A stretch of 55,367 nucleotides of DNA. Origin: Herbidospora cretacea (GTDB lineage: Bacteria; Actinomycetota; Actinomycetes; Streptosporangiales; Streptosporangiaceae). Both the position numbers and the translations under genes were made by a program. A model generated the notes under the pieces. The model did no database searches. It was not told the DNA's origin and was given only the letters and a program-made list of their open reading frames with translations. The stretch is taken from contig NZ_BBXG01000007.1 of assembly GCF_001570605.1 (NCBI RefSeq), forward strand, positions 1-55,367. Direction: 5' to 3'. This document shows positions 1 to 55,367 of the stretch, piece after piece. Position 1 is the stretch's first letter. Each line of letters starts with the position of its first letter.

Positions 1-402
1 CGCCTGGCCTACCTCGAAGTCCTGACCGACGAGAAAGGCACCACCTGCGCCGCCTTCCTCACCCGGGCCGCGGCCTTCTTCGCCAGCCAGGGCATCACCC
101 GCATTCAGCGGGTGATGACCGACAACGCCAAGAACTACCGGATCAGCCACGCCTTCCAGCAGGCCTGCACCGCACTGGGCGCACGGCAGAAGTTCACCCG
201 CCCGCACTGCCCATGGACCAACGGCAAAGCCGAACGCCTCAACCGCACCATGGCCACCGAATGGGCCTACCGCCAGCCTTACGCCAGCAACCAGCACCGC
301 ACCCAAGCCCTCGGCCCCTGGCTGGAGTACTACAACACCAGCCGCCCCCACTCAGCCCTCGGCGGCAAGCCGCCCATCAGCCGACTGTCACCAAGTTCAT
401 GA
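1..402 (+). mobile_element. IS481-type transposase, 3' part only
   Basis: The reading frame is open from base 1, so this is the last 133 residues of a DDE integrase-core transposase whose start lies outside the window. The motif MTDNAKNY carries the second catalytic aspartate and TNGKAERLNRTM the third (glutamate). The tail with WLEYYNTSRPHSALGGKPP is typical of IS481/IS3-group integrase cores. No terminal inverted repeat was identified between its stop and rarD. Whether the upstream part is intact cannot be judged from this window. Confidence 0.85.
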
Positions 403-412
403 CCAAGTACAC

Positions 413-1312
413 CTAGACCTTCGCCAGCTCCCGCTCCGGTACGGGCTTCCTGGCCAGTCCGTGCCGGAGGCTGTCCCACGTGAAGACGGCCAGGGCCAGC
501 CAGACCACCCCGAACCCGAGCCAGCGCTCCAGCGGCATGGTCTCCTTGATGATCAGCACGCCGAGCAGGAACTGCAGGACCGGCGCGATGTACTGGAGCG
601 GCCCGACGATCGTCAGCGGCACCCTGACGACGGAGGCGGCGAAGAACAGCAGCGGCACGGCCGTCACCACGCCCGAGCTGATCAGCAGCAGGGCGTGCCC
701 CGCGCCGTGGTTGCCGAAGGTGTTGGCGCCGCCCAGGGTGGTCAGGTAGATCCCGGCCGGGATGAGCATGACCAGCGTCTCGATCGTGAGGCTCTCGGCC
801 GCTCCGACCTGGGCCTTCTTCTTGACCAGGCCGTACAGTCCGAAACTGAAGGCCAGCACCAGGGCGATCCAGGGCAGCTGCCCGTAGCCGAGGGTCAGGA
901 TGACCACCGCCGTGGTGCCCAGGCCCACCGCGACCCACTGCCACCTGCGCAGCCGCTCGCCCAGGATGACGACGCCGAACAGGATGCTGACCAGCGGGTT
1001 GATGAAGTAGCCGAGGGCGCTCTCCACGACGTGGCCGCTGTTGACGGCGTAGATGTAGACGCCCCAGTTGGTCGACACCAGCACGCCGGCGGCGGAGAGC
1101 AGGAGCAGCTGCCGCTTGGAGATCCGCCTGATCCACGACCAGTTCCTGGTGATCACCAGGATGACGACCACCACTGCGAGCGACCAGAGCATGCGGTGGG
1201 CGAGGATCTCGACGGCGCCGCTGGGCTTCAGGAGGGGCCAGTAGAGGGGAAACAGACCCCAGAGGGCGTAGGCGGCGATGCCGTACCAGACGCCACGGCG
1301 CAAATCAGGCAT
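413..1312 (-). CDS. rarD: RarD-type EamA family permease
   Basis: This 299-residue integral membrane protein belongs to the drug/metabolite transporter superfamily. The RarD signature is visible near the N-terminus (GIAAYALWGLFPLYW, then a conserved EILAHR), followed by about ten hydrophobic segments in two EamA halves. Length is normal for RarD. The ATG at 1312 has a short AGGG-type site upstream. RarD proteins are annotated as chloramphenicol-sensitivity or small-molecule permeases, but the substrate is not established. The gene ends 10 bases from the IS481 fragment and is transcribed away from msrA, which diverges from the 119-bp region 1313-1431. Confidence 0.9.
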   Translation of the reverse strand: MPDLRRGVWYGIAAYALWGLFPLYWPLLKPSGAVEILAHRMLWSLAVVVVILVITRNWSWIRRISKRQLLLLSAAGVLVSTNWGVYIYAVNSGHVVESALGYFINPLVSILFGVVILGERLRRWQWVAVGLGTTAVVILTLGYGQLPWIALVLAFSFGLYGLVKKKAQVGAAESLTIETLVMLIPAGIYLTTLGGANTFGNHGAGHALLLISSGVVTAVPLLFFAASVVRVPLTIVGPLQYIAPVLQFLLGVLIIKETMPLERWLGFGVVWLALAVFTWDSLRHGLARKPVPERELAKV

Positions 1313-1431
1313 GAACCCTAGTTTGACTGCTGACCTTGTTTATTACAAATAAGTGATGTTGGCTTGATGGTTAAGTGGTTCTAACGGAACAAAGCCTCGG
1401 GTGACGTGGTTGAGGAGGTCAGGAGGTAGAC

Positions 1432-2094
1432 ATGGGCTGGATCTTCGGTACGAACAAGGCTTCCATGGTGAGCGCGGCCGACGCGCTGCCCGGGCGGTCC
1501 ACCACTATGCCGGTGGCCTCGGAGCATCTCGTCCTCGGGACGTCCCTGACGCCGCCGTGGCCAGAGGGGACCGAGGTCGCCGACTTCGGGCTCGGATGCT
1601 TCTGGGGCGCGGAGCGCAAGTTCTGGGAGACCCCGGGGGTCGTGTCGACCGCTGTGGGCTACCAGGGCGGGTACACGCCCAACCCGACGTACGAGGAGGC
1701 GTGTTCCGGGCTGACGGGGCACGCCGAGGTCGTGCGCGTGGTCTTCGACCCTTCCCGGGTCTCCTACGAGGAACTCCTGAAGGTGTTCTGGGAGTCGCAC
1801 GACCCGACGCAGGGGATGCGGCAGGGGAACGACGTCGGGACGCAGTACCGGTCGGCGATCTACACGCACTCCGAGGCGCAGGAGAAGTCGGCGGAGGCTT
1901 CGCGGGCTGCTTACCAGGAGGTGCTGTCCTCGGCGGGGTACGGGGAGATCACTACCGAGGTCAAGGCGGCGCCGGAGTTCTACTACGCCGAGGACTATCA
2001 CCAGCAGTACCTTCACCGCAACGTTAACGGGTACTGTGGGATTGGCGGGACGGGTGTCGCTTGTCCTGTCGGTCTTACTTCTGGTGAGGCGTAG
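1432..2094 (+). CDS. msrA: Peptide-methionine (S)-S-oxide reductase, with a replaced 3' end
   Basis: MsrA reduces methionine-S-sulfoxide in proteins. The 220-residue protein has the catalytic GCFWGAE motif (Cys near residue 59), [14 protein letters not shown] and [12 protein letters not shown], all typical of the family, and normal length. A strong AGGAGGT site precedes the ATG. The C-terminus from about codon 194 ([14 protein letters not shown]) is not the ancestral one: bases 1999-2010 equal those beside the serine integrase at 10884-10895, and a displaced native-looking C-terminus lies at 10881-11006. The integrated element therefore restores the msrA reading frame with its own copy. The resolving-cysteine motif GYCGIGGTG is kept. 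Confidence 0.95.
1999..2021 (+). other. Putative attL of the serine-integrase element, inside msrA
   Basis: The 12-bp core CACCAGCAGTAC (1999-2010) recurs exactly at 10884-10895 next to the integrase. Right of the core, CCGCAA (2016-2021) forms an inverted repeat with TTGCGG (10863-10868) on the other element arm, as expected for attP arms. Joining the left flank of this site to the right flank of 10895 rebuilds an in-frame MsrA motif, [20 protein letters not shown]. The exact crossover dinucleotide cannot be fixed by eye. Confidence 0.75.
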
Positions 2095-2215
2095 AGCTGC
2101 GGCTTTAGGCTGAATGGCTGGCCCTTGGTCGGCTCCGTGAGTGGAGCTGATCTTGGGCCAGACGTGTTTTCGGCGACGAGTTTCTCTACAAGGTCAAGGC
2201 GGCCCGCCTGCGGCG
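2040..2215 (+). repeat. msrA-tail repeat R1 with 44-bp palindrome
   Basis: The end of msrA and the following DNA recur in degenerate form at 12932-13140 (R3) and 13899-14070 (R4). The core is a 44-bp imperfect palindrome at 2118-2161: outer arms CTGGCCC/GGGCCAG, middle arms GGTC/GATC, inner arms GCTCC/GGAGC around GTGAGT. No U-tract follows directly, so a simple intrinsic terminator is not certain. The rest of 2162-2341 is non-coding and holds nothing else recognisable. Confidence 0.75.
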
Positions 2216-2341
2216 TGCCGCGCGCTGGGCGGTCGCGGGCCGCGCTTTGGCTCTCCCGGCAGTCGCGGTTCGCGCCGCCCGACGCACTGCTCTCCGCAAC
2301 AGCGGATATGACGTGATTCTATGCGCAACCAGCTAAGAAGC

Positions 2342-3505
2342 TCATTCGGCAGTTACGTTTGAGTCCATAAGCGTGGTATCGGGCGCAAAGTAGCTCACGG
2401 TCATTACTGGAGGATTTCCCAGCCGAAGAATACCTCGGGCGATAACCCGTTTACGGCTTCCATGGCATCGTACGGCAAGTTGATACGTGTCTTCATCTAA
2501 ATCGAACCAGACGACTCTACGGCGGTGATCGAGTATGGTCTCCATGCCTACTCTGCCGCCTAGTGCTCCTTCTTCTGCTTCGTGATGCAAATCTGTGATA
2601 AGGCCATACAGTACGTGCTCTCGCTCTTGCCGTACGCTTTTAAGTTGTTCGGCAATTCGTTCTACAATTACCGCAGATTCCTTCGGAAAAGAGATGTTCC
2701 TGATATTTGCGCCCGGAGGGCGCATCGATCGAGACCAGTCGAAGGTTACGTCTAGCTCTGCCACGGCCTCGGAAGAGATAACTGCATCTAGCGCTTGACA
2801 CATCTCTCGTGAAACTCCTTCTGCGACAGCTTCGGTAACTGTCCTGGCGGAAGGCATCCGATCGGCGGTGACCGCCATATCTTCCAAAGTCTTCAAAGCG
2901 CTGGCCATGGTGCTTATCACTCGACGGTCGAATAGAGACTCCTCGACATTGATATCTAAATGTATTCTGTTGTCCTCTGCTGGTGTTTCAGCTGCTGCCG
3001 GCAGGGCTCTGCTGATGACCGGAAGAATGTAAGAACCTCGTTGTGTATGGCCGAGGCGGACATGTCTAGCATGATCCCGTGCCTGATGTGGAACGGACTT
3101 GCCAAAGTGACCTTGTCTGCGAATTGTGGCAGCAGCCGAGGAGATGACGAGCTTGCGTGCCGCTTGAAAAAGATCGTATCCCGCTGTGAGGGGGATTGAG
3201 TTATCTATTAGTTGCGGATGCTGTGCGCGCAGGTTTGTAACGTCATAGTGGACTAGTGAGATCTCGCGGCTAATCTCGTCCGGATCTCTCTGCTCTATCC
3301 TTGACAGATCTCGCAATAGAAGGCGAACTCTTTTTGGGAAATCGGATGCTGCTTCTATCTTGGGGATAAGAATATTTTCGCTCGAATGTTCTTCGTGCGT
3401 CCATATCTCGGCGATGCTGCCGCCCATAGAAGGCGTCCAGCCCTCAAGGCCTAGGTAGGTAGTGATCTCTTTGACGCCGACGCGCGGCTCGATGTCCGTG
3501 ATCAC
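2342..3505 (-). CDS. Unknown protein, partner of the DUF4365 gene
   Basis: This 387-residue protein is not recognised. No membrane segment, signal peptide or known catalytic motif is visible; the sequence is mixed alpha/beta and charged. The start overlaps the stop of the DUF4365 gene by an ATGA (3502-3505), so the two are translationally coupled. Base composition is clearly lower in GC than the chromosome and than the rep/int genes, marking it as separately acquired cargo. By position it is the second gene of a two-gene cassette inside the integrated element. A defence role is only an inference from the nuclease-like partner and the mobile setting. Confidence 0.7.
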   Translation of the reverse strand: MITDIEPRVGVKEITTYLGLEGWTPSMGGSIAEIWTHEEHSSENILIPKIEAASDFPKRVRLLLRDLSRIEQRDPDEISREISLVHYDVTNLRAQHPQLIDNSIPLTAGYDLFQAARKLVISSAAATIRRQGHFGKSVPHQARDHARHVRLGHTQRGSYILPVISRALPAAAETPAEDNRIHLDINVEESLFDRRVISTMASALKTLEDMAVTADRMPSARTVTEAVAEGVSREMCQALDAVISSEAVAELDVTFDWSRSMRPPGANIRNISFPKESAVIVERIAEQLKSVRQEREHVLYGLITDLHHEAEEGALGGRVGMETILDHRRRVVWFDLDEDTYQLAVRCHGSRKRVIARGILRLGNPPVMTVSYFAPDTTLMDSNVTAE

Positions 3506-4011
3506 GTGACCGCCTCACCTTCTTCGACTCCGTAGCGAATCCGGTGCAACGCAACCTCGAACATATGTTTGAGAGAGACTGTCGTCAAGGTCTGTGTGCG
3601 AGGTAGTCGCACTGATGTCGTCGTTGTCCCAGTTGGTGATGGTTCATCCTGTAGTTTCGCCCAATATGCATGGCAGGCAATTAGGAGCCGTTCGGGTTCA
3701 TGCAGGATCCATGCGTCTAGCTTTGGGGGAACGACCATCAGGGCCATGTAGCCTGGTGCGCTTCTGTCGGGATCGCGGAGCTTGTCGTAGGTCTTCACGT
3801 CGAGATCGAATGTGAAATCACCCCGAGACTTGCGGGGTCCATGGGTGCACTTGAGCTGTATGTCTACCATTAGGCCATTCGACCGCAATGTAACGTCTAC
3901 GCCGTCCTTGTCTACATTCCATTCCGCTATGGTGTAGCCACCCTGTGTAGCAACGGCGAGCATATACGCTTTACTCAGCTGCTCTTTCTGCCAACTGGCC
4001 GCCTCTGTCAA
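3502..4011 (-). CDS. DUF4365-like protein, PD-(D/E)xK-type fold suspected
   Basis: The 169-residue protein matches the DUF4365 pattern: an N-terminal Gln/Lys/Glu-rich helix (WQKEQLSKAY), then GVDVTLR and DIQLKCT, which fit the D...QxK form of the nuclease core, a YDKLR helix and a C-terminal region with a conserved Trp and SVRLPRTQTLT. The apparent start is TTG at 4011 behind a GGGAGG stretch. It forms an operon with the 387-residue gene downstream. DUF4365 proteins occur widely next to defence and mobile genes, but nuclease activity has to be shown. GC is low compared with the flanks. Confidence 0.65.
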   Translation of the reverse strand: MTEAASWQKEQLSKAYMLAVATQGGYTIAEWNVDKDGVDVTLRSNGLMVDIQLKCTHGPRKSRGDFTFDLDVKTYDKLRDPDRSAPGYMALMVVPPKLDAWILHEPERLLIACHAYWAKLQDEPSPTGTTTTSVRLPRTQTLTTVSLKHMFEVALHRIRYGVEEGEAVT

Positions 4012-4021
4012 CCCAGCTCCC

Positions 4022-4044
4022 TCCCGAGAAGACTTCAGTCGGGA
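4022..4044. promoter_or_regulatory. Dyad upstream of the DUF4365 operon
   Basis: TCCCGA (4022-4027) and TCGGGA (4039-4044) form an inverted repeat with an 11-base spacer directly upstream of the DUF4365 start. It may be an operator or a leader hairpin. The rest of 4045-4274 is AT-richer non-coding DNA without a recognised gene. Confidence 0.35.
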
Positions 4045-4274
4045 AGCCCTTTTCGTTACAGGAGTCGGTTTTTAGTTGAGTCCGGGCGTGATTGGTCGAA
4101 AATATGAGCGATATGGGGATATGCCCTCAATGGGGTATGGATCGACCCGTAGCAAAGCTGCACTGGAGTTCTACAAAACCGGGCCATAACCTTGGCGATC
4201 GCTTGTCCGGTCTTGAAATCGTTAAGCACCAGTCGATGCTGGGTCGACTTCCTTAGTTCCAGACCACACGACCC

Positions 4275-4535
4275 TCACGTAGGGCCAGGTCCAGATAGCT
4301 CCGTCCACTCCGCATCGGTCATTGCCGCTAGCCCCTCACTTGCCGCCACCTCGTCTACCCATGCTCGGCTCAGAGAGCCTGACCGCCGCATGCATTCGAC
4401 TGCAAGACGAGAGCGCACCATCCACGCCACCAGACTTCCCGTGACCTGCAAGACCCGTTGCACGGTCTCAAGATCGGGTCGCTGGTGCACATCGCCCACC
4501 GGGACCCTCCCGTGATCGGAATACGGCACGATCAC
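4275..4535 (-). CDS. Small unknown protein, second gene of a pair
   Basis: This is an 86-residue reading frame with no recognised domain. It overlaps the stop of the upstream gene by ATGA (4532-4535), which argues that it is real and translated from the same message. The pair diverges from the HTH regulator at 5128. In actinomycetes such regulator-plus-small-gene sets are common, but this product cannot be named. Confidence 0.45.
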   Translation of the reverse strand: MIVPYSDHGRVPVGDVHQRPDLETVQRVLQVTGSLVAWMVRSRLAVECMRRSGSLSRAWVDEVAASEGLAAMTDAEWTELSGPGPT

Positions 4536-5068
4536 TGGTCGGTGCCTTCTGATTCCAGTTGACCCCTGGAAGTCGGTTGGTCACCGGCTCCCGCTGCATC
4601 CAGGTACCCCGGTACATGCGATGCGGCCAACTCGACCGAAGGGACAGTCACTTCCTGACAACCTTCATCGCCTCCCCAGACCCTGACGATGTAGTGTCCG
4701 CTCACTTCGGCTAGGTGGACGGTCGCCGATGTTGCGCCCCTGGAGTCGAAGGCCACCAGTTCGGGAGCCTCCCAGGCCAGCGGAGCTGTCAGCGATGACG
4801 AGCCCGGGAACAAGACCAAACGCACAGTTCTCGTCTGGTAGCAGCACACGCCCGCGCGAGTCAGCAGCTCACGGATCGCCCGCAACGCCATGTACTGCCC
4901 GTCCATCGGCGCATCTGCTGCGTGTGAGCACCTTTCAACTGGGACAAGCGTCCTCTGGGAAGCAGTTGCATCGCGTAAGTGGTGCACCTGATCAGGCATG
5001 ATCTGCTCCGGGGTTGACGGGCTCGCGCCTTCCCTCTGAGATTGCCTTGAGGCGTCACACTGGCTCAA
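4532..5068 (-). CDS. Unknown protein divergent from HTH regulator
   Basis: This is a 178-residue frame with no recognised family. The C-terminal half (from about residue 75) has regular alternation of polar and hydrophobic residues suggesting a small beta-rich domain; the first 25 residues look unstructured, so a later start such as the Met at residue 24 is possible. It is translationally coupled to the 86-residue gene. The 59-bp gap to the divergent HTH gene must hold both promoters, which suggests autoregulation by that protein. Confidence 0.5.
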   Translation of the reverse strand: MSQCDASRQSQREGASPSTPEQIMPDQVHHLRDATASQRTLVPVERCSHAADAPMDGQYMALRAIRELLTRAGVCCYQTRTVRLVLFPGSSSLTAPLAWEAPELVAFDSRGATSATVHLAEVSGHYIVRVWGGDEGCQEVTVPSVELAASHVPGYLDAAGAGDQPTSRGQLESEGTDQ

Positions 5069-5127
5069 TGTGATTGGCCGGAACCGGGATTGCCGTTAGT
5101 CGTCAAGCATTATGACGTGAGGCGGAA

Positions 5128-6078
5128 ATGACGAAGATCTCAGCGGGGCGCCGACGCGCCATTGAGCGTGAAGCGAGGGAGATCATGCACGACTCCCTCC
5201 GGCGTGGCCTGGCGACAGAAGAAACGGTGGATCGCATAGTGCGCGCCGTTCCTGACCTGCTACCCCTCGAAGCGTGGCGATTCGCGAATGGATGGACTCG
5301 CGGAGAAGTCAGCGCGCGACTCGATCAGCTCTACCAGTCCGCCGGCCTCGCGCCACCTGGAATCGACCAGGCGTCCATCTGCCGATGGGAGCACGGAGAA
5401 CGACGGCCCAGCGACGAGAGGATCGAATACCTCTGCCGTCTCTACCGGACCCGTCCCGACAAGCTCGGTTTCGGGATCGATCACAGCCCAGCGGACGTCG
5501 GCCACATCGAGCGGGTGGGCATCATCGACGCCTACTCCTACACGAGCCAGGCTTCCGAGGGGGATCTGATCTCTCGGGTGCAGGCTGCCCGGCAGCGGAT
5601 CAACATGTTCGGTCTGACCCGGAACTTCTACCGCCGAGATGGCATCCTCCCGATCTTCGAGGAGAAGTCGGCACTCGTCCCGGTCCAGATCTTCGTGATG
5701 GATCCCTACTGCGACTCTCGCCGCGACCGCTACCGGATCGAGCCGTCTGAGGCTGCGATGGAGGACCCCGAGAGGTACATCCGGGAGATTCTCCGGCCAC
5801 TGCATCAGTCGATGCTCGTCCACCCGAACCTCAAGGTCTTCACGTACAACTTCCCCTGCTCGTTTGCCATCGAGGAGATCGATGACGTCTGCCGCGTCAT
5901 GCTCTACGGGCACGGAAAGCGCGGCACTCAAGGGCCTGTCATCACGTTCAGCGGGGAGACCTCCGCGTACAACTACTTCGTCGACCAGATCCGTTGGTTG
6001 GAGCGGCTCGCTGCCGAGGACGGAACTCCTGAGCCATGGGCAAGCAAGGACATCGTCGTCCGCCTGCTCGACTTCTGA
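5128..6078 (+). CDS. XRE-type HTH regulator with large C-terminal sensor-like domain
   Basis: This is a 316-residue protein. Residues about 45-110 form a Cro/C1-type helix-turn-helix (WTRGEVSARL, then QASICRWEHGERRPSDERI). The C-terminal 190 residues (from GIIDAYSYTSQ) include RINMFGLTRNFYRRDG and a region rich in aromatic residues, resembling the effector domain found behind HTHs in actinobacterial mobile elements, possibly DUF5919 (recalled, unverified). It is likely the regulator of the divergent pair 4275-5068 or of the element. The start is the ATG following GGCGGAA. Codon use and GC are close to the host. Confidence 0.75.
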   Translation: MTKISAGRRRAIEREAREIMHDSLRRGLATEETVDRIVRAVPDLLPLEAWRFANGWTRGEVSARLDQLYQSAGLAPPGIDQASICRWEHGERRPSDERIEYLCRLYRTRPDKLGFGIDHSPADVGHIERVGIIDAYSYTSQASEGDLISRVQAARQRINMFGLTRNFYRRDGILPIFEEKSALVPVQIFVMDPYCDSRRDRYRIEPSEAAMEDPERYIREILRPLHQSMLVHPNLKVFTYNFPCSFAIEEIDDVCRVMLYGHGKRGTQGPVITFSGETSAYNYFVDQIRWLERLAAEDGTPEPWASKDIVVRLLDF

Positions 6079-6389
6079 TTCGCTCCGCAGGGGGCTCCGG
6101 CTCCGGGAGCATCGAGGTTCATCAGCGCGAGCCCTAGTGATGGCTGAGGTGGGGCCGGTCTCCCTGCCTGCCGTCGCCCAGGGCAAGCCAGCAGACCAGC
6201 CGCACGAGGTCAAGGCAAGCTCGACGATCACGACAGACGCCGTGAGCCTTGACCCCGCACGTCCGGCCCGCTCCCCGGAGGGGTGGGCGACGGCAGACGG
6301 GAGACCGGCGAACCAATATGTGCTGCGCCGAACCCGCGCTGCTGTCGGTCCGAGACGGACGTTTCGGCCTCACCGATAGGCTGCTCATC

Positions 6390-6914
6390 ATGGTGGAGCA
6401 TTCCGACAGCGAAGGTCCGCCATGGGTATCGACACTGGGCGGGCCACTCATCGTCATTCCAGAATCAGCCTGCCGCCATTGGAATGGCGGACAACTGATG
6501 AAGCACCCCGACGATGAAGGAGACTACCGCCGGGCCTGCGACGTGAACGGCTACATAGGACTCATCGACGTGGGACCAGCCAAAGCCCTCGTCCTCGGTG
6601 ACGGTCCCGCCGACACCACATTTCTGGCCGGATTGAACCTCTTCGTCCGTTGGATCGCCGCGGACTCTCCAGCCCAAATTTTGCACGTCGCTACTGAGAT
6701 GGCCGGCTCAGCTCGATGGGAGGAGGAACTGACCTGGGACATTCAAGGGCCGGTGATTCTCTTCGACTCTGTACTCGGTTATGAGGACCTCGCCACCGAG
6801 GAGCATATCCGTGTAGAGCTTCCAGCCGGGCGCTACTCCGCCCGCGCGGCTTACATCCAAACCGAGAGGGTGTGGACGGTCATTGTGCAGCTTGTCCGCG
6901 ACCTTCCTGCCTGA
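6390..6914 (+). CDS. Imm21 family immunity protein
   Basis: About 174 residues from the Met at 6390; the frame is open from 6249, but similarity begins just after this Met. The sequence carries the Imm21 pattern: PPWVSTLGGPLIVIPES, then DYRRACDVNGYIGLIDVG, ALVLGDGPADTTF and FVRWIAADS. Imm21 proteins are predicted immunity proteins of polymorphic toxin systems. No toxin gene is visible anywhere nearby, so this is an orphan on the integrated element. No strong ribosome site precedes 6390. The 310 bases between the regulator stop (6078) and this start hold no other supported gene. Confidence 0.75.
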   Translation: MVEHSDSEGPPWVSTLGGPLIVIPESACRHWNGGQLMKHPDDEGDYRRACDVNGYIGLIDVGPAKALVLGDGPADTTFLAGLNLFVRWIAADSPAQILHVATEMAGSARWEEELTWDIQGPVILFDSVLGYEDLATEEHIRVELPAGRYSARAAYIQTERVWTVIVQLVRDLPA

Positions 6915-7094
6915 GAAGTGCCTCCAAGAGTCATGCTTCACACGCTTTGTCACTCGCGCATCCGAGTCTGTCTAACAGATCAGTTCTCGATCTTTCCGGT
7001 GGCTGGGCGGCGGCGTGCCGCACCGCCGTACTCGGCCCTTCGCGGCCTGCCGTCCGGGCTGCGGCCTGGGGGCCGGTCCCGGACGACGCGGCGC

Positions 7095-7162
7095 GGGCCG
7101 TCCACCGACCGGCCGGGCCGCCGTTGCCGAACGATCGCGCCGACCTCAGCGACACGCCGCCG
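7095..7162. repeat. Dispersed 68-bp repeat, copy 1
   Basis: Bases 7095-7162 align without gaps to 14801-14868, with roughly 57 of 68 positions equal by eye; the best block is ACGATCGCGCCGA followed by CTCAGCGACA. Both copies lie in non-coding DNA. The surrounding gap 6915-7252 is very GC-rich and holds no other feature I can support. Confidence 0.6.
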
Positions 7163-7252
7163 CCTGGTGGGACGCGCAGCCGCCGGCCCCAACCGCTTTG
7201 CGGCCCTTCGGGGTGCTTCGCATTGGCGCCGGCCGCTCCGCTCCGCAGTTGT

Positions 7253-8668
7253 TCAGCCCTTCTGTCGTTCGTTCTCCCGTTTGATGCGCCGAGCAGTGGA
7301 GATCTGTTGTCGGGCGATCTCCGCCCAGAAGCGCTCGCCCTCGCTGAGCCCGCTCCCGGCATACCGCCACTGCGACACCGTCACTGTTTCTCGGTCATCC
7401 AGCAGTAGCCCCGAAGCAGCGCGGGCGAACTCGGCTCGGTAGTCGGCGCGGGCCTGGCGGAGCGCGCCGAGGGTGACGGAGAAGTGGCGTGACTTGGTCG
7501 AGAAGTGTCCCCGGTAGCCGAGCATGTGTGACCACTCTTTGAGTCGCAGATGATCAAAGCCCGGCATCATCGAGAGCGCCCAGCAGGTGTAGATCATCCT
7601 CCGGGCATGCTCGCTCACCCTCAGATCTTCGATCTGGATGGGCTCTTTGACCGGCCGGTCTACTGTCCCGGCTGACTCCGCGCCCTTGGTGGCGTACTTG
7701 GCGATGTAGGCCGCCACCCGGCCGTCAGACATCCCACCCAGTTCCGCGCCGAGGTAGACCGGTTGCACGTCGAGTTGCTTGCCCCACCTCAGCGCGACAT
7801 CCGGCCCGTTGTCACGGGGTACTCCGGTCGAGGCTGTGACGGTCACCTGTTCGGCAGTGCGCCGGATGGCCTCTTCCAGCAGGGGGACGGTCGCCCATGA
7901 AGGCGGAGGATCGCCGGGACCTTTCGAGCCGTCGAGACGGATCACGGCATGGAAGTGGACCAGGCCCCGCGCCTGGTATTCGGCAACCTTGGCGTAGGAC
8001 ACCCGGAGCTGCCGTCGCAGGTCCGCCCGGGACACCCCGCGTTGCCGAGCCAGCACCGCGAGCAGGTCACGAGTGAAGCGCCGCCACAGCTCACCGGCAT
8101 GGGCGTTCCACAACACCGCGCCCGAGTAGTCGTAGCAGTCGACGCAGATGGGCTGCCCGAGCCGGGAGTCGTCGTCGCCATGACGCACCCGGCATCCTTC
8201 CGGCCGACCGTGAGCGCAGAGCGGATCATCCCGTCGAGGACGGCACGGCAAGGTCTTGCCGTCGCGTACGCGTCGAGCGTGCACCGAGCCGAATGACGGC
8301 GCGGTGAAGGTAGCGAACATCCGAGGATGCACGCTGACCTCTTCCGGCACGCCCTTTCCGCCCTGCAACCCAGAGATGATCAGATGGAAGGTGTCGTCCC
8401 GATACACCTCCGAGCAGGCCCGGCACCGGGAGGCACGCCGGTTGCCGCACGCCGTCAGCAGGTAGCCGGTCGGCTCGTCAGTCGTCCGGTAGGACTGGAT
8501 CACCTCACCGGTGGGCACGTCGACCGTGTAGCGCTCACCGTGTAGGCGGATCGGCTGGGCGCACCCGCCGGTGGCATGGATCATCTGCCGCCAGCGGGAG
8601 AAGTCGGGCATCGCTGCACGTCGTACGGCTGCCAGTACGTCGAAGGGCAGAGAGGGCATGTCGTTCAT
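7253..8668 (-). CDS. repSA: RepSA-like rolling-circle replication initiator
   Basis: 471 residues from the ATG at 8668; the frame is open further upstream but that part is low-complexity Arg-rich. The HUH motif GLVHFHAVIRLDG is at residues 235-247 and the catalytic tyrosine motif YIAKYATK near 321-328, as in RepSA of pSAM2-type integrative elements. Cys-rich stretches around residues 74-85 and 142-178 (CGNRRASRCRAC; CxxC in QPICVDCYDY) look like zinc ribbons. It would start rolling-circle replication of the excised element. It lies downstream of the integrase on the same strand, the usual rep/int neighbourhood of AICEs in reversed order. Confidence 0.9.
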   Translation of the reverse strand: MNDMPSLPFDVLAAVRRAAMPDFSRWRQMIHATGGCAQPIRLHGERYTVDVPTGEVIQSYRTTDEPTGYLLTACGNRRASRCRACSEVYRDDTFHLIISGLQGGKGVPEEVSVHPRMFATFTAPSFGSVHARRVRDGKTLPCRPRRDDPLCAHGRPEGCRVRHGDDDSRLGQPICVDCYDYSGAVLWNAHAGELWRRFTRDLLAVLARQRGVSRADLRRQLRVSYAKVAEYQARGLVHFHAVIRLDGSKGPGDPPPSWATVPLLEEAIRRTAEQVTVTASTGVPRDNGPDVALRWGKQLDVQPVYLGAELGGMSDGRVAAYIAKYATKGAESAGTVDRPVKEPIQIEDLRVSEHARRMIYTCWALSMMPGFDHLRLKEWSHMLGYRGHFSTKSRHFSVTLGALRQARADYRAEFARAASGLLLDDRETVTVSQWRYAGSGLSEGERFWAEIARQQISTARRIKRENERQKG

Positions 8669-9202
8669 GTGGCATCCCCGCCCGAGGAGGCGTCGCGCTC
8701 GACGCCGTTCGTGATGCGGACGCTCAGGACGGTGGCGACCCGTCGCCATTTCTTCTCGGACCAGCGTGGAGAACGGGCGGCTTGTCGTCTGCCCCACTCC
8801 CGAGCAGACACAGGACCGGGATCAGAGTTCAGGTGGGCTCCTTTCCTCGTGGGCGGAGCCACCGCTGTACCGGGCGGGTCGCGACATGCATCACCGACGC
8901 CGAGGCAGCCCGAAGACAGCTCTTGGCGATGATGAGCGGCAGCGAGAACAGAAATGGAGTGCGGCGAGAGTGGGGATGGCGCTCTCTGGGTGGACACCTA
9001 CCGCCGGGCCGGGTCTCTCCGGCGGATCATCGGTGATCAGTTCGTGGTGTTGTGCCCGGTCTCGTTTATGCGCCTGAGTGATTCGCCGAGATGCTCGCTG
9101 TGCCGTGCCGTGGGGAAGACGATGGCTTCTTGCGTTGCTTCGTTTGTACCACTCCGGCGAGCGTTGATGCAGGTCACGAGATGTGAGGCGGGGATCTCCC
9201 CT

Positions 9203-9326
9203 GACGTTCCGTGGCGTCCCCCTGCGTCCCCTGATGCTCCTAGACGTCCCGCTGCCTATGAGAAAAGAAAGGGAGCTGTGGCCGGTTAGTAAGGCCGTAG
9301 CTCCCCGAAGACGTCCTCGGACGTCC
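9203..9326. repeat. Iteron-like (G/A)CGTCC boxes between rep and int
   Basis: Six short direct repeats occur in 124 bp: GACGTTCC 9203, GCGTCCCC 9214 and 9224, GACGTCCC 9243, GACGTCC 9310 and 9320. They lie between the integrase stop and the rep start, where an origin or an excisionase/regulator site would be expected. The remaining gap 8669-9202 shows no convincing gene; a 110-residue minus-strand frame (8665-8997) that touches the rep start has no recognisable domain. Confidence 0.45.
9255..9305 (-). terminator. Intrinsic terminator of the integrase gene
   Basis: The stem GGGAGCT-GT-GGCC pairs with GGCC-GT-AGCTCCC (9271-9305). Read on the minus strand it is followed by a T-rich run (TTTCTTTTCTC), 27 bases after the integrase stop. 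This is a canonical Rho-independent layout. Confidence 0.8.
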
Positions 9327-9332
9327 TGCGGA

Positions 9333-10841
9333 TCAGTCCTCTCGCCAGATGGGCTCAAGAAGATCGGGGTTGAACTTCTTTCGCCCGCCGCCGCACGGGT
9401 GAATGATCACCGCGTGGAGGGCCTCGCGGATGTAGGTCCGTTTCACCGTCAGTGGGAGCCCGCCGTCCTCTTCAGCAAGGAACCAGCGTCGCCGGATCTC
9501 GCTCACGTCAGCGTTGGAGCGGCTCCGTTGCCGCTGCACGGACGCGGCGAAGCCTTGGGCCTCCGTCCGCAGTCGCGCGATCTGCTTCTCCAGGTCGGCT
9601 GCGGTCGGGAAGAAGAGTTCGTTGCTGACGTTGCCCAAGGCCCATTGGGTACGCAGCGTTTCCAAGCGCTCCTTCGCGCCGTCGTACTCGGCCTGCTTGG
9701 CCCAGGTGGCCTGTTCGGACGACGCGGAAAGCTGCACCTCTTCGAGCTTGGCTAACACCGCCTCTGAGATGTAGAGGTCCACCATGTCGCCGCGACGCCC
9801 CAGGCCGCCGCAGCCGCCGGCGCTCTTGGCGGGACACAAGTAGATGTGCTGCACACAGTCCTTGGAGTGAGAGACACGGAGCGAGGTGTTGCACAGCGAA
9901 CCGTCCGCCTTGGGTCTGCCGCAGCGGAGTGTGCCGGTGAGCAAGTAGTTCGGTTCGCGGAAGTCCTGCGGGAGGATTTGTCCAACGCGGCCGTCAGGGT
10001 AGACGTAGTGCCCTTTCCTGGCGTCGAAGTGGCTCTTCACCGCCATCCACTGTTCCGGCGTCACGATCGGTTCCCAGGAGCCGACGACAGGGTTACCGTC
10101 CGGCCCGCGAACCAACTCGTTGTTGATCTGCCGCCAGCCGCAGACCCTGGGGTTGAGAACCGTGACCTTGAGAGAGCTCGATGTCCACGGGTTGCCCAAC
10201 GAGGTTATGACTCCGTCCCGCTGCCACTGCATGGCGATCGAGTGCAGTGACCGTCCAGCGATCAGATCGAGGATCGCTTGCCGGACGAGGGGAGCTTCGT
10301 CGGGGTCGAGGGCAAGCCGGTCAGGCATCCATCCGAAGGGGCGCGTACCGCCGACGGGCAATCCCTGCTCTGCACGGGTTCGATGGGAACGGCGCATACG
10401 CCGCTGCATCTTGCGGACCTCCATCTTGGAGATCACCGCACCGAAGAGGCCCATGCTCTCGGCGTCTTCGTTGTAGAGGTCCTTCGCTCCGCGAGCGTCA
10501 GCGAACACCCGGCCGTCCTGGTAGGTGATCGCCTCGGCGAAGCGTTCGTAGTCTCCCGGTCGGCGGGCGAGTCGGTCTTCCGCAACGATCACGACACCCT
10601 GCACCGCAGTGCCGTTGGGAAGTTCACCGACACGAAGGGCCTTCAGCATGGCCTCGAAGTCGTCGCGGACCACATCGGCCTTGGCTGCCGACTTGTCGTT
10701 GTCGGTGAACTCGTGGACGACCGTCCATCCGAGGCGGGCCGCAGTCTCGCGGTTGAGCTTGTGCTGGTCCTGAACACCGTGTTCATCCCGCCTGACGTCG
10801 GCGGAGATGCGAGCGTAGGAGACGACCGGAATCTGATCCAT
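9333..10841 (-). CDS. int: Large serine recombinase / site-specific integrase
   Basis: 502 residues. The resolvase domain begins with VVSYARIS; Ser13 is the expected nucleophile, and AEDRLARRPGDYERF (about residues 88-101) supplies the conserved arginines. The central recombinase domain has the Pro-Phe-Gly-Trp hinge (GTRPFGWMPD) and a zinc ribbon with LRCGRPKADGSLCNTS and YLCP. A coiled-coil-like segment (AEYDGAKERLETLRTQW, then LEKQIARLRTEAQ) follows. The start at 10841 is chosen because GAGGGGG precedes it; a frame extension of five codons exists. It sits about 43 bases from the core 10884-10895, so it is probably the integrase that put the element into msrA. Confidence 0.93.
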   Translation of the reverse strand: MDQIPVVSYARISADVRRDEHGVQDQHKLNRETAARLGWTVVHEFTDNDKSAAKADVVRDDFEAMLKALRVGELPNGTAVQGVVIVAEDRLARRPGDYERFAEAITYQDGRVFADARGAKDLYNEDAESMGLFGAVISKMEVRKMQRRMRRSHRTRAEQGLPVGGTRPFGWMPDRLALDPDEAPLVRQAILDLIAGRSLHSIAMQWQRDGVITSLGNPWTSSSLKVTVLNPRVCGWRQINNELVRGPDGNPVVGSWEPIVTPEQWMAVKSHFDARKGHYVYPDGRVGQILPQDFREPNYLLTGTLRCGRPKADGSLCNTSLRVSHSKDCVQHIYLCPAKSAGGCGGLGRRGDMVDLYISEAVLAKLEEVQLSASSEQATWAKQAEYDGAKERLETLRTQWALGNVSNELFFPTAADLEKQIARLRTEAQGFAASVQRQRSRSNADVSEIRRRWFLAEEDGGLPLTVKRTYIREALHAVIIHPCGGGRKKFNPDLLEPIWRED

Positions 10842-10862
10842 GGAACCCCCTCGCATGAACTA

Positions 10863-10895
10863 TTGCGGAGAGGCTAGTACTACCACCAGCAGTAC
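10863..10895. other. Putative attR of the element
   Basis: The core CACCAGCAGTAC at 10884-10895 is identical to the one in msrA at 1999-2010. The arm TTGCGG (10863-10868) mirrors CCGCAA (2016-2021). Outside these, GAAC on this side and GTTAAC on the other extend the imperfect symmetry. The site lies directly upstream of int, the usual place of attP. Confidence 0.75.
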
Positions 10896-11006
10896 TTGTT
10901 CAAGAATCCGGGCGGGTACTGCGGGATCGGCGGGACCGGTGTCAACGCAGGTGACCCGTCCAACTGGTGCCCCACAGGGCTGACCAGTTCCTTTTCTGAG
11001 GAGTAG
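10881..11006 (+). pseudogene. Displaced 3' end of msrA (R2)
   Basis: Forty-two codons ending in TAG read [18 protein letters not shown] and onwards to SSFSEE; this is a full MsrA C-terminus without the rest of the gene. It fuses in frame with msrA when the element is removed in silico. The segment between GTGV and CPTGL is eight residues longer than in the present msrA. It has no start of its own. Confidence 0.85.
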
Positions 11007-11020
11007 TTCGCGGTTCGGGT

Positions 11021-11058
11021 GAGACCTCCGGCGGCAGTGGCTGCTCGGGGGTCTCTTT
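11021..11058 (+). terminator. Hairpin after the displaced msrA tail
   Basis: GAGACC-T-CCG pairs with CGG-G-GGTCTC and is followed by TTTCG, 15 bases after the msrA-tail stop. It looks like the original terminator of msrA or of the element that brought this tail. Confidence 0.6.
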
Positions 11059-11132
11059 CGTTCGAGGATCGCTGTGCAGACATGTCTTCAACCTCCAGAC
11101 GGCCAACAAGCCACCCATATAGCATCATCGCT

Positions 11133-11487
11133 ATGACCTGGGGTACGGTTGAGCTGGAGCCTGAGGTTCGCGAGTGGCTCGAAAAGTTGCCGGTGGCCTC
11201 ATTCGCGAAAGCGGCCTTCTATCGACCTTCTGGCGGCTGAAGGCCCACTACTGGGAGAGCCGTATACGCGGCAACTCGACGGCAAGCTTCGCGAGCTGCG
11301 GTTCCACTTGGATGATCTATCAATGCGGGTGAGCTATTGGATCGCCCCGCACAGACGGATCGTCCTGCTGACGGTCTTCCACAAGACGCGGATGCGGGAA
11401 GATCGAGAAGTGGATCGAGCTCGGCGGGCATTGCTGCGCTGTGTCGATCAGGCGCCCACGGTGGATGTGGATGAGGAGCCGGCATGA
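11133..11487 (+). pseudogene. HigB/RelE-type toxin with a frameshift
   Basis: The frame from ATG 11133 reads MTWGTVELEPEVREWLEKLP up to KAAFY and then runs into a stop at 11238-11240. The remainder of the protein is in the +1 frame: DLLAAEGPLLGEPYTRQL, KLRELRF, SYWIAPHRRIVLLTVFHKTRMREDRE, to the stop at 11487. Together they form a complete phage-Gp49-like (HigB) ribosome-dependent RNase toxin of about 117 residues with the typical C-terminal LLTVFHKT strand. The shift lies at about 11222-11223 (two bases missing or one extra). It overlaps the antitoxin by ATGA. Confidence 0.8.
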
Positions 11488-11780
11488 GTGAGGACGCGAC
11501 GTGGGAGGAGCTCCGGCGGCGGCTGGCCGAGCCTGGCGCGAGTGAAGCTCATGAGGCGGCACGTCTGGCGTTCGAGCTCGGGAAAGCCGTACGGCGGTTG
11601 CGAGAAGGATACGGGTGGAGTCAGGCGGAATTGGCCGCCGCTGCGGATATGACGCAATCCGCTGTGGCACGCTTCGAAGCCGGCGGCACGGTTCCTACCC
11701 TTCCGGTACTCGAGCGGTTGGCGAGGGCATTGAACGCCGACCTTGAGGTGCGGATCAGTCCGCGAGCCCCGGCCGCTTGA
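11484..11780 (+). CDS. higA: HigA-type XRE antitoxin
   Basis: 98 residues. The helix-turn-helix spans about residues 35-85 (LREGYGWSQAELAAAADMTQSAVARFE, in two parts) with the conserved Gly-Gly-Thr-Val-Pro-Thr turn. HigA proteins bind and repress their own operon and neutralise HigB. The gene is intact although its toxin partner is broken, and it overlaps the toxin by four bases. The 303 bases that follow (11781-12083) hold no gene, only the operator at 12055. Confidence 0.85.
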   Translation: MSEDATWEELRRRLAEPGASEAHEAARLAFELGKAVRRLREGYGWSQAELAAAADMTQSAVARFEAGGTVPTLPVLERLARALNADLEVRISPRAPAA

Positions 11781-12054
11781 CCCGCTTCGGGAGCTGGTGC
11801 CGCCGAGCCATCGCGCACCGGTGGGTACCAACGTCAAGCTCGGCGACCTGTCCGGGTGGGCCGCCTGCCAGACGGGCCTGGTCCCGACCGACGAGTAGCT
11901 TTATAGATCTCGCTGTACGGCTCGCGCTCAACTCCAGGGCGTGAGCCGTCCTGTTGTCCGGTCACCGTTGATCCGCCACTCGAGGCGCCCCTGGCGCGGG
12001 CTGGATGGGTAGCGCTCTCGATCGATGGCCTGGATCCCTTTTGATCGCTCCTGT

Positions 12055-12068
12055 CAGAACGTGTTCTG
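12055..12068. promoter_or_regulatory. Operator-like palindrome before second TA operon
   Basis: CAGAAC-GT-GTTCTG is a perfect inverted repeat around a two-base centre. It lies 15 bases before the likely GTG start of the antitoxin and 12 bases after a TTGATC that could serve as -35. Autoregulation by the antitoxin is the obvious reading. Confidence 0.5.
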
Positions 12069-12083
12069 ATGTACCTTGATGGT

Positions 12084-12554
12084 GTGAGCACTAGCCATGC
12101 CGACGCAGTGACCTTTTCTGACCTGTCGAGAAATCCCCGAGCGGTCGCCGAGCGCGCGGCACGCCTGGGACGCGTGCGTGTCACCCATCGCGATGCTCCA
12201 GACTTCTACTTGACGGCAGCGGACCGTGAGGAGGAGCGCGAACAGACGCTCACCACTGCGTCCCGGCTGTTTCTCGCTTTGATCAAGCATGATCCCACTG
12301 CGCGTGCGCTGGTCATAGCCATGCCGGAGGTCTTCCCTTGGGTTCGCCACCTGTCTTCGGACGAACTGCGTGCCTTCACTCTGGAACTGGTCGAAGCGCT
12401 CTCCGACGCGGCCGAACTGGAAGTCGATACCACCACGCAGGAGGTCATCGCCGGCTGGCGAGCCACTGCCAGGATCAAGGCCGACCCTGCGCACTTCGCC
12501 GAGGCTCGAAAGCCCACGAGCGGTGACTTCGGGCCGGTGCAGGTTTCGGCATGA
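12084..12554 (+). CDS. Phd/YefM-like antitoxin
   Basis: About 156 residues from GTG 12084 (an in-frame ATG exists at 12069, inside the promoter). The N-terminal 50 residues (ADAVTFSDLSRNPRAVAERA, then RVRVTHRDAPDFYLT) follow the Phd/YefM DNA-binding fold: a strand, a helix and a strand pair. The C-terminal 100 residues are helical and would wrap the toxin; this tail is longer than in classical YefM. It overlaps the toxin gene by ATGA (12551-12554). Family assignment rests on pattern only. Confidence 0.65.
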   Translation: MSTSHADAVTFSDLSRNPRAVAERAARLGRVRVTHRDAPDFYLTAADREEEREQTLTTASRLFLALIKHDPTARALVIAMPEVFPWVRHLSSDELRAFTLELVEALSDAAELEVDTTTQEVIAGWRATARIKADPAHFAEARKPTSGDFGPVQVSA

Positions 12555-12904
12555 GCCCGAAGCGTGGAGATCGGGTCACGGTGCCGCCACCGGATGGCGA
12601 GTGGGATGTCAGGTTCGGTACCAGCGAAGCTGTCAGGGGCTGGGAAGAGCTGTGCCGTCATGCCCTGGCCAATACGCGCCGATGCTTTGAGTTGTTGCGG
12701 GTTGACCCCCGTTCCGGCTCCAGCCACGACCGTCAGCATCGCCTACGCGGCGATCTCGCGACTCATCGTCACAACGGCAAGGATTTGGAGCAGTGGGAGT
12801 TCGAGGTCACTAGCGGCGGGCGTGTCCGCTATGTCATCGACGATGTCACTCGCAGTGTCTGGGTGATCTATGCGTCGCCTCGGCACCCCAAAGAGACCGA
12901 ATAG
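12551..12904 (+). CDS. RelE/ParE-like toxin
   Basis: 117 residues. The pattern GWEELCRHALANTRRCFELLR, seen in parts, followed by RQHRLRG and WEFEVTSGGRVRYVIDD, with VWVIYASPRHPKETE at the end, resembles RelE/ParE folds (helical hairpin, then a four-stranded sheet). It is translationally coupled to the upstream antitoxin-like gene. Whether the target is mRNA or gyrase is not visible. Both genes are intact, unlike the HigB next door. Confidence 0.6.
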   Translation: MSPKRGDRVTVPPPDGEWDVRFGTSEAVRGWEELCRHALANTRRCFELLRVDPRSGSSHDRQHRLRGDLATHRHNGKDLEQWEFEVTSGGRVRYVIDDVTRSVWVIYASPRHPKETE

Positions 12905-12931
12905 CGACTATTACTGTGCGAAGCCAAGCGC

Positions 12932-13140
12932 TACCACCGGCAGTATTTGTTCGAGAATCCGGGCGGATACTGCGGGATCGGGGGACCGGGATCTCCTGTC
13001 CTGTCGGCCTTGCTTCTGGTGAGGAGTAGAGCCGCGGCTTCGGCCTGAACCACTGGCCCTTGGTCGGGTCCCCGCGGGGAGCTGATCTCGGGCCAGATGT
13101 GTGTTCGGCGACGAGTTTCCTCACGAGCTCCAGTCGAGCC
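12932..13140 (+). repeat. msrA-tail relic R3 with palindrome
   Basis: Bases 12932-13029 encode a decayed MsrA tail ([17 protein letters not shown]); a base change or loss near GGGGGACC shifts the frame before the remnant stop at 13027. The 44-bp palindrome follows at 13053-13096, with outer arms CTGGCCC/GGGCCAG kept and a different inner stem TCCCC-GC-GGGGA. Upstream of the relic the sequence is unlike R1 and R2. The rest of the gap up to 13277 is empty. Confidence 0.75.
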
Positions 13141-13277
13141 GTAGTGCTCACCCCTCGGCGTCGGCGGGTGGGGGGTCGCGGTCTCCATCGGGCGGAGGCC
13201 GTCTGGTTAGACTCGACGGATCATGCGCCGGTCATGCCGGTCGCACCATGCCATCTCACTGACTTGCGAGACATTCC

Positions 13278-13607
13278 ATGATCTTCATCACGGCGAAATT
13301 CCAGGTGCTGCCCGAGTATGCCGACCAGTGGCCGGAGATCACACGCGAGTTCACCGAGGCCACTCGCGGTGAGCCCGGCTGCTTGTGGTTCGACTGGTCG
13401 CGCAGTGTCGAGGACCCGACGGAGTACGTCCTCGTCGAGGCATTTCGGGATGGCGATGCGGGAGGTGCGCACGTCCAGTCCGATCACTTCAAAAAGGCGC
13501 AGCAGACGTTGCCCCGCCATCTCGCCGAGACCCCCCGGATCGTCAACGCGACGCTTCCGCAGGACGACTGGTCGCTTCTCGGCGAGATGGCCGTGCCTGA
13601 GTCGTGA
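13278..13607 (+). CDS. Antibiotic-biosynthesis-monooxygenase domain protein
   Basis: 109 residues covering one ABM domain, a dimeric alpha-beta ferredoxin-like fold. Features of YgiN-like quinol monooxygenases are visible: IFITAKFQVLPEY, a GEPGCLWFDWSRS strand, EAFRD, and the helix with HVQSDHFKKAQQ. No cofactor site is needed in this family. The physiological substrate is unknown. It stands alone between two msrA-tail relics, so it may be cargo of a former element. Confidence 0.8.
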   Translation: MIFITAKFQVLPEYADQWPEITREFTEATRGEPGCLWFDWSRSVEDPTEYVLVEAFRDGDAGGAHVQSDHFKKAQQTLPRHLAETPRIVNATLPQDDWSLLGEMAVPES

Positions 13608-13610
13608 GGC

Positions 13611-13757
13611 AAGCGTGCGATCACCGGCTGGAGGATCACCTCCGGCACCAGTGGCACTGTGGCGGTCACCAATCTGAGCCACGACGGACGGCTGGCTGCG
13701 GGGCAGAGCACCAGCCCCCGGTTCCAGGGCGCCGGAACCGGGCGGGAGCCACTGTGA
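13611..13757 (+). pseudogene. CBM2 (cellulose-binding domain) remnant
   Basis: The frame from 13611 to the TGA at 13755 reads ITGWRITSGTSGTVAVTNLS, then DGRLAAGQSTSPRFQGAGTG. This is the last third of a family-2 carbohydrate-binding module, but the middle segment that normally follows ITGWR is deleted. It is similar to the C-terminus of the hydrolase gene at 22015-23253 (SGTSGAVTIVNQSYNGRLSAGQ region). No 5' part remains. Confidence 0.75.
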
Positions 13758-13898
13758 CCCGCATGGCCAGCTCGCCCGGTGCTCCAGTGCAATGGAGGTC
13801 TGGCCGGGCGGTAATCGGCTTGCGGCGAGCCATGCCGAGATCCGCGCATGCTCCGGTCCTGACTGACCCGGCAGTTCATGGTTCACATAAGTAAACGC

Positions 13899-14070
13899 TT
13901 GTAGGGATTGGGGTCTCCCGTCCTGTCGGCCTTCTGGTGCGGCGTAGAGCTGCGGCTTCGGCCTGAATCGCTGGCCCTTGGTCGGCTCCGTAAGTGGAGC
14001 TGGTCTTGGGCCAGACGTGTTCTGGGCGACGAGTTTCTACAAGGTCAAGCCGCCCGCCTGCGGGTGCTCA
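13899..14070 (+). repeat. msrA-tail relic R4 with palindrome
   Basis: A short, deletion-bearing MsrA tail (remnant stop TAG at 13945) is followed by the 44-bp palindrome at 13971-14014 (inner loop GTAAGT, one G.T change in the middle arm that keeps pairing in RNA). Similarity to R1 continues to about 14070. The gap 13758-13898 holds nothing else that I can support. Confidence 0.7.
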
Positions 14071-14248
14071 TCGAATCTTAAGATTTGCCAGATGGGCCCG
14101 TCCTGGGAGGCGAGGAGTGGTATTGCTAAACTTCTCGCCCGCTTTCCTCTCGCCGTCGTCGTGCAGAGTCTGGATGTCTTCTGTGAATGCCTTTCCTGCC
14201 GAAAATCAGCAGAGTCTCTTAGTTGAACATGGACTCCATGACTTCTTC

Positions 14249-14731
14249 ATGGCCCAATGGGTCAGCATCGAAGACATCGGCGAGGTGGCGCGGCGGTTGC
14301 GCATCGAAGCGGAGACGACAGTCGTGTGCGACTTCCGGGCTGCCATGGAATATTACGGTTCCACGTCCGGGGCGTCGCAGCGGGCTTGGATCACCCGCCT
14401 TGCTCCCGGTTGGTCCCTGGTTCTTTATCTCAATGGATTCAGGTCGTCTCCGGAGGCCCTCAGCCTGGGCGGCCAGCGCGTTTTCGATGTCTCATGCATC
14501 TACGGTATAGGAGAGATCGATGAACTCTCTTACATCCACAATGGTGTGTGGGATGGAACCATCTATGATGAGGAAGAATATCGCATTCACTGGGAGGATT
14601 TGAGATATGACCTTACTTCACTGGAAGGGCAGCTAGAAGAGTATCTATGCGTCTTGGGGAGAGTCAGTGGGCGGTTTCTCGACCGCGACTGGTTCTCATC
14701 GCAGGGGCTGCTGGGCATCACCCCCGACTGA
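14249..14731 (+). CDS. Unknown protein, possibly DUF6461-like
   Basis: 160 residues from ATG 14249; the frame is open from further upstream (an ATG at 14174 adds 25 codons), but that part reads like repeat-derived DNA. The central pattern RLAPGWSLVLYLNGF, GQRVFDVSCIY and the tail with DRDWFSSQGLLG recall DUF6461 proteins of actinomycetes, a weak recollection only. It is acidic, without membrane segments, and lower in GC than its neighbours, so it may belong to the accreted island. Confidence 0.5.
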   Translation: MAQWVSIEDIGEVARRLRIEAETTVVCDFRAAMEYYGSTSGASQRAWITRLAPGWSLVLYLNGFRSSPEALSLGGQRVFDVSCIYGIGEIDELSYIHNGVWDGTIYDEEEYRIHWEDLRYDLTSLEGQLEEYLCVLGRVSGRFLDRDWFSSQGLLGITPD

Positions 14732-14800
14732 ATGCGCAGGTCTCATGTGCGGGCAAAGGATGCATGGATCCCGCGGTAAGAGAGGTGAGGCTCTCTTCAC

Positions 14801-14868
14801 GGGCCGTTCGCCGACCGGGGCGACCGCCGTCGCCTGACGATCGCGCCGATCTCAGCGACATGCCGGCG
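14801..14868. repeat. Dispersed 68-bp repeat, copy 2
   Basis: Second copy of the sequence at 7095-7162, here 47 bases before the start of the beta-propeller gene. The copies differ at about eleven positions without gaps. No terminal repeats or coding content explain it. Confidence 0.6.
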
Positions 14869-14914
14869 GGGGATGCGCTTTATGCTCGGGAGTGATTCGG
14901 CGACAGGGGTTCGG

Positions 14915-16984
14915 ATGTCCTTTCGACGGCTGCCACCCATCCTCGCCGCGCTGATTCTGGCCGGGTTCGTGCCGCTGGCCTCGGCCGGGTCGACGGTCGT
15001 GAGTTGGCCCCGGGGGGCCACCACCTGCCAGGAGACGTCACCCGGTGGCGTTCCCGCCTCGTTCGGGGCGCCCGTCGCGATGGACATGGGCGGTCACTCC
15101 GACGTGACCTCGGTGGCAGTGGGTGAGCTGGACGGCCGGCCCGTCGTGATCAGCGCGGGTGTCGAGCACACCATCCGGATCTGGGACGGGGCCACTCTGC
15201 GACCGATCGGCGATCCGATCCCCGGCGACGGCCCGGTGGCGTACGGCACCGTCGACGGCAGACCCGTCATCCTCGGCCGGAGTCACGGGGCGCTCCAGAG
15301 GTGGGACGCGACCACTCGGCTGCCCGTCGGCGGACCGCTTCCCGCCGGGCGGTTCCGTGCCGTCGCGTTCGGCGAGCTCGACGGCAGGGCGATCGCCGCC
15401 GCGGCGGGCGCCGACGGCGCCCACGTGTTCGATCTGGCGACCGGGCGCCGGATCGGGCCGCCCCTCGGCGCCGGGAACTTCAGCGCCGTCGCGCTGACCA
15501 GCGTCCACGGCGTCCCGCTCGTGCTGACCGGAGAGACCGACGCCGTGATCGCCTGGGATCCGGTGTCCGGAAAACCCGTCGGGAAACCGCTCGCTCTTCA
15601 GGACGAGTTCATCCAGAACATCAACACGATCAGGACGACCACGATCGGCGGCCGTCCGGTGGCCCTGATCCCCACGGCCGATCTCGGGGTGATCCGCTGG
15701 GATCTGGTCACGCGTGAGGCGACCTCCCACTCGCTGAGGGGGAGGTTCGGCCCTTCGTCGCTCGCCGTGCTGAATGGCCGGACCGTGTTCGTCTCGGTCG
15801 AGACCGTCGGGGGAATCCCCACCGACCCTTACGGATCGAGGCTCCGAAGCTCGATCGCGGTCATCGATCCGGCCATCGGTGAGAGGGTGTCGTCCTTCGA
15901 GATTCCGGGGCACGTCACGTCGCTGGCGGTCGGTGATCTCGGCGGTCGTCCCGTGATCGTGACCGGCGGGCGCGACAACGTCGTCCGCGCCCACGATCTC
16001 GCCACCGGCCGGGAATCCGCTCCTCCCGCCACCGGGGGGCCCAACGGTGACATCCACGGCGTGAACGGGGAACTGCGCGGCCGACCGATCGTGGTGGCCC
16101 AGGGGAACGGTGACGACAGATTCCCCGGCGTGTGGGATCTCGGCAGCGGCAGGCCGCTGGACGCGCCGGTCAGGCTGCCCGGGGGCATCACCTCGTTCGC
16201 GACCGGCGACTACGGCGGACGAGCGGTTCTGGCCGCGGGGATCGGTTTCGGAGACTTCTCGATCCGGCTATTCGATCTTGCCAGTCGCATGCCGATCGGC
16301 GAGCCCCTCACCGGCTCCGACGGCTACGTCAACGGGGTCGCGCTGACCGAAGCCGATCGCCGGACGCTGGTGGTCGGAGCGGTCGACGAGGACGACACCG
16401 GTGACGCTTCCTCTCGGGGCGCGGTACGCGTCTGGGACTTTCCTTCGGGAGCGCTGCTGCACGATCTCGCCGTCCGAAACGGCCGAGCCGGGCAGCTGGC
16501 CCTCATCAGCCTCGCCGACCGGCCGGTCGCGGTGACCTTCAGCGCCACCCGCGCCCGGCTCTGGGACGTCGGCGCGGGAAAGCGGATGGCGTCGTTCCGC
16601 ATCGCGAAGACCGAACACTCGGCCCCGGTGGAGATCGCCTCGTTCGACTGTACGGCGGTCGCGATCGTGGCCACAGGCAGGACCGTGGAACTCTACGACC
16701 TCGCCACGGGCAAACAGGTCGAGCGTCCGTTGCTCGGCCACTCCAAGCAGGTGAACAGCATCGCCTCCGGACGGGTCGCCGGTGTCCCGATCGCGGTCAC
16801 CTACTCGCCACAGGACAGGAGCATCCGGGTCTGGGACCTCACGACCAGCCGGCAGATCGCGACGCTCCAGCGTCCTTCCCGCTACCTCGGCTCTCTCTCG
16901 ATGAGCTACCTCGACGGCCGCGCCGTGCTCGTCGGCGGCGGCCGCGAAGCGCTGTGGACCTGGGATCTGGGGCCCGCCGCGTAA
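14915..16984 (+). CDS. Secreted WD40-like beta-propeller protein
   Basis: 689 residues from ATG 14915, preceded by AGGGG; the frame also opens at 14873. Residues 1-25 are a signal peptide (SFRRLPPILAALILAGF, then SASA-like cleavage at LASAGS). The rest consists of about 13-14 repeats of 42-50 residues, each with a strand of the type (D/G)GRPV(V/I)(I/V/L) and a following I/V-RxWD or W-D motif. That number fits two seven-bladed propellers. No enzymatic motif is seen; such proteins are binding or scaffold modules. It is transcribed away from the island and ends just before the convergent VOC gene. Confidence 0.8.
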   Translation: MSFRRLPPILAALILAGFVPLASAGSTVVSWPRGATTCQETSPGGVPASFGAPVAMDMGGHSDVTSVAVGELDGRPVVISAGVEHTIRIWDGATLRPIGDPIPGDGPVAYGTVDGRPVILGRSHGALQRWDATTRLPVGGPLPAGRFRAVAFGELDGRAIAAAAGADGAHVFDLATGRRIGPPLGAGNFSAVALTSVHGVPLVLTGETDAVIAWDPVSGKPVGKPLALQDEFIQNINTIRTTTIGGRPVALIPTADLGVIRWDLVTREATSHSLRGRFGPSSLAVLNGRTVFVSVETVGGIPTDPYGSRLRSSIAVIDPAIGERVSSFEIPGHVTSLAVGDLGGRPVIVTGGRDNVVRAHDLATGRESAPPATGGPNGDIHGVNGELRGRPIVVAQGNGDDRFPGVWDLGSGRPLDAPVRLPGGITSFATGDYGGRAVLAAGIGFGDFSIRLFDLASRMPIGEPLTGSDGYVNGVALTEADRRTLVVGAVDEDDTGDASSRGAVRVWDFPSGALLHDLAVRNGRAGQLALISLADRPVAVTFSATRARLWDVGAGKRMASFRIAKTEHSAPVEIASFDCTAVAIVATGRTVELYDLATGKQVERPLLGHSKQVNSIASGRVAGVPIAVTYSPQDRSIRVWDLTTSRQIATLQRPSRYLGSLSMSYLDGRAVLVGGGREALWTWDLGPAA

Positions 16985-17030
16985 TGCGGAAAGACCGCCC
17001 CATGATCATCGAACGCGTGGCACACAGTGT

Positions 17031-17432
17031 TCAGGCGGACGTTCGGCCGGTCGGTGCGGGGCCTGGCTCGAAGAGCTCGACGAGGTTGCCGGCGGGGTCG
17101 GTGAGCAGAATCTGGCGTCCTCCGGGGCCCGCCACCACATCGCCGAGGAACGGCAGGCCGGCTTTTCTGAGCCGGTCGACCGTGGTGTCGAGGTCGTCCA
17201 CGATGAGGTGGATACGGTTGCGGCCGGCAGGGGTGTCCGGGGGTGTGGCGCGGGCGCCGGAGCTGGTAGGGCCGGAAAGCAGGAGTCGCAACGGGCCGCG
17301 GACCACGTCCGCGAAGGCGGGTGCGGCGTCCAGGCGCAGGGTGAAGCCCAGGTGAGTGGTGTAGAAGTCGATCGAGGAGCGCACGTCGTCGACGAGGTAT
17401 CGGACCCCGGCGAGGTGATCGGGTGTCGTCAT
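17031..17432 (-). CDS. VOC (glyoxalase/bleomycin-resistance fold) protein
   Basis: 133 residues, a single vicinal-oxygen-chelate protein: GVRYLVDDVRSSIDFYTTHLG at the start of module one, and IHLIVDDLDTTVDRLRKAG with LTDPAGNLVELFEP in module two. The start at 17432 overlaps the end of the arsenate-reductase-like frame (ATGCCATGA). VOC proteins often accompany arsenic genes, but the reaction here is unknown. Conserved metal ligands are only partly present (His in RIHLIVDD, Glu in VELFEP). Confidence 0.85.
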   Translation of the reverse strand: MTTPDHLAGVRYLVDDVRSSIDFYTTHLGFTLRLDAAPAFADVVRGPLRLLLSGPTSSGARATPPDTPAGRNRIHLIVDDLDTTVDRLRKAGLPFLGDVVAGPGGRQILLTDPAGNLVELFEPGPAPTGRTSA

Positions 17433-17847
17433 GGCATGGCCTCCTGGGTGGTCAGGACCGGCAGTAGGTGGCGGACCCGGACATCGATCTCTGCGGCCGT
17501 GTCCAGGAATGCCGAGGGGGCGTCCTTGGACGCTGCGGGGTCGGCGATGCTCCAGTGGATGCGCCGGGTGCGGTCGCCGAAGTCGGGGCAGACCTCGCGG
17601 ACCTTGTCGCACAGGCTGATCACGTAGTCGACATGACGTCGGTCATGGTCGCCAGGGATCGAGGACGCTGTCCTGTCAGGTCGATGCCGTAGCCCTCGTT
17701 CAAGGCCTGTACCGCATGAGGGTGAAGCCGTGGCCGGGGGTGGCTTCCCGCGCTGGTGACCTCGACGTGGCCGGCGTGGCGGCGGAGCAGGGCTTCGGCG
17801 ATCGGCGAGCGGGCGCTGTTGCCGGTGCAGGTGAACAGCACCCCCAT
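17429..17847 (-). pseudogene. Arsenate-reductase-like low-MW phosphatase, frameshifted
   Basis: The first frame (17847 to about 17640) encodes LFTCTGNSARSPIAEALLRR with the Cys-X5-Arg loop of thioredoxin/mycothiol-coupled ArsC and LMW phosphatases, up to DLTGQRPRSLATM. It then hits a stop. The other half continues in another frame: DYVISLCDKVREVCPDFG, RIHWSIADPAA and the C-terminus at 17429. The shift lies within about 17625-17650. Joined, they make a normal ArsC of about 138 residues. The start codon overlaps the ATG of the divergent HIT gene (CATG), so at least one of the two is leaderless. Confidence 0.8.
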
Positions 17848-18288
17848 GACTGACGCGGCACCGTCCTGCGCCTACTGCCGGCAGAGCACGACGCCCGACG
17901 AACCGCCTGGCGGCTGGGTCTACTGGGACGAACACTGGCTCGTCCACCACGGTCCCGTCGAATCCTCCCGGGCGGGCACCATGAAGATCCTCTCCAGGCG
18001 GCACTACACCGACTTCGCCGACATGACGGAACGGGAAGCGGCGTCCTTCGGGGTACTGCTGCGCGCGCTCGACACCGCCATGCGTGCCTGCACCGACGCC
18101 GAGCGCGTCCACGTGGTCTCGACCCGGGATCGCGTGCCGCACTTTCACGCCTGGCTCTATCGTCGCCCCGCCACGCGCCCCAGCACAGCGAGGCGGTCCA
18201 TGCCGGCCGGGCGGCCGAGGCGGTGCGCCGGCACCTGTCGGACGGGGCCCTCCAGGCGGAGCATCGACCCCATGGATCAGGTGGCTGA
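17846..18288 (+). pseudogene. HIT family hydrolase with C-terminal frameshift
   Basis: The N-terminal 105 residues are a histidine-triad protein: a CAYC zinc pair, EHWLVHHGPVES, the RRHYTDFADM helix and the active site VPHFHAWLYRR. After that the frame changes: the expected tail (APQHSEAVHAGRAAEAVRRH) is encoded in another frame and ends at 18286. The shift is within 18160-18175. As written, the frame runs into an unrelated tail to 18343. HIT proteins hydrolyse nucleotide conjugates; the catalytic part is intact, so activity may survive. Confidence 0.75.
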
Positions 18289-18314
18289 GGCGTCCCGCCT
18301 CAGCCACCTGATCC
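18274..18314. terminator. Bidirectional terminator
   Basis: A perfect 18-bp stem, GGATCAGGTGGCTGAGGC and its complement, with a five-base loop, followed by GTTCTTCT. It separates the HIT gene from the convergent secreted-protein gene; the HIT stop lies inside the stem. Confidence 0.85.
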
Positions 18315-18320
18315 GTTCTT

Positions 18321-18794
18321 CTAGTAGACGACGTAGCAGTTGACGCCGTCCGACTCGCGGTAGCACTTCGCCGTCTCGATGCTGCTGATCTTGGTGTAGA
18401 CGTTGGCGTTCACGTAGCGCCACGAGCCGTGGAAGCTGAGCCAGTAGCCCTCGTACTGGACCGTGAAAGCGTCGGTGTCGGCCCAGATGTTGTAGCTGTA
18501 GGTGTGGCCGTTCATGCTGCGGGTGTCGCAGTTGCCCCCGGGGTTGACCGGGTTCCAGACGTTGCCCCCGCCCCAGTTCCAGATGTTGCAGTTCGAGCCT
18601 TTGCCGACGTTGCTGGCGTTGATGTTCGCCGCGACGACCAAGTTCTGGATGCTGTCGTAGCGGATGACGAGGCCGCAGCACTCGACGGCGGCGGAGGCGT
18701 TCGCCGCCGTCGGGGCCTGGAAGCCGATGGCCGAGGCGGCCAGCGCGAACGACATGGCGAGGTAGCGGACTAAGCCGCGCTTTCCTGGTCTCAC
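18321..18794 (-). CDS. Small secreted Cys-containing protein, unknown
   Basis: 157 residues. A twin-basic N-terminus followed by AMSFALAASAIGFQAPTAAN is a Sec signal peptide with cleavage near residue 35. The mature part is rich in Asn, Tyr and Trp with six cysteines (CCGL, NCNIWNWGGGN, NCDTRS, KCYRE, NCYVV), suggesting a disulfide-bonded extracellular beta protein. No family is recognised. It is followed by the strong terminator at 18274-18314. Confidence 0.65.
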   Translation of the reverse strand: MRPGKRGLVRYLAMSFALAASAIGFQAPTAANASAAVECCGLVIRYDSIQNLVVAANINASNVGKGSNCNIWNWGGGNVWNPVNPGGNCDTRSMNGHTYSYNIWADTDAFTVQYEGYWLSFHGSWRYVNANVYTKISSIETAKCYRESDGVNCYVVY

Positions 18795-18981
18795 GTGTGG
18801 TCCTTAATCGAGGTGACGATCAGGTCGGGCGCCGATGTACGGCGCCCGTCCCCCGTGACGTGAGTCAGAGTGACAGTGGGCCTCGTCACCGACAATGTCC
18901 GGACGCCCTCCTGGGAAGGTGAGACGGAAAACCGCCTCCCACCTGCACGAACACAGCGAAGTGGGACGCCTGCGAAGGGCC

Positions 18982-20646
18982 TCAGGGCCGGGATTCGATG
19001 AGGATCGGCTCTTCGGTGACGGTGATGGAGTCTCCTGGCCGGACGGTCTCCGCGGTGCCGTCGAGCCGGCGGACGGCGCGGACACCGGGGCCGGCCGTGG
19101 TCTCGGCGGTGCCGCCGATCGTCCAGCGGATCGTCGCGTCGTGCCGGTCGCCGGGCTTGGTGACGGTGATCTCGCACTGCCAGACGTTCTCCGGCAGGCC
19201 GATGGCCGTTCCGTGGCCGCACGACCGGCTGCCGGCGTGGATCAGCCAGCGCTGCAGTTGCTCCACCGCCAGGGCGGCGCGGGTGGGAACACCTCCCACC
19301 GCTTGCAGGACGATCGGGATCTTGGTGCCGCCCCAGTTGTAGAAGTACATGCGTTCGAGATTGAAGTTCCGCGCGTACAGACCCGTCAGGAAGAAGCGGA
19401 CCGCGTAGTTCCGGGCTCTGGTCTCGTCCAGCGAACCCTGCAGGGGGATCGAGTAGGTGGTGCCGGTGTTCCACAGCCGGGGATGGATGCCGGCCTCGTG
19501 GAAGGCGCGGTCGACGGTGGTGACGAGTTCCAGCATGCTTTCCGGCGGGTCGGAAGGGGTGCGCTGGTAGAGCTTGATCCCGGCGACGTCGCAGTGGTCG
19601 TAGCCGCCGAGTGTGGCGAACCGATGAAGTTTCCGACGGCCTTCGGCGGTCCACAACTGTCCCATGCCGGGGCAGACCAGGGTCGCTTCGGGGTCGGCCG
19701 CCCGGATGATCCGGCCCGCGCGGCGGGTCATCTCCACCAGTGTCTCCATGCTGCCCGCGTAGAACCGTGGGTCGTTGCCCAGCACCCACAGCTCGTAGGC
19801 CTGGATGCGTCCCCGGTAGCGCTTCACCACGGCGCGGACGAAGGTGTCCCAGTCGTTCAGGTCGTCCGGCGGCGCCGCTCGGGTGCCGTCGGGGTAGGGG
19901 CCCACGGCGCCGGTGGGGCTGGCCCACGCGGGAGTGCCGCCCACGACGAACAGCACGGGGAGCCCGGCCTTGCCGGCGCCGTCGACGTGCCGGTCGAGCA
20001 CCGACCAGTCGAAGGCGCCCCGCTCCGGCTGGATCTCGGCCCAGCGGGTCCCGCCGTCCCACAAGCGGACCGCGCCGACCCGGAACGTCGGCATGGCGCC
20101 GGTCGCGGTGTTGAGGGTGACGCCGAAGAGTGTGCGCGGCACCGATGCCTCGGGCAGGGTCCACGAGGGGCCGTTCACCCATTGCGGGGTCTGCCGGGAA
20201 GGTTGCCGCACGGGCGAGGTGCTCGCCGTCAGGACGAACACGCACAGGATCACCAGTCCCAGGCCGACGAACGTGAATCCGTGCCGGACATCCAGGTACT
20301 TGGACCGCCATGAGATCACGGTGCTCGCCGCCGGCTCCGGCGCGCTCCCGGCCGTCTGGGGGGCCGGCGCGGTCTCGCCGGGCTCCGCCGCTCCGCGGTC
20401 CGGGGAGGTGGTCGCGTGTGTCCAGCGCCGGTACAGTTCGGCGAGCTCGGCCTGGCTCGCGCCACACGCCTTGGCGATGCGCTCCACGGTTCCGTAGCTG
20501 TCCGGCACGATCACGCCCCGGCAGTAACGGTGCACAGTGGACCGGCTCATGCCGACGCGGCGTCCCAATGCCTCGTAACTGCGACCGCTGCGCTGCTTCA
20601 GGTCCGACAGTAACTCGGCCAGATCCTCCGCCGGCGCTGCTCCCAC
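18982..20646 (-). CDS. HTH - transmembrane - GH-A-like barrel fusion
   Basis: 554 residues. Residues 8-70 form a helix-turn-helix (YEALGRRVGMSRSTVHRYCRG). A Pro/Ala linker leads to one membrane segment at about 122-142 (FVGLGLVILCVFVLTAST). Residues about 160-470 resemble the extracellular (beta/alpha)8 barrel of clan GH-A/GH39 (GAVRLWDGGTRWAEIQPERG; DWDTFVRAVVKRYRGRI; YNWGG). At the usual acid/base position YELWVLGNDPRFY lacks the Asn-Glu pair, and RLWNTGTTYS replaces the usual Trp-Thr-Glu nucleophile. A C-terminal beta domain follows. It is probably a membrane-bound sensor or binding protein rather than an active glycosidase (inference). Confidence 0.75.
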   Translation of the reverse strand: MGAAPAEDLAELLSDLKQRSGRSYEALGRRVGMSRSTVHRYCRGVIVPDSYGTVERIAKACGASQAELAELYRRWTHATTSPDRGAAEPGETAPAPQTAGSAPEPAASTVISWRSKYLDVRHGFTFVGLGLVILCVFVLTASTSPVRQPSRQTPQWVNGPSWTLPEASVPRTLFGVTLNTATGAMPTFRVGAVRLWDGGTRWAEIQPERGAFDWSVLDRHVDGAGKAGLPVLFVVGGTPAWASPTGAVGPYPDGTRAAPPDDLNDWDTFVRAVVKRYRGRIQAYELWVLGNDPRFYAGSMETLVEMTRRAGRIIRAADPEATLVCPGMGQLWTAEGRRKLHRFATLGGYDHCDVAGIKLYQRTPSDPPESMLELVTTVDRAFHEAGIHPRLWNTGTTYSIPLQGSLDETRARNYAVRFFLTGLYARNFNLERMYFYNWGGTKIPIVLQAVGGVPTRAALAVEQLQRWLIHAGSRSCGHGTAIGLPENVWQCEITVTKPGDRHDATIRWTIGGTAETTAGPGVRAVRRLDGTAETVRPGDSITVTEEPILIESRP

Positions 20647-20777
20647 CTCTCACCTCACCTGATCCGGAATGGTGGAGCCTCTTAGGCCGACATGAAGGAG
20701 TGAGGTGACCCCGGGAATGTGGACATAAGGGCTTTATGCCGCGAGTGGGAGCCTAGCGGCTCTCTCCGGGGGGTGGC

Positions 20778-21743
20778 GTGGGGCAAGCTGGTGGCGTGAA
20801 TGTCCACGTGTCTCCGGGCGCGGTCAGAGACCCGAGGACGCAGGCCGGCCCCAACCCGCAGCATCTGCTGGCGACCCTGCTCGGTGAGTACCTCGACTCC
20901 TCGGACGCCGACCTGCCGTCGGCGGCGGTGGTGGCGATACTCGGGGAGTTCGGCATCAGCGAGTCCAGTGCGCGGGCCGCGCTGTCCCGGCTGACCAGGC
21001 GCGGCCTCATCGCGGTGCGGGGATCGGGGCGGCCGCCCGTCTACCACCTGACGCCTGAGGCGATCGCCCGGCATCGCTCCCGGATGGACCACTTCCTCGG
21101 GTTCGGCGCCCGCCCGCCGCGCTGGACCGGCGACTGGGTGACGGTCTCGTTCTCGATCCCGCAGTCCGGTCCTGCTCCACGGCACGCGGTCCGCAAGGCG
21201 CTGGGGTCGCTGGGGTTCGCCCGGCTGTACGACAGCGTGTGGATCAGGCCCGGGTCCGACGCCGGCGTGGTGACCCAGGTGCTCCACGACATCCTGGACG
21301 ACGTCGACGGCGGCCGGTGGTCGGTGATGCGCGCCCGGTTCGAGGAGGAGGCCGGGCCGCACGGTCCGGCCGCCGCCTACGACCTGGCGGGGCTCGCCGC
21401 CGCTTACGAGGGTTTCATCGAGCGCTACTCCGAACTGCTGGTGGCCGTCCGCGAGGGGGAGGTCGACGCGACCCGGGCGCTGGTGGCCCGGACCTCCGTC
21501 ATGGATTCCTGGCGGAAGTTTCCCGACATCGACCCGGATCTTCCCGAGCACCTGCTGCCGTCGCCCTGGCCCAGGCAGGCGGCCAGAGAGCTTCTGCTGG
21601 AGATCCACTCCGCGCTGGGCGCGCTCGCGGAGGAGCGGCTCGTCGAGATCGCGACCCCCCACTGGCCGGACGCCGCGTCCTGGATCACCCACTTCCGGGC
21701 GTCGGAGGATTCCGTCTCGGTTCCGGGCCGTGGGGAGCGCTGA
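20778..21743 (+). CDS. PaaX family transcriptional regulator
   Basis: 321 residues from GTG 20778 (a GTG at 20796 is possible). The order is that of PaaX: N-terminal winged helix (LLGEYL, then AILGEFGISESSARAALSRLTRRGL), central domain (WVTVSFSIPQS, LGSLGFARLYDSVWIRPG) and C-terminal helical PaaX_C (WRKFPDIDPDLPEHLLPSPWP). PaaX of E. coli senses phenylacetyl-CoA, but this actinobacterial group has varied ligands and no paa gene is nearby. It diverges from the HTH-barrel gene. Confidence 0.9.
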   Translation: MGQAGGVNVHVSPGAVRDPRTQAGPNPQHLLATLLGEYLDSSDADLPSAAVVAILGEFGISESSARAALSRLTRRGLIAVRGSGRPPVYHLTPEAIARHRSRMDHFLGFGARPPRWTGDWVTVSFSIPQSGPAPRHAVRKALGSLGFARLYDSVWIRPGSDAGVVTQVLHDILDDVDGGRWSVMRARFEEEAGPHGPAAAYDLAGLAAAYEGFIERYSELLVAVREGEVDATRALVARTSVMDSWRKFPDIDPDLPEHLLPSPWPRQAARELLLEIHSALGALAEERLVEIATPHWPDAASWITHFRASEDSVSVPGRGER

Positions 21744-21910
21744 AGAAACTTTCAGCCACCCGGCGGTTGAGCGCCCCGGTGCGGCGGCTTTCCCGCCGCC
21801 CGCCGCGTGCCGGGGCGTCAGGCGTTGACCTGGGCCGGAGTCGTCCGTTTCCCGGTGCGGGCCGGAGGGGCGGTGGAGCGGTCGCGGACGCTCGCCCGTC
21901 AACGCCGCGC

Positions 21911-21938
21911 TGACACTTTCTCTGACTGCGGTGATAGT
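21911..21938 (+). promoter_or_regulatory. Possible promoter of the CBM2 hydrolase gene
   Basis: TGACAC (21911-21916) and GATAGT (21933-21938) with a 16-base spacer resemble housekeeping-sigma boxes about 75 bases before the start. This is pattern recognition only. The rest of 21744-22014 holds no gene. Confidence 0.3.
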
Positions 21939-22014
21939 AACTGCATGCTGCTCTCATCGGCCCCGATGCCACATCCGACAGGGAGCGCCGATCGTGACAC
22001 CTTCGGAGGGTGAG

Positions 22015-23253
22015 ATGAGAAGACGCTCGATCATCAGCGCGGTCCTGGCGGCCGCGGTCGTCCCCTTATTCGCCGGGATCGCGGCGCTCACCACGACGCC
22101 GGCCTCGGCGGCGGTCGGCGGCTCGGGTCCCTACCCGGCCGACTGGGACGGCAGCCTGCAGAACCACACCGTCTACCGGCCCGTGAACATCCCGTCCCAG
22201 CGGCTGCCCATCTACGTGTGGGGCAACGGAGCCTGCTCCGCCAACGGGCTGTCGCAGGCCAACTTCCTGCGTGAGATCGCCTCGCACGGGTTCCTGGCCA
22301 TCGCCAACGGCAGCCCGAACGGCTCCGGCTCGACGACCTCGCAGATGCTCACCCAGTCGATCGACTGGGCGGTCTCGGAGAACAGCCGCCAGGGGAGCGT
22401 CTTCTACAACCGGCTCGACACCAGCAAGATCGCCGTCGGCGGCTTCTCCTGCGGCGGGCTGGAGGCCTACGCCGTCTCCAACGACCCGCGGATCACCACG
22501 ACCACCATCTTCAGCAGCGGCCTGCTGAACGACGCCGACGACTACCAGCTCAGGCGGCTGACGAAGCCGATCGCCTACTTCATCGGCGGCACCAGCGACA
22601 TCGCCTACCCGAACGCCATCGACGACTGGGGCAAGCTGCCCTCGACGCTGCCCGCGTTCATGGGCAACCTGAACGTCGGGCACGGCGGCACCTACGGCCA
22701 GACCAACGGCGGCGAGTTCGGCCGCGTGGCGGTGCTCTACCTCAAGTGGCGGCTGAAGGGCGACAACACGGCCGGCGCGAATTTCGTCGGCGCCAACTGC
22801 GGCCTGTGCAACACCCAGTGGCAGATCCAGCGGAAGAACCTGACGCTCGACCCCTCCCCGTCGCCCTCGCCGAGCCCCTCGCCCAGCCCGTCACCGAGTC
22901 CGTCGCCCAGCCCTTCGCCCAGCCCGTCGCCTTCGCCCAGTCCGTCACCCTCCGGGACGCAGGGCTGCTCGGCGACCTACACGGTGCAGGACCAGTGGCC
23001 CGGCGGGTTCGTCGCCTCCCTGAACGTCACCGCGGGCGGCGCCGCGATCAGCGGCTGGAGGCTCTCGCTCACCCTGCCGAGCGGGGCTGCGATCACCTCG
23101 CTGTGGAACGGCGTCAACACCGGCACCAGCGGCGCGGTGACCATCGTCAACCAGAGCTACAACGGGCGGCTGTCGGCCGGGCAGAGCACCACCCTCGGGT
23201 TCCAGGGCACCGGAACCGGCGCGGGCGCCACGGTCACCTGCACCGCCACCTGA
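22015..23253 (+). CDS. Secreted alpha/beta hydrolase with CBM2
   Basis: 412 residues from the ATG after GGAGGGTGAG. A signal peptide (RRRSIISAVLAAAVVP) ends near residue 33. The alpha/beta hydrolase domain (about 35-275) contains YVWGNGACSANG and the nucleophile elbow GGFSCGG, and resembles poly-hydroxyalkanoate or carbohydrate esterases. A Pro-Ser repeat linker (22852-22957) joins a C-terminal CBM2 (GCSATYTVQDQWPGGFVASL, AISGWRL, SYNGRLSAGQ). The product would be exported and bind cellulose or chitin; the ester substrate is not clear. The relic CBM2 at 13611 belongs to the same domain family. Confidence 0.85.
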   Translation: MRRRSIISAVLAAAVVPLFAGIAALTTTPASAAVGGSGPYPADWDGSLQNHTVYRPVNIPSQRLPIYVWGNGACSANGLSQANFLREIASHGFLAIANGSPNGSGSTTSQMLTQSIDWAVSENSRQGSVFYNRLDTSKIAVGGFSCGGLEAYAVSNDPRITTTTIFSSGLLNDADDYQLRRLTKPIAYFIGGTSDIAYPNAIDDWGKLPSTLPAFMGNLNVGHGGTYGQTNGGEFGRVAVLYLKWRLKGDNTAGANFVGANCGLCNTQWQIQRKNLTLDPSPSPSPSPSPSPSPSPSPSPSPSPSPSPSPSPSGTQGCSATYTVQDQWPGGFVASLNVTAGGAAISGWRLSLTLPSGAAITSLWNGVNTGTSGAVTIVNQSYNGRLSAGQSTTLGFQGTGTGAGATVTCTAT

Positions 23254-23264
23254 TTCATCCGAGG

Positions 23265-24191
23265 TCAGGACGCGTCCACGATCTGGATGACCGTCTTGCC
23301 CGGGGTACGGCGGTGGCGGCCGGCGAAAGCGTCGGCCGCCTCCGTCAGCGGGCGCACGCCGCCCACGATCGGCTTGAGCCGGCCCGACCTGACACGCTGG
23401 GCCAGGTCGGCGAGCTGGGCGCGGTCGGGCTCGACGACGAAGAAGACGGCCCGGCCGTTCCCGGGCTGCACGGTGGGCGGCATCGCGACGCTGACGACGG
23501 TGCCGCCCGGACGCAGCAGTTCGGTCGACCGGTTGAGGACGTCGCCGCCGATGACGTCGAACACCACGTCCACCTCGCCGGCGTTCCGCAGGTCGTCCGC
23601 GTCCAGGTCAAGGAAGGTCCGCGCGCCGAGGCCGAGCACGAGCTCGCGGTCGTCGGCCCGGCCGGTGGCGATCACCTGGGCCCCCGCCTCGCACGCCAGT
23701 TGGACGGCGATCGAGCCGACCCCGCCCGCAGAGCCGTGGATCAGGACGGTCTGGCCGGTCGCGAGGTGGCCGTGGTCGAACAGGCCCTGCCAGGCGGTCA
23801 GGCCGGAGATGGGCAGCGCGGCGGCCACGGTGTGCTCGATGTCGGCCGGCAGCGGGGCGAGGTTGCGCGCCTCGACCGCGGCGTATTCGGCCAGTGATCC
23901 GTTGCGGGCCCAGTCGGTCAGCCCGAAAACCCGCTGGCCCACGGTGAGGCCGGTGGTGCCGTAGCCGAGTTCGACCACGACCCCGGACAGCTCGTTCCCG
24001 AGGACGGCAGGGGTCCGGTCGTGGCCGGCCCGGTCGGTCCAGGTGGCCGGCCAGTCGAGCTCACCCGGGGTGAAGCCCGCGGCGTGGACCCGCACGACGA
24101 CGTCGTTCTCCGCGGCGTGCGGATAGGGCATCTCGGTCAGGGACAGCCCGCCGACACCGGCGTCCCGGTCTTGTACGGTGATCGCCCGCAT
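23265..24191 (-). CDS. Zinc-type alcohol dehydrogenase-like NADP oxidoreductase
   Basis: 308 residues from the ATG at 24191. Quinone-oxidoreductase-like medium-chain reductase without structural zinc: GNELSGVVVELGYG, the conserved GLTAWQGLFDHGHL, and the nucleotide loop HGSAGGVGSIAVQLA. The C-terminal lobe contains GRLKPIVGGVRPL and TPGKTVIQI. It follows the TetR gene on the same strand with a 53-bp gap and is likely in its operon. The natural substrate is unknown. Its stop is 12 bases from that of the convergent hydrolase gene. Confidence 0.9.
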   Translation of the reverse strand: MRAITVQDRDAGVGGLSLTEMPYPHAAENDVVVRVHAAGFTPGELDWPATWTDRAGHDRTPAVLGNELSGVVVELGYGTTGLTVGQRVFGLTDWARNGSLAEYAAVEARNLAPLPADIEHTVAAALPISGLTAWQGLFDHGHLATGQTVLIHGSAGGVGSIAVQLACEAGAQVIATGRADDRELVLGLGARTFLDLDADDLRNAGEVDVVFDVIGGDVLNRSTELLRPGGTVVSVAMPPTVQPGNGRAVFFVVEPDRAQLADLAQRVRSGRLKPIVGGVRPLTEAADAFAGRHRRTPGKTVIQIVDAS

Positions 24192-24244
24192 ACCCGGATG
24201 GTGCCCGCTCGTCCTTGTGGGGCACGGCTCCCTCCGGCCAAGGT

Positions 24245-24799
24245 TCACCCATCTCGCCCGACCAGGTAGCGCTGGAGGGTGGGGCCCAGCCAGCCCACGA
24301 CGTCCTGGTGGGTCATCTCGACGACGGGCGGCAGGCGCAGGACGTAGCGGCACAGGGCCAGGCCGAGCATCTGGGTGGCGACCAGGCCGGCGCGGCGGGC
24401 GGCGGTCGCCGGGTCGCCCGACAGTTTCACGGCCAGGGGTCCCAGCTGGCTCGCGAAGATCTCCCGCATCCGCCCGGCGACGTCCTCGTTGGTGACGGCG
24501 GTGCGCAGGAGCACCATCAGGGCCTCGTCGGCCTCCCAGCGTTCGACGAAATGGGCGGCCAGGGTCGCGCCGATCCGGTCTTCGGGGACGCCCGACAGGT
24601 CGGGGAGGTGGAGGTCGAAGTCGGCCGCGGCGGCGAACAGCTTCTCCTTGTTGCCGAAGTAGCGCATCACCATCGACGGGTCGATCGCGGCGTCGGCGGC
24701 GATGGCCCGGATGGTGGTGCGGTCGTAGCCGTCGGCGGCGAAGCGCTCGCGGGCCGCGCCCAGGATCGACGCCTTGGTGTCCTCGGACGATCTCCTCAT
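24245..24799 (-). CDS. TetR family repressor
   Basis: 184 residues from MRRSSEDT; an upstream TTG start is possible but would run through the operators. The HTH is at residues 8-52 (AARERFAADGYDRTTIRAIA, then DPSMVMRYFGNKEKLF). The ligand domain lacks known specificity. Four repeats of CAACAxGYGTTG lie in the region shared with the FAD monooxygenase, which points to control of both directions. Confidence 0.9.
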   Translation of the reverse strand: MRRSSEDTKASILGAARERFAADGYDRTTIRAIAADAAIDPSMVMRYFGNKEKLFAAAADFDLHLPDLSGVPEDRIGATLAAHFVERWEADEALMVLLRTAVTNEDVAGRMREIFASQLGPLAVKLSGDPATAARRAGLVATQMLGLALCRYVLRLPPVVEMTHQDVVGWLGPTLQRYLVGRDG

Positions 24800-24801
24800 G
24801 C

Positions 24802-24885
24802 CAACAAGTGTAGGCCAACGCCTGTTGACTTCGACAGCGCGGTCGGCGCATAGTGATGCCAACAGGTGTTGACCAACAAGCGTTG
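24802..24885. promoter_or_regulatory. Four TetR-type operators
   Basis: CAACAAGTGTAG (24802), CAACGCCTGTTG (24816), CAACAGGTGTTG (24860) and CAACAAGCGTTG (24874) share the palindromic consensus CAACA-N2-YGTTG. Each pair is spaced 14 bases start to start. The first pair overlaps the tetR 5' end, the second lies 16-41 bases before the monooxygenase start. Confidence 0.75.
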
Positions 24886-24900
24886 ACCTCGGAGGTCGTC

Positions 24901-26046
24901 ATGCTTCCTGCCACTACCGACGTCCTGGTCGTCGGAGCCGGGCCCACGGGACTCACCGTGGCGGTCGGGCTCGCGCGGCTGGGCCGCCACGTCACCGTCG
25001 TCGACGGTCAGGCCGAGGGGGCCAACACCACCCGGGCCGCCGTCGTGCACGCCCGCACCCTGGAGGTGCTGGAGCCGTACGGCGTGGTCGACGCCCTCGT
25101 CTCCCGGGGCCTGCGCGCGACCGGGTTCAGCATCCGGGACCGCGACCGGGTGCTGGTCCCGGTGCCCTTCGGGGGGCTGCCGACGGCCTATCCGTATACG
25201 CTGATGATCTCGCAGGAGGTCACCGAGGCGGTGCTGCTGGCGCGGCTGACCGAACTGGGCGGGCGGGTGCTCCGCCCGTACACCGTGACCGGGGTCGAGC
25301 AGGACGAGGCGGGGGCGACCGTGACGTTCGCGGGCGGGGAGAGCGTCCGCGCGGCCTACGTGGTCGGGGCCGACGGCATGCACAGCACGGTGCGCGAGCA
25401 GGCCGGCATCGCGTTCACCGGCGAGGCCTACGCCGAGTCGTTCAGCCTCGCCGACGTGCGGCTCTCGGGGGGAGTGCCGCAGGACGAGGTGGTGCTCTAC
25501 TTCTCGCCCGCCGGGGTGCTCGTGGTCGCGCCGCTGCCCGGCGGCTCCTACCGGATCGTGGCGACGGTGCCCGAGGCGCCCAGAGTGCCCGACGTCGCGT
25601 TCGTCCAGCGGCTGCTCGACGACCGTGGTCCTGAGGCGGGCCGGGCGGTCGTGCGCGAGGTGGTGTGGGGGTCGCGGTTCCAGGTCCACCACCGGGTCGC
25701 CGACGCCTACCGGGCGGGGCGGATCCTGCTCGCCGGAGACGCGGCACACGTCCACAGCCCGGCGGGCGGGCAGGGCATGAACGCCGGCATCACCGACGGG
25801 GTGGCCCTCGCGACGGCTCTCGACGCCGTTCTCGGCGGCGGCTCTCCCGGTCTGCTCGACGCCTACGGCGCGGTCCGCCGGCCGGTGGCCCAGCAGATCG
25901 TGTCGCTCGCCGACCGGATCACCCGGCTCGCCACCGTCGACCGGCGCTTCCGCCCGGCCCGCAACCTGGCGCTGCGCCTGCTCGCCGCCCTGCCCGCCTT
26001 CCGTCGTCAGCTGGCCTGGCGACTGTCGGGCCTGGTCTACCGCTGA
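24901..26046 (+). CDS. FAD-dependent aromatic-type monooxygenase
   Basis: 381 residues behind GGAGGTCGTC. The PHBH-fold signatures are present: dinucleotide loop VLVVGAGPTGLTVAVGLARL at the N-terminus, VVGADGMHSTVRE near residue 155, and GDAAHVHSPAGGQGMNAGIT near 280. Such enzymes hydroxylate phenols, polyketides or antibiotics such as rifampicin and tetracycline. Control by the divergent TetR suggests an inducible detoxifying or degradative role. The C-terminus is short (no thioredoxin-like domain). Confidence 0.88.
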   Translation: MLPATTDVLVVGAGPTGLTVAVGLARLGRHVTVVDGQAEGANTTRAAVVHARTLEVLEPYGVVDALVSRGLRATGFSIRDRDRVLVPVPFGGLPTAYPYTLMISQEVTEAVLLARLTELGGRVLRPYTVTGVEQDEAGATVTFAGGESVRAAYVVGADGMHSTVREQAGIAFTGEAYAESFSLADVRLSGGVPQDEVVLYFSPAGVLVVAPLPGGSYRIVATVPEAPRVPDVAFVQRLLDDRGPEAGRAVVREVVWGSRFQVHHRVADAYRAGRILLAGDAAHVHSPAGGQGMNAGITDGVALATALDAVLGGGSPGLLDAYGAVRRPVAQQIVSLADRITRLATVDRRFRPARNLALRLLAALPAFRRQLAWRLSGLVYR

Positions 26047-26056
26047 GCGCCGCCGG

Positions 26057-26635
26057 TCAGGGGGTCTTGTGAGCCGGGACGGCGAGGACCCGGAGAGTGG
26101 CGAAGGAGTCGCGGATGCAGGCCGGCAGGTCGGCGGTGTCGTCGGCGGCGATCCACGCGACGTAGGCCGTGCGGAACATGGCGATGCCGGTCTCGGCGGC
26201 GACGGACGCCTCGGCGGGACCGACGCCCCGGGCGCGCAGGGCCGTGGCCAGCGCGTCGGCCAAGCTGGCGAGCTTGACCAGTTCGCGCTCGCGCAGCTCC
26301 TCGTTGGCCTCGATGGCGGCCTGGCGGCGGCAGGAGTAGGAGCGGCGTTCCTGGAGGAGCGCCCCGGCCCTCTCGAGAGCGGTCGCCACCGCCTCCAGGG
26401 GCGCGGTGCCGGGGGAACACTCCGCGACGGCGCCGGTGAGGAGGTCGCGGAGCAGGGCCGACCCGCCGAAGAGGACCTCACGCTTGTCGGCGAAGTGACG
26501 GAAGAAGGTGCGCTCGGTGAGACCGGCGCGCTGGGCGATCTCCGCGATGGTCGTCCGGTCGAAGCCGCGCTCGACGAAGAGGTCGAGGGCGGCGTCTTCG
26601 AGTCTGCCGCGCGCGTTCGGCTCCCATCTCGCCAT
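26057..26635 (-). CDS. TetR family repressor
   Basis: 192 residues from MARWEPNARG. The HTH is ALDLFVERGFDRTTIAEIAQ with TERTFFRHFADKREVLF; the C-terminal domain is of the kind found in mycofactocin/acyl-CoA-type TetRs but is not diagnostic. It diverges from the SDR gene across three copies of a 7-5-7 palindrome. Its stop lies 10 bases after that of the convergent monooxygenase. Confidence 0.9.
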   Translation of the reverse strand: MARWEPNARGRLEDAALDLFVERGFDRTTIAEIAQRAGLTERTFFRHFADKREVLFGGSALLRDLLTGAVAECSPGTAPLEAVATALERAGALLQERRSYSCRRQAAIEANEELRERELVKLASLADALATALRARGVGPAEASVAAETGIAMFRTAYVAWIAADDTADLPACIRDSFATLRVLAVPAHKTP

Positions 26636-26650
26636 GGGTCGAGTGTAGGT

Positions 26651-26718
26651 GATGTCAGTCACTGTCGTCTTGATGTCATGGACTGACATCGCATAGTGTG
26701 ATGACAGTTCATGACATG
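26651..26718. promoter_or_regulatory. Three operators for the second TetR
   Basis: GATGTCA-N5-TGTCGTC (26651), GATGTCA-N5-TGACATC (26672, perfect) and GATGACA-N5-TGACATG (26700) share one 19-bp architecture. They lie between the tetR start and the SDR start and would cover both promoters. Confidence 0.75.
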
Positions 26719-26733
26719 GAAGAGGTGGTCATC

Positions 26734-27633
26734 ATGCGTGTGTTCGTGACGGGGGCGTCCGGGTGGATCGGGTCGGCCGTGGTGCCGGAGCTGCTGGCGG
26801 CGGGGCACGGCGTCGTCGGGCTCGCCCGCTCCGACGCGTCGGCTGAGGCGCTGGCCAAGGCGGGGGCGGAGGTGGTGCGTGGCACCCTCGACGATCTCGG
26901 CACGCTCCGCGACGCGGCGGCGGCCTCGGAAGGGGTCCTGCACCTGGCGTTCAAGCACGACGTCGCCTTCTCGGGCGGCTTCGCCGAGGCGGCCGGGGCC
27001 GACCGGGCCGCCGTCGAGGCCATGGCCGGGGCGCTGGCCGGGACCGGACGCCCGTTCGTGCTGGCCTCGGGCCTGCTCGGGCTGACCCGTGGACGCGTCG
27101 GGACCGAGCGCGACTTCCCCGAGCGCTCCGGGTCGCCGATGCACGGACGGGTGGAGACCGCCCGCCGGGTCGTGGACCTCGCGGAGACCGGCGTCCGCAC
27201 GTCGGTCCTGCGGCTGCCGCCGACCGTCCACGGCGCGGGCGACTACGGCTTCATCGCCGCCTATGTCGCGGCGTCGCGCGCGGCGGGACGGGCGGGCTTC
27301 GTCGGCGACGCGCGCTGGCCCGCCGTCCACCGGTCGGACGCGGCCAGGCTGTTCGTGCTGGCCCTGGAGAACGCGCCCGCCGGGTCGGTGCTGCACGCCG
27401 TCCAGGACGAGGGCGTGCCGTTCCGGGAGATCGCGGAAGCCGTGGGGAAGGGCCTGGACCTTCCGGTCGCGGAGCTCTCGCAGGAGGAGGCCGACGCCGC
27501 GTACACCTGGCTGGGGCCGATCATCGCCACCGACAGCGCCGCGTCGAGCGACCTGACCCGGGCGCTGCTCTCCTGGGAGCCGACCGGTCCCGGCCTGCTC
27601 GACGATCTGGCCTCCGGGTGTTACTTCGGCTGA
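26734..27633 (+). CDS. NAD-dependent epimerase/dehydratase (extended SDR)
   Basis: 299 residues behind AGAGGTGG. The nucleotide motif VFVTGASGWIGSAVV is at the N-terminus, LARSD marks NADP preference, and the segments VLHLAFKHD, RTSVLRLPPTVHG and GRAGFVGDARWPAVHRSDAA follow the atypical/extended SDR order. It is likely repressed by the divergent TetR. The substrate is unknown. Confidence 0.88.
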   Translation: MRVFVTGASGWIGSAVVPELLAAGHGVVGLARSDASAEALAKAGAEVVRGTLDDLGTLRDAAAASEGVLHLAFKHDVAFSGGFAEAAGADRAAVEAMAGALAGTGRPFVLASGLLGLTRGRVGTERDFPERSGSPMHGRVETARRVVDLAETGVRTSVLRLPPTVHGAGDYGFIAAYVAASRAAGRAGFVGDARWPAVHRSDAARLFVLALENAPAGSVLHAVQDEGVPFREIAEAVGKGLDLPVAELSQEEADAAYTWLGPIIATDSAASSDLTRALLSWEPTGPGLLDDLASGCYFG

Positions 27634-28262
27634 GCGTTGCCGGTGGCCCAGGCCCAGGCGGCGATGCCGACGCGGTTGCGGGCGTCGAGCTTGCGCTGGA
27701 CAGCGGCGATGTGGTTCTTGACCGTGCCGGGCGAGATGAACAGGGCGGCCGCGATCTCGCCGTTCGTGTGGCCCTGGGCCACCAGGCGGGTGATCTCCAG
27801 TTCGCGGTCGGTGAGCCGCGCCGGGCCGGGCCGCGCCTGGGGGGCGAGGGCACGCAGGAGCCGTACCGTGATCTGCGGGCTGATCAGGGTGTCGCCGGAC
27901 ATGGCGGCGCGGACGGCCTCGACCAGGATGGCCGGGCTGGAGCGCTTCAGCAGGAAGCCGCACGCGCCGTTCCGCAGCGCGGTGTGCACGTATTCATCGA
28001 GGTCGAATGTGGTGACGACGACGACCCTGATCGGGTCGCTCACCTCGGGCCCGGCCAGCAGGCGGGTCACCTCCAGCCCGTCGAGGCGGGGCATCCGGAT
28101 GTCGGCGAGCACCACGTCGGGGCGCAGGTGGCGGGCCTGTTCGACCGCGCTCGCCCCGCAGGCGGCCTCGGCGATCACGGTCATGTCGGGCTGCGCGTCC
28201 AGGATGACCCGGAACGCGCTGCGCACGTCCTCCTGGTCGTCGGCGATCAGGATGCGGATCAC
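27621..28262 (-). CDS. NarL/LuxR-type response regulator
   Basis: 213 residues from GTG 28262, which overlaps the kinase stop (GTGA). The receiver domain has acidic pair DDQ, phospho-acceptor Asp54 (VVLADIRMP) and Lys in LLKRSSP. The C-terminal LuxR-type HTH contains LTDRELEITRLVAQGHTNGE and GTVKNHIAAVQRKL. It forms a two-component system with the overlapping kinase. Its 3' end overlaps the convergent SDR gene by 13 bases. Confidence 0.93.
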   Translation of the reverse strand: MIRILIADDQEDVRSAFRVILDAQPDMTVIAEAACGASAVEQARHLRPDVVLADIRMPRLDGLEVTRLLAGPEVSDPIRVVVVTTFDLDEYVHTALRNGACGFLLKRSSPAILVEAVRAAMSGDTLISPQITVRLLRALAPQARPGPARLTDRELEITRLVAQGHTNGEIAAALFISPGTVKNHIAAVQRKLDARNRVGIAAWAWATGNAQPK

Positions 28263-29236
28263 GCCGCTCCCAGGGGGATGGTCGCGGCCAGCCGCCAGCC
28301 ACGTGGGGAATGCGGGCCGGCGGTCAGGCCGCCGCCCAGTGCCTCGACACGTTCGGCCAGGCCGGACAGGCCGAAGCCGGGCCGTCTCTGAGCAGGGCCG
28401 GTTCCGTCGTCGGTCACGGTGACCTCCAGGGCCGAGCCGGTGTGGTGGACGGCCACCTCCACCTGCCGCGCCGCCGTCGCGTGGCGGCGCACGTTGGTGA
28501 GCGCCTCCACGACGATCCGGTAGGCCGTCGCGGCCACCTCCCGGGGCACGTCGCCGGCGTCGAGGTCGAGGCGGACCGCCGCAGTGCCGGAGGAGGAGAA
28601 CCGGTCGGCCAGTTCCCGCAGGTCCGCCAGCGCCGGGAGCGGGGCCCGGCCCGCCGGGTCGTCGGTGTCGTGCAGCATCCGCACGGTCCGGTCCATGGAC
28701 GTCAGGGCCTGCAGCGCCGCCTGTTCGATGCGCTCGAAGGCGGCCGCCGCCTGCCGGGGGTCGCTCTCCGCGAGGATCCGGCCCGCCTGGGCCTGGGCGA
28801 GCATGCCGCTGACGTCGTGGGCGACGAAGTCGTGCAGGTCGCGGGCGAGGTGGACACGCTGTTCCCGGCGGGCCTCCTGGACGGCTCGGGCGCGGTGATC
28901 GTCCAGAGAACGCAGGTAGAGCCCGATCGTGGCCGCCAGCGCCGCCGCCAAGCCCCAGACGGCGAAACCGGCCAGCGCCTCGACGGTGGGGGCGGCCGGA
29001 CCGTACCGCAGCAGGGAGACCGGGGCGGCCACCCCGGCGAGGGCCGCAGCGGCCAGCGCGGCGCGGTGCGGCGCGGTGCGGACCGCCAGGACGATGAGCC
29101 CGAGCAGGACCGCCGACTCGCCGACGGTCCAGCCCGGGGCGGGGGACTCCGCGCCGAGCATAAGGAATCCGGCGGTCACGGCGAGCGACAGCAGGCCCGC
29201 TCCGCCGGCGGCGAGCGCGCTGTTCCGGGGGCGCAT
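28259..29236 (-). CDS. Sensor histidine kinase (HisKA_3)
   Basis: 325 residues. Four to five hydrophobic segments fill the first 110 residues with very short loops, so it probably senses the membrane or an intramembrane signal. The dimerisation/phosphoacceptor helix is LARDLHDFVAHDVSGML (His135), and the ATPase has VEALTNVRRHA (N box), TVTDDGTG (G1) and GFGLSGLAERVEALGG (G2). It is translationally coupled to the response regulator. The divergent membrane-protein gene at 29358 is a plausible target. Confidence 0.92.
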   Translation of the reverse strand: MRPRNSALAAGGAGLLSLAVTAGFLMLGAESPAPGWTVGESAVLLGLIVLAVRTAPHRAALAAAALAGVAAPVSLLRYGPAAPTVEALAGFAVWGLAAALAATIGLYLRSLDDHRARAVQEARREQRVHLARDLHDFVAHDVSGMLAQAQAGRILAESDPRQAAAAFERIEQAALQALTSMDRTVRMLHDTDDPAGRAPLPALADLRELADRFSSSGTAAVRLDLDAGDVPREVAATAYRIVVEALTNVRRHATAARQVEVAVHHTGSALEVTVTDDGTGPAQRRPGFGLSGLAERVEALGGGLTAGPHSPRGWRLAATIPLGAA

Positions 29237-29357
29237 GCTCCGAGCCTAGGTATCCGGCCACCCCGGCGTCCCGTGCCGAACGGCACGTATACCGGCGAAC
29301 CGGCCGCCACCACGCTGGATCAGGACGTGATCCCCTGAGGTGAGGACGTGATGGCGG

Positions 29358-30356
29358 ATGCTCCGCTGGCGGGACTGGTCGGGATACGCGGCGGCCGTGT
29401 GGTCGCTGGTCTACGGGGCCCTCGGGCTGTTCTGGGCGCTGGGCGGCGCGGGGTTCCCGTTCGCGTCGGTCGAGGACGACCGGGCGACGGGTTCGATCCT
29501 GGAAGGAAGCCCAGCCGGGATCGTCGCGCCGGGCATGGCCGCCGTCGGGCTGGCCGGCGCGATCGTGGCGCTGAGGATGGCCCGGGGCCGCGACGGCGCC
29601 CGCACGGCGCTGATCGTCTTCGGCTGGGTGGTGGCCGGCACGCTCGCCCTGGTGATCCCCGACTACACCCTGCTCATGCTGGTGGCGTTCGCGCCGCTGC
29701 TGCTGGTGTTCGCGTTCACCGGCGTGCCCGGACCGCAGGAGGGCATCGGCGACATCCTCTACTGGCACCGGGTGAACCTGATCATCCTGTTCGTCGGAGG
29801 CGTGCTGTGGGCGCTGGCCTACCAGAGGCGGACCACGCGGCAATGGAAGCAGGCCACGCCTGACCAGCTGCGGCGCTGGGGCCGGTGGGCCGTCTGGGTG
29901 GCGTGCGCCGCGCCCGTTCCGTACGAGATCACGCGGGTCGCCTGGTATTTCGGCGTCCCGCTCGGCATCCCGGAGGACTTCGCCCAGATGATGCGGGAGA
30001 CGCCCGGGATGCTGGAGATCGGGCTCGGCTGCGCCGTCGCGTCGATCTGCGGATCGATCCTCACCCACGGCCTCGTGAGCCGGTGGGGTGAGGTCTATCC
30101 GCGCTGGGTCTGGTTCAAGGCGGGCGAACGGGTTCCGCCGGCGCTCGCGGTGGTGCCCGCCGCCCTGGTGGCGGTCGTGCTGATACCGGCGGGACTGATG
30201 AACGTCCGGATGGGGGCCGACCGCGACACGTGGGGGATGAACGCGCCGGGCATGCTGTGGGTCGTGTGGGGCGTCGCCCTCGGCGTCGCCGCCTGCGCCT
30301 ACGGCCTGCGGCGGCGGAGCCGGGCGTCCAGCAGCGCGGGCGGTGTGGTGGCGTAG
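29358..30356 (+). CDS. Polytopic membrane protein, unknown
   Basis: 332 residues with about eight membrane helices (WSLVYGALGLFWALGGAG; ALIVFGWVVAGTLALVIPDY; LLLVFAFTG; VNLIILFVGGVLWAL; VPAALVAVVLIPAG; MLWVVWGVALGVAACAYG). No transport or enzyme motif is recognised. An ATG seven bases upstream is in another frame. It diverges from the two-component operon (121-bp gap) and overlaps the convergent aldo/keto reductase gene by 58 bases. Confidence 0.75.
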   Translation: MLRWRDWSGYAAAVWSLVYGALGLFWALGGAGFPFASVEDDRATGSILEGSPAGIVAPGMAAVGLAGAIVALRMARGRDGARTALIVFGWVVAGTLALVIPDYTLLMLVAFAPLLLVFAFTGVPGPQEGIGDILYWHRVNLIILFVGGVLWALAYQRRTTRQWKQATPDQLRRWGRWAVWVACAAPVPYEITRVAWYFGVPLGIPEDFAQMMRETPGMLEIGLGCAVASICGSILTHGLVSRWGEVYPRWVWFKAGERVPPALAVVPAALVAVVLIPAGLMNVRMGADRDTWGMNAPGMLWVVWGVALGVAACAYGLRRRSRASSSAGGVVA

Positions 30357-31318
30357 TTGTCCTCGGGGTTGAGGTCGGTTCCCGGCGGCACGATGGCGTC
30401 GATGCGGTCCAGGAGGTCGTCGGTCAGGTCGACCTCGGCCCCGGGCAGGACCCCGTCGAGCTGGGCGGCGGTGCGCGGCCCGATCAGGACCGACGTGACG
30501 GCCGGATGGGCGCGGGCGAAGGCGATCGCCAGTTGCGGCAGCGTCATCCCGGCCTCCTCGGCGAGGGCGGCCAGGCGGGTGAGCGCGGCGGCCTTCAGAC
30601 TGCCGGTCGGCGTCGCCGGGTCGTACCGGGACGGCTGGGACGAGGCCCGGTGGCCGGACGTGAGGTCGGGGCGGCCCGAGAGCCAGCCGCCGTTGAGCGG
30701 GCTGAAGGTCAGGACGCCGAGCCCGTGGCGCTGGGCGGTGGGGAACACGGCGCGCTCGGGCCCGCGGGTGAAGATCGAGTACATCGACTGCTCGGCCAGG
30801 AACCGGTGGGCGCCGGTGCGCTGGGCCGCCCACTGCGCCTCGGTGATCAGCTCCGCTGGGAACATGGAGGAGCCGAACGCCCGGATCTTCCCGGCGCGGA
30901 CGAGGTCGGTCAGGGCCGACAGCGTCTCGGCGACGTCCGTCTCATGGTCGGGGCGGTGCATCTGGTAGAGGTCGATGTGGTCGACGTCCAGACGGCGCAG
31001 GCTGTCCTCGACCGCGCGGACGATCCGGCGCCGGGAGCCGCCCCGCTGGTTGGGGTCCTCACCCATCGGCAGGCCGAACTTGGTGGCGATGACGACGTCG
31101 TCCCGGTGGCCCTTCACGGCCCTGCCGACGATCTCCTCGCTCTCGCCGTGGGAGTAGACGTCGGCGGTGTCGACGACGTTGATCCCGGCGTCGAGCGCGC
31201 GGTGGATGATGCGGACCGCGTCGTCGTGGTCGGGGTTCCCCATGCTGCCGAACATCATCGCGCCGAGGGAGAGTTCACTGACGGACATCCCGGTCGCGCC
31301 GAGGGTTCTGCGTTTCAT
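30299..31318 (-). CDS. Aldo/keto reductase
   Basis: 339 residues from MKRRTLGATG. AKR superfamily marks: SLGAMMFGS, VDTADVYSHGESEEIVG (catalytic Asp and Tyr), the Lys strand VVIATKFG, the His of DLYQMHRPD, and the NADPH loop SVLIGPRTAAQL. It resembles YhdN/Tas-like members. It diverges from an AraC regulator, the usual partner for such reductases, so AraC control is likely. The last 58 bases overlap the convergent membrane-protein gene. Confidence 0.92.
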   Translation of the reverse strand: MKRRTLGATGMSVSELSLGAMMFGSMGNPDHDDAVRIIHRALDAGINVVDTADVYSHGESEEIVGRAVKGHRDDVVIATKFGLPMGEDPNQRGGSRRRIVRAVEDSLRRLDVDHIDLYQMHRPDHETDVAETLSALTDLVRAGKIRAFGSSMFPAELITEAQWAAQRTGAHRFLAEQSMYSIFTRGPERAVFPTAQRHGLGVLTFSPLNGGWLSGRPDLTSGHRASSQPSRYDPATPTGSLKAAALTRLAALAEEAGMTLPQLAIAFARAHPAVTSVLIGPRTAAQLDGVLPGAEVDLTDDLLDRIDAIVPPGTDLNPEDNYATTPPALLDARLRRRRP

Positions 31319-31440
31319 CTCGGATGGGCCTTCTGGATCGCAGGGCTGCTGACCTGGCCATCTCACCAAGCCGGCCCGCCCTGCCGTGAGCCCGATCCTG
31401 CCGCGGCGTTGCCCGATCCTGTCATGGTTGACTGGCGCGC

Positions 31441-32322
31441 ATGGACCTCCTGGACGAGATGCGGCGGCTGGTCGTGCGCCTCACCCCGGACGGCGGCCAG
31501 CGGAAGATCCCGGGCGGGGTGACCCTCGCGTCCGTGGACCGGCCGACCCCGCCGGTCGGCGCGATCTCCGAGCCGTCGCTCGCGATCGTCGCGCAGGGGG
31601 TCAAGCGCACGGTGCTCAACGGCGTCCCCTACGACTACCGCGCCGGTCAGTACCTCGTCGTGTCGGTCGACCTGCCGGTGGTCGGCCAGGCCCTGGAGGC
31701 CAGCCCCGACCGGCCGTTCACCGTCTTCAGCATGTCGCTGAGCCCGGCCGCCATCGCGCCACTGCTGCTGGAGCACGGCGCGGGCGGCGAACCCGGGGCG
31801 TTCACCGGGATGGCGGTGAGCGACGCCACGCCGGAGTTGCTGGATCCCGTCGTACGCCTGCTGCGCGTCGCCGACCGGCCGGACGACCTGCGCGTGCTCG
31901 CGCCCGGATACCAGCGGGAGATCCTCTGGTGGCTGATCAACGGCGACCAGGGTGCGCTGGTGCGGCAGATCGGCCTCGTCGACGGCAACCTCGCCCGCGT
32001 CTCCCGGGGGATCCGCTGGATCCGCGACCACTACCGGGAGCAGCTGTCCATCGCCGATCTGGCGGATCTCTGCGGCATGAGCGCGTCGTCCCTGCACCGG
32101 CACTTCCGCGCGGCGACGTCGATGACACCGGTCCAGTTCCAGAAGCAGATCCGTCTCCAGGCGGCCCGGACCCTGCTCATGACCCGGTCGGGCAACGTGG
32201 CGGAGGTCGGCTATTTCGTCGGCTACGAGAGCGCGTCGCAGTTCAGCCGCGAATATCGCAAGGCGTTCGGTGTCTCTCCTGGCCGGGACGCCGCGCAGCT
32301 GGCCCGGCTCTCAGGCGCGTAG
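31441..32322 (+). CDS. AraC family regulator with AraC_N domain
   Basis: 293 residues. The N-terminal cupin-like AraC_N domain spans about 20-170 (LAIVAQGVKRTVLNGVPYDY; YLVVSVDLPVV), and the two HTH motifs are at about 205-290 (SIADLADLCGMSASSLHRHF; MTPVQFQKQIRLQAARTLL; EVGYFVGYESASQFSREYRK). The 122-bp gap to the aldo/keto reductase would hold both promoters. No palindrome stands out there. It overlaps the convergent MBL gene by 12 bases. Confidence 0.93.
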   Translation: MDLLDEMRRLVVRLTPDGGQRKIPGGVTLASVDRPTPPVGAISEPSLAIVAQGVKRTVLNGVPYDYRAGQYLVVSVDLPVVGQALEASPDRPFTVFSMSLSPAAIAPLLLEHGAGGEPGAFTGMAVSDATPELLDPVVRLLRVADRPDDLRVLAPGYQREILWWLINGDQGALVRQIGLVDGNLARVSRGIRWIRDHYREQLSIADLADLCGMSASSLHRHFRAATSMTPVQFQKQIRLQAARTLLMTRSGNVAEVGYFVGYESASQFSREYRKAFGVSPGRDAAQLARLSGA

Positions 32323-33123
32323 GTCCGACCAGGTCCCGTGGTCGGCCGCGCGGAGGCGTGACGACAGGCCCGCCTCGTCGAAAGCCTTCTCCACCTCCGC
32401 GCGCCCTTCGGTGAAATGCGTCCAGCCGTCGTAATGGGCGGGAATCACCACGTCCGCGCCCAGAACCGCCGCCGCCGCGGCCACCAGTCGCCCGTCCATC
32501 GACACCGGGCGCTGCCGGAATTTGCCCTGGACGCGTGCCGCGCCCGCGTTCAGCACTGCCGCGTCGATTTCCGGGACACCGCGGGCGATTTCGCCCACAA
32601 CGCGCATTGACGCGTTGTCGCCGCTCACATAAACGGTCGGCAGGCCACGGCCGGACAATACGAAGCCGGTCACCTCGCAGTTCACGAAGCCGTCCGCGTC
32701 GCGTTCTCCGTCTTCCGGTCCGTGGACGGCCGGGACGGCCAGGAAGAAAAGGTCGCCGCCGCCGTCGGGGCGGAGCACGGTGAACGTCGTCCAGGGTTCC
32801 AGGCCCCGGCCGTTCAGGCGGGCGGCGGTGCCGGGGACGGTCAGGGTGAGCGGGGCCGCCTGGGCGAACGCGCGGCCTCGGTCGTCGAGGTTGTCGGGGT
32901 GGGCGTCGTGGCTGACCAGGACGACGTCGACGGGGCCCAGCGCCGCCTCGTCCGCCACGGGAGGAAGGGTTTTGGTCAGGTAGCCGTGCGGTCCCGGGTC
33001 GTCGAAAGTGGGGTCCACGACGATGCGCAGGCCGCCCATGTCGATGACGGTCGTGGGGCCGCCCAGGACCGTGGCCGCGCCTTCGCGCCTCGGCAGATTC
33101 TGCTCACTCGCACGCTTGCTCAC
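32311..33123 (-). CDS. UlaG-like MBL-fold hydrolase
   Basis: 270 residues. Metallo-beta-lactamase fold of the L-ascorbate-6-phosphate lactonase-like type: TTVIDMGGLRIVVDPTFD, the metal motif LVSHDAHPDNLDD (H-x-x-x-D variant), VYVSGDNASM and VIPAHYDGWTHF. Metal ligands appear complete. The substrate is unknown. It is transcribed away from the protease gene. Confidence 0.88.
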   Translation of the reverse strand: MSKRASEQNLPRREGAATVLGGPTTVIDMGGLRIVVDPTFDDPGPHGYLTKTLPPVADEAALGPVDVVLVSHDAHPDNLDDRGRAFAQAAPLTLTVPGTAARLNGRGLEPWTTFTVLRPDGGGDLFFLAVPAVHGPEDGERDADGFVNCEVTGFVLSGRGLPTVYVSGDNASMRVVGEIARGVPEIDAAVLNAGAARVQGKFRQRPVSMDGRLVAAAAAVLGADVVIPAHYDGWTHFTEGRAEVEKAFDEAGLSSRLRAADHGTWSDLRA

Positions 33124-33451
33124 GAGTCAATGCTGCCGGTCGACATGTCCCCCCAGTGGCCGACACACCGCCCCGTCCGTACCCGAAACAGCAGGTGGAG
33201 CGCTATCCCTTAAGGGAAACGCGGACCGTCCCAATGTGGACACACCACTTGGCAATATCTCATCTAGCGGGACATATGTGATCTAACTAAACTCCGTGAC
33301 AGATCGGAACGTTCTAAGCCGAACGGTCTGGTTATCGTCAACCACCGGGGAGGGTTGCGGCCCTTTCGCACGTCCTTTTTCCGGACGTCCCCGGGGGTGG
33401 CGCGATTCCTCTGCGTGTGGTGACGAGTCCCTCAGCACCCATGGAGGTTTC
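33124..33451. other. Intergenic region upstream of the subtilase
   Basis: The 328-bp gap must hold the promoters of the MBL gene and of the subtilase. AT-rich DNA (TGATCTAACTAAACT, about 33279-33293) is a likely promoter area. GGAGG at 33443-33447 is the ribosome site of the protease. A frame open from 33296 is read-through without domain similarity. Confidence 0.4.
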
Positions 33452-36400
33452 GTGTCAAGGTTAAGACTGACCGTCGCCACGGCCGCAGCGGTCGGCCTGG
33501 TGGCTGCGTTGGTCCCGGCCGGATCGGCCATCGCCGACCCGACGCCGTCTGCGACCCCGTCGTTCACCGCGACGCCGCTGACCCCCACCGATGTGGTGGT
33601 CGGGGCCAAGTCGCTCACCGGCCAGCTTGCCGAGAGCGACGAGGCGCTGCTCAAGGAGACCTCGTCCGCGCCGGTCAACGTCGCCGTGAAGCTCGACTAC
33701 GACTCGCTCGCCGCCTACAAGGGCGGGATCAGCGGGTTCGCGGCCACGAGCCCGAGCGTCACCGGCAAGAATCTCGACCCCGACAGTGCCGCGGCCGAGA
33801 AGTACGTGAAGCACATCGAGAGCATCGAGAACAAGTTCCTGGCCGCGCTGCCCGGTGAGGTCGCCGGCGCCAAGGTCGGCCAGAAGCTCCGGACGGTGTA
33901 CGGCGGCGTCGCGCTCACCGTCCCGGCCAACGAGGCCAAGGACCTGCTGAAGCTGCCCGGTGTGGCGGCCGTGCAGCGGGACGGCCTGGAGAAGCCGCTG
34001 TCGACCGACGAGAGCGAGGCCATCGACGCCACGCCCGTCTACAACTCGCTCGGCGGCGCGCCCAACTCGGGCAAGGGTGTCATCGTCGGCATCCTCGACT
34101 CCGGTCTCTGGCCGGAGCACCCCATGATGGCCGACAAGCCCGGCCTGCCGACGCCCCCGGCCAAGGCCGACGGCACCCCGCGGACCTGTGACTTCGGCGA
34201 CAACCCGCTGACCCCGGCGACCGACGTCTTCGTCTGCAACAACAAGCTGATCGGCGGCCAGCCGTTCCTGGACACCTACAACCTCGTGGTCGGCGGCGAC
34301 GTCTACCCCGACTCGGCGCGTGACTCGAACGGCCACGGCACCCACACCGCCACCACCGCCGCCGGCGGCCCGGTCACGGACGCCAACCCGCTGGGCATCT
34401 CGCGCGGCGCGACCCACGGCATCGCACCGGCCGCGATGGTCTCGGTCTACAAGGTCTGCGGCGCCGAGGGCTGCTACCAGACCGACTCGGCCGCCGCGGT
34501 CGCCCAGGCGATCCTCGACGGCGTCGACGTGATCAACTTCTCCATCTCCGGCGGGGCGAACCCGTACACCGACCCGGTCGAGCTCGCCTTCCTCGACGCC
34601 TACGCGGCCGGTGTGTTCGTGGCGGCCTCGGCCGGCAACTCCGGTCCCGGCGCGTCCACGACCGACCACCGCTCGCCGTGGGTGACCACGGTCGCGGCCA
34701 ACACCCAGAAGCGGACCTTCGAGTCGACCATCACCTTCAGCGGTGGCGGCCCGGTCATCAAGGGCGCCTCGATCACCGCGGGCGTCGCCGCGGCGACCCC
34801 CGTCGTGCTGGCCTCGGCTCCGCCGTACAGCAACGCGCTGTGCACCACCCCCGCGCCCGCCGGCCTGTTCAGCGGGAAGATCGTGGCGTGTGAGCGTGGC
34901 CCGAACCGCGTGCTCAAGGGCTTCAACGTGAAGCAGGGCGGCGCGGTCGGCATGATCCTGTACAACAGCACGCCGCTCGACATCATGACCGACAACCACT
35001 GGCTGCCGACCGTCCACATCGACAAGCCGGCGACCGACGTCCTGCTCGCCCACCTCGCCGCCACCCCCGGCGCGACGGCGAGCTTCACCCAGGGCACCAA
35101 GACCAACTGGCAGCGCGACGTGATCACCACGTTCTCCTCGCGCGGCCCCGGCGGCGACTTCCTCAAGCCCGACGTCACCGCCCCCGGTCTGCACATCCTG
35201 GCCGGTCACACCCCGACGCCGGAGTCCCCGCTGGAGGGCCCGCCCGGGAACCTCTACCAGGTGATCGCCGGCACCTCGATGTCGTCCCCGCACGTCGCGG
35301 GCGCGGCGGCGCTGGTCTTCGCGGCCAACCCCGGCTTCACCCCCGGCCAGGTCAAGTCGGCCCTGGAGACCACCGCCCGGACCAACGTCACCAAGCAGGA
35401 CCGGGTCACCCCGGCCGACCCGTTCGACATGGGCGGCGGCCGGATCGACCTGAGCCAGGCGTACAACTCGGTGCTGACCATCGACGAGACCGCGGCCGAC
35501 TTCGCGGCCTCCGCCGCCGACCCGCTGAACCGCATCGACCTGAACATCCCGTCGGTGAACGCGCCGACGATGCCGGGCCAGATCACCACCACCCGTACCG
35601 TCAAGAACGTCACGGGCCAGCAGGTCGAGTACACCGCGCGCGGCAAGAACACCTCGCCGGGCACCTCCATCACCGTCACCCCGGCCCGCTTCACCGTGCC
35701 GGCCGGCGGGACCAAGGAGCTGACCATCACGATCAGCGCCACCGACGTCCCGGACGGCCAGTACTTCGGTGAGATCGACCTCCGCCAGGAGGACGGCAAC
35801 AAGGACCACCACATCCCGGTCGCGTTCTACCGCCAGGAAGGCGCGATCCCGGTCGACCAGACGTGCGCCCCGTCGACCATCGCCAAGAACACCGGCGAGT
35901 CGACCTGCACCGTCACCGTCAGCAACGGCACCCTGGACGACACCGAGGTCACCGCCACCAGCGTGCTCGACGGCCGTCTGCGGCTGAACAGCGTCACCGG
36001 CGCGACCCAGGTGAGCAGCCAGGAGGCCACCGTCACCACCACGCTCGACGGCCGCCAGCCGGACGCGCCGGTGATCACGCCGGGCGGGCTGTTCGGCTAC
36101 ATCCCGCTCGACGCGTTCGGCACCCCGCCGACCCCGGTCGGCGACGAGCAGGCGGTGAACTTCAACGTCCCGTCGTTCAAGTTCGCCGGGCAGACGTTCA
36201 ACCGGATCGGCATCACGTCCAACGGCTACCTCGTGGCCGGCGGCAGCAACGGCTCGGCGGACATCCAGTTCACCCCGCAGACGCTGCCCGACGTCACCCG
36301 CCCGAACGGCGTCCTCGCGCCGTTCTGGACCGACCTCGACGGCACCGCCGCCCCCGGCGTCTACGCGACCACGCTGACCGACGGCGTGAGCGACTGGATC

Positions 36401-36769
36401 GTCGTCGAGTGGCGTCTGAACCTCTACGGGACCAACACCCTGCGGACGTTCCAGACGTGGATCGGCGTCAACGGCACCGAGGACGTCAGCTTCGCCTACC
36501 CGAGCGCCTACCCCTACCCGGGCGACGCGTACGGCCTGACCGTGGGCGCGGAGAACGCCGACGGCACGGCGGGCAGCCAGATCCCGGCCGGCACCGGCCC
36601 GTCGTCCGACTACACCATCGCCAGCACGCCGGGGGCGCCCGGCGAGACCCTGACCTACACGATGAAGGTCAAGGGCGCCATCACCGGCGTCGGCTCGGTC
36701 ACCACCTCGGTGGTCACCGACCAGGTCAACGGCGTCACCCAGGAAGTGGACAAGATCACCGTCCAGTAG
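33452..36769 (+). CDS. Secreted subtilisin-like serine protease (S8), multidomain
   Basis: 1105 residues from GTG 33452. A signal peptide (about 1-28, AAAVGLVAALVPAGSAIA) is followed by an I9-type propeptide up to about 195. The S8 catalytic triad lies in GILDSGLWPEHP (Asp, about 215), NGHGTHTAT (His, about 295) and GTSMSSPHVAGAAALV (Ser, about 608). A PA domain is inserted between His and Ser (residues about 450-560, LYNSTPLDIM). After the catalytic part come fibronectin-type/BACON-like beta domains. It resembles plant-type subtilases widespread in Streptomyces-like bacteria. A strong terminator follows. Confidence 0.93.
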   Translation: MSRLRLTVATAAAVGLVAALVPAGSAIADPTPSATPSFTATPLTPTDVVVGAKSLTGQLAESDEALLKETSSAPVNVAVKLDYDSLAAYKGGISGFAATSPSVTGKNLDPDSAAAEKYVKHIESIENKFLAALPGEVAGAKVGQKLRTVYGGVALTVPANEAKDLLKLPGVAAVQRDGLEKPLSTDESEAIDATPVYNSLGGAPNSGKGVIVGILDSGLWPEHPMMADKPGLPTPPAKADGTPRTCDFGDNPLTPATDVFVCNNKLIGGQPFLDTYNLVVGGDVYPDSARDSNGHGTHTATTAAGGPVTDANPLGISRGATHGIAPAAMVSVYKVCGAEGCYQTDSAAAVAQAILDGVDVINFSISGGANPYTDPVELAFLDAYAAGVFVAASAGNSGPGASTTDHRSPWVTTVAANTQKRTFESTITFSGGGPVIKGASITAGVAAATPVVLASAPPYSNALCTTPAPAGLFSGKIVACERGPNRVLKGFNVKQGGAVGMILYNSTPLDIMTDNHWLPTVHIDKPATDVLLAHLAATPGATASFTQGTKTNWQRDVITTFSSRGPGGDFLKPDVTAPGLHILAGHTPTPESPLEGPPGNLYQVIAGTSMSSPHVAGAAALVFAANPGFTPGQVKSALETTARTNVTKQDRVTPADPFDMGGGRIDLSQAYNSVLTIDETAADFAASAADPLNRIDLNIPSVNAPTMPGQITTTRTVKNVTGQQVEYTARGKNTSPGTSITVTPARFTVPAGGTKELTITISATDVPDGQYFGEIDLRQEDGNKDHHIPVAFYRQEGAIPVDQTCAPSTIAKNTGESTCTVTVSNGTLDDTEVTATSVLDGRLRLNSVTGATQVSSQEATVTTTLDGRQPDAPVITPGGLFGYIPLDAFGTPPTPVGDEQAVNFNVPSFKFAGQTFNRIGITSNGYLVAGGSNGSADIQFTPQTLPDVTRPNGVLAPFWTDLDGTAAPGVYATTLTDGVSDWIVVEWRLNLYGTNTLRTFQTWIGVNGTEDVSFAYPSAYPYPGDAYGLTVGAENADGTAGSQIPAGTGPSSDYTIASTPGAPGETLTYTMKVKGAITGVGSVTTSVVTDQVNGVTQEVDKITVQ

Positions 36770-36783
36770 TCACCCGACGGTGA

Positions 36784-36817
36784 ACGGGCCCGGCGGTTCT
36801 CCGCCGGGCCCGTTTTC
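36784..36817. terminator. Bidirectional terminator
   Basis: CGGGCCCGGCGG pairs with CCGCCGGGCCCG around TTCT, followed by TTTT on the plus strand and AC-rich DNA on the other. It separates the convergent subtilase and DUF5980 genes. Confidence 0.88.
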
Positions 36818-36827
36818 CTGTCACACA

Positions 36828-37232
36828 TCAGCACCTCGCCCGGACGTCGACCGTCAGGGGGACGTTCTGGGTGTCCGTCCCGTCAGTGGCCTGGAGCCGG
36901 GCCGTGTAGACGCCGACCGGTGTCGGCGGGATGCTGACCCCGACGGCGGTCTGCACGGTTCCCGAGCTGTTCGAGCCGGGCGGGATGGGGGACGTGCCCG
37001 ACGTCGTCGAGCCGGGCGGGAGGTCGTGGATGGTCGCGCCGATGGTCGACGACCACGTCCCGTCCACGGAGACCAGGAAGTACGTCGAGCGGCCGTAGAC
37101 CGAGTCGACGCAGATGCGTTGCCCGAGATCACGCAGGGTCCACGTCGAGGCCGACGCGGGGGCAGCGGCGGCGGCGAACGTCGCCATGAGCAGACCTGCG
37201 GTCAGGGCACGGTTGAGCGATTTCACTGACAC
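36828..37232 (-). CDS. Secreted DUF5980-like protein
   Basis: 134 residues with a signal peptide (LTAGLLMATFAAAAAPASAS). The mature part WTLRDLGQRICVD, YFLVSVDGTWS, DLPPGSTTSG, PVGVYTARLQATDGTDTQ and a C-terminal Cys follow the pattern I recall for DUF5980, a small all-beta extracellular domain with one disulfide. Function unknown. It faces the protease gene across the terminator. Confidence 0.7.
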   Translation of the reverse strand: MSVKSLNRALTAGLLMATFAAAAAPASASTWTLRDLGQRICVDSVYGRSTYFLVSVDGTWSSTIGATIHDLPPGSTTSGTSPIPPGSNSSGTVQTAVGVSIPPTPVGVYTARLQATDGTDTQNVPLTVDVRARC

Positions 37233-37365
37233 CTCCAGGATGCTTGTGGTGCGGTGCCGTCATTATTAGATGTTTCAACTATTTCGGATTGATAGGGACT
37301 TTCCTGATGAAAGGTGCGGTGGTGGCGGATGAAAGGTTCAATCAGCCGCCACGTAAAGTCCTGCT

Positions 37366-38874
37366 ATGACTTCCACCCGGTATGCACCGAACGGCATGGT
37401 TTGCACCGTTGACCACCTGGCGTCCGCTGCGGGGGTCGGTGCGCTCGGCAAGGGTGGGAGCGCCGCCGACGCGGCGATCGCGGCCAACGCGGTGCTGGCG
37501 GTCACCGCGCCGCACATGTGCGGCCTCGGGGGCGACCTGTTCGCGCTGGTCCACGACGGATCGGGCGTCCACGCCCTGAACGCCTCGGGCCGCGCCGGCA
37601 GCGGCGCCGACCCCGAGCGGCTGCGGGCCGAGGGCAAGACCGTGATGCCGCATCTGTACGACATCAGATCCGTCCCCGTCCCCGGCTGCGTCGACGGCTG
37701 GCTGGCCCTGCACGGCAGGTTCGGCCGGTTGCCGCTCGCCGAGGTGCTGGCCCCGGCGATCCGCCTGGCGGCGGACGGCTTCCCGGCCTCCCCGCTGCTG
37801 GCCCCGGGCGCGGCGTTCATCGGCTCGCTGCAGAGCGACTACGCGTCGGTGAGGGCGGTCGGCGACCCGATCAGGCGGCCGGGCGCGGCCAGGACCCTGG
37901 AGGCCGTCGCCAAGGACGGCCGCGCCGCCTTCTACCAGGGCGAGTTCGGCCAGGGCCTGCTGGAGCTGGGCGCGGGTGAGTACACCGACGACGACCTGGC
38001 CAGGGACCAGGCCGACTGGGTGACCCCGCTGTCGGCCCGGGTGTTCGGCCACGACGTCCACACCATCCCGCCCAACTCCCAGGGCTACCTGCTGCTGCTC
38101 GCCCTCGAGATCCTGGAGGGCCTGGACCTCCCCGCCGACCCCGCCGACCCGGCCTGGGCCCACCTCCTGATCGAGTCGGCCCGCGCGGCCGGCCACGACC
38201 GTCTCGACGTCCTGCACGAGGACGCGACCGCCCCCCTCGACTCGGCCGGGGCCCGCCGGTCCCTGGTCGGCACGGGCCTGCGGGCCCCCGCGGCCAAGGG
38301 CGACACCACCTACCTGTGCGCCGTGGACTCCGACGGCATGGGCGTCTCGCTGATCCAGTCGAACGCCGCCGGTTTCGGCAGCCTCCTGTTCGAGCCGTCG
38401 ACCGGCATCAACCTGCACAACCGGGGCATCGGCTTCTCGCTGGAGAAGGACCACCCGGCCGAGTACGGCCCCGGCCGCCGCCCGCCGCACACCCTGTCGC
38501 CCGCCCTCATCACGAACGACGACGGCTCCCTCCGCACCGTCATCGGCACGATGGGCGGCGACGCCCAGCCGCAGATCCTCCTCCAGCTGGTGACCCGGCT
38601 CCTCGTCCACGGCCAGACCCCGGGCGAGGTGATCGGCGCGTCCCGGTGGGTCCTGGGCTCGGAGACCGGCTTCGACACCTGGCGGACCGGCGAGCAGGTC
38701 GTCGAGGTCGAGAAGGGCGCTCCCTGGGAGCTGGCGGAGCGGGGTCACCGGGTCGTCCAGGAGAACTACGGCGACGGCTTCGGCCATGCCCATCTGATCG
38801 ACGTGCTGCCGTCGGGGATGCTGGCGGGCGCGACCGACCCCCGGGCCCGGATCGGCGCGGCCCTGGGTTGTTGA
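37366..38874 (+). CDS. Gamma-glutamyltransferase family protein
   Basis: 502 residues. The Ntn-hydrolase precursor has GKGGSAADAAIAANAVLAV at the N-terminus, the GLGGDLFALV loop, and the autoprocessing threonine in KGDTTYLCAVD (about residue 313). GFGSLLFEPSTGINLHNRG follows as in oxamate amidohydrolase/GGT-like proteins. No signal peptide is visible, so it is cytoplasmic and probably not a classical exported GGT. Acceptors and donors are unknown. Confidence 0.88.
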   Translation: MTSTRYAPNGMVCTVDHLASAAGVGALGKGGSAADAAIAANAVLAVTAPHMCGLGGDLFALVHDGSGVHALNASGRAGSGADPERLRAEGKTVMPHLYDIRSVPVPGCVDGWLALHGRFGRLPLAEVLAPAIRLAADGFPASPLLAPGAAFIGSLQSDYASVRAVGDPIRRPGAARTLEAVAKDGRAAFYQGEFGQGLLELGAGEYTDDDLARDQADWVTPLSARVFGHDVHTIPPNSQGYLLLLALEILEGLDLPADPADPAWAHLLIESARAAGHDRLDVLHEDATAPLDSAGARRSLVGTGLRAPAAKGDTTYLCAVDSDGMGVSLIQSNAAGFGSLLFEPSTGINLHNRGIGFSLEKDHPAEYGPGRRPPHTLSPALITNDDGSLRTVIGTMGGDAQPQILLQLVTRLLVHGQTPGEVIGASRWVLGSETGFDTWRTGEQVVEVEKGAPWELAERGHRVVQENYGDGFGHAHLIDVLPSGMLAGATDPRARIGAALGC

Positions 38875-38970
38875 TCATGATTCGGTCAAGTGACGTGTGG
38901 GGCTGACGCGACGGAGGGAGACAGGGGTCGGTGGGTCCCCCCACGGGACCCCTGACCTTGTGGAGCATTC

Positions 38971-39465
38971 ATGCTGAAGGCCTCGTTCGTCGCCCTCACC
39001 GTCCTCGCCGCGGGCCTCGTCACGGCGGCTCCCGCCGCCGCGGTCTCCGCCGGTACGTGCACGTCCGCCCAGAGGGCCGCGGCGTCGGCCACGCCGATCA
39101 CCGGGAAGGCCGTCGCGCCGGTCCGCTTCCAGATGGAGACGGTCGAACGGCGGAGGTTCACGATCGAGCTGACCGACCAGGCGAAGATCGACCACGCCCG
39201 GAAGATCCTCAAGGGTGAGGAGAAGAACCGGATCCACGTCTTCGGCCGCATCGCGAAGCGCCCGGCTGCGTACAACCCGCAGTGGAGCTTCCACCTCGAC
39301 CCTTCCACCATCGACTTCTTCGAGATGGCGATCGAGGTCTGCGACTCCACGACCCAGTACGTCGAAGACCACCTCGACGAGGCCTGCGGCGCGTTCCTGC
39401 CGGGCTGCTTCTGGTGCCCGTGGACCTCGCGGCTGGTCGCCGAGGTCCCCTCGGTGAAGCTTTAG
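38971..39465 (+). CDS. Secreted BP74-like (calmodulin-binding-type) domain protein
   Basis: 164 residues. The signal peptide is MLKASFVALTVLAAGLVTAA-like with cleavage near residue 24. The mature domain FTIELTDQAKIDHARKIL, RIHVFGRI, YNPQWSFHLDPSTIDFFEMA, and LPGCFWCPWTSRL fits the domain found in Dictyostelium BP74 and in bacterial proteins often called calmodulin-binding (from memory). Two cysteine pairs probably form disulfides. The bacterial function is unknown. Confidence 0.65.
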   Translation: MLKASFVALTVLAAGLVTAAPAAAVSAGTCTSAQRAAASATPITGKAVAPVRFQMETVERRRFTIELTDQAKIDHARKILKGEEKNRIHVFGRIAKRPAAYNPQWSFHLDPSTIDFFEMAIEVCDSTTQYVEDHLDEACGAFLPGCFWCPWTSRLVAEVPSVKL

Positions 39466-39533
39466 GGATGATCTGCGGGGTCCGCGGCGTTCGCGTTGGG
39501 GACCCCTTCCCCCGTACACGGAGAACCCCACTC

Positions 39534-40313
39534 ATGACCGACCAGGCGACGAAAACCCTGCGTTCCACCTACGACGAGCTCGCCGCGCAGGTCCGCGCCT
39601 TCGCCCCGGAGGACCTCGTCCGCCAGTCGGGCGCCTCCGACTGGGACGTCTCCCAGGTCCTGAGCCACCTCGGCAGCGGCGCGGAGATCAACCTCGCCGC
39701 CCTCGAAGGCGCGCTGAACGGCACGGGCGCCCCCGAGGGCGACGCGATCCGCGCCATCTGGGCGCGCTGGGACGCGATGTCCCCGGCGGAGCGCGCCAAC
39801 GCGTTCCTGGACGCCAACGAGAACCACATCGGCCGCCTGGAGGGGCTCGACCCGGCGACCCGGGAGAGCCTGCGGATCGCGCTGTGGTTCCCGACCGACC
39901 CGCTCGACGTGGAGACCTTCGCCAAGTTCCGGCTGAGCGAGCTGGCCCTGCACACCTGGGACGTCCAGGTCGCCTTCGACCCCGCCGCGTCGCTGCGCGA
40001 GGACGCCGTCGACATCCTGCTGGAGCGGATCGGCGGGATGCTCGGCTGGACCGCGAAGGCCGACCGGCTGGGCCGCTCCGTCACGCTGGCCGTCCACGTG
40101 ACCTCGCCGGAGCGGTCGTTCGGGCTGGCGATCGGGGAGCAGGCGGAGATCGTCGACGTCCCGGCCGAGCCCGACGGCGTCCTGACCGCCCCCGCCGAGT
40201 GGTGGCTGCGGCTGGTGACCGGGCGGCACGCGCCCGAGCACACCCCGCCGGTCGTCGAGCTGACCGGTTCGGTCACTTTGGACGAACTTCGCAAGGTTTT
40301 CCCAGGATTCTGA
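39534..40313 (+). CDS. Maleylpyruvate-isomerase-type mycothiol-dependent protein
   Basis: 259 residues from ATG 39534; the frame is open far upstream but similarity starts here. DinB-like MDMPI N-terminal domain with SDWDVSQVLSHLGSGAEIN and the metal-binding His in DANENH and LALHTWDVQ; a C-terminal SCP-like domain with VTSPERSFGLAIG and WWLRLVTGRHAP. Members use mycothiol or act as thiol-transfer/detoxification enzymes in actinobacteria. The reaction here is not predictable. Confidence 0.88.
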   Translation: MTDQATKTLRSTYDELAAQVRAFAPEDLVRQSGASDWDVSQVLSHLGSGAEINLAALEGALNGTGAPEGDAIRAIWARWDAMSPAERANAFLDANENHIGRLEGLDPATRESLRIALWFPTDPLDVETFAKFRLSELALHTWDVQVAFDPAASLREDAVDILLERIGGMLGWTAKADRLGRSVTLAVHVTSPERSFGLAIGEQAEIVDVPAEPDGVLTAPAEWWLRLVTGRHAPEHTPPVVELTGSVTLDELRKVFPGF

Positions 40314-40364
40314 TCATTAGAACGGGTCGGCGAAACTTGTGACCCGTGTGACTCCGCTGACAGG

Positions 40365-41360
40365 ATGCTCACGGTGAGGATCAAATATTGGACCGGTGCG
40401 CTGATCATCGCCGGCAGTGGAGTGTTGGTCGCCGGCCCCGCCCAGGCCGCGCCGTCCGGGCCGGGAATGGTGAAATGCCCGCGCCCGACCAAGACCGTGG
40501 GAAGCGCGGGCCAGTTGAAAAGCGCGCTTGCCTCGGCCCGCCCGGGAGATGTGATCAAGATGCGCCCCGGCGTCTACCGGGGCAATTTCGTCGCCAGGAA
40601 ATCAGGCCTGAAGAACCGCCCGGTTTTCCTCTGCGGCACCGCCGCCTCCGTGATCCAGGGCGGCGGCCCGAAAGGCGGCTACGGTTTCCACATCGACCGG
40701 GCGAACTACTGGCGTCTGGTCGGATTCACCGTGAAGAACAGCCAGAAAGGCGTGATGGCCGACCGCACCACCGGGTCGGTCATCCAGTCGCTGACGGTCC
40801 ATTCGATCGGCGACGAGGCCATTCATCTGCGCAATTTCAGCAGGTCCAACATCGTGCAGTACAACCGCGTCTACAACACCGGGCTGCGCAAACCGCAATT
40901 CGGTGAGGGCGTCTACATCGGCACCGCCGAGTCGAACTGGAAGACCTACACCGGCGGCAGAATGGACCGCAGCGACGGCAACTGGGTGCGCGGCAACGAG
41001 ATCAGATCGACCGCCGAGGCCATCGACGTCAAAGAGGGCACCCGCGGCGGCTGGATCGTGGGCAACGTCTTCGACGGCTCCGATCTGGTCGACGACGGTA
41101 CCAACGACTCCTGGGTCGACGTGAAGGGCAACGACTACGTCATCGAGGGCAATCGCGGCCGCCGGACCCCGCTCGACGGTTTTCAGACCCACGAGATCGT
41201 CGACGGCTGGGGAACCGGGAATGTCTTCCGGAAGAACGTCATCAACCTTTCCGGCGCGAGGGGTGTCGGAATCAACGACACCGTCGGCGGAAACACCATC
41301 GCGTGTGACAACAAGGTGACCGGAGGGCCACTCCTCAAAAAGGGTGCATGTAATAAATGA
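40365..41360 (+). CDS. Secreted right-handed beta-helix protein
   Basis: 331 residues (GTG at 40374 also possible). A signal peptide (ALIIAGSGVLVAGPAQA) is followed by a Cys (VKCPRP) and then a parallel beta-helix with repeated rungs of about 22-25 residues: GDVIKMRPGVYRGNF, YWRLVGFTVKNSQKGVMAD, SNIVQYNRVYNTG, GNEIRSTAEAIDVKEGT, GNVFRKNVINLSG. This is the pectate-lyase/polysaccharide-lyase fold. Catalytic residues are not obvious, so it may bind or cleave glycans. Confidence 0.8.
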   Translation: MLTVRIKYWTGALIIAGSGVLVAGPAQAAPSGPGMVKCPRPTKTVGSAGQLKSALASARPGDVIKMRPGVYRGNFVARKSGLKNRPVFLCGTAASVIQGGGPKGGYGFHIDRANYWRLVGFTVKNSQKGVMADRTTGSVIQSLTVHSIGDEAIHLRNFSRSNIVQYNRVYNTGLRKPQFGEGVYIGTAESNWKTYTGGRMDRSDGNWVRGNEIRSTAEAIDVKEGTRGGWIVGNVFDGSDLVDDGTNDSWVDVKGNDYVIEGNRGRRTPLDGFQTHEIVDGWGTGNVFRKNVINLSGARGVGINDTVGGNTIACDNKVTGGPLLKKGACNK

Positions 41361-41387
41361 CACTTACGATCGGGTTCGGGAGGTCGC

Positions 41388-41675
41388 ATGAACCTGATCG
41401 AAGTGGAAGTCCCGGATTTCCGGGGCATGCAGGCACTCAACGCATGGCTGGCGGGCCACGACGCGGGCGTCCTGCTGATCGGCCCGTCTCCCGACGGCCC
41501 CGAATCGGTCATGCACGGCATCGTGACCCAGCAGGAGCCGCTCCCCGGCGCCCGGGTGGTCCGCTGGGGCACCGTCAAGGTGTGGACGAGCGACCGCGGG
41601 GGCGGCTCGGCGGGCGTCCGCGAACCACGTCACCCCAGGCCTCCGGCGGGCGGCCTGGCGGAGGAACTGCCGTAG
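41388..41675 (+). CDS. Small unknown protein
   Basis: 95 residues, start MNLIEVEVPDF. The first 65 residues look like a compact alpha/beta domain (MQALNAWLAGHDAGVLLIG; VRWGTVKVW), and the tail is disordered. No family is recognised. It lies 27 bases after the beta-helix gene and ends before a strong terminator, so it may share that message. Confidence 0.5.
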   Translation: MNLIEVEVPDFRGMQALNAWLAGHDAGVLLIGPSPDGPESVMHGIVTQQEPLPGARVVRWGTVKVWTSDRGGGSAGVREPRHPRPPAGGLAEELP

Positions 41676-41679
41676 CACC

Positions 41680-41708
41680 GGGGAGCCGCCTTCGAAGGGC
41701 GGCTCCCC
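41680..41708. terminator. Hairpin terminator
   Basis: GGGGAGCCGCC pairs with GGCGGCTCCCC around TTCGAAG. It lies between the convergent 95-residue gene and the SRPBCC gene. There is no U-tract. Confidence 0.7.
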
Positions 41709-41716
41709 GCCGCGTC

Positions 41717-42181
41717 TCACAGGCTCTCGTAGTAGGCCTTCATCGCCGGGTAGTAGTCGTCCCACTCCGGCTTCGGCGCGCCCTCGCGCGAGGCCACCAG
41801 CGCGTCGAGGTAGAACTCCCAGCCCGGCCCGATGTCCGCGACCCCCGTCACGTCGGTCAGGTGCTGCACGAACAGCAGCTCGGTCACCCCGTCGGCCTCG
41901 GTGAGGAAGAGCTCCAGGTGCCAGGTGCCGTGGTCGTCGACCGAGGAGATCGCCAGCCGCCGGGGCGGCTCGCAGGCCTCGACGCGCATGTCCGTCCAGG
42001 GCGCGCCCTCTTCTGAGGTGAGCTGGACCTGGATCATCGGATCGGCGTCGCCCCGCCAGGGCCCGAACCAGCGGGCGGTCCGGTCTGACTCGGTGACGCT
42101 GGCCCAGACGTCGGCGGCGGACGCCTTGAAGGTGCGGGTCAGGTGGAGGTCGGCGCCGAACAGCCGTCCGGTCGGTGTCAT
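41717..42181 (-). CDS. SRPBCC (AHSA1-like) domain protein
   Basis: 154 residues from the ATG at 42181, which overlaps the ArsR stop. START/AHSA1 fold: LTRTFKASAADVWASVTESD, ARWFGPW, RVEACEPPRRLAISS, TELLFVQHLTDV, GPGWEFYLDAL. Such proteins bind small hydrophobic ligands and are regularly encoded after ArsR-type repressors. Partner ligand unknown. Confidence 0.9.
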   Translation of the reverse strand: MTPTGRLFGADLHLTRTFKASAADVWASVTESDRTARWFGPWRGDADPMIQVQLTSEEGAPWTDMRVEACEPPRRLAISSVDDHGTWHLELFLTEADGVTELLFVQHLTDVTGVADIGPGWEFYLDALVASREGAPKPEWDDYYPAMKAYYESL

Positions 42182-42522
42182 GCGGTCTCCCTGTTGTCGC
42201 GGCGGTGGTCGCGGCGGGCCCGGTGGACCTCGGTCTCCAGCGCGTCGAGGCGCTGCTCCCAGCCCGCGGGGGTCATGAGGGCCGACAGCCATCGGTGCAG
42301 CTCGGTGAGGCCCTCGGGGTTGAGCGAGTAGTAGCGGTGCCGCCCGTCGGGATCGTCGGTGACCAGGCCGCTCTCGCGGAGCACCCGCAGGTGGCGGCTG
42401 ATCGCGGGCCGGCTGACGGGGAACCGGGCGGCGATCTCTCCGGCGGTGAGCCGCTCGTCGCGGACCATGCGCAGAATCGCCCGTCTGATCGGGTCGGCGA
42501 TCGCCTCCGCGGCCTGGTCCAT
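42178..42522 (-). CDS. ArsR family repressor
   Basis: 114 residues: winged HTH with IADPIRRAILRMVRDERLTAGEIAARF, SRPAISRHLRVLRESGLV and RHRYYSLNPEGLTEL. No metal-binding cysteine motif, so it is of the ligand- or metal-independent type that pairs with AHSA1 genes. It forms a two-gene operon with the SRPBCC gene. The sequence ACCCATGGGT in the promoter area (42537-42546) is a palindrome that could be its operator. Confidence 0.92.
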   Translation of the reverse strand: MDQAAEAIADPIRRAILRMVRDERLTAGEIAARFPVSRPAISRHLRVLRESGLVTDDPDGRHRYYSLNPEGLTELHRWLSALMTPAGWEQRLDALETEVHRARRDHRRDNRETA

Positions 42523-42587
42523 GATAGGAAGTGTAACCCATGGGTTACGCGTTTACATAACCCGCGCAGAGGGGGTAGGGGACCCGC

Positions 42588-43682
42588 ATGGGTCGCACTT
42601 TCGGCGTCGAAGAAGAGTTCCTGCTGGTCGACGGGGTGACGGGAGAACCCGCCCCCGAGGTCGACAAGGTGCTGGCCGACGCCGGTCCCTATCCGGTCCG
42701 TGGCGGGGTCTTCAGCGCCGAGCTGTTCCAGACCCAGGTCGAGGGGGCGTCCGCCGTCTGCCACGACCTCTCCGGCCTGCGCGACCAGCTGACCCGCGCG
42801 CGGCGGATCCTGGCCGAGGCGGCCCGCTCCCACGGTCTGCGCCTGGTCTCGGTGGGCACCCCCGTGCTGACGGGCTCGATCCCGCCGATCTCCCCGGGTG
42901 ATCGCTTCGCGGACATCGTCAGCACCCACCGCGGCACGATCAGCGACTACCAGTGCTGCGGCTGCCACGTCCACGTGGGCGTGCCCGACCGGTCGACGGC
43001 TGTGGCGGTGCTGAACCACGTGCGTCCGTGGCTGCCCACACTGGTGGCTCTGGGGGCCAACTCCCCGTACGACAGGGGCCGCGACTCCGGCTTCGCGAGC
43101 TGGCGGATCGCCGAGCAGATGAGGTTCCCCGGCGCGGGCGTCACCCCCTGGTTCGCCTCCCCGGAGGACTACGACCGCACGGTCGGCCAGCTCGTCGACT
43201 GCGGCGTCCTGGTCGACACGGCCATGACGTTCTGGCTGGCCAGACTGGGCGTCGGCAAGCCGACCATCGAGGTCCGCGCCGCCGACGCCGCCGGCTCGGT
43301 CGACGACGCCCTGCTCCAGGCGCTGCTGACCAGGGCGCTGGTGGAGACCTCCCTGACCGAACTGGCGGCGGGCCGCGAAGGTCATGACGTCCCCGACTCC
43401 GTCACCACGGCGGCCCTGTTCAACGCGGCCCGCAACGGCCTGGCCGGAGCGGGCGTCTCCCCGGCCGAGGGCCGCGAGGTCCCGGCGGTCTCCCTCCTCG
43501 ACGGGCTGCTGTCACACGTGCGCGGCGCGCTGGAGGAGTCGGGGGACTATGACGAGGCCCGGCGGCTGGTCGACTGGGTCAAACGGGCCGGCACGGGGGC
43601 CGACCGGCAACGACGGGCGGCGACCGAGGGCGGGCCACTGGCGGTCGTCGACATGCTGGCCGCGCAGACTGCACATTCCTAG
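42588..43682 (+). CDS. YbdK-type glutamate-cysteine ligase 2 family protein
   Basis: 364 residues. GVEEEFLLVD at the N-terminus carries the ATP/Mg ligands; YQCCGCHVHVGVPD and IEVRAADA follow the GCS2 fold, and KPTIEVR is the usual C-terminal core strand. Length is standard. These carboxylate-amine ligases have weak glutamate-cysteine ligase activity; the real substrate in actinobacteria is unclear. It precedes the structured leader of the first DUF2075 gene by 42 bases. Confidence 0.88.
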   Translation: MGRTFGVEEEFLLVDGVTGEPAPEVDKVLADAGPYPVRGGVFSAELFQTQVEGASAVCHDLSGLRDQLTRARRILAEAARSHGLRLVSVGTPVLTGSIPPISPGDRFADIVSTHRGTISDYQCCGCHVHVGVPDRSTAVAVLNHVRPWLPTLVALGANSPYDRGRDSGFASWRIAEQMRFPGAGVTPWFASPEDYDRTVGQLVDCGVLVDTAMTFWLARLGVGKPTIEVRAADAAGSVDDALLQALLTRALVETSLTELAAGREGHDVPDSVTTAALFNAARNGLAGAGVSPAEGREVPAVSLLDGLLSHVRGALEESGDYDEARRLVDWVKRAGTGADRQRRAATEGGPLAVVDMLAAQTAHS

Positions 43683-43724
43683 TGTTCGGCGCGAATTCGT
43701 GAGATATCTTCTTCCGGTCGAAGC

Positions 43725-43795
43725 TGCGGCCCGACGGGCTTCCCTCTGAGGACATGCCCCCATACCGCACGAAGTCCTTTCGTGCTGCCTGGGGG
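43725..43795 (+). ncRNA. Conserved structured leader of DUF2075 gene, copy 1
   Basis: The leader starts with TGCGGCCCGACGGGCTTCC, then a 12-base variable part, GCCCCCA, and a hairpin GCACGAA-GTCCT-TTCGTGC (43767-43785), ending in TGCCTGGGGG. CCCCCA (43757-43762) can pair with TGGGGG (43790-43795), enclosing the hairpin and hiding the G-run five bases before the GTG start. The same elements precede the second DUF2075 gene (47510-47578), though the proteins are much diverged. GCCC-GAC-GGGC in the first box is a small hairpin whose GGGC could pair with the GCCC that leads the P1 strand, suggesting a switch (inference). Confidence 0.7.
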
Positions 43796-43800
43796 AATCC

Positions 43801-45729
43801 GTGGCGAGCGTTCCGGCTCCCGCCGAGCGGTTGTCTGCCAAAAGTCTCTATGATTCGCTTCTTCAGCCGAAATCCATTGTGGAGCGAACCTTCATCGCGG
43901 CCCTCGCGGCCAAGGTCAAAGCCGTGACCGGCCGGACCCCGGGTGAATCCGAGAAGCGCGCCTGGATCAACAGCCTCTCCGACCTCTCCCGGACCCTGAT
44001 GGACGCCGAACGGGGAAGACTCGAAGTCTTCGTCGAATTCCCCATGCCGGGTAATAAACGCAGCTCGGCCGACGTCGTGCTGGCCGGATTCGATTCCAGG
44101 GGCAAGGTCTCCTACGTCGTCGTGGAACTCAAGCAATGGAGCGAGGCCGCGCTCTTCGAGGAGAACGACCGGCTGGTCGACGTGCCGGGGATGCGCCCGC
44201 ACCAGAGCCACCCCGCCGTCCAGGCAAGGGGATATCGCGACCAGCTCCGAGAGACGTGCTCCGCGCTCGACGGCCGCCCTGAGGCGGTGAGCGCCGTCGT
44301 CTACCTGCAGAACGCGCAGCACGAGGACATCCGCGACCTCTACCAGAAGTCGGTGACCGAGGAGGTGCCGCTGTTCTGCCGGAGCGAACGCGGCGCGTTC
44401 ATCACCTACCTCCGCAGCCGATTCTCCGACGAGCCCGGTCAGGTCGCCGGTGACATCCTGGCCCAGGGGGCGATGGTGCCGACCGGTGAGCTGCTCGACC
44501 GGGCCGCCGACGTGCTGCGGGGTCGCGACCAGTTCGTCCTGCTCGACGAACAGCAGGAGGCGCTCCAACTGATCCGCCACGACATCCGGGCGGCCTATGA
44601 GGCCAACACCAAGCGGGTCGTCATCATCACCGGAGGACCCGGCAGCGGAAAGACCGCGATCGCGCTGTCGCTGCTGCGCGAATACGCCGACGCCCGGGAT
44701 CGGGTGGCCTACGTGACCGGCTCCCGCACGCTCACCAAGACGTTCCGCCGGGTGATCGGCGGCCGGGACAAGGACATCGCCGGGCTTTTCCAGTACTACA
44801 ACGACTATGCCAACGCGCCCAAGAACAGACTCGACATGATCATCGTGGACGAGGCGCATCGAGTGCGGGCGAAGTCGCACGATCGCTACAACGCGGCCCG
44901 CCGCAGCGACCGCCCGCAGATCGAGAGCCTCATGGAGGCGGCTCGTGTTCCGGTCTTCCTCGTCGACGAACACCAGGTAGTCAAGCCTGGTGAGGTCGGG
45001 ACCGTAGCGGCTATCGAGGCGCAGGCCCAGATCTTGAACATCAAATATCACCGGGTCAGCCTCGACGGGCAGTGGCGCAGCGGTGGCAGCGCCGTCTACG
45101 ACGGATGGGTTCGCCGCCTGCTCAACCTCGGCGCCGCCGACGGTCAGTGGGACGGCGACCCGGGCGCGGAGCCGTGGCCGGGCGACGAGCATTTCGACGT
45201 GCGGTCAGCCGACTCACCCGCGCAGATGGAGGAGTTTCTCCGCGCCCGGATGGCCGAGGGTGGCTCCGCCCGGATCACCGCCGGATACTGCTGGCCGTGG
45301 AGCGACCCGCTCCCGGACAAGAGCCTGGTCGACGACGTGGTGATCGGCGACTGGGCCCGGCCGTGGAACGCCAACGGCGAGAGCGTCCGGGTGGGTAAGG
45401 CGCCCACCAGTCAGTTCTGGGCCACCCTGCCCGGCGGATTCGACCAGGTCGGCTGCATCTACACTGCTCAGGGCCTGGAGTTCGACTGGGCCGGTGTCAT
45501 CATCGGGCCCGATCTCATCGCCCGAGGCGACGGTCTGCGCACCGTCCGTGAGGCGAGTCGGGATAAGGACCTGGCAAAACGGACGGTCTCCGACGAGCAG
45601 TTCGACCGGCTGGTCCGCAATACGTACAAGGTTCTGCTGACACGGGGACTCAAGGGCGTCGTCATCTACGCCTGTGACGAGCAGACCCGGAAGCATCTCA
45701 GGGCATTAGTCCCTCCAGTAACTCCCTGA
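43801..45729 (+). CDS. DUF2075 nuclease-helicase (Schlafen-like AAA), copy 1
   Basis: 642 residues from GTG 43801. The N-terminal about 200 residues contain a PD-(D/E)xK-like core: DVVLAG (Asp91) and VVVELKQW (Glu109, Lys111). The SF1-type helicase follows: Walker A GGPGSGKTA (about 279-287), Walker B IIVDEAH (about 347-353), RVSLDGQWRSGG, then YTAQGLEFDWAGVIIGPD and NTYKVLLTRGLKGV near the C-terminus. This is the DUF2075/COG3410 arrangement. It ends 32 bases inside the convergent paralogue. Suggested role: DNA or RNA processing in defence or repair (inference). Confidence 0.88.
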   Translation: MASVPAPAERLSAKSLYDSLLQPKSIVERTFIAALAAKVKAVTGRTPGESEKRAWINSLSDLSRTLMDAERGRLEVFVEFPMPGNKRSSADVVLAGFDSRGKVSYVVVELKQWSEAALFEENDRLVDVPGMRPHQSHPAVQARGYRDQLRETCSALDGRPEAVSAVVYLQNAQHEDIRDLYQKSVTEEVPLFCRSERGAFITYLRSRFSDEPGQVAGDILAQGAMVPTGELLDRAADVLRGRDQFVLLDEQQEALQLIRHDIRAAYEANTKRVVIITGGPGSGKTAIALSLLREYADARDRVAYVTGSRTLTKTFRRVIGGRDKDIAGLFQYYNDYANAPKNRLDMIIVDEAHRVRAKSHDRYNAARRSDRPQIESLMEAARVPVFLVDEHQVVKPGEVGTVAAIEAQAQILNIKYHRVSLDGQWRSGGSAVYDGWVRRLLNLGAADGQWDGDPGAEPWPGDEHFDVRSADSPAQMEEFLRARMAEGGSARITAGYCWPWSDPLPDKSLVDDVVIGDWARPWNANGESVRVGKAPTSQFWATLPGGFDQVGCIYTAQGLEFDWAGVIIGPDLIARGDGLRTVREASRDKDLAKRTVSDEQFDRLVRNTYKVLLTRGLKGVVIYACDEQTRKHLRALVPPVTP

Positions 45730-47503
45730 CGGCCGGGTCGGTCGCGAAGATGACGGTGCCGCGCATGCCTCTGGTCAGCAGAACCTTGTAGACATTGCGA
45801 ACGAGCTGGTCGAACTCGGCGTCCGGGACGGTCTTGGTGCTCTTGAAGGCCGGGTCGCGGTTCGCGGCGCGTCTGGTGGTCAGGACGTCGTTCTCGACGG
45901 TCAGGTCGGGCCCGAGGATGACACCGGCCCAGTCGTACTCGAAGCCCTGGGCCGTGTAGACGCAGCCGACCTGGCCGAAGCCCGCGGGTTCGGTCGCCCA
46001 CAGCATGCTCGGCGGGGCGTCGCCGACCGCGCGGTCCTTCTTGACGTTCCACGGGCGGGCCCAGTCGCCGATCACCACGTCGTCGACCAGGGTCAGGTCG
46101 GCCCGGGGGTCGCTCCAGGGCCAGCAGTATCCGGCGGTCATCCGGGCCGTGCCCGGTTTGGCCTGGAGGATCGCTTCGAGCTCCTCCGGGCTGCCGGCGA
46201 GACGCACCTCGAAGTCGGGGTCGCCCGCCCACGGCGAGGGGCCGTCACCCGACAGACCCATGAGGTCGAGCACCCAGCGCTCGTAGTGTCTGCTGCCGCC
46301 GCAGCGGAACTGCTCGTCGAGGCTGACGTGGCTGACGGCGTACCCCTTGGACTTCGCGAAGGCCTCGATCGCCTGGACGGTGCCGAGCTCGCCCGGCCGC
46401 ACGACCTGATGTTCGTCAAGGAGGAACACCGGCACCCGTGCGGCGCTCAGCAGTTCGTCGAGTTGCGGGCGGCCGGTCCGTTTGGCGGCCGGGGTGAAGC
46501 GGTGGGACGAGGTCTCCCTGATGCGGTGAGCCTCGTCGCAGATCAGTACGTCGAGCGCGTCGGGCTTGGCGTCGGTGAGGCTGTTGAAGTAGACGAAGAG
46601 GTTCTTGATACGGCTGCTGCCCTTCGCGGGGTAGCGCCGCATGGTCTCAGTGAAGGACTGCGACCCGGTCGCGTGCAGGGTGGTGCGGCCCTGACGGAAC
46701 AGCTCGCCCAGCAGCGACAGGGCGATGACGCTCTTTCCGCTGCCGGGGCCGCCGGTGACGACGACGGCTCGCTTCTCGTCGGTGTCGACGGCCCGGACGA
46801 CCAGTTCGAAGGCGATCTGCTGTTCGTCGAGGAGGGTGAACTGCTCGCGCTCCCGGATCTCCTTGGCGGCGTGCGCCATGAGCTGGCGGCTCGGCGCGAC
46901 GTGACTGCCCAGCAGCCGATCGGCGGCGGTCTCGCCGGGCGCGGGAGCCAGTCTCGTGCGTAAGAATGCGCGGAACTCCTCGCGGCGGCTGCCGGTGAAG
47001 ACCTCACCGGCCAGGTCGGCGACGTCGAAGTCCATGGCGTTGTGCAGATAGGCGGCTGTGGCGACCGATTCAGGGGTGAGCACGTCGAGGAAGTCGACGA
47101 GGTATTCGCCGTAGCGACGGACCTGCTCGGCCGGGTGCAGGACCTCCCGGCCGCCGGTCAGCACCAGATGGTCGCCGAGTTCTGAGAGTTCGGCCTGGGT
47201 CCACTGCTTGAGTTCGACGACGACATAGGAGTCGGCGCCGGTCTCGGGATGCACCCCCGCAAGCACGACGTCGGCGCGGCGGCTGGTGAGCGGCAGCTTG
47301 TACTCGGCCAGCAGCGTGATCTCACCCAGCCCGGCCTCGGCGAGGTCGTGAGCGAGCACGGGGAGACTGTTGCGCCACGAACGCACTTCGGCGGGGGACG
47401 GTCCCTGACCGGTGGTGGCTCTCAGATGGTCGGCCAGCGCCTCGGTGAACGCCGTTTCGACGGGGGACAGCAGGTTCTCCACCGACAGCCGAATCGCCGA
47501 CAC
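45698..47503 (-). CDS. DUF2075 nuclease-helicase, copy 2 (convergent paralogue)
   Basis: 601 residues from GTG 47503. Same domain order as the convergent gene: nuclease core with ADVVLAG (Asp78) and VVVELKQW (Glu97, Lys99), Walker A GGPGSGKSV (about 253), Walker B LICDEAHRI, and the blocks YCWPWSDP, LVDDVVIGDWARPWN and YTAQGFEYDWAGVILGPD. The two share about half their residues by eye, so they are old duplicates, not a recent copy. It lies downstream of MazG and MSMEG_6728 genes on the same strand. The 3' ends overlap by 32 bases, so transcription of one gene can interfere with the other. Confidence 0.88.
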   Translation of the reverse strand: MSAIRLSVENLLSPVETAFTEALADHLRATTGQGPSPAEVRSWRNSLPVLAHDLAEAGLGEITLLAEYKLPLTSRRADVVLAGVHPETGADSYVVVELKQWTQAELSELGDHLVLTGGREVLHPAEQVRRYGEYLVDFLDVLTPESVATAAYLHNAMDFDVADLAGEVFTGSRREEFRAFLRTRLAPAPGETAADRLLGSHVAPSRQLMAHAAKEIREREQFTLLDEQQIAFELVVRAVDTDEKRAVVVTGGPGSGKSVIALSLLGELFRQGRTTLHATGSQSFTETMRRYPAKGSSRIKNLFVYFNSLTDAKPDALDVLICDEAHRIRETSSHRFTPAAKRTGRPQLDELLSAARVPVFLLDEHQVVRPGELGTVQAIEAFAKSKGYAVSHVSLDEQFRCGGSRHYERWVLDLMGLSGDGPSPWAGDPDFEVRLAGSPEELEAILQAKPGTARMTAGYCWPWSDPRADLTLVDDVVIGDWARPWNVKKDRAVGDAPPSMLWATEPAGFGQVGCVYTAQGFEYDWAGVILGPDLTVENDVLTTRRAANRDPAFKSTKTVPDAEFDQLVRNVYKVLLTRGMRGTVIFATDPAVRELLEGLMP

Positions 47504-47509
47504 AGACGT

Positions 47510-47578
47510 CCCCCAGGCAGCACGAAGTCACTCGTGCGGGTGGGGGCGTATCCGTCGCCGGAAGCCCGTCGGGCCGCA
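47510..47578 (-). ncRNA. Conserved structured leader of DUF2075 gene, copy 2
   Basis: Read on the minus strand: TGCGGCCCGACGGGCTTCC (identical to copy 1), a variable 12-base segment, GCCCCCA, hairpin GCACGA-GTGACT-TCGTGC and TGCCTGGGGG, ending six bases before the GTG at 47503. Stems are kept while the loop and spacer sequences differ from copy 1. The gap to the MazG stop (47590) is 11 bases. Confidence 0.7.
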
Positions 47579-47589
47579 TCACATGGTCA

Positions 47590-47907
47590 TTACGAGGTTA
47601 GCGGAGGGTAGCGTTTGTCGACCTCGTCGATCTTGGCGTGGATCGCCTCGATCAGGTCGACGCCCAGGACGTCGGCCAGCCGGATCAGATAGGTGGCCAC
47701 GTCGGACATCTCCGACCTCACCCTGGCCAGCGACTCCTCGTCCAGCGACGCCGCCTCCTCCGGGGTCAGCCACTGGAACTCGGCGAGGAGCTCGCCCGCC
47801 TCCCCGGCCAGCGCCATCGCGAGGTTCTTCGGCGTGTGGAAGACCTCCCAGTCGCGGGCGGCGGCGAAGGCCCGCAGCCGGGCGGCCACCTCTTCGATCT
47901 CGGTCAT
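47590..47907 (-). CDS. MazG-like nucleotide pyrophosphohydrolase
   Basis: 105 residues. All-alpha NTP-PPase fold of the RS21-C6/MazG type: FHTPKNLAMALAGEAGELLAEFQWL with the ExxE metal ligands, and EMSDVATYLIRLADVLGVD with the second ExxD pair. Such enzymes hydrolyse (d)NTPs and can clean the nucleotide pool or drain it. It follows the MSMEG_6728-like gene with 9 bases and precedes the leader of a DUF2075 gene, all on one strand. Confidence 0.9.
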   Translation of the reverse strand: MTEIEEVAARLRAFAAARDWEVFHTPKNLAMALAGEAGELLAEFQWLTPEEAASLDEESLARVRSEMSDVATYLIRLADVLGVDLIEAIHAKIDEVDKRYPPLTS

Positions 47908-47916
47908 GGCACCAGG

Positions 47917-48375
47917 CTAGGGCCACACATAGGGCAGATCGTCTGGCTCGTCGCCGAACAGCGGACGGTAGAACTCCGGGTCCTTCCGCAGCAGCGCCGA
48001 CCGGTGGCTCAGGTGGAAGGCGGGGTCGCCCAGCCATGGAGGCAGCTCGCCGGCCTCGCCCAGGGCGGCCTGCGGGCGGATCTCCTCGATGCCCCTGAAG
48101 CGGGCCAAATCGGTGCGCAGCGTCACGGCGCAGGTGTCCGCCCGGCCGGTGGAGCACCATTCGTCGCAGATCTCCAGGCCGTACCGGACGAGCGCCTCCT
48201 CGTAACCGCGCCACATCTTCGCGGCGGGGTGGTGCCGCCAGCCGTAGTCGTCGACGCAGGTCGCCCGCAGGACCTGGATGGCCTCGACGCGCTGTTTGCC
48301 CAGGCGGCGGGCGTCCAGGACGCGGGCGGTCGCGGTGAAGTCGGGATAGGGCAGAAAGGTCTGCACCAGTCTCAC
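47917..48375 (-). CDS. MSMEG_6728-type pyrimidine-dimer glycosylase-like protein
   Basis: 152 residues. The N-terminus MRLVQTFLPYPDFTATARVL, then DARRLGKQRVEAIQVLRA and HHPAAKMWRGYEEALVRYG, follows the family of small proteins annotated MSMEG_6728 or pyrimidine dimer DNA glycosylase. A role in base excision repair is inferred from the name-bearing family, not shown. It is the first gene of the minus-strand operon with mazG-like and DUF2075 genes. Confidence 0.75.
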   Translation of the reverse strand: MRLVQTFLPYPDFTATARVLDARRLGKQRVEAIQVLRATCVDDYGWRHHPAAKMWRGYEEALVRYGLEICDEWCSTGRADTCAVTLRTDLARFRGIEEIRPQAALGEAGELPPWLGDPAFHLSHRSALLRKDPEFYRPLFGDEPDDLPYVWP

Positions 48376-48439
48376 GCTAGAGCGAGATGAGTAGGGGGCT
48401 ACTCAAGCGCGCCGTGGGACACGCGCCGACCATGAGGCC

Positions 48440-48973
48440 ATGGCCAGGAAACGTGTCGGCGAGATTCGCATCAGCAAGCGGATCGTGCGGATCGGGCACG
48501 AGGTGTATCCGCTCGCGAACATCTCGCGTGTGCAGACGTTGCGGCTCGTCTACAAGGGACGGCTCGCGACCTTCTATCCGCTCGGAGAGCTCGTCGTGGT
48601 GGCGGCGCTGGCCTACGGGGCCTCGTTCGTGGCTGAGGAGGTGCTGCCCGAGGCGCGGGAGTACCTGCCGGTCGCCCTGGCGGTGGCCGGGATCTGGGGG
48701 GCCTGGCTGGTGCTGCTGTTCCTCTACCGGCTGATCATCCGGCGGACCAGATACGCCCTGATGATCGAGACCGCGGGGACGCAGTTCACCGCCCTGTCGG
48801 GCACCGACCGGCAGGAGATCCACCGCATCGAGGGGCTCGTCGTCGGCGCCATCGAGGATCCGCCCGACTCGGAGCGGGTCATCCAGGTCCACGGCGACCT
48901 GGTCTTCGGCGGCAAAGCCGGGCGAGACGTCTACAACGTCGGGAACAACGGGCGCGCGAGCGTCGGCAACTAG
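48440..48973 (+). CDS. DUF6232-like membrane protein with C-terminal signalling motif
   Basis: 177 residues. The N-terminal IRISKRIVRIGHEVYPLANI, read in part, matches DUF6232 (bPH-like). Two membrane helices follow at about 55-72 and 80-100. The cytoplasmic C-terminal part ends in a 26-residue motif, GDLVFGGKAGRDVYNVG and onwards to RASVGN, which recurs at the N-terminus of the next protein (19 of 26 positions equal). The gene diverges from the MSMEG_6728 operon. A C-terminal/N-terminal shared motif in neighbours is the pattern of bacterial amyloid-type signalling pairs; that reading is inference. Confidence 0.75.
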   Translation: MARKRVGEIRISKRIVRIGHEVYPLANISRVQTLRLVYKGRLATFYPLGELVVVAALAYGASFVAEEVLPEAREYLPVALAVAGIWGAWLVLLFLYRLIIRRTRYALMIETAGTQFTALSGTDRQEIHRIEGLVVGAIEDPPDSERVIQVHGDLVFGGKAGRDVYNVGNNGRASVGN

Positions 48974-48995
48974 TCGGCAACTAGTCGGCAACGAG
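48963..48995. repeat. Three 11-bp tandem repeats
   Basis: TCGGCAACTAG is repeated at 48963 and 48974, with a third copy ending GAG at 48985. The stop codon of the membrane-protein gene lies in the first unit and the ribosome site of the next gene just after the third. Slippage here would alter the gap but not the proteins. Confidence 0.8.
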
Positions 48996-49005
48996 GAGTC
49001 GGGTC

Positions 49006-49341
49006 ATGGGTGACCACGTCATCGGGGGCAAGGCCGGTCGGGACGTCTACAACGTGGCCGGCCACGGCCGCGTGTCCGTGAACAACGCCAGTGAGCGGGT
49101 CGACGTCGAGGCGGCGGTGGCCGAGCTCCGGGCGTTGATCGCGCGGCTCGACCGCGAGGGGGCGATCGGGGCGGACGGCAGCGTCGTCGATCCGGGGGCG
49201 GTCGTTGCGGCCGTACAGGAGCAGCCTTCGCGGTTGCGGGCGCTGGCCGCCGCGGTGGGCGGGGGAGCGACCGACGCGGTGCTGTCGATCGTTCAGAGCG
49301 GGGTCGCGTCGCTGATCGTGGCGCTGGTGTCGCGGGCGTAG
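49006..49341 (+). CDS. Small protein with N-terminal shared motif, unknown
   Basis: 111 residues. Residues 2-27 (GDHVIGGKAGRDVYNV through VSVNN) repeat the C-terminal motif of the preceding membrane protein. A helical middle (VEAAVAELRALIARLDREGA) and a hydrophobic C-terminal helix (VLSIVQSGVASLIVALVSRA) follow, the latter long enough to insert into a membrane. Similar small proteins in actinobacteria carry such motifs as adaptor or effector parts. The 3' end overlaps the convergent WYL gene by 49 bases. Confidence 0.65.
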   Translation: MGDHVIGGKAGRDVYNVAGHGRVSVNNASERVDVEAAVAELRALIARLDREGAIGADGSVVDPGAVVAAVQEQPSRLRALAAAVGGGATDAVLSIVQSGVASLIVALVSRA

Positions 49342-50207
49342 AGGGCGGCCACCTCGGTCGCCAGCCGGGCCACCTCCGCGCGGAGCTCGGGTGGTTCGAG
49401 CGCCTCGGCGACGGGGCCCAGCGACAGCAGGTAGCGGGCCGCCTTCGGGATCGACTCGATGCGCAGAGTCTGCTCGACGCCGTCGATCCGCACCAGGGCC
49501 TCGGACTGGTAGAGCGAGGTGTGGAAGCGTTCCTGGTATTCGCGCCAGTAGGCGGGGAGGTCGAAGTCGCCCGGCGGGGCGCACTCGGTCTCCGAGGTCT
49601 CCAGGGTGAGGATCTGGTCGACGCGGAAGGTGCGCGGGCCCGGCCCGGCCACCAGGTACCAGCGCCCGGCCTTCAGCACCAGGCCGTACGGCTCCAGCAC
49701 CCGGTCGACGTCGGTGGGCGTCTTCCACCTGCGGTAACGCACGTTCAGGACGCGTCCGCTCCACACCGCGTCGGCGACCTCCTGGAGGAAGGGCACCGAG
49801 GTGTCCTTGGCGTACCAGCCGGGGGCGTCGAGGTGGAAGCGCGCCCGCATCCGGTCGGCCTGGGCGCGCAGCTCGGGGGGCAGCGCCGCGCGCAGTTTCA
49901 GCTGGGCGCCGGCCAGCGCGTTGCCCATGCCGAGTTCGCCCGCCGGGCCCGGGAGCCCGGAGAGGAACAGCGCCTCGGCCTCGGACGGGTTGAGGCCGGT
50001 CAGGTGGGTGCGGTAGCCCGCGACCAGCTGGTATCCGCCCTGGTGGCCGGCGTCTCCGTAGATGGGGACGCCCGCGGCGTGCAGGGCCTCGACGTCGCGG
50101 TAGACGGTGCGCACCGAGACGTCGAGCTCCTCGGCCAGCTGGGCGGCGGTCAGGCGGCCCTTCGTCTGGAGCAGCAGCACCGTCGCGAGCAATCGGCTCG
50201 ACTTCAC
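49293..50207 (-). CDS. WYL-domain transcriptional regulator
   Basis: 304 residues from GTG 50207 (GTG 50213 possible). HTH_11 at 1-55 (RLTAAQLAEELDVSVRTVYRDVEALHAAGV), a WYL domain at about 130-205 (LKAGRWYLVAG) and a WCX-type C-terminus. WYL proteins bind nucleic acids or nucleotides and control DNA-damage and defence genes in other bacteria; others run metabolic genes. It diverges from the small gene at 50247. Confidence 0.92.
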   Translation of the reverse strand: MKSSRLLATVLLLQTKGRLTAAQLAEELDVSVRTVYRDVEALHAAGVPIYGDAGHQGGYQLVAGYRTHLTGLNPSEAEALFLSGLPGPAGELGMGNALAGAQLKLRAALPPELRAQADRMRARFHLDAPGWYAKDTSVPFLQEVADAVWSGRVLNVRYRRWKTPTDVDRVLEPYGLVLKAGRWYLVAGPGPRTFRVDQILTLETSETECAPPGDFDLPAYWREYQERFHTSLYQSEALVRIDGVEQTLRIESIPKAARYLLSLGPVAEALEPPELRAEVARLATEVAALYARDTSATISDATPL

Positions 50208-50246
50208 TGACACACCTTGGCAGTGGAGCCTCCCTATCGTCCAGGT

Positions 50247-50705
50247 ATGGCTTTCGCGGAGAAGACCCTCACCGTGCCGCCCCCGATCGAACTCGGCGGG
50301 CGTCACATCAAGCGCTACCACGTGGGCTCGCCGGAACCCCATGTGGCGAAGGCCGCCTACGCCCTGCTGCCCGACCTGCTCCCCGAGCCCGACGGGACCC
50401 CGTCGGCCTCGTTCGTGGTGCTGCACCGGGGCGGCGACACCGGCGCCTACCTCAACGTCTATTCGTGGGCCTGGGACAACGCGCTGCGGTTCACCGGCGC
50501 GGCGGGCGGCCAGCGGGTCCTCGGCTGCCCCGACGACGACCCGGCGCACTTCGTGCGGCTGGAACCCGACTTCATCGGATGCGTCTGGGAACTGCCGCCG
50601 ATCACCCACGAACGCAACGCCTGGGTGCGGCACGTGCTCGCCCCCGATCGCCCCGACCTGAACGCCTACCTCAACGACTCCCTCCCGGAAGGCCTGACCG
50701 GATGA
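50247..50705 (+). CDS. Unknown conserved-looking protein
   Basis: 152 residues from MAFAEKTLTV. Pattern: GGRHIKRYHVGSPEPHVAKA, FVVLHRGGDTGAYLNVYSW and WELPPITHERNAWVRHVLAP, a soluble alpha/beta protein. No family is recalled with certainty. It overlaps the next gene by ATGA and is divergent from the WYL regulator, its probable controller. Confidence 0.6.
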   Translation: MAFAEKTLTVPPPIELGGRHIKRYHVGSPEPHVAKAAYALLPDLLPEPDGTPSASFVVLHRGGDTGAYLNVYSWAWDNALRFTGAAGGQRVLGCPDDDPAHFVRLEPDFIGCVWELPPITHERNAWVRHVLAPDRPDLNAYLNDSLPEGLTG

Positions 50706-51145
50706 ACGACTTCGACTTCCTCATCGGCAGCTGGACCGTCCTCAACCGCCGCCGCCTGAACTACCTCGACCCCGCCAGTGAGTGGGAGGAGTTCACCGGC
50801 CTGTCCACCAGCCGCCGGCTGTTCGAGGGTGGCGGCAACATCGACGAGATGGTCTGCCCGACGTTCTCCGGCCTGACGCTGCGCCTGTTCGACGTCGAGC
50901 AGAAGGAGTGGTCGCTCTACTGGTCCAACTCCAAGGACGGCGTCCTCCAGCCTCCCGTCGTCGGCGCCTTCACCGACGGGGTGGGCGAGTTCTTCGGCGC
51001 GGACCTCTACGCCGGCGAGGAGATCTACGCCCGGTTCATCTGGTCGGACATCACCGAGGACTCCGCCCACTGGGAGCAGGCCTTCTCCCAGGACGGCGGC
51101 CAGACCTGGCTGACCAACTGGACCATGGACTTCAGCCGCCGCTAG
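50702..51145 (+). CDS. DUF1579-like lipocalin-fold protein
   Basis: 147 residues. FDFLIGSWTVLNRRR at the start, GGGNIDEM, LRLFDVEQKEWSLYWSNS and a C-terminal TWLTNWTMDFSR follow the beta-barrel pattern of DUF1579-type proteins. It is translationally coupled to the gene at 50247. Its 3' end overlaps the convergent reductase by four bases. Function unknown. Confidence 0.65.
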   Translation: MNDFDFLIGSWTVLNRRRLNYLDPASEWEEFTGLSTSRRLFEGGGNIDEMVCPTFSGLTLRLFDVEQKEWSLYWSNSKDGVLQPPVVGAFTDGVGEFFGADLYAGEEIYARFIWSDITEDSAHWEQAFSQDGGQTWLTNWTMDFSRR

Positions 51146-51960
51146 ATCAGCGCCGAATAGGAGTCGCGCCCGCGCCCGCCCTCGATCGCCCGGTCGGCCA
51201 GGTCGAGGGCGGCCCGCAGCACGGCGGCGTCCAGCCCGTGCCGGTCGGCCGTCTCCACGACGTGGGCCATCCCGGCGCGGGCCGAGACGATCGTCGACTC
51301 GTCCCCGGGATGCTCGCCGGTCGCCAGGTCGCGGGCGAACTCCTCGACGATCGGCGGCAGGATCGCGCCGATGCCCGTCAGGAACGGGGCCAGCTCTCCG
51401 GGTGACACGCCCTCCCGGCCGGCCAGGGCGAAGGCGTGGACGAGGCCGGTCATGGACGTCCAGAAGAAGTCGAGCAGCGCCACGTCGAAGGCCGCCGCCC
51501 GGCCGATCTCCTCGCCGAGGTGCGTGGTGACGCCGAGCGCGGCGAGGGTGGCCTCGTGCTCGGCGTACACCTCCCGCGGGCCGGAGAAGATCACCACGCC
51601 GCTCGCGGTCCCGATCGTCGGCACGGGGGTCAGGATCGACCCGTCGAGATAGGCGATGCCGTGGGAGGCGGCCCAGGCGGCCATCTCACGGGCCCGATGA
51701 GGGGCGTCGGCGGTCAGGTTGACCAGGGTGTGGCCCTTGAGGGCGACCGGGTCGAGGATCGAGGCCGCCGCCGCGTAGTCGATCACGCAGACGAGGGTCA
51801 GAGGGCCGGCCGCGTCCCGTACGGAAGCGGCTTCGCGCGTTCCCGCCGGGGCCCTGCCCGGGGTTCTGTTCCACACGGTCGTCGGATGGCCCTTGGCCGC
51901 GAAGGCCGAGGCCAGGGCGCTGCCCATCGGGCCGAGCCCGAGAACTGTCACGGGGGTCAT
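51142..51960 (-). CDS. NAD(P)-binding beta-hydroxyacid-dehydrogenase-like / imine-reductase-like enzyme
   Basis: 272 residues from the ATG at 51960. Dinucleotide loop VTVLGLGPMGSALASAF with arginine WNRTPGR for NADPH; a C-terminal all-alpha domain (DVALLDFFWTSMTGLVHAFAL) for dimerisation. Family members reduce imines or beta-hydroxyacids; the substrate is not predictable. It diverges from hxlR across 57 bases, so HxlR control is likely. Confidence 0.85.
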   Translation of the reverse strand: MTPVTVLGLGPMGSALASAFAAKGHPTTVWNRTPGRAPAGTREAASVRDAAGPLTLVCVIDYAAAASILDPVALKGHTLVNLTADAPHRAREMAAWAASHGIAYLDGSILTPVPTIGTASGVVIFSGPREVYAEHEATLAALGVTTHLGEEIGRAAAFDVALLDFFWTSMTGLVHAFALAGREGVSPGELAPFLTGIGAILPPIVEEFARDLATGEHPGDESTIVSARAGMAHVVETADRHGLDAAVLRAALDLADRAIEGGRGRDSYSALI

Positions 51961-51998
51961 GCGTTCGATCTTCGTCAGGACGCTATCTTTCCGGCAAG

Positions 51999-52018
51999 TA
52001 CCCACTATTTTGTAAGTA
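51999..52018. promoter_or_regulatory. HxlR-type operator
   Basis: TACCCAC-N6-GTAAGTA is a 5-of-7 dyad typical of HxlR sites, placed over the start of hxlR (the last base is the A of its ATG) and 39 bases from the reductase start. Confidence 0.55.
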
Positions 52019-52353
52019 TGAAGAAGCGGTCGTACACCTGCGGCCTCGACGCGGCGATGGACGTCGTCGGCGGCAAGTGGAAGGCGCTGATCCTCTGGGA
52101 GCTGAGCGTCGAGCCGCTGCGGTTCGGCGAGCTGCGCCGCCGGGTCGGTGGGATCAGCGAGAAGATGCTCACCCAGCAGGTCCGCGAGCTCGAACGCAAC
52201 GGTGTGCTCCGCCGCGAGGTGTACGAGCAGGTGCCCCCCAAGGTGGTCTACTCCCTGACCGATTTCGGGCTGACGCTGAACGCTGCCTTGGAACCGCTCG
52301 GGGAATGGGGCCATCGTCACATGGAGACGATCGAGGCGATGCCCCGTGACTGA
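52018..52353 (+). CDS. HxlR family regulator
   Basis: 111 residues: YTCGLDAAMDVVGGKWKALI with the N-terminal cysteine, winged helix RFGELRRRVGGISEKMLTQQ, and VPPKVVYSLTDFGLTL. Classical MarR-like dimer. The reading frame begins inside a palindromic operator. It overlaps the VOC gene by eight bases, forming an operon hxlR-VOC-oxidoreductase. Confidence 0.93.
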   Translation: MKKRSYTCGLDAAMDVVGGKWKALILWELSVEPLRFGELRRRVGGISEKMLTQQVRELERNGVLRREVYEQVPPKVVYSLTDFGLTLNAALEPLGEWGHRHMETIEAMPRD

Positions 52354-52738
52354 GGTCCGTGAACTACGGCTGGTCGTGACGGCCGAGAACTACGAGGAGG
52401 CCCTCCACTTCTACCGCGACGTGCTCGGCCTCGCCGAGATCGCCGACTTCTCCTCCGGCGACGGGAAGGTGCGGCTGCTGTCGGCGGGCCGGGCCACCGT
52501 CGAGATCATCGACGCCCGCCAGGCGCGGCACATCGACGACGTCGAGGTCGGCCGCCGGGTCGCCGGTCACATCAGGGTCGCCCTGGAGGTGCCCGACGCC
52601 GAGTCGACGACGGCGCTGCTGGAGGAGCACGGCGCCGACGTGCTCGCGCCGCCGACCCGGACCCCGTGGAACTCGCTGAACGCCCGGCTGACCGCCCCCG
52701 ACGGACTGCAACTGACCCTGTTCGAGGAGCTCGAGTGA
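52346..52738 (+). CDS. VOC family protein
   Basis: 130 residues from GTG 52346. Single-chain VOC with two beta-alpha-beta-beta-beta modules: LRLVVTAENYEEALHFYRDV and AGHIRVALEVPDAESTTALL, ending in GLQLTLFEEL. His and Glu metal ligands are only partly conserved. It is overlapped on both sides by its operon neighbours. Reaction unknown. Confidence 0.85.
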   Translation: MTEVRELRLVVTAENYEEALHFYRDVLGLAEIADFSSGDGKVRLLSAGRATVEIIDARQARHIDDVEVGRRVAGHIRVALEVPDAESTTALLEEHGADVLAPPTRTPWNSLNARLTAPDGLQLTLFEELE

Positions 52739-53670
52739 AGGCCATCAGCCAGGACACCCTGGGCGGACCCGACGTCCTGCACGAGATCGACCTGCCCAAG
52801 CCCGTTCCCGGGCCGACGGAGGTCCTGGTCAGGGTGCGCGCCGCCGGTCTCAACCCGACCGACTGGAAACACCGGGCGACCGGCTACCTGATCGGGGAGC
52901 CGCCGTTCGTGCTCGGCTGGGACGTCTCGGGCGTCGTCGAGTCCGTCGGCCGGGGGGTGGCGATCTACAAACCCGGCGACGAGGTCTTCGGCATGCTGCG
53001 CTACCCGGTGGGCCACGGCGCGTTCGCCGAGTACGTCACCGCCCCGGCGCGGACCTTCGCCCCCAAACCGGCCGCCCTTGACCACGTCCAAGCCGCCGGG
53101 GTGCCGCTGGCCGGGCTGACCGCCTGGCAGGCGCTGGTCGACGTGGCCAGGGTCCGCGAGGGCGACGAGGTGCTGGTCCACGCGGCGGCCGGCGGGGTCG
53201 GCCACCTGGCGGTGCAGATCGCCAAGGCCCGGGGCGCCTACGTCTACGGCACCGCCAGCGCGGCCAAACACGACTTCCTGCGCCGCCTCGGCGTCGACGA
53301 GGTGATCGACTACCGGTCGGCCGACTTCACCACCGTCGTCAACGGGATCGACGCGGTGATCGACACGATCGGCGGCGACTACGGCCCCCGCTCGATCACC
53401 GTGCTGCGGCCCGGCGGCGTCATCGTCTCGCTGGTCGCCTCGATGGAGGCCGCCGACCTGCGCGATCACGGTGTGAAACACGGGGTGCGGGTCGAGTCGA
53501 TGATCTGCGAGCCCGACCTGTCGGCGCTGAAGAGCCTCGCGGCGCTCATCGAGGCCGGGCGGCTGCGGGTCGCCGTCGCGGCGGTCTTCCCGCTGGAGGA
53601 GCTCGCCAAGGCCATGGAACTGGGCGAATCCGGCCGTACCACCGGAAAGATCGTGCTGACCGTCGACTGA
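52735..53670 (+). CDS. NADP-dependent quinone-oxidoreductase-like enzyme
   Basis: 311 residues from GTG 52735 (GTGA overlap with the VOC gene). MDR fold: GWDVSGVVESVGRGVAIYKP, the hydrophobic AGLTAWQALVD and nucleotide loop VHAAAGGVGHLAVQIA. No zinc ligands. It resembles the enzyme at 23265-24191 in architecture. Likely induced with VOC by the HxlR regulator. Confidence 0.92.
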   Translation: MKAISQDTLGGPDVLHEIDLPKPVPGPTEVLVRVRAAGLNPTDWKHRATGYLIGEPPFVLGWDVSGVVESVGRGVAIYKPGDEVFGMLRYPVGHGAFAEYVTAPARTFAPKPAALDHVQAAGVPLAGLTAWQALVDVARVREGDEVLVHAAAGGVGHLAVQIAKARGAYVYGTASAAKHDFLRRLGVDEVIDYRSADFTTVVNGIDAVIDTIGGDYGPRSITVLRPGGVIVSLVASMEAADLRDHGVKHGVRVESMICEPDLSALKSLAALIEAGRLRVAVAAVFPLEELAKAMELGESGRTTGKIVLTVD

Positions 53671-53698
53671 TCCCGGCCCGCCGGTCGAGACTGGCGGC

Positions 53699-54817
53699 AT
53701 GGACGACGCACCGCAGGTGTCGACGCGGCGGCCGGAGCTCGATCTGCTCAGGATCATCGTGGTCTTCGGGTTGATCTTCTTCCACGCCGCGCTGGTGTTC
53801 GACTCGGAAGACGACTTCTACGTGAAGAACGCCGACACCACCGGTGTCACGATGATCTTCGCCGGGTTCATGGTCATCTGGGCGATGCCGATGCTCTTCC
53901 TCATCTCCGGCCTGGCCGCCTGGCACTCGCTCAACAGGCGCAGCGCGGCCGGGTTCGCCGCGGACCGATTACTCCGGCTCGGCCTGCCGCTCGTCGTCGC
54001 CCTCGTGACGATCATCCCGATCCCGCAGTGGATCAGGGCCGGGACGACGGAGAGCTACTGGGCGTTCCTGCCGAAGTTCTTCGACGTGTACCTGGACATC
54101 AGGGAGTTCCCCCTCGTCGTGCGCGGCGAGCACTTCGAGGCCGGCCACCTGTATTTCGTGGTGATGCTGATCGCCTGGTCGCTCATCCTGGCGCTGATCG
54201 CGCGGTGGATCCCCGCCGACCACGGCTTCTTCGCCCGGCGGGGCATGATCCTGCTGCCCTTCCTGCCGATCTCCGCCATCTGCGCGTTCCTCGGCCTGGA
54301 GGAGGAGTTCGCCGCCTGGAACCGATGGGCCTACCTGGTCTTCTTCCTGTACGGCTACATCATGGCCTCCGACGACCGGCTGAGGGCGGCCATGCGCAGG
54401 GACGCCCCGCTGGCCGCCGGGATCGGCGCGGTCATCTTCGCCGTCGGGATGCCCGGGTTCATGGCCCTCGACGGGAATCCGATGCTCGACCTGGAGCCGC
54501 TTCCCATCGCCGTCCGGGCCCTCTACGGCGCCGCCGCCTGGTTCTTCTGCGTGGCCATCCTCGGCTTCCTCGACCGGCGCGCCTGGAGCGAGCGGAACGG
54601 CTACCTGGCGGCGGCCGCCCTTTTCGTCTACGTCGTCCACCAGCCCGTCGTGGTGGTGACCGCCTACTACGTGGTGCGGTGGCAGGCGCCGATCCTCGTC
54701 AAGTACGCCGCCATCGTCACGGTGTCGTTCGCGGTGACGCTGGCGGCGTACGAGATCGTCAAGCGGATCCCCTATGTGCGGGCGCTGTTCGGGGTGCGTC
54801 AGGCCGGGCGGGCGTAG
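53699..54817 (+). CDS. Acyltransferase family membrane protein (OPGC/AT3 type)
   Basis: 372 residues with about ten membrane helices. The N-terminus RPELDLLRIIVVFGLIFFHA holds the Arg and His of acyltransferase_3 proteins, followed by FLISGLAAWHSLNRRS and RLLRLGLPL. Members move acetyl or succinyl groups to surface glycans or antibiotics. The 3' end overlaps the convergent DUF5648-type gene by 19 bases. Confidence 0.88.
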   Translation: MDDAPQVSTRRPELDLLRIIVVFGLIFFHAALVFDSEDDFYVKNADTTGVTMIFAGFMVIWAMPMLFLISGLAAWHSLNRRSAAGFAADRLLRLGLPLVVALVTIIPIPQWIRAGTTESYWAFLPKFFDVYLDIREFPLVVRGEHFEAGHLYFVVMLIAWSLILALIARWIPADHGFFARRGMILLPFLPISAICAFLGLEEEFAAWNRWAYLVFFLYGYIMASDDRLRAAMRRDAPLAAGIGAVIFAVGMPGFMALDGNPMLDLEPLPIAVRALYGAAAWFFCVAILGFLDRRAWSERNGYLAAAALFVYVVHQPVVVVTAYYVVRWQAPILVKYAAIVTVSFAVTLAAYEIVKRIPYVRALFGVRQAGRA

Positions 54818-55367
54818 AACGCGATGTGCTCGTAGGTCCAGCCGTCGGCGACGGCGGCGTCGCGGGCCTGCGGGCCGACGACATAGTTGTGGTAGGCGCC
54901 CTTCCTGAGGCGGTAGACGGCGATCGTGCCCGGGGTGTTCTGGTTGACGGCGTAGAAGGTGACGCCCTCGTAGACGTAGCCGGACCGGTTCACCGCGTTG
55001 TCGCGTTCGACGGCGCTGCGGGCGAACAGGCGGTCACCCGAGGTCGGGTGGACCAGCCGGTGAACGGGAGCGAGCCCGGCGGCCATGCGGCCGGAGACGA
55101 ACACGGACACGCCCTGGTCGACGTAGCCGTAACGGGCCACCGCCTTGTCGGCCTCGCCTCTGCTCAGGGTCAGCAGCGAGTGGCCCTGGGTGGGGTGGGT
55201 GACGACGTACAGCTGCCTGGTGAGCAGCCCCAGCACCGGCGCCGAGCTGGCCGACGGCGTGGGAGTCGGGGTCGGTGTCGGTGTCGGGGTCTTCGACGGC
55301 GTCGGGGTGGCGCTCGGCGAGACGGTCGGCGTCCGGGAAGGCGTGGGGGTCGGCGTGGGGGTCGGGG
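54799..55367 (-). CDS. Secreted DUF5648-like repeat protein, cut by the window end
   Basis: At least 189 residues; the start is beyond 55367. The visible N-terminal part is a Pro/Thr/Ser linker of about 45 residues, then a DUF5648-type domain with three repeats of about 45 residues (VYRLRKG, VHRLVHPTSGDRLF, YVVTHPTQGHSLLT; each with GY or GW-x-(Y/D)-x-G-V-x-FY). Such domains are exported and attached to cell-wall enzymes. Function unknown. Confidence 0.7.
   Translation of the reverse strand, partial: PTPTPTPTPSRTPTVSPSATPTPSKTPTPTPTPTPTPSASSAPVLGLLTRQLYVVTHPTQGHSLLTLSRGEADKAVARYGYVDQGVSVFVSGRMAAGLAPVHRLVHPTSGDRLFARSAVERDNAVNRSGYVYEGVTFYAVNQNTPGTIAVYRLRKGAYHNYVVGPQARDAAVADGWTYEHIAFYARPA

Follow-up and report, generated by a model that had tools for sequence, protein, structure and literature searches.

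Two leaders at convergent nuclease-helicase genes

The window, i.e. the whole stretch of 55,367 nt from Herbidospora cretacea that was analysed, contains two convergent genes for SLFN-g3 nuclease-helicases (A and B), whose 3′ ends overlap by 32 bases. Directly upstream of gene B and on the same strand lies a gene for a MazG-like protein.

43801..45729, plus strand: SLFN-g3 nuclease-helicase A, 642 aa, GTG start (PF09848, E 9.3e-84)
45698..47503, minus strand: SLFN-g3 nuclease-helicase B, 601 aa, GTG start (PF09848, E 2e-83)
47590..47907, minus strand: MazG-like nucleotide pyrophosphohydrolase (PF12643, E 9.3e-9)

Both helicases pass the gathering score of PF09848 (24 bits) with 282.1 bits (A) and 281.1 bits (B), and the two proteins are 48% identical. 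In an alignment of 37 proteins (A8), the residues E67, D78, E97 and K99 as well as the helicase motif residues are invariant. The four N-terminal residues form what we take to be a PD-(D/E)XK-like motif. From these invariant residues, we read the protein as a predicted intact PD-(D/E)XK-like nuclease combined with an SF1 helicase. The predicted protein model has a mean pLDDT of 89, and its helicase part matches UvrD, RecD2, SLFN11 and SLFN14. A sequence search of solved structures returned nothing significant and the NCBIfam search no informative name.

Each of the two genes is preceded by a leader starting with the 19-base box TGCGGCCCGACGGGCTTCC, which is located at 43725-43743 on the plus strand and at 47578-47560 on the minus strand. 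In both leaders the box is followed by GCCCCCA, a GCACGA...TCGTGC hairpin and TGCCTGGGGG, and the G-run ends 5 nt (GTG at 43801) and 6 nt (GTG at 47503) upstream of the start codon. The first-pass annotation had described two opposite-strand leaders made of these shared pieces, ending 5-6 bases before the GTG codons of convergent DUF2075 genes, and all of this was recovered, with both ORFs belonging to PF09848. The stop codon of the MazG-like gene ends 11 nt before the box of leader B.

No third site of TGCGGCCCGACGGGCTTCC was found in the window at up to three mismatches, where 0.16 would be expected, and at least two sites occurred in one of 100 shuffles. Genome-wide, the next best match beyond the pair has two mismatches. 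Taken alone, TGCCTGGGGG at one mismatch is unremarkable (five sites observed vs eight expected). With modest folding z-scores of -0.96 to -1.98 for the two leaders, the folding energy by itself would not count as evidence. The single-sequence folds place the G-run within the same helix (P3) in both leaders.

By comparison with relatives, the leader was divided into the helices P1 (GGCCC/GGGCU), P2 (UCC.../...GGA), P3 (CCCCCA/UGGGGG) and P4 (GCACGA/UCGUGC) and a competing helix, in which the box pairs with the anti-Shine-Dalgarno (anti-SD) strand of P3. The features of the two leaders are as follows, with the type of evidence in brackets where it was recorded.

43705..43710, plus strand: -10-like promoter motif TATCTT of leader A (sequence, TANNNT survey)
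43725..43743, plus strand: 5′ box of leader A with hairpin P1, 43728-43732 paired with 43736-43740 (box search, covariation)
43736-43739, plus strand: strand common to P1 and the competing helix in leader A (covariation)
43741..43752, plus strand: P2 of leader A, UCC...GGA, very variable in length among relatives (covariation)
43756..43762, plus strand: GCCCCCA of leader A, anti-SD strand of P3 (sequence, covariation, tree comparison)
43756-43759, plus strand: part of the anti-SD strand of leader A also pairing with the box in the competing helix (covariation, tree comparison)
43767..43785, plus strand: P4 hairpin of leader A, GCACGA...TCGTGC, stem near-invariant in 217 leaders
43790..43795, plus strand: TGGGGG of leader A, 3′ strand of P3 and Shine-Dalgarno-like run (sequence, folding, covariation)
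47595..47600, minus strand: TAACCT, -10-like promoter motif of leader B, located within the final part of the MazG-like gene
47560..47578, minus strand: 5′ box of leader B with P1, shared strand at 47567-47564 (box search, covariation)
47551..47562, minus strand: P2 of leader B (folding, covariation)
47541..47547, minus strand: GCCCCCA of leader B, anti-SD strand of P3 (sequence, covariation, tree comparison)
47520..47537, minus strand: P4 hairpin of leader B (sequence, covariation)
47510..47515, minus strand: TGGGGG of leader B, 3′ strand of P3 and Shine-Dalgarno-like run (sequence, folding, covariation)

Distribution of the leader and its association with one protein clade

Genomes of the window's family were searched with a pattern of hairpin and G-run, resulting in 21 matches in 18 of 120 genomes, whereas the reversed pattern gave none. 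All 21 matches have a GTG 5-8 nt downstream, and the N-termini encoded there look homologous by eye. A first covariance model was built from these 21 matches and a second one from 108 sequences. With the first model, the element was detected in 87 of 297 genomes of the order, every match lying inside the window's family, and in 40 of 394 genomes of the class, covering 14 family codes. The second model detected it in six of 396 genomes of a phylum sample, and all six belong to the same class as the window. In the orders of four other genomes, the element was found in 19 of 166, 2 of 5, 27 of 278 and 4 of 22 genomes, the samples overlapping one another. More than one copy occurs in 17 of the 87 matching genomes of the order and 10 of the 40 of the class, often as tandem or convergent neighbours. 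In the window's genome, the covariance model finds the element at the two window sites only. For three leaderless genomes of the window's genus (G033, G109 and G165), only PF09848 matches with E-values of 4e-4 to 5e-4 were obtained, one of them just at the cut-off.

The covariance search thus found the leader before many other DUF2075 genes across the class samples, and this distribution rules out chance or a local duplication as the cause of the two leaders. A recent gene conversion or duplication without function would explain the likeness of the window leaders, whose genes are side-by-side paralogues. Its probability is practically negligible, as other families of the class retain the leader before proteins that are 39-75% identical to window B (36 relatives).

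A pattern free of the G-run and the box was additionally applied to GTDB genomes and IMG/VR and gave at least 163 matches in at least 133 stretches. Among the 163 matches listed, 87 are followed by an SLFN-g3 homologue; the strict box picks up 73 of these and misses 14. Three of those listed carry the box and no gene, two of them with only 64 and 40 nt of sequence left and one (L203) with a broken G-run. The remaining 73 listed have neither box nor gene and represent chance matches or the opposite strand of the palindrome.

In total, 217 distinct leaders were collected. An SLFN-g3 gene follows 208 of the 213 leaders with more than 200 nt of downstream sequence, i.e. the element stands before homologues of one gene only, as an autogenous leader would. 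The five leaders without the gene are L235 (301 nt downstream), L221 (234 nt), L203, L118 (followed by a 100-aa ORF) and L104. Three of the 217 leaders come from loci that were fetched via a protein search and are therefore not independent with respect to the gene link.

For the tree relating leaders to proteins, 164 of 171 proteins were kept and thinned to 101. Left out were fragments, proteins shorter than 480 aa, one uncertain protein and two copies from a locus disrupted by a transposon, and from the upstream sequence two labels were set to leader and one to remnant. One branch (SH-aLRT 98) holds on its one side 84 leader-bearing proteins, four leaderless ones and one with a remnant. For the 12 proteins across that branch (SLFN-g3 helicases from Actinomycetota, Hymenobacter and Priestia), no leader was found by the model search. 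The leader thus marks one clade of a mixed family. Within this clade, a leader is lacking in a few genes such as L306, L307 and L296, and L298 gives only a 20.5-bit match (E 0.055).

Beside the helicases, the only frequent family in the neighbourhood is the MazG-like one, with relatives in 19 of 41 loci at a median distance of 51 nt to the nearest leader (17 members measured). Two further clusters occur in seven and six loci, and a conserved wider operon was therefore rejected. The PADLOC survey covered 146 of 207 neighbour ORFs from 28 loci and gave raw counts. Strong matches near the loci comprise BrxHI, BrxD, JetA/JetB, MkoA, a type IV restriction enzyme and others, each system being matched by one or two members among the 25 neighbour families listed. 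Some loci accordingly lie near BREX, Wadjet, Mokosh or type IV restriction genes, and part of the loci may fit defence islands. The defence or repair system named in the first-pass annotation is thus a putative one. Other neighbour genes of the leader loci are metabolic.

Conserved helices, competing pairing and start codon context

Within the leaders, P1, P2 and P3 were found to covary. Double changes occur in 10 of 22 pairs, amounting to 35 cells vs 8.0 in shuffles, in an alignment that was fitted to the structure and leans towards it. In the 217 distinct leaders, 13 U-A cells were counted in P1 (shuffled mean 1.4, maximum 7) and 17 in P3 (shuffled mean 2.0, maximum 8), based on 5000 shuffles and, for P1 to P3, on alignments fitted to these helices. 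Compensation in P3 keeps an SD-like purine run, as in CUCCC/GGGAG, CCUCC/GGAG and UCCCC/GGGGA. The SD region is thus part of a helix that covaries, and the claim of the first-pass annotation that CCCCCA/TGGGGG can sequester the G-run is supported. The minimum-energy fold holds P3 in 181 of 201 full leaders. The first five pairs of P4 are near-invariant (214, 215, 207, 216 and 215 of 217 leaders), which suggests recognition by something beyond pairing alone. G-U cells exceed A-C cells in P4 pairs 1-5 (15:2), P2 (16:1), P3 (18:8) and P1 (14:6), pointing to an RNA of this strand. Taken together, the sequence comparison makes a strong case for the predicted helices and their covariation.

The competing helix is formed between GGGC of the box (positions 12-15) and GCCC at the start of GCCCCCA. 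Joined to P2, it makes up a single long hairpin that is incompatible with P1 and with the SD end of P3. The first clue to this helix was a change of box position 12 from G to A that goes along with a change of the third base of the anti-SD strand from C to U and breaks P1. As the competing helix is absent from the search models, the alignments are not biased towards it. In the 217 leaders it contains 22 A-U cells (shuffled mean 2.1, maximum 9 in 5000 shuffles). The first 188 leaders account for 10 of them (mean 0.79, maximum 5) and 29 distinct leaders added after the proposal for 12 (mean 3.15, maximum 10), and in neither set did any of 20,000 shuffles reach the observed number. In L395, the changes preserve P1, P3 and the competing helix simultaneously.

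Co-change was also evaluated on a tree of those 198 of the 217 leaders with a protein of at least 200 aa, thinned to 121. Like the leader tree, it is a quick tree built with no mixture model and with a midpoint root. The register pairs of the competing helix changed together in 4.9, 3.0 and 3.3 of 10, 7 and 6 separate comparisons, with no opposite change. Pooled, about 11.2 of 23 comparisons show a joint change vs 2.0 together and 3.8 opposite for six off-register controls. The strength lies in these pooled counts, the single sign tests being weak (median p 0.06 and 0.25 for the two register pairs listed). The register pairs of P3 changed together in 3.5, 4.0 and 2.5 of 7, 7 and 8 comparisons, again with none opposite, and those of P1 behave like P3 and the competing helix.

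The constraint on the competing helix is not strict. The three box positions contain 43 A's, of which 22 are opposite U and 21 opposite C, and A-C cells (21) exceed G-U cells (8). Among 50 variant leaders, all three pairs are kept in 39 for P3, in 26 for the competing helix and in 13 for P1. From these sequence patterns, we take the constraint on the competing helix to be genuine yet partial, which would suit a transient state. On the comparative evidence, it represents a second, exclusive and conserved helix that would free the SD region, with the 21 A-C cells counting against it. The suggestion of the first-pass annotation that the first box offers a competing pair holds in this form, i.e. 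with covariation that is real and not strict.

Three other readings were considered and rejected. A parallel triple helix disagrees with the register of the co-changes, which is antiparallel (b12-p3, b14-p1) and fits a Watson-Crick competing helix better. An outer helix pairing the G-run with the 5′ C's of P1, which shows up in forced alternative folds, was dismissed because U at c6 faces A in only 5 of 18 cases and C8 never tracks changes of its partner. For a conserved leader peptide encoded from the box onwards, the base before GCGG varies, and the changes as well as a one-base loss are not codon-like by eye. The box and the G-run also co-change in part.

For the promoter survey, sufficient upstream sequence was available for 214 of 217 leaders, from which 163 non-redundant regions were derived. 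In 155 of the 163, a TANNNT motif starts 10-26 bases before the box, vs 2-5 of 163 for each of five equally wide control windows. Leader B follows this rule as well. From the position of the -10 motif, we infer that the box lies at or within about 10 bases of the mRNA 5′ end. A start codon was found for 201 of the 217 leaders, leaving 16 without one, at a distance of 69-135 nt from the box (median 87). The distance from the end of the G-run to the start codon is 5-9 nt in 189 of these 201 leaders, and the start codon is GTG in 119 cases, TTG in 63 and ATG in 19. GGGGG represents a weak SD sequence.

These properties bear on two alternative explanations. If the leader were released or otherwise worked in trans, serving the nuclease-helicase as a guide, decoy or cofactor RNA with SD occlusion being secondary, this would agree with the tight link to gene and clade and with a sequence conserved strongly and beyond structure. 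Such a role is nevertheless very unlikely, as a free RNA would need neither a near-fixed distance to the start codon nor a compensated SD-like run, and no separate copies exist, the model finding only two sites in the window's genome. Still less probable is an element acting at the DNA level, such as an operator, the end of a mobile element or a recombination site. P4 and its flanks are palindromic enough for weak matches on both strands, but the strand-specific tolerance of G-U pairs, the covariation and the upstream promoter motif, by which the box is transcribed, speak against it.

A candidate translational switch and its relation to known systems

The folding of the nascent RNA, defined as the transcript cut after CCCCCA, was compared to that of the full leader for 201 of the 217 leaders, 16 being unparsed. 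In the nascent RNA, the median of the mean pair probability is 0.48 for the competing helix vs 0.17 for P1, and values above 0.5 are reached in 98 and 20 of 201 leaders, respectively. In the full leader, the medians are 0.00 for the competing helix vs 0.68 for P1, with P1 above 0.5 in 123 of 201. The window leaders behave in the same way: the values for the competing helix and P1 are 0.70 and 0.26 in nascent leader A and about 0 and 0.95 in the full one, and 0.59 and 0.40 in nascent leader B and about 0 and 0.98 in the full one. When the competing helix is imposed on the full leader, the energy penalty has a median of 7.3 kcal/mol, and among the forced folds listed, the freed G's often pair with 5′ C's instead. 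By computation, the RNA can thus pass from an SD-free to an SD-hidden state during its synthesis.

The leader is best interpreted as a 5′-terminal, cis-acting two-state translational switch of the mRNAs of the SLFN-g3 clade, probably autogenous, and we regard this interpretation as likely. Transcription would start within about 10 nt of the box. In the nascent RNA, GGGC of the box, continuous with P2, would pair with GCCC, so that the anti-SD strand is occupied. Once P4 and the G-run have been made, a rearrangement would follow, in which the box refolds as P1 and GCCCCCA pairs with TGGGGG to form P3. P3 would then hide the SD-like run right before the start codon, and as it does so in the final fold, the default end state would be OFF. 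Translation would be switched ON when a factor keeps the box from forming P1 or traps the competing helix. The P3/P4 core is the likely recognition site, since the sequence of the stem is kept and not the pairing alone. As the element is tied to one gene family and one protein clade, the encoded protein is the most likely factor, a link that consists of association only. Given a switch, the protein is the leading, if tentative, candidate for the trigger; a small molecule or nucleotide is a rather doubtful one, and another RNA or protein is less likely still. The benefit would presumably be that a nuclease-helicase with a possible toxic or defence action is kept under tight control.

Two further mechanisms use the same SD helix. 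If the leader were a ligand-binding riboswitch, a small molecule or nucleotide signalling infection or damage would bind to the P3/P4 core, which has a conserved internal loop, and thereby set the SD switch. The near-invariant P4 stem, the two exclusive folds and the SD in the platform are in favour of this mechanism, as is the MazG-like nucleotide pyrophosphohydrolase, which ranks first among the neighbour families (19 of 41 loci). This mechanism is unlikely because a single gene family follows the element (208 of 213), whereas metabolite riboswitches usually control several related genes. An RNA thermometer, in which heat melts P3, would likewise have the SD within a helix. Such a thermometer is highly improbable, as the helices are very G + C-rich, with predicted fold energies of -32 to -44 kcal/mol for the two window leaders, and as the competing helix and the invariant P4 would be superfluous.

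With the two-state translational switch as the preferred interpretation, an RNA family of several actinobacterial orders appears to gate the translation of a putative defence nuclease-helicase. The two-state fold is testable base by base and would show how possibly toxic proteins stay off. The leader would also serve as a marker that singles out one clade within the very mixed DUF2075/PF09848 annotation. As a more speculative extension, the leaders could form a new class of RNA switches located right at the 5′ terminus of the mRNAs of defence genes. Their initial few dozen bases would mimic the SD region and decoy the anti-SD strand, and translation would be licensed only on sensing infection, either because foreign nucleic acid draws the nuclease-helicase away or through a MazG-linked nucleotide signal. 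We hold this possibility only tentatively. To our knowledge, most descriptions of how defence genes are controlled concern transcription factors.

A search against Rfam 15 for a known RNA family gave no match over the curated thresholds, only unrelated ones below threshold, and no literature joining DUF2075 with the term RNA motif was found. The motif is not described in the passages found in PMC12839542, PMC11109978, PMC8632094, PMC2864571 and PMC6429828. On Rfam and the searched literature, the element is apparently undescribed. The proposal of the first-pass annotation that it represents an undescribed cis-regulatory RNA is supported by the distribution, the covariation and the absence from Rfam 15.

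Among known proteins, A and B both share with the SLFN-g3/DUF2075 helicases (PF09848) their membership in this family, and unlike the 12 PF09848 proteins outside the clade in the tree, they carry a leader. Compared to vertebrate SLFN11 and SLFN14 (PDB 7zel, 9uie), the N-terminal part looks PD-(D/E)XK-like here and is barely covered by the fold search. The PADLOC candidate PDC-S41 is matched partially by A (E 3.5e-19) and B (E 1.5e-15), the best stretch comprising about 72 residues.

Among known leaders, the element resembles autogenous protein-binding leaders of the ribosomal-protein type in that one structured leader belongs to one gene family and stays with its gene; it differs in that the encoded protein is a nuclease-helicase, whose binding to the leader is presumed here. 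Switching by exclusive pairing is the general scheme of riboswitches. According to PMC11109978, the dauA motif of Streptomyces is an example of an SD-sequestering translational riboswitch or candidate. Such riboswitches and the dauA motif differ from the leader by another sequence and another gene, and the leader has no Rfam match and is confined to one gene family; common to both are a structured 5′UTR, an SD inside the structure and a start codon just downstream.

Pre-start bases and P2 length

The start codon could be located in 201 of the 217 distinct leaders. The three bases preceding it are mostly pyrimidines, with TCC in 61 of these 201 leaders, and TCC is the complement of GGA, a nearly invariant part of P2 (the UCC...GGA helix). 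The pre-start bases and the P2 GGA may form an additional competing pair. The length of P2 seems to be almost unconstrained, since it is extended by tandem repeats in one of the collected loci:

L135, 456-595: leader whose P2 is extended by a short TGATC-rich unit repeated in tandem

Genes accompanying the leader/helicase unit

The commonest partner of the unit is a MazG-like nucleotide pyrophosphohydrolase gene, which lies upstream in the same orientation in some cases and divergently in others. It is present in the window, and a nucleotide pyrophosphohydrolase likewise precedes a DUF2075 gene of a Priestia plasmid (L314).

Window, 47590-47907, minus strand: MazG-like nucleotide pyrophosphohydrolase gene
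Window, 45698-45729: 32-base overlap of the 3' ends of the convergent helicase genes

In other genomes, close paralogue pairs of the helicase recur in tandem or convergent orientation, with one leader per copy.

Leader and gene found apart, and phage-labelled and IMG/VR contigs

One locus contains leader elements and no helicase gene downstream, and is perhaps a leader that remained after loss of its gene:

L203, 6442-6523, minus strand: box and P4 (the GCACGA hairpin), G-run broken

Upstream of the second SLFN-g3 gene of L154 (minus strand), only an apparent leader remnant is found. At L293/L259, a helicase copy is separated from its own leader, apparently by insertion of a transposase gene (judged by eye). 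Two Streptomyces plasmid DUF2075 genes (L306 and L307) fall inside the leader clade and yet have no leader; each of them is preceded by a DUF3883 gene.

Leader and helicase gene were also found together on two further contigs, which hint at mobility of the unit:

L312, 4924-5005: leader with helicase gene; the contig, which comes from human faeces, is labelled as bacteriophage
L276, 2490-2583: leader and helicase gene on an IMG/VR contig
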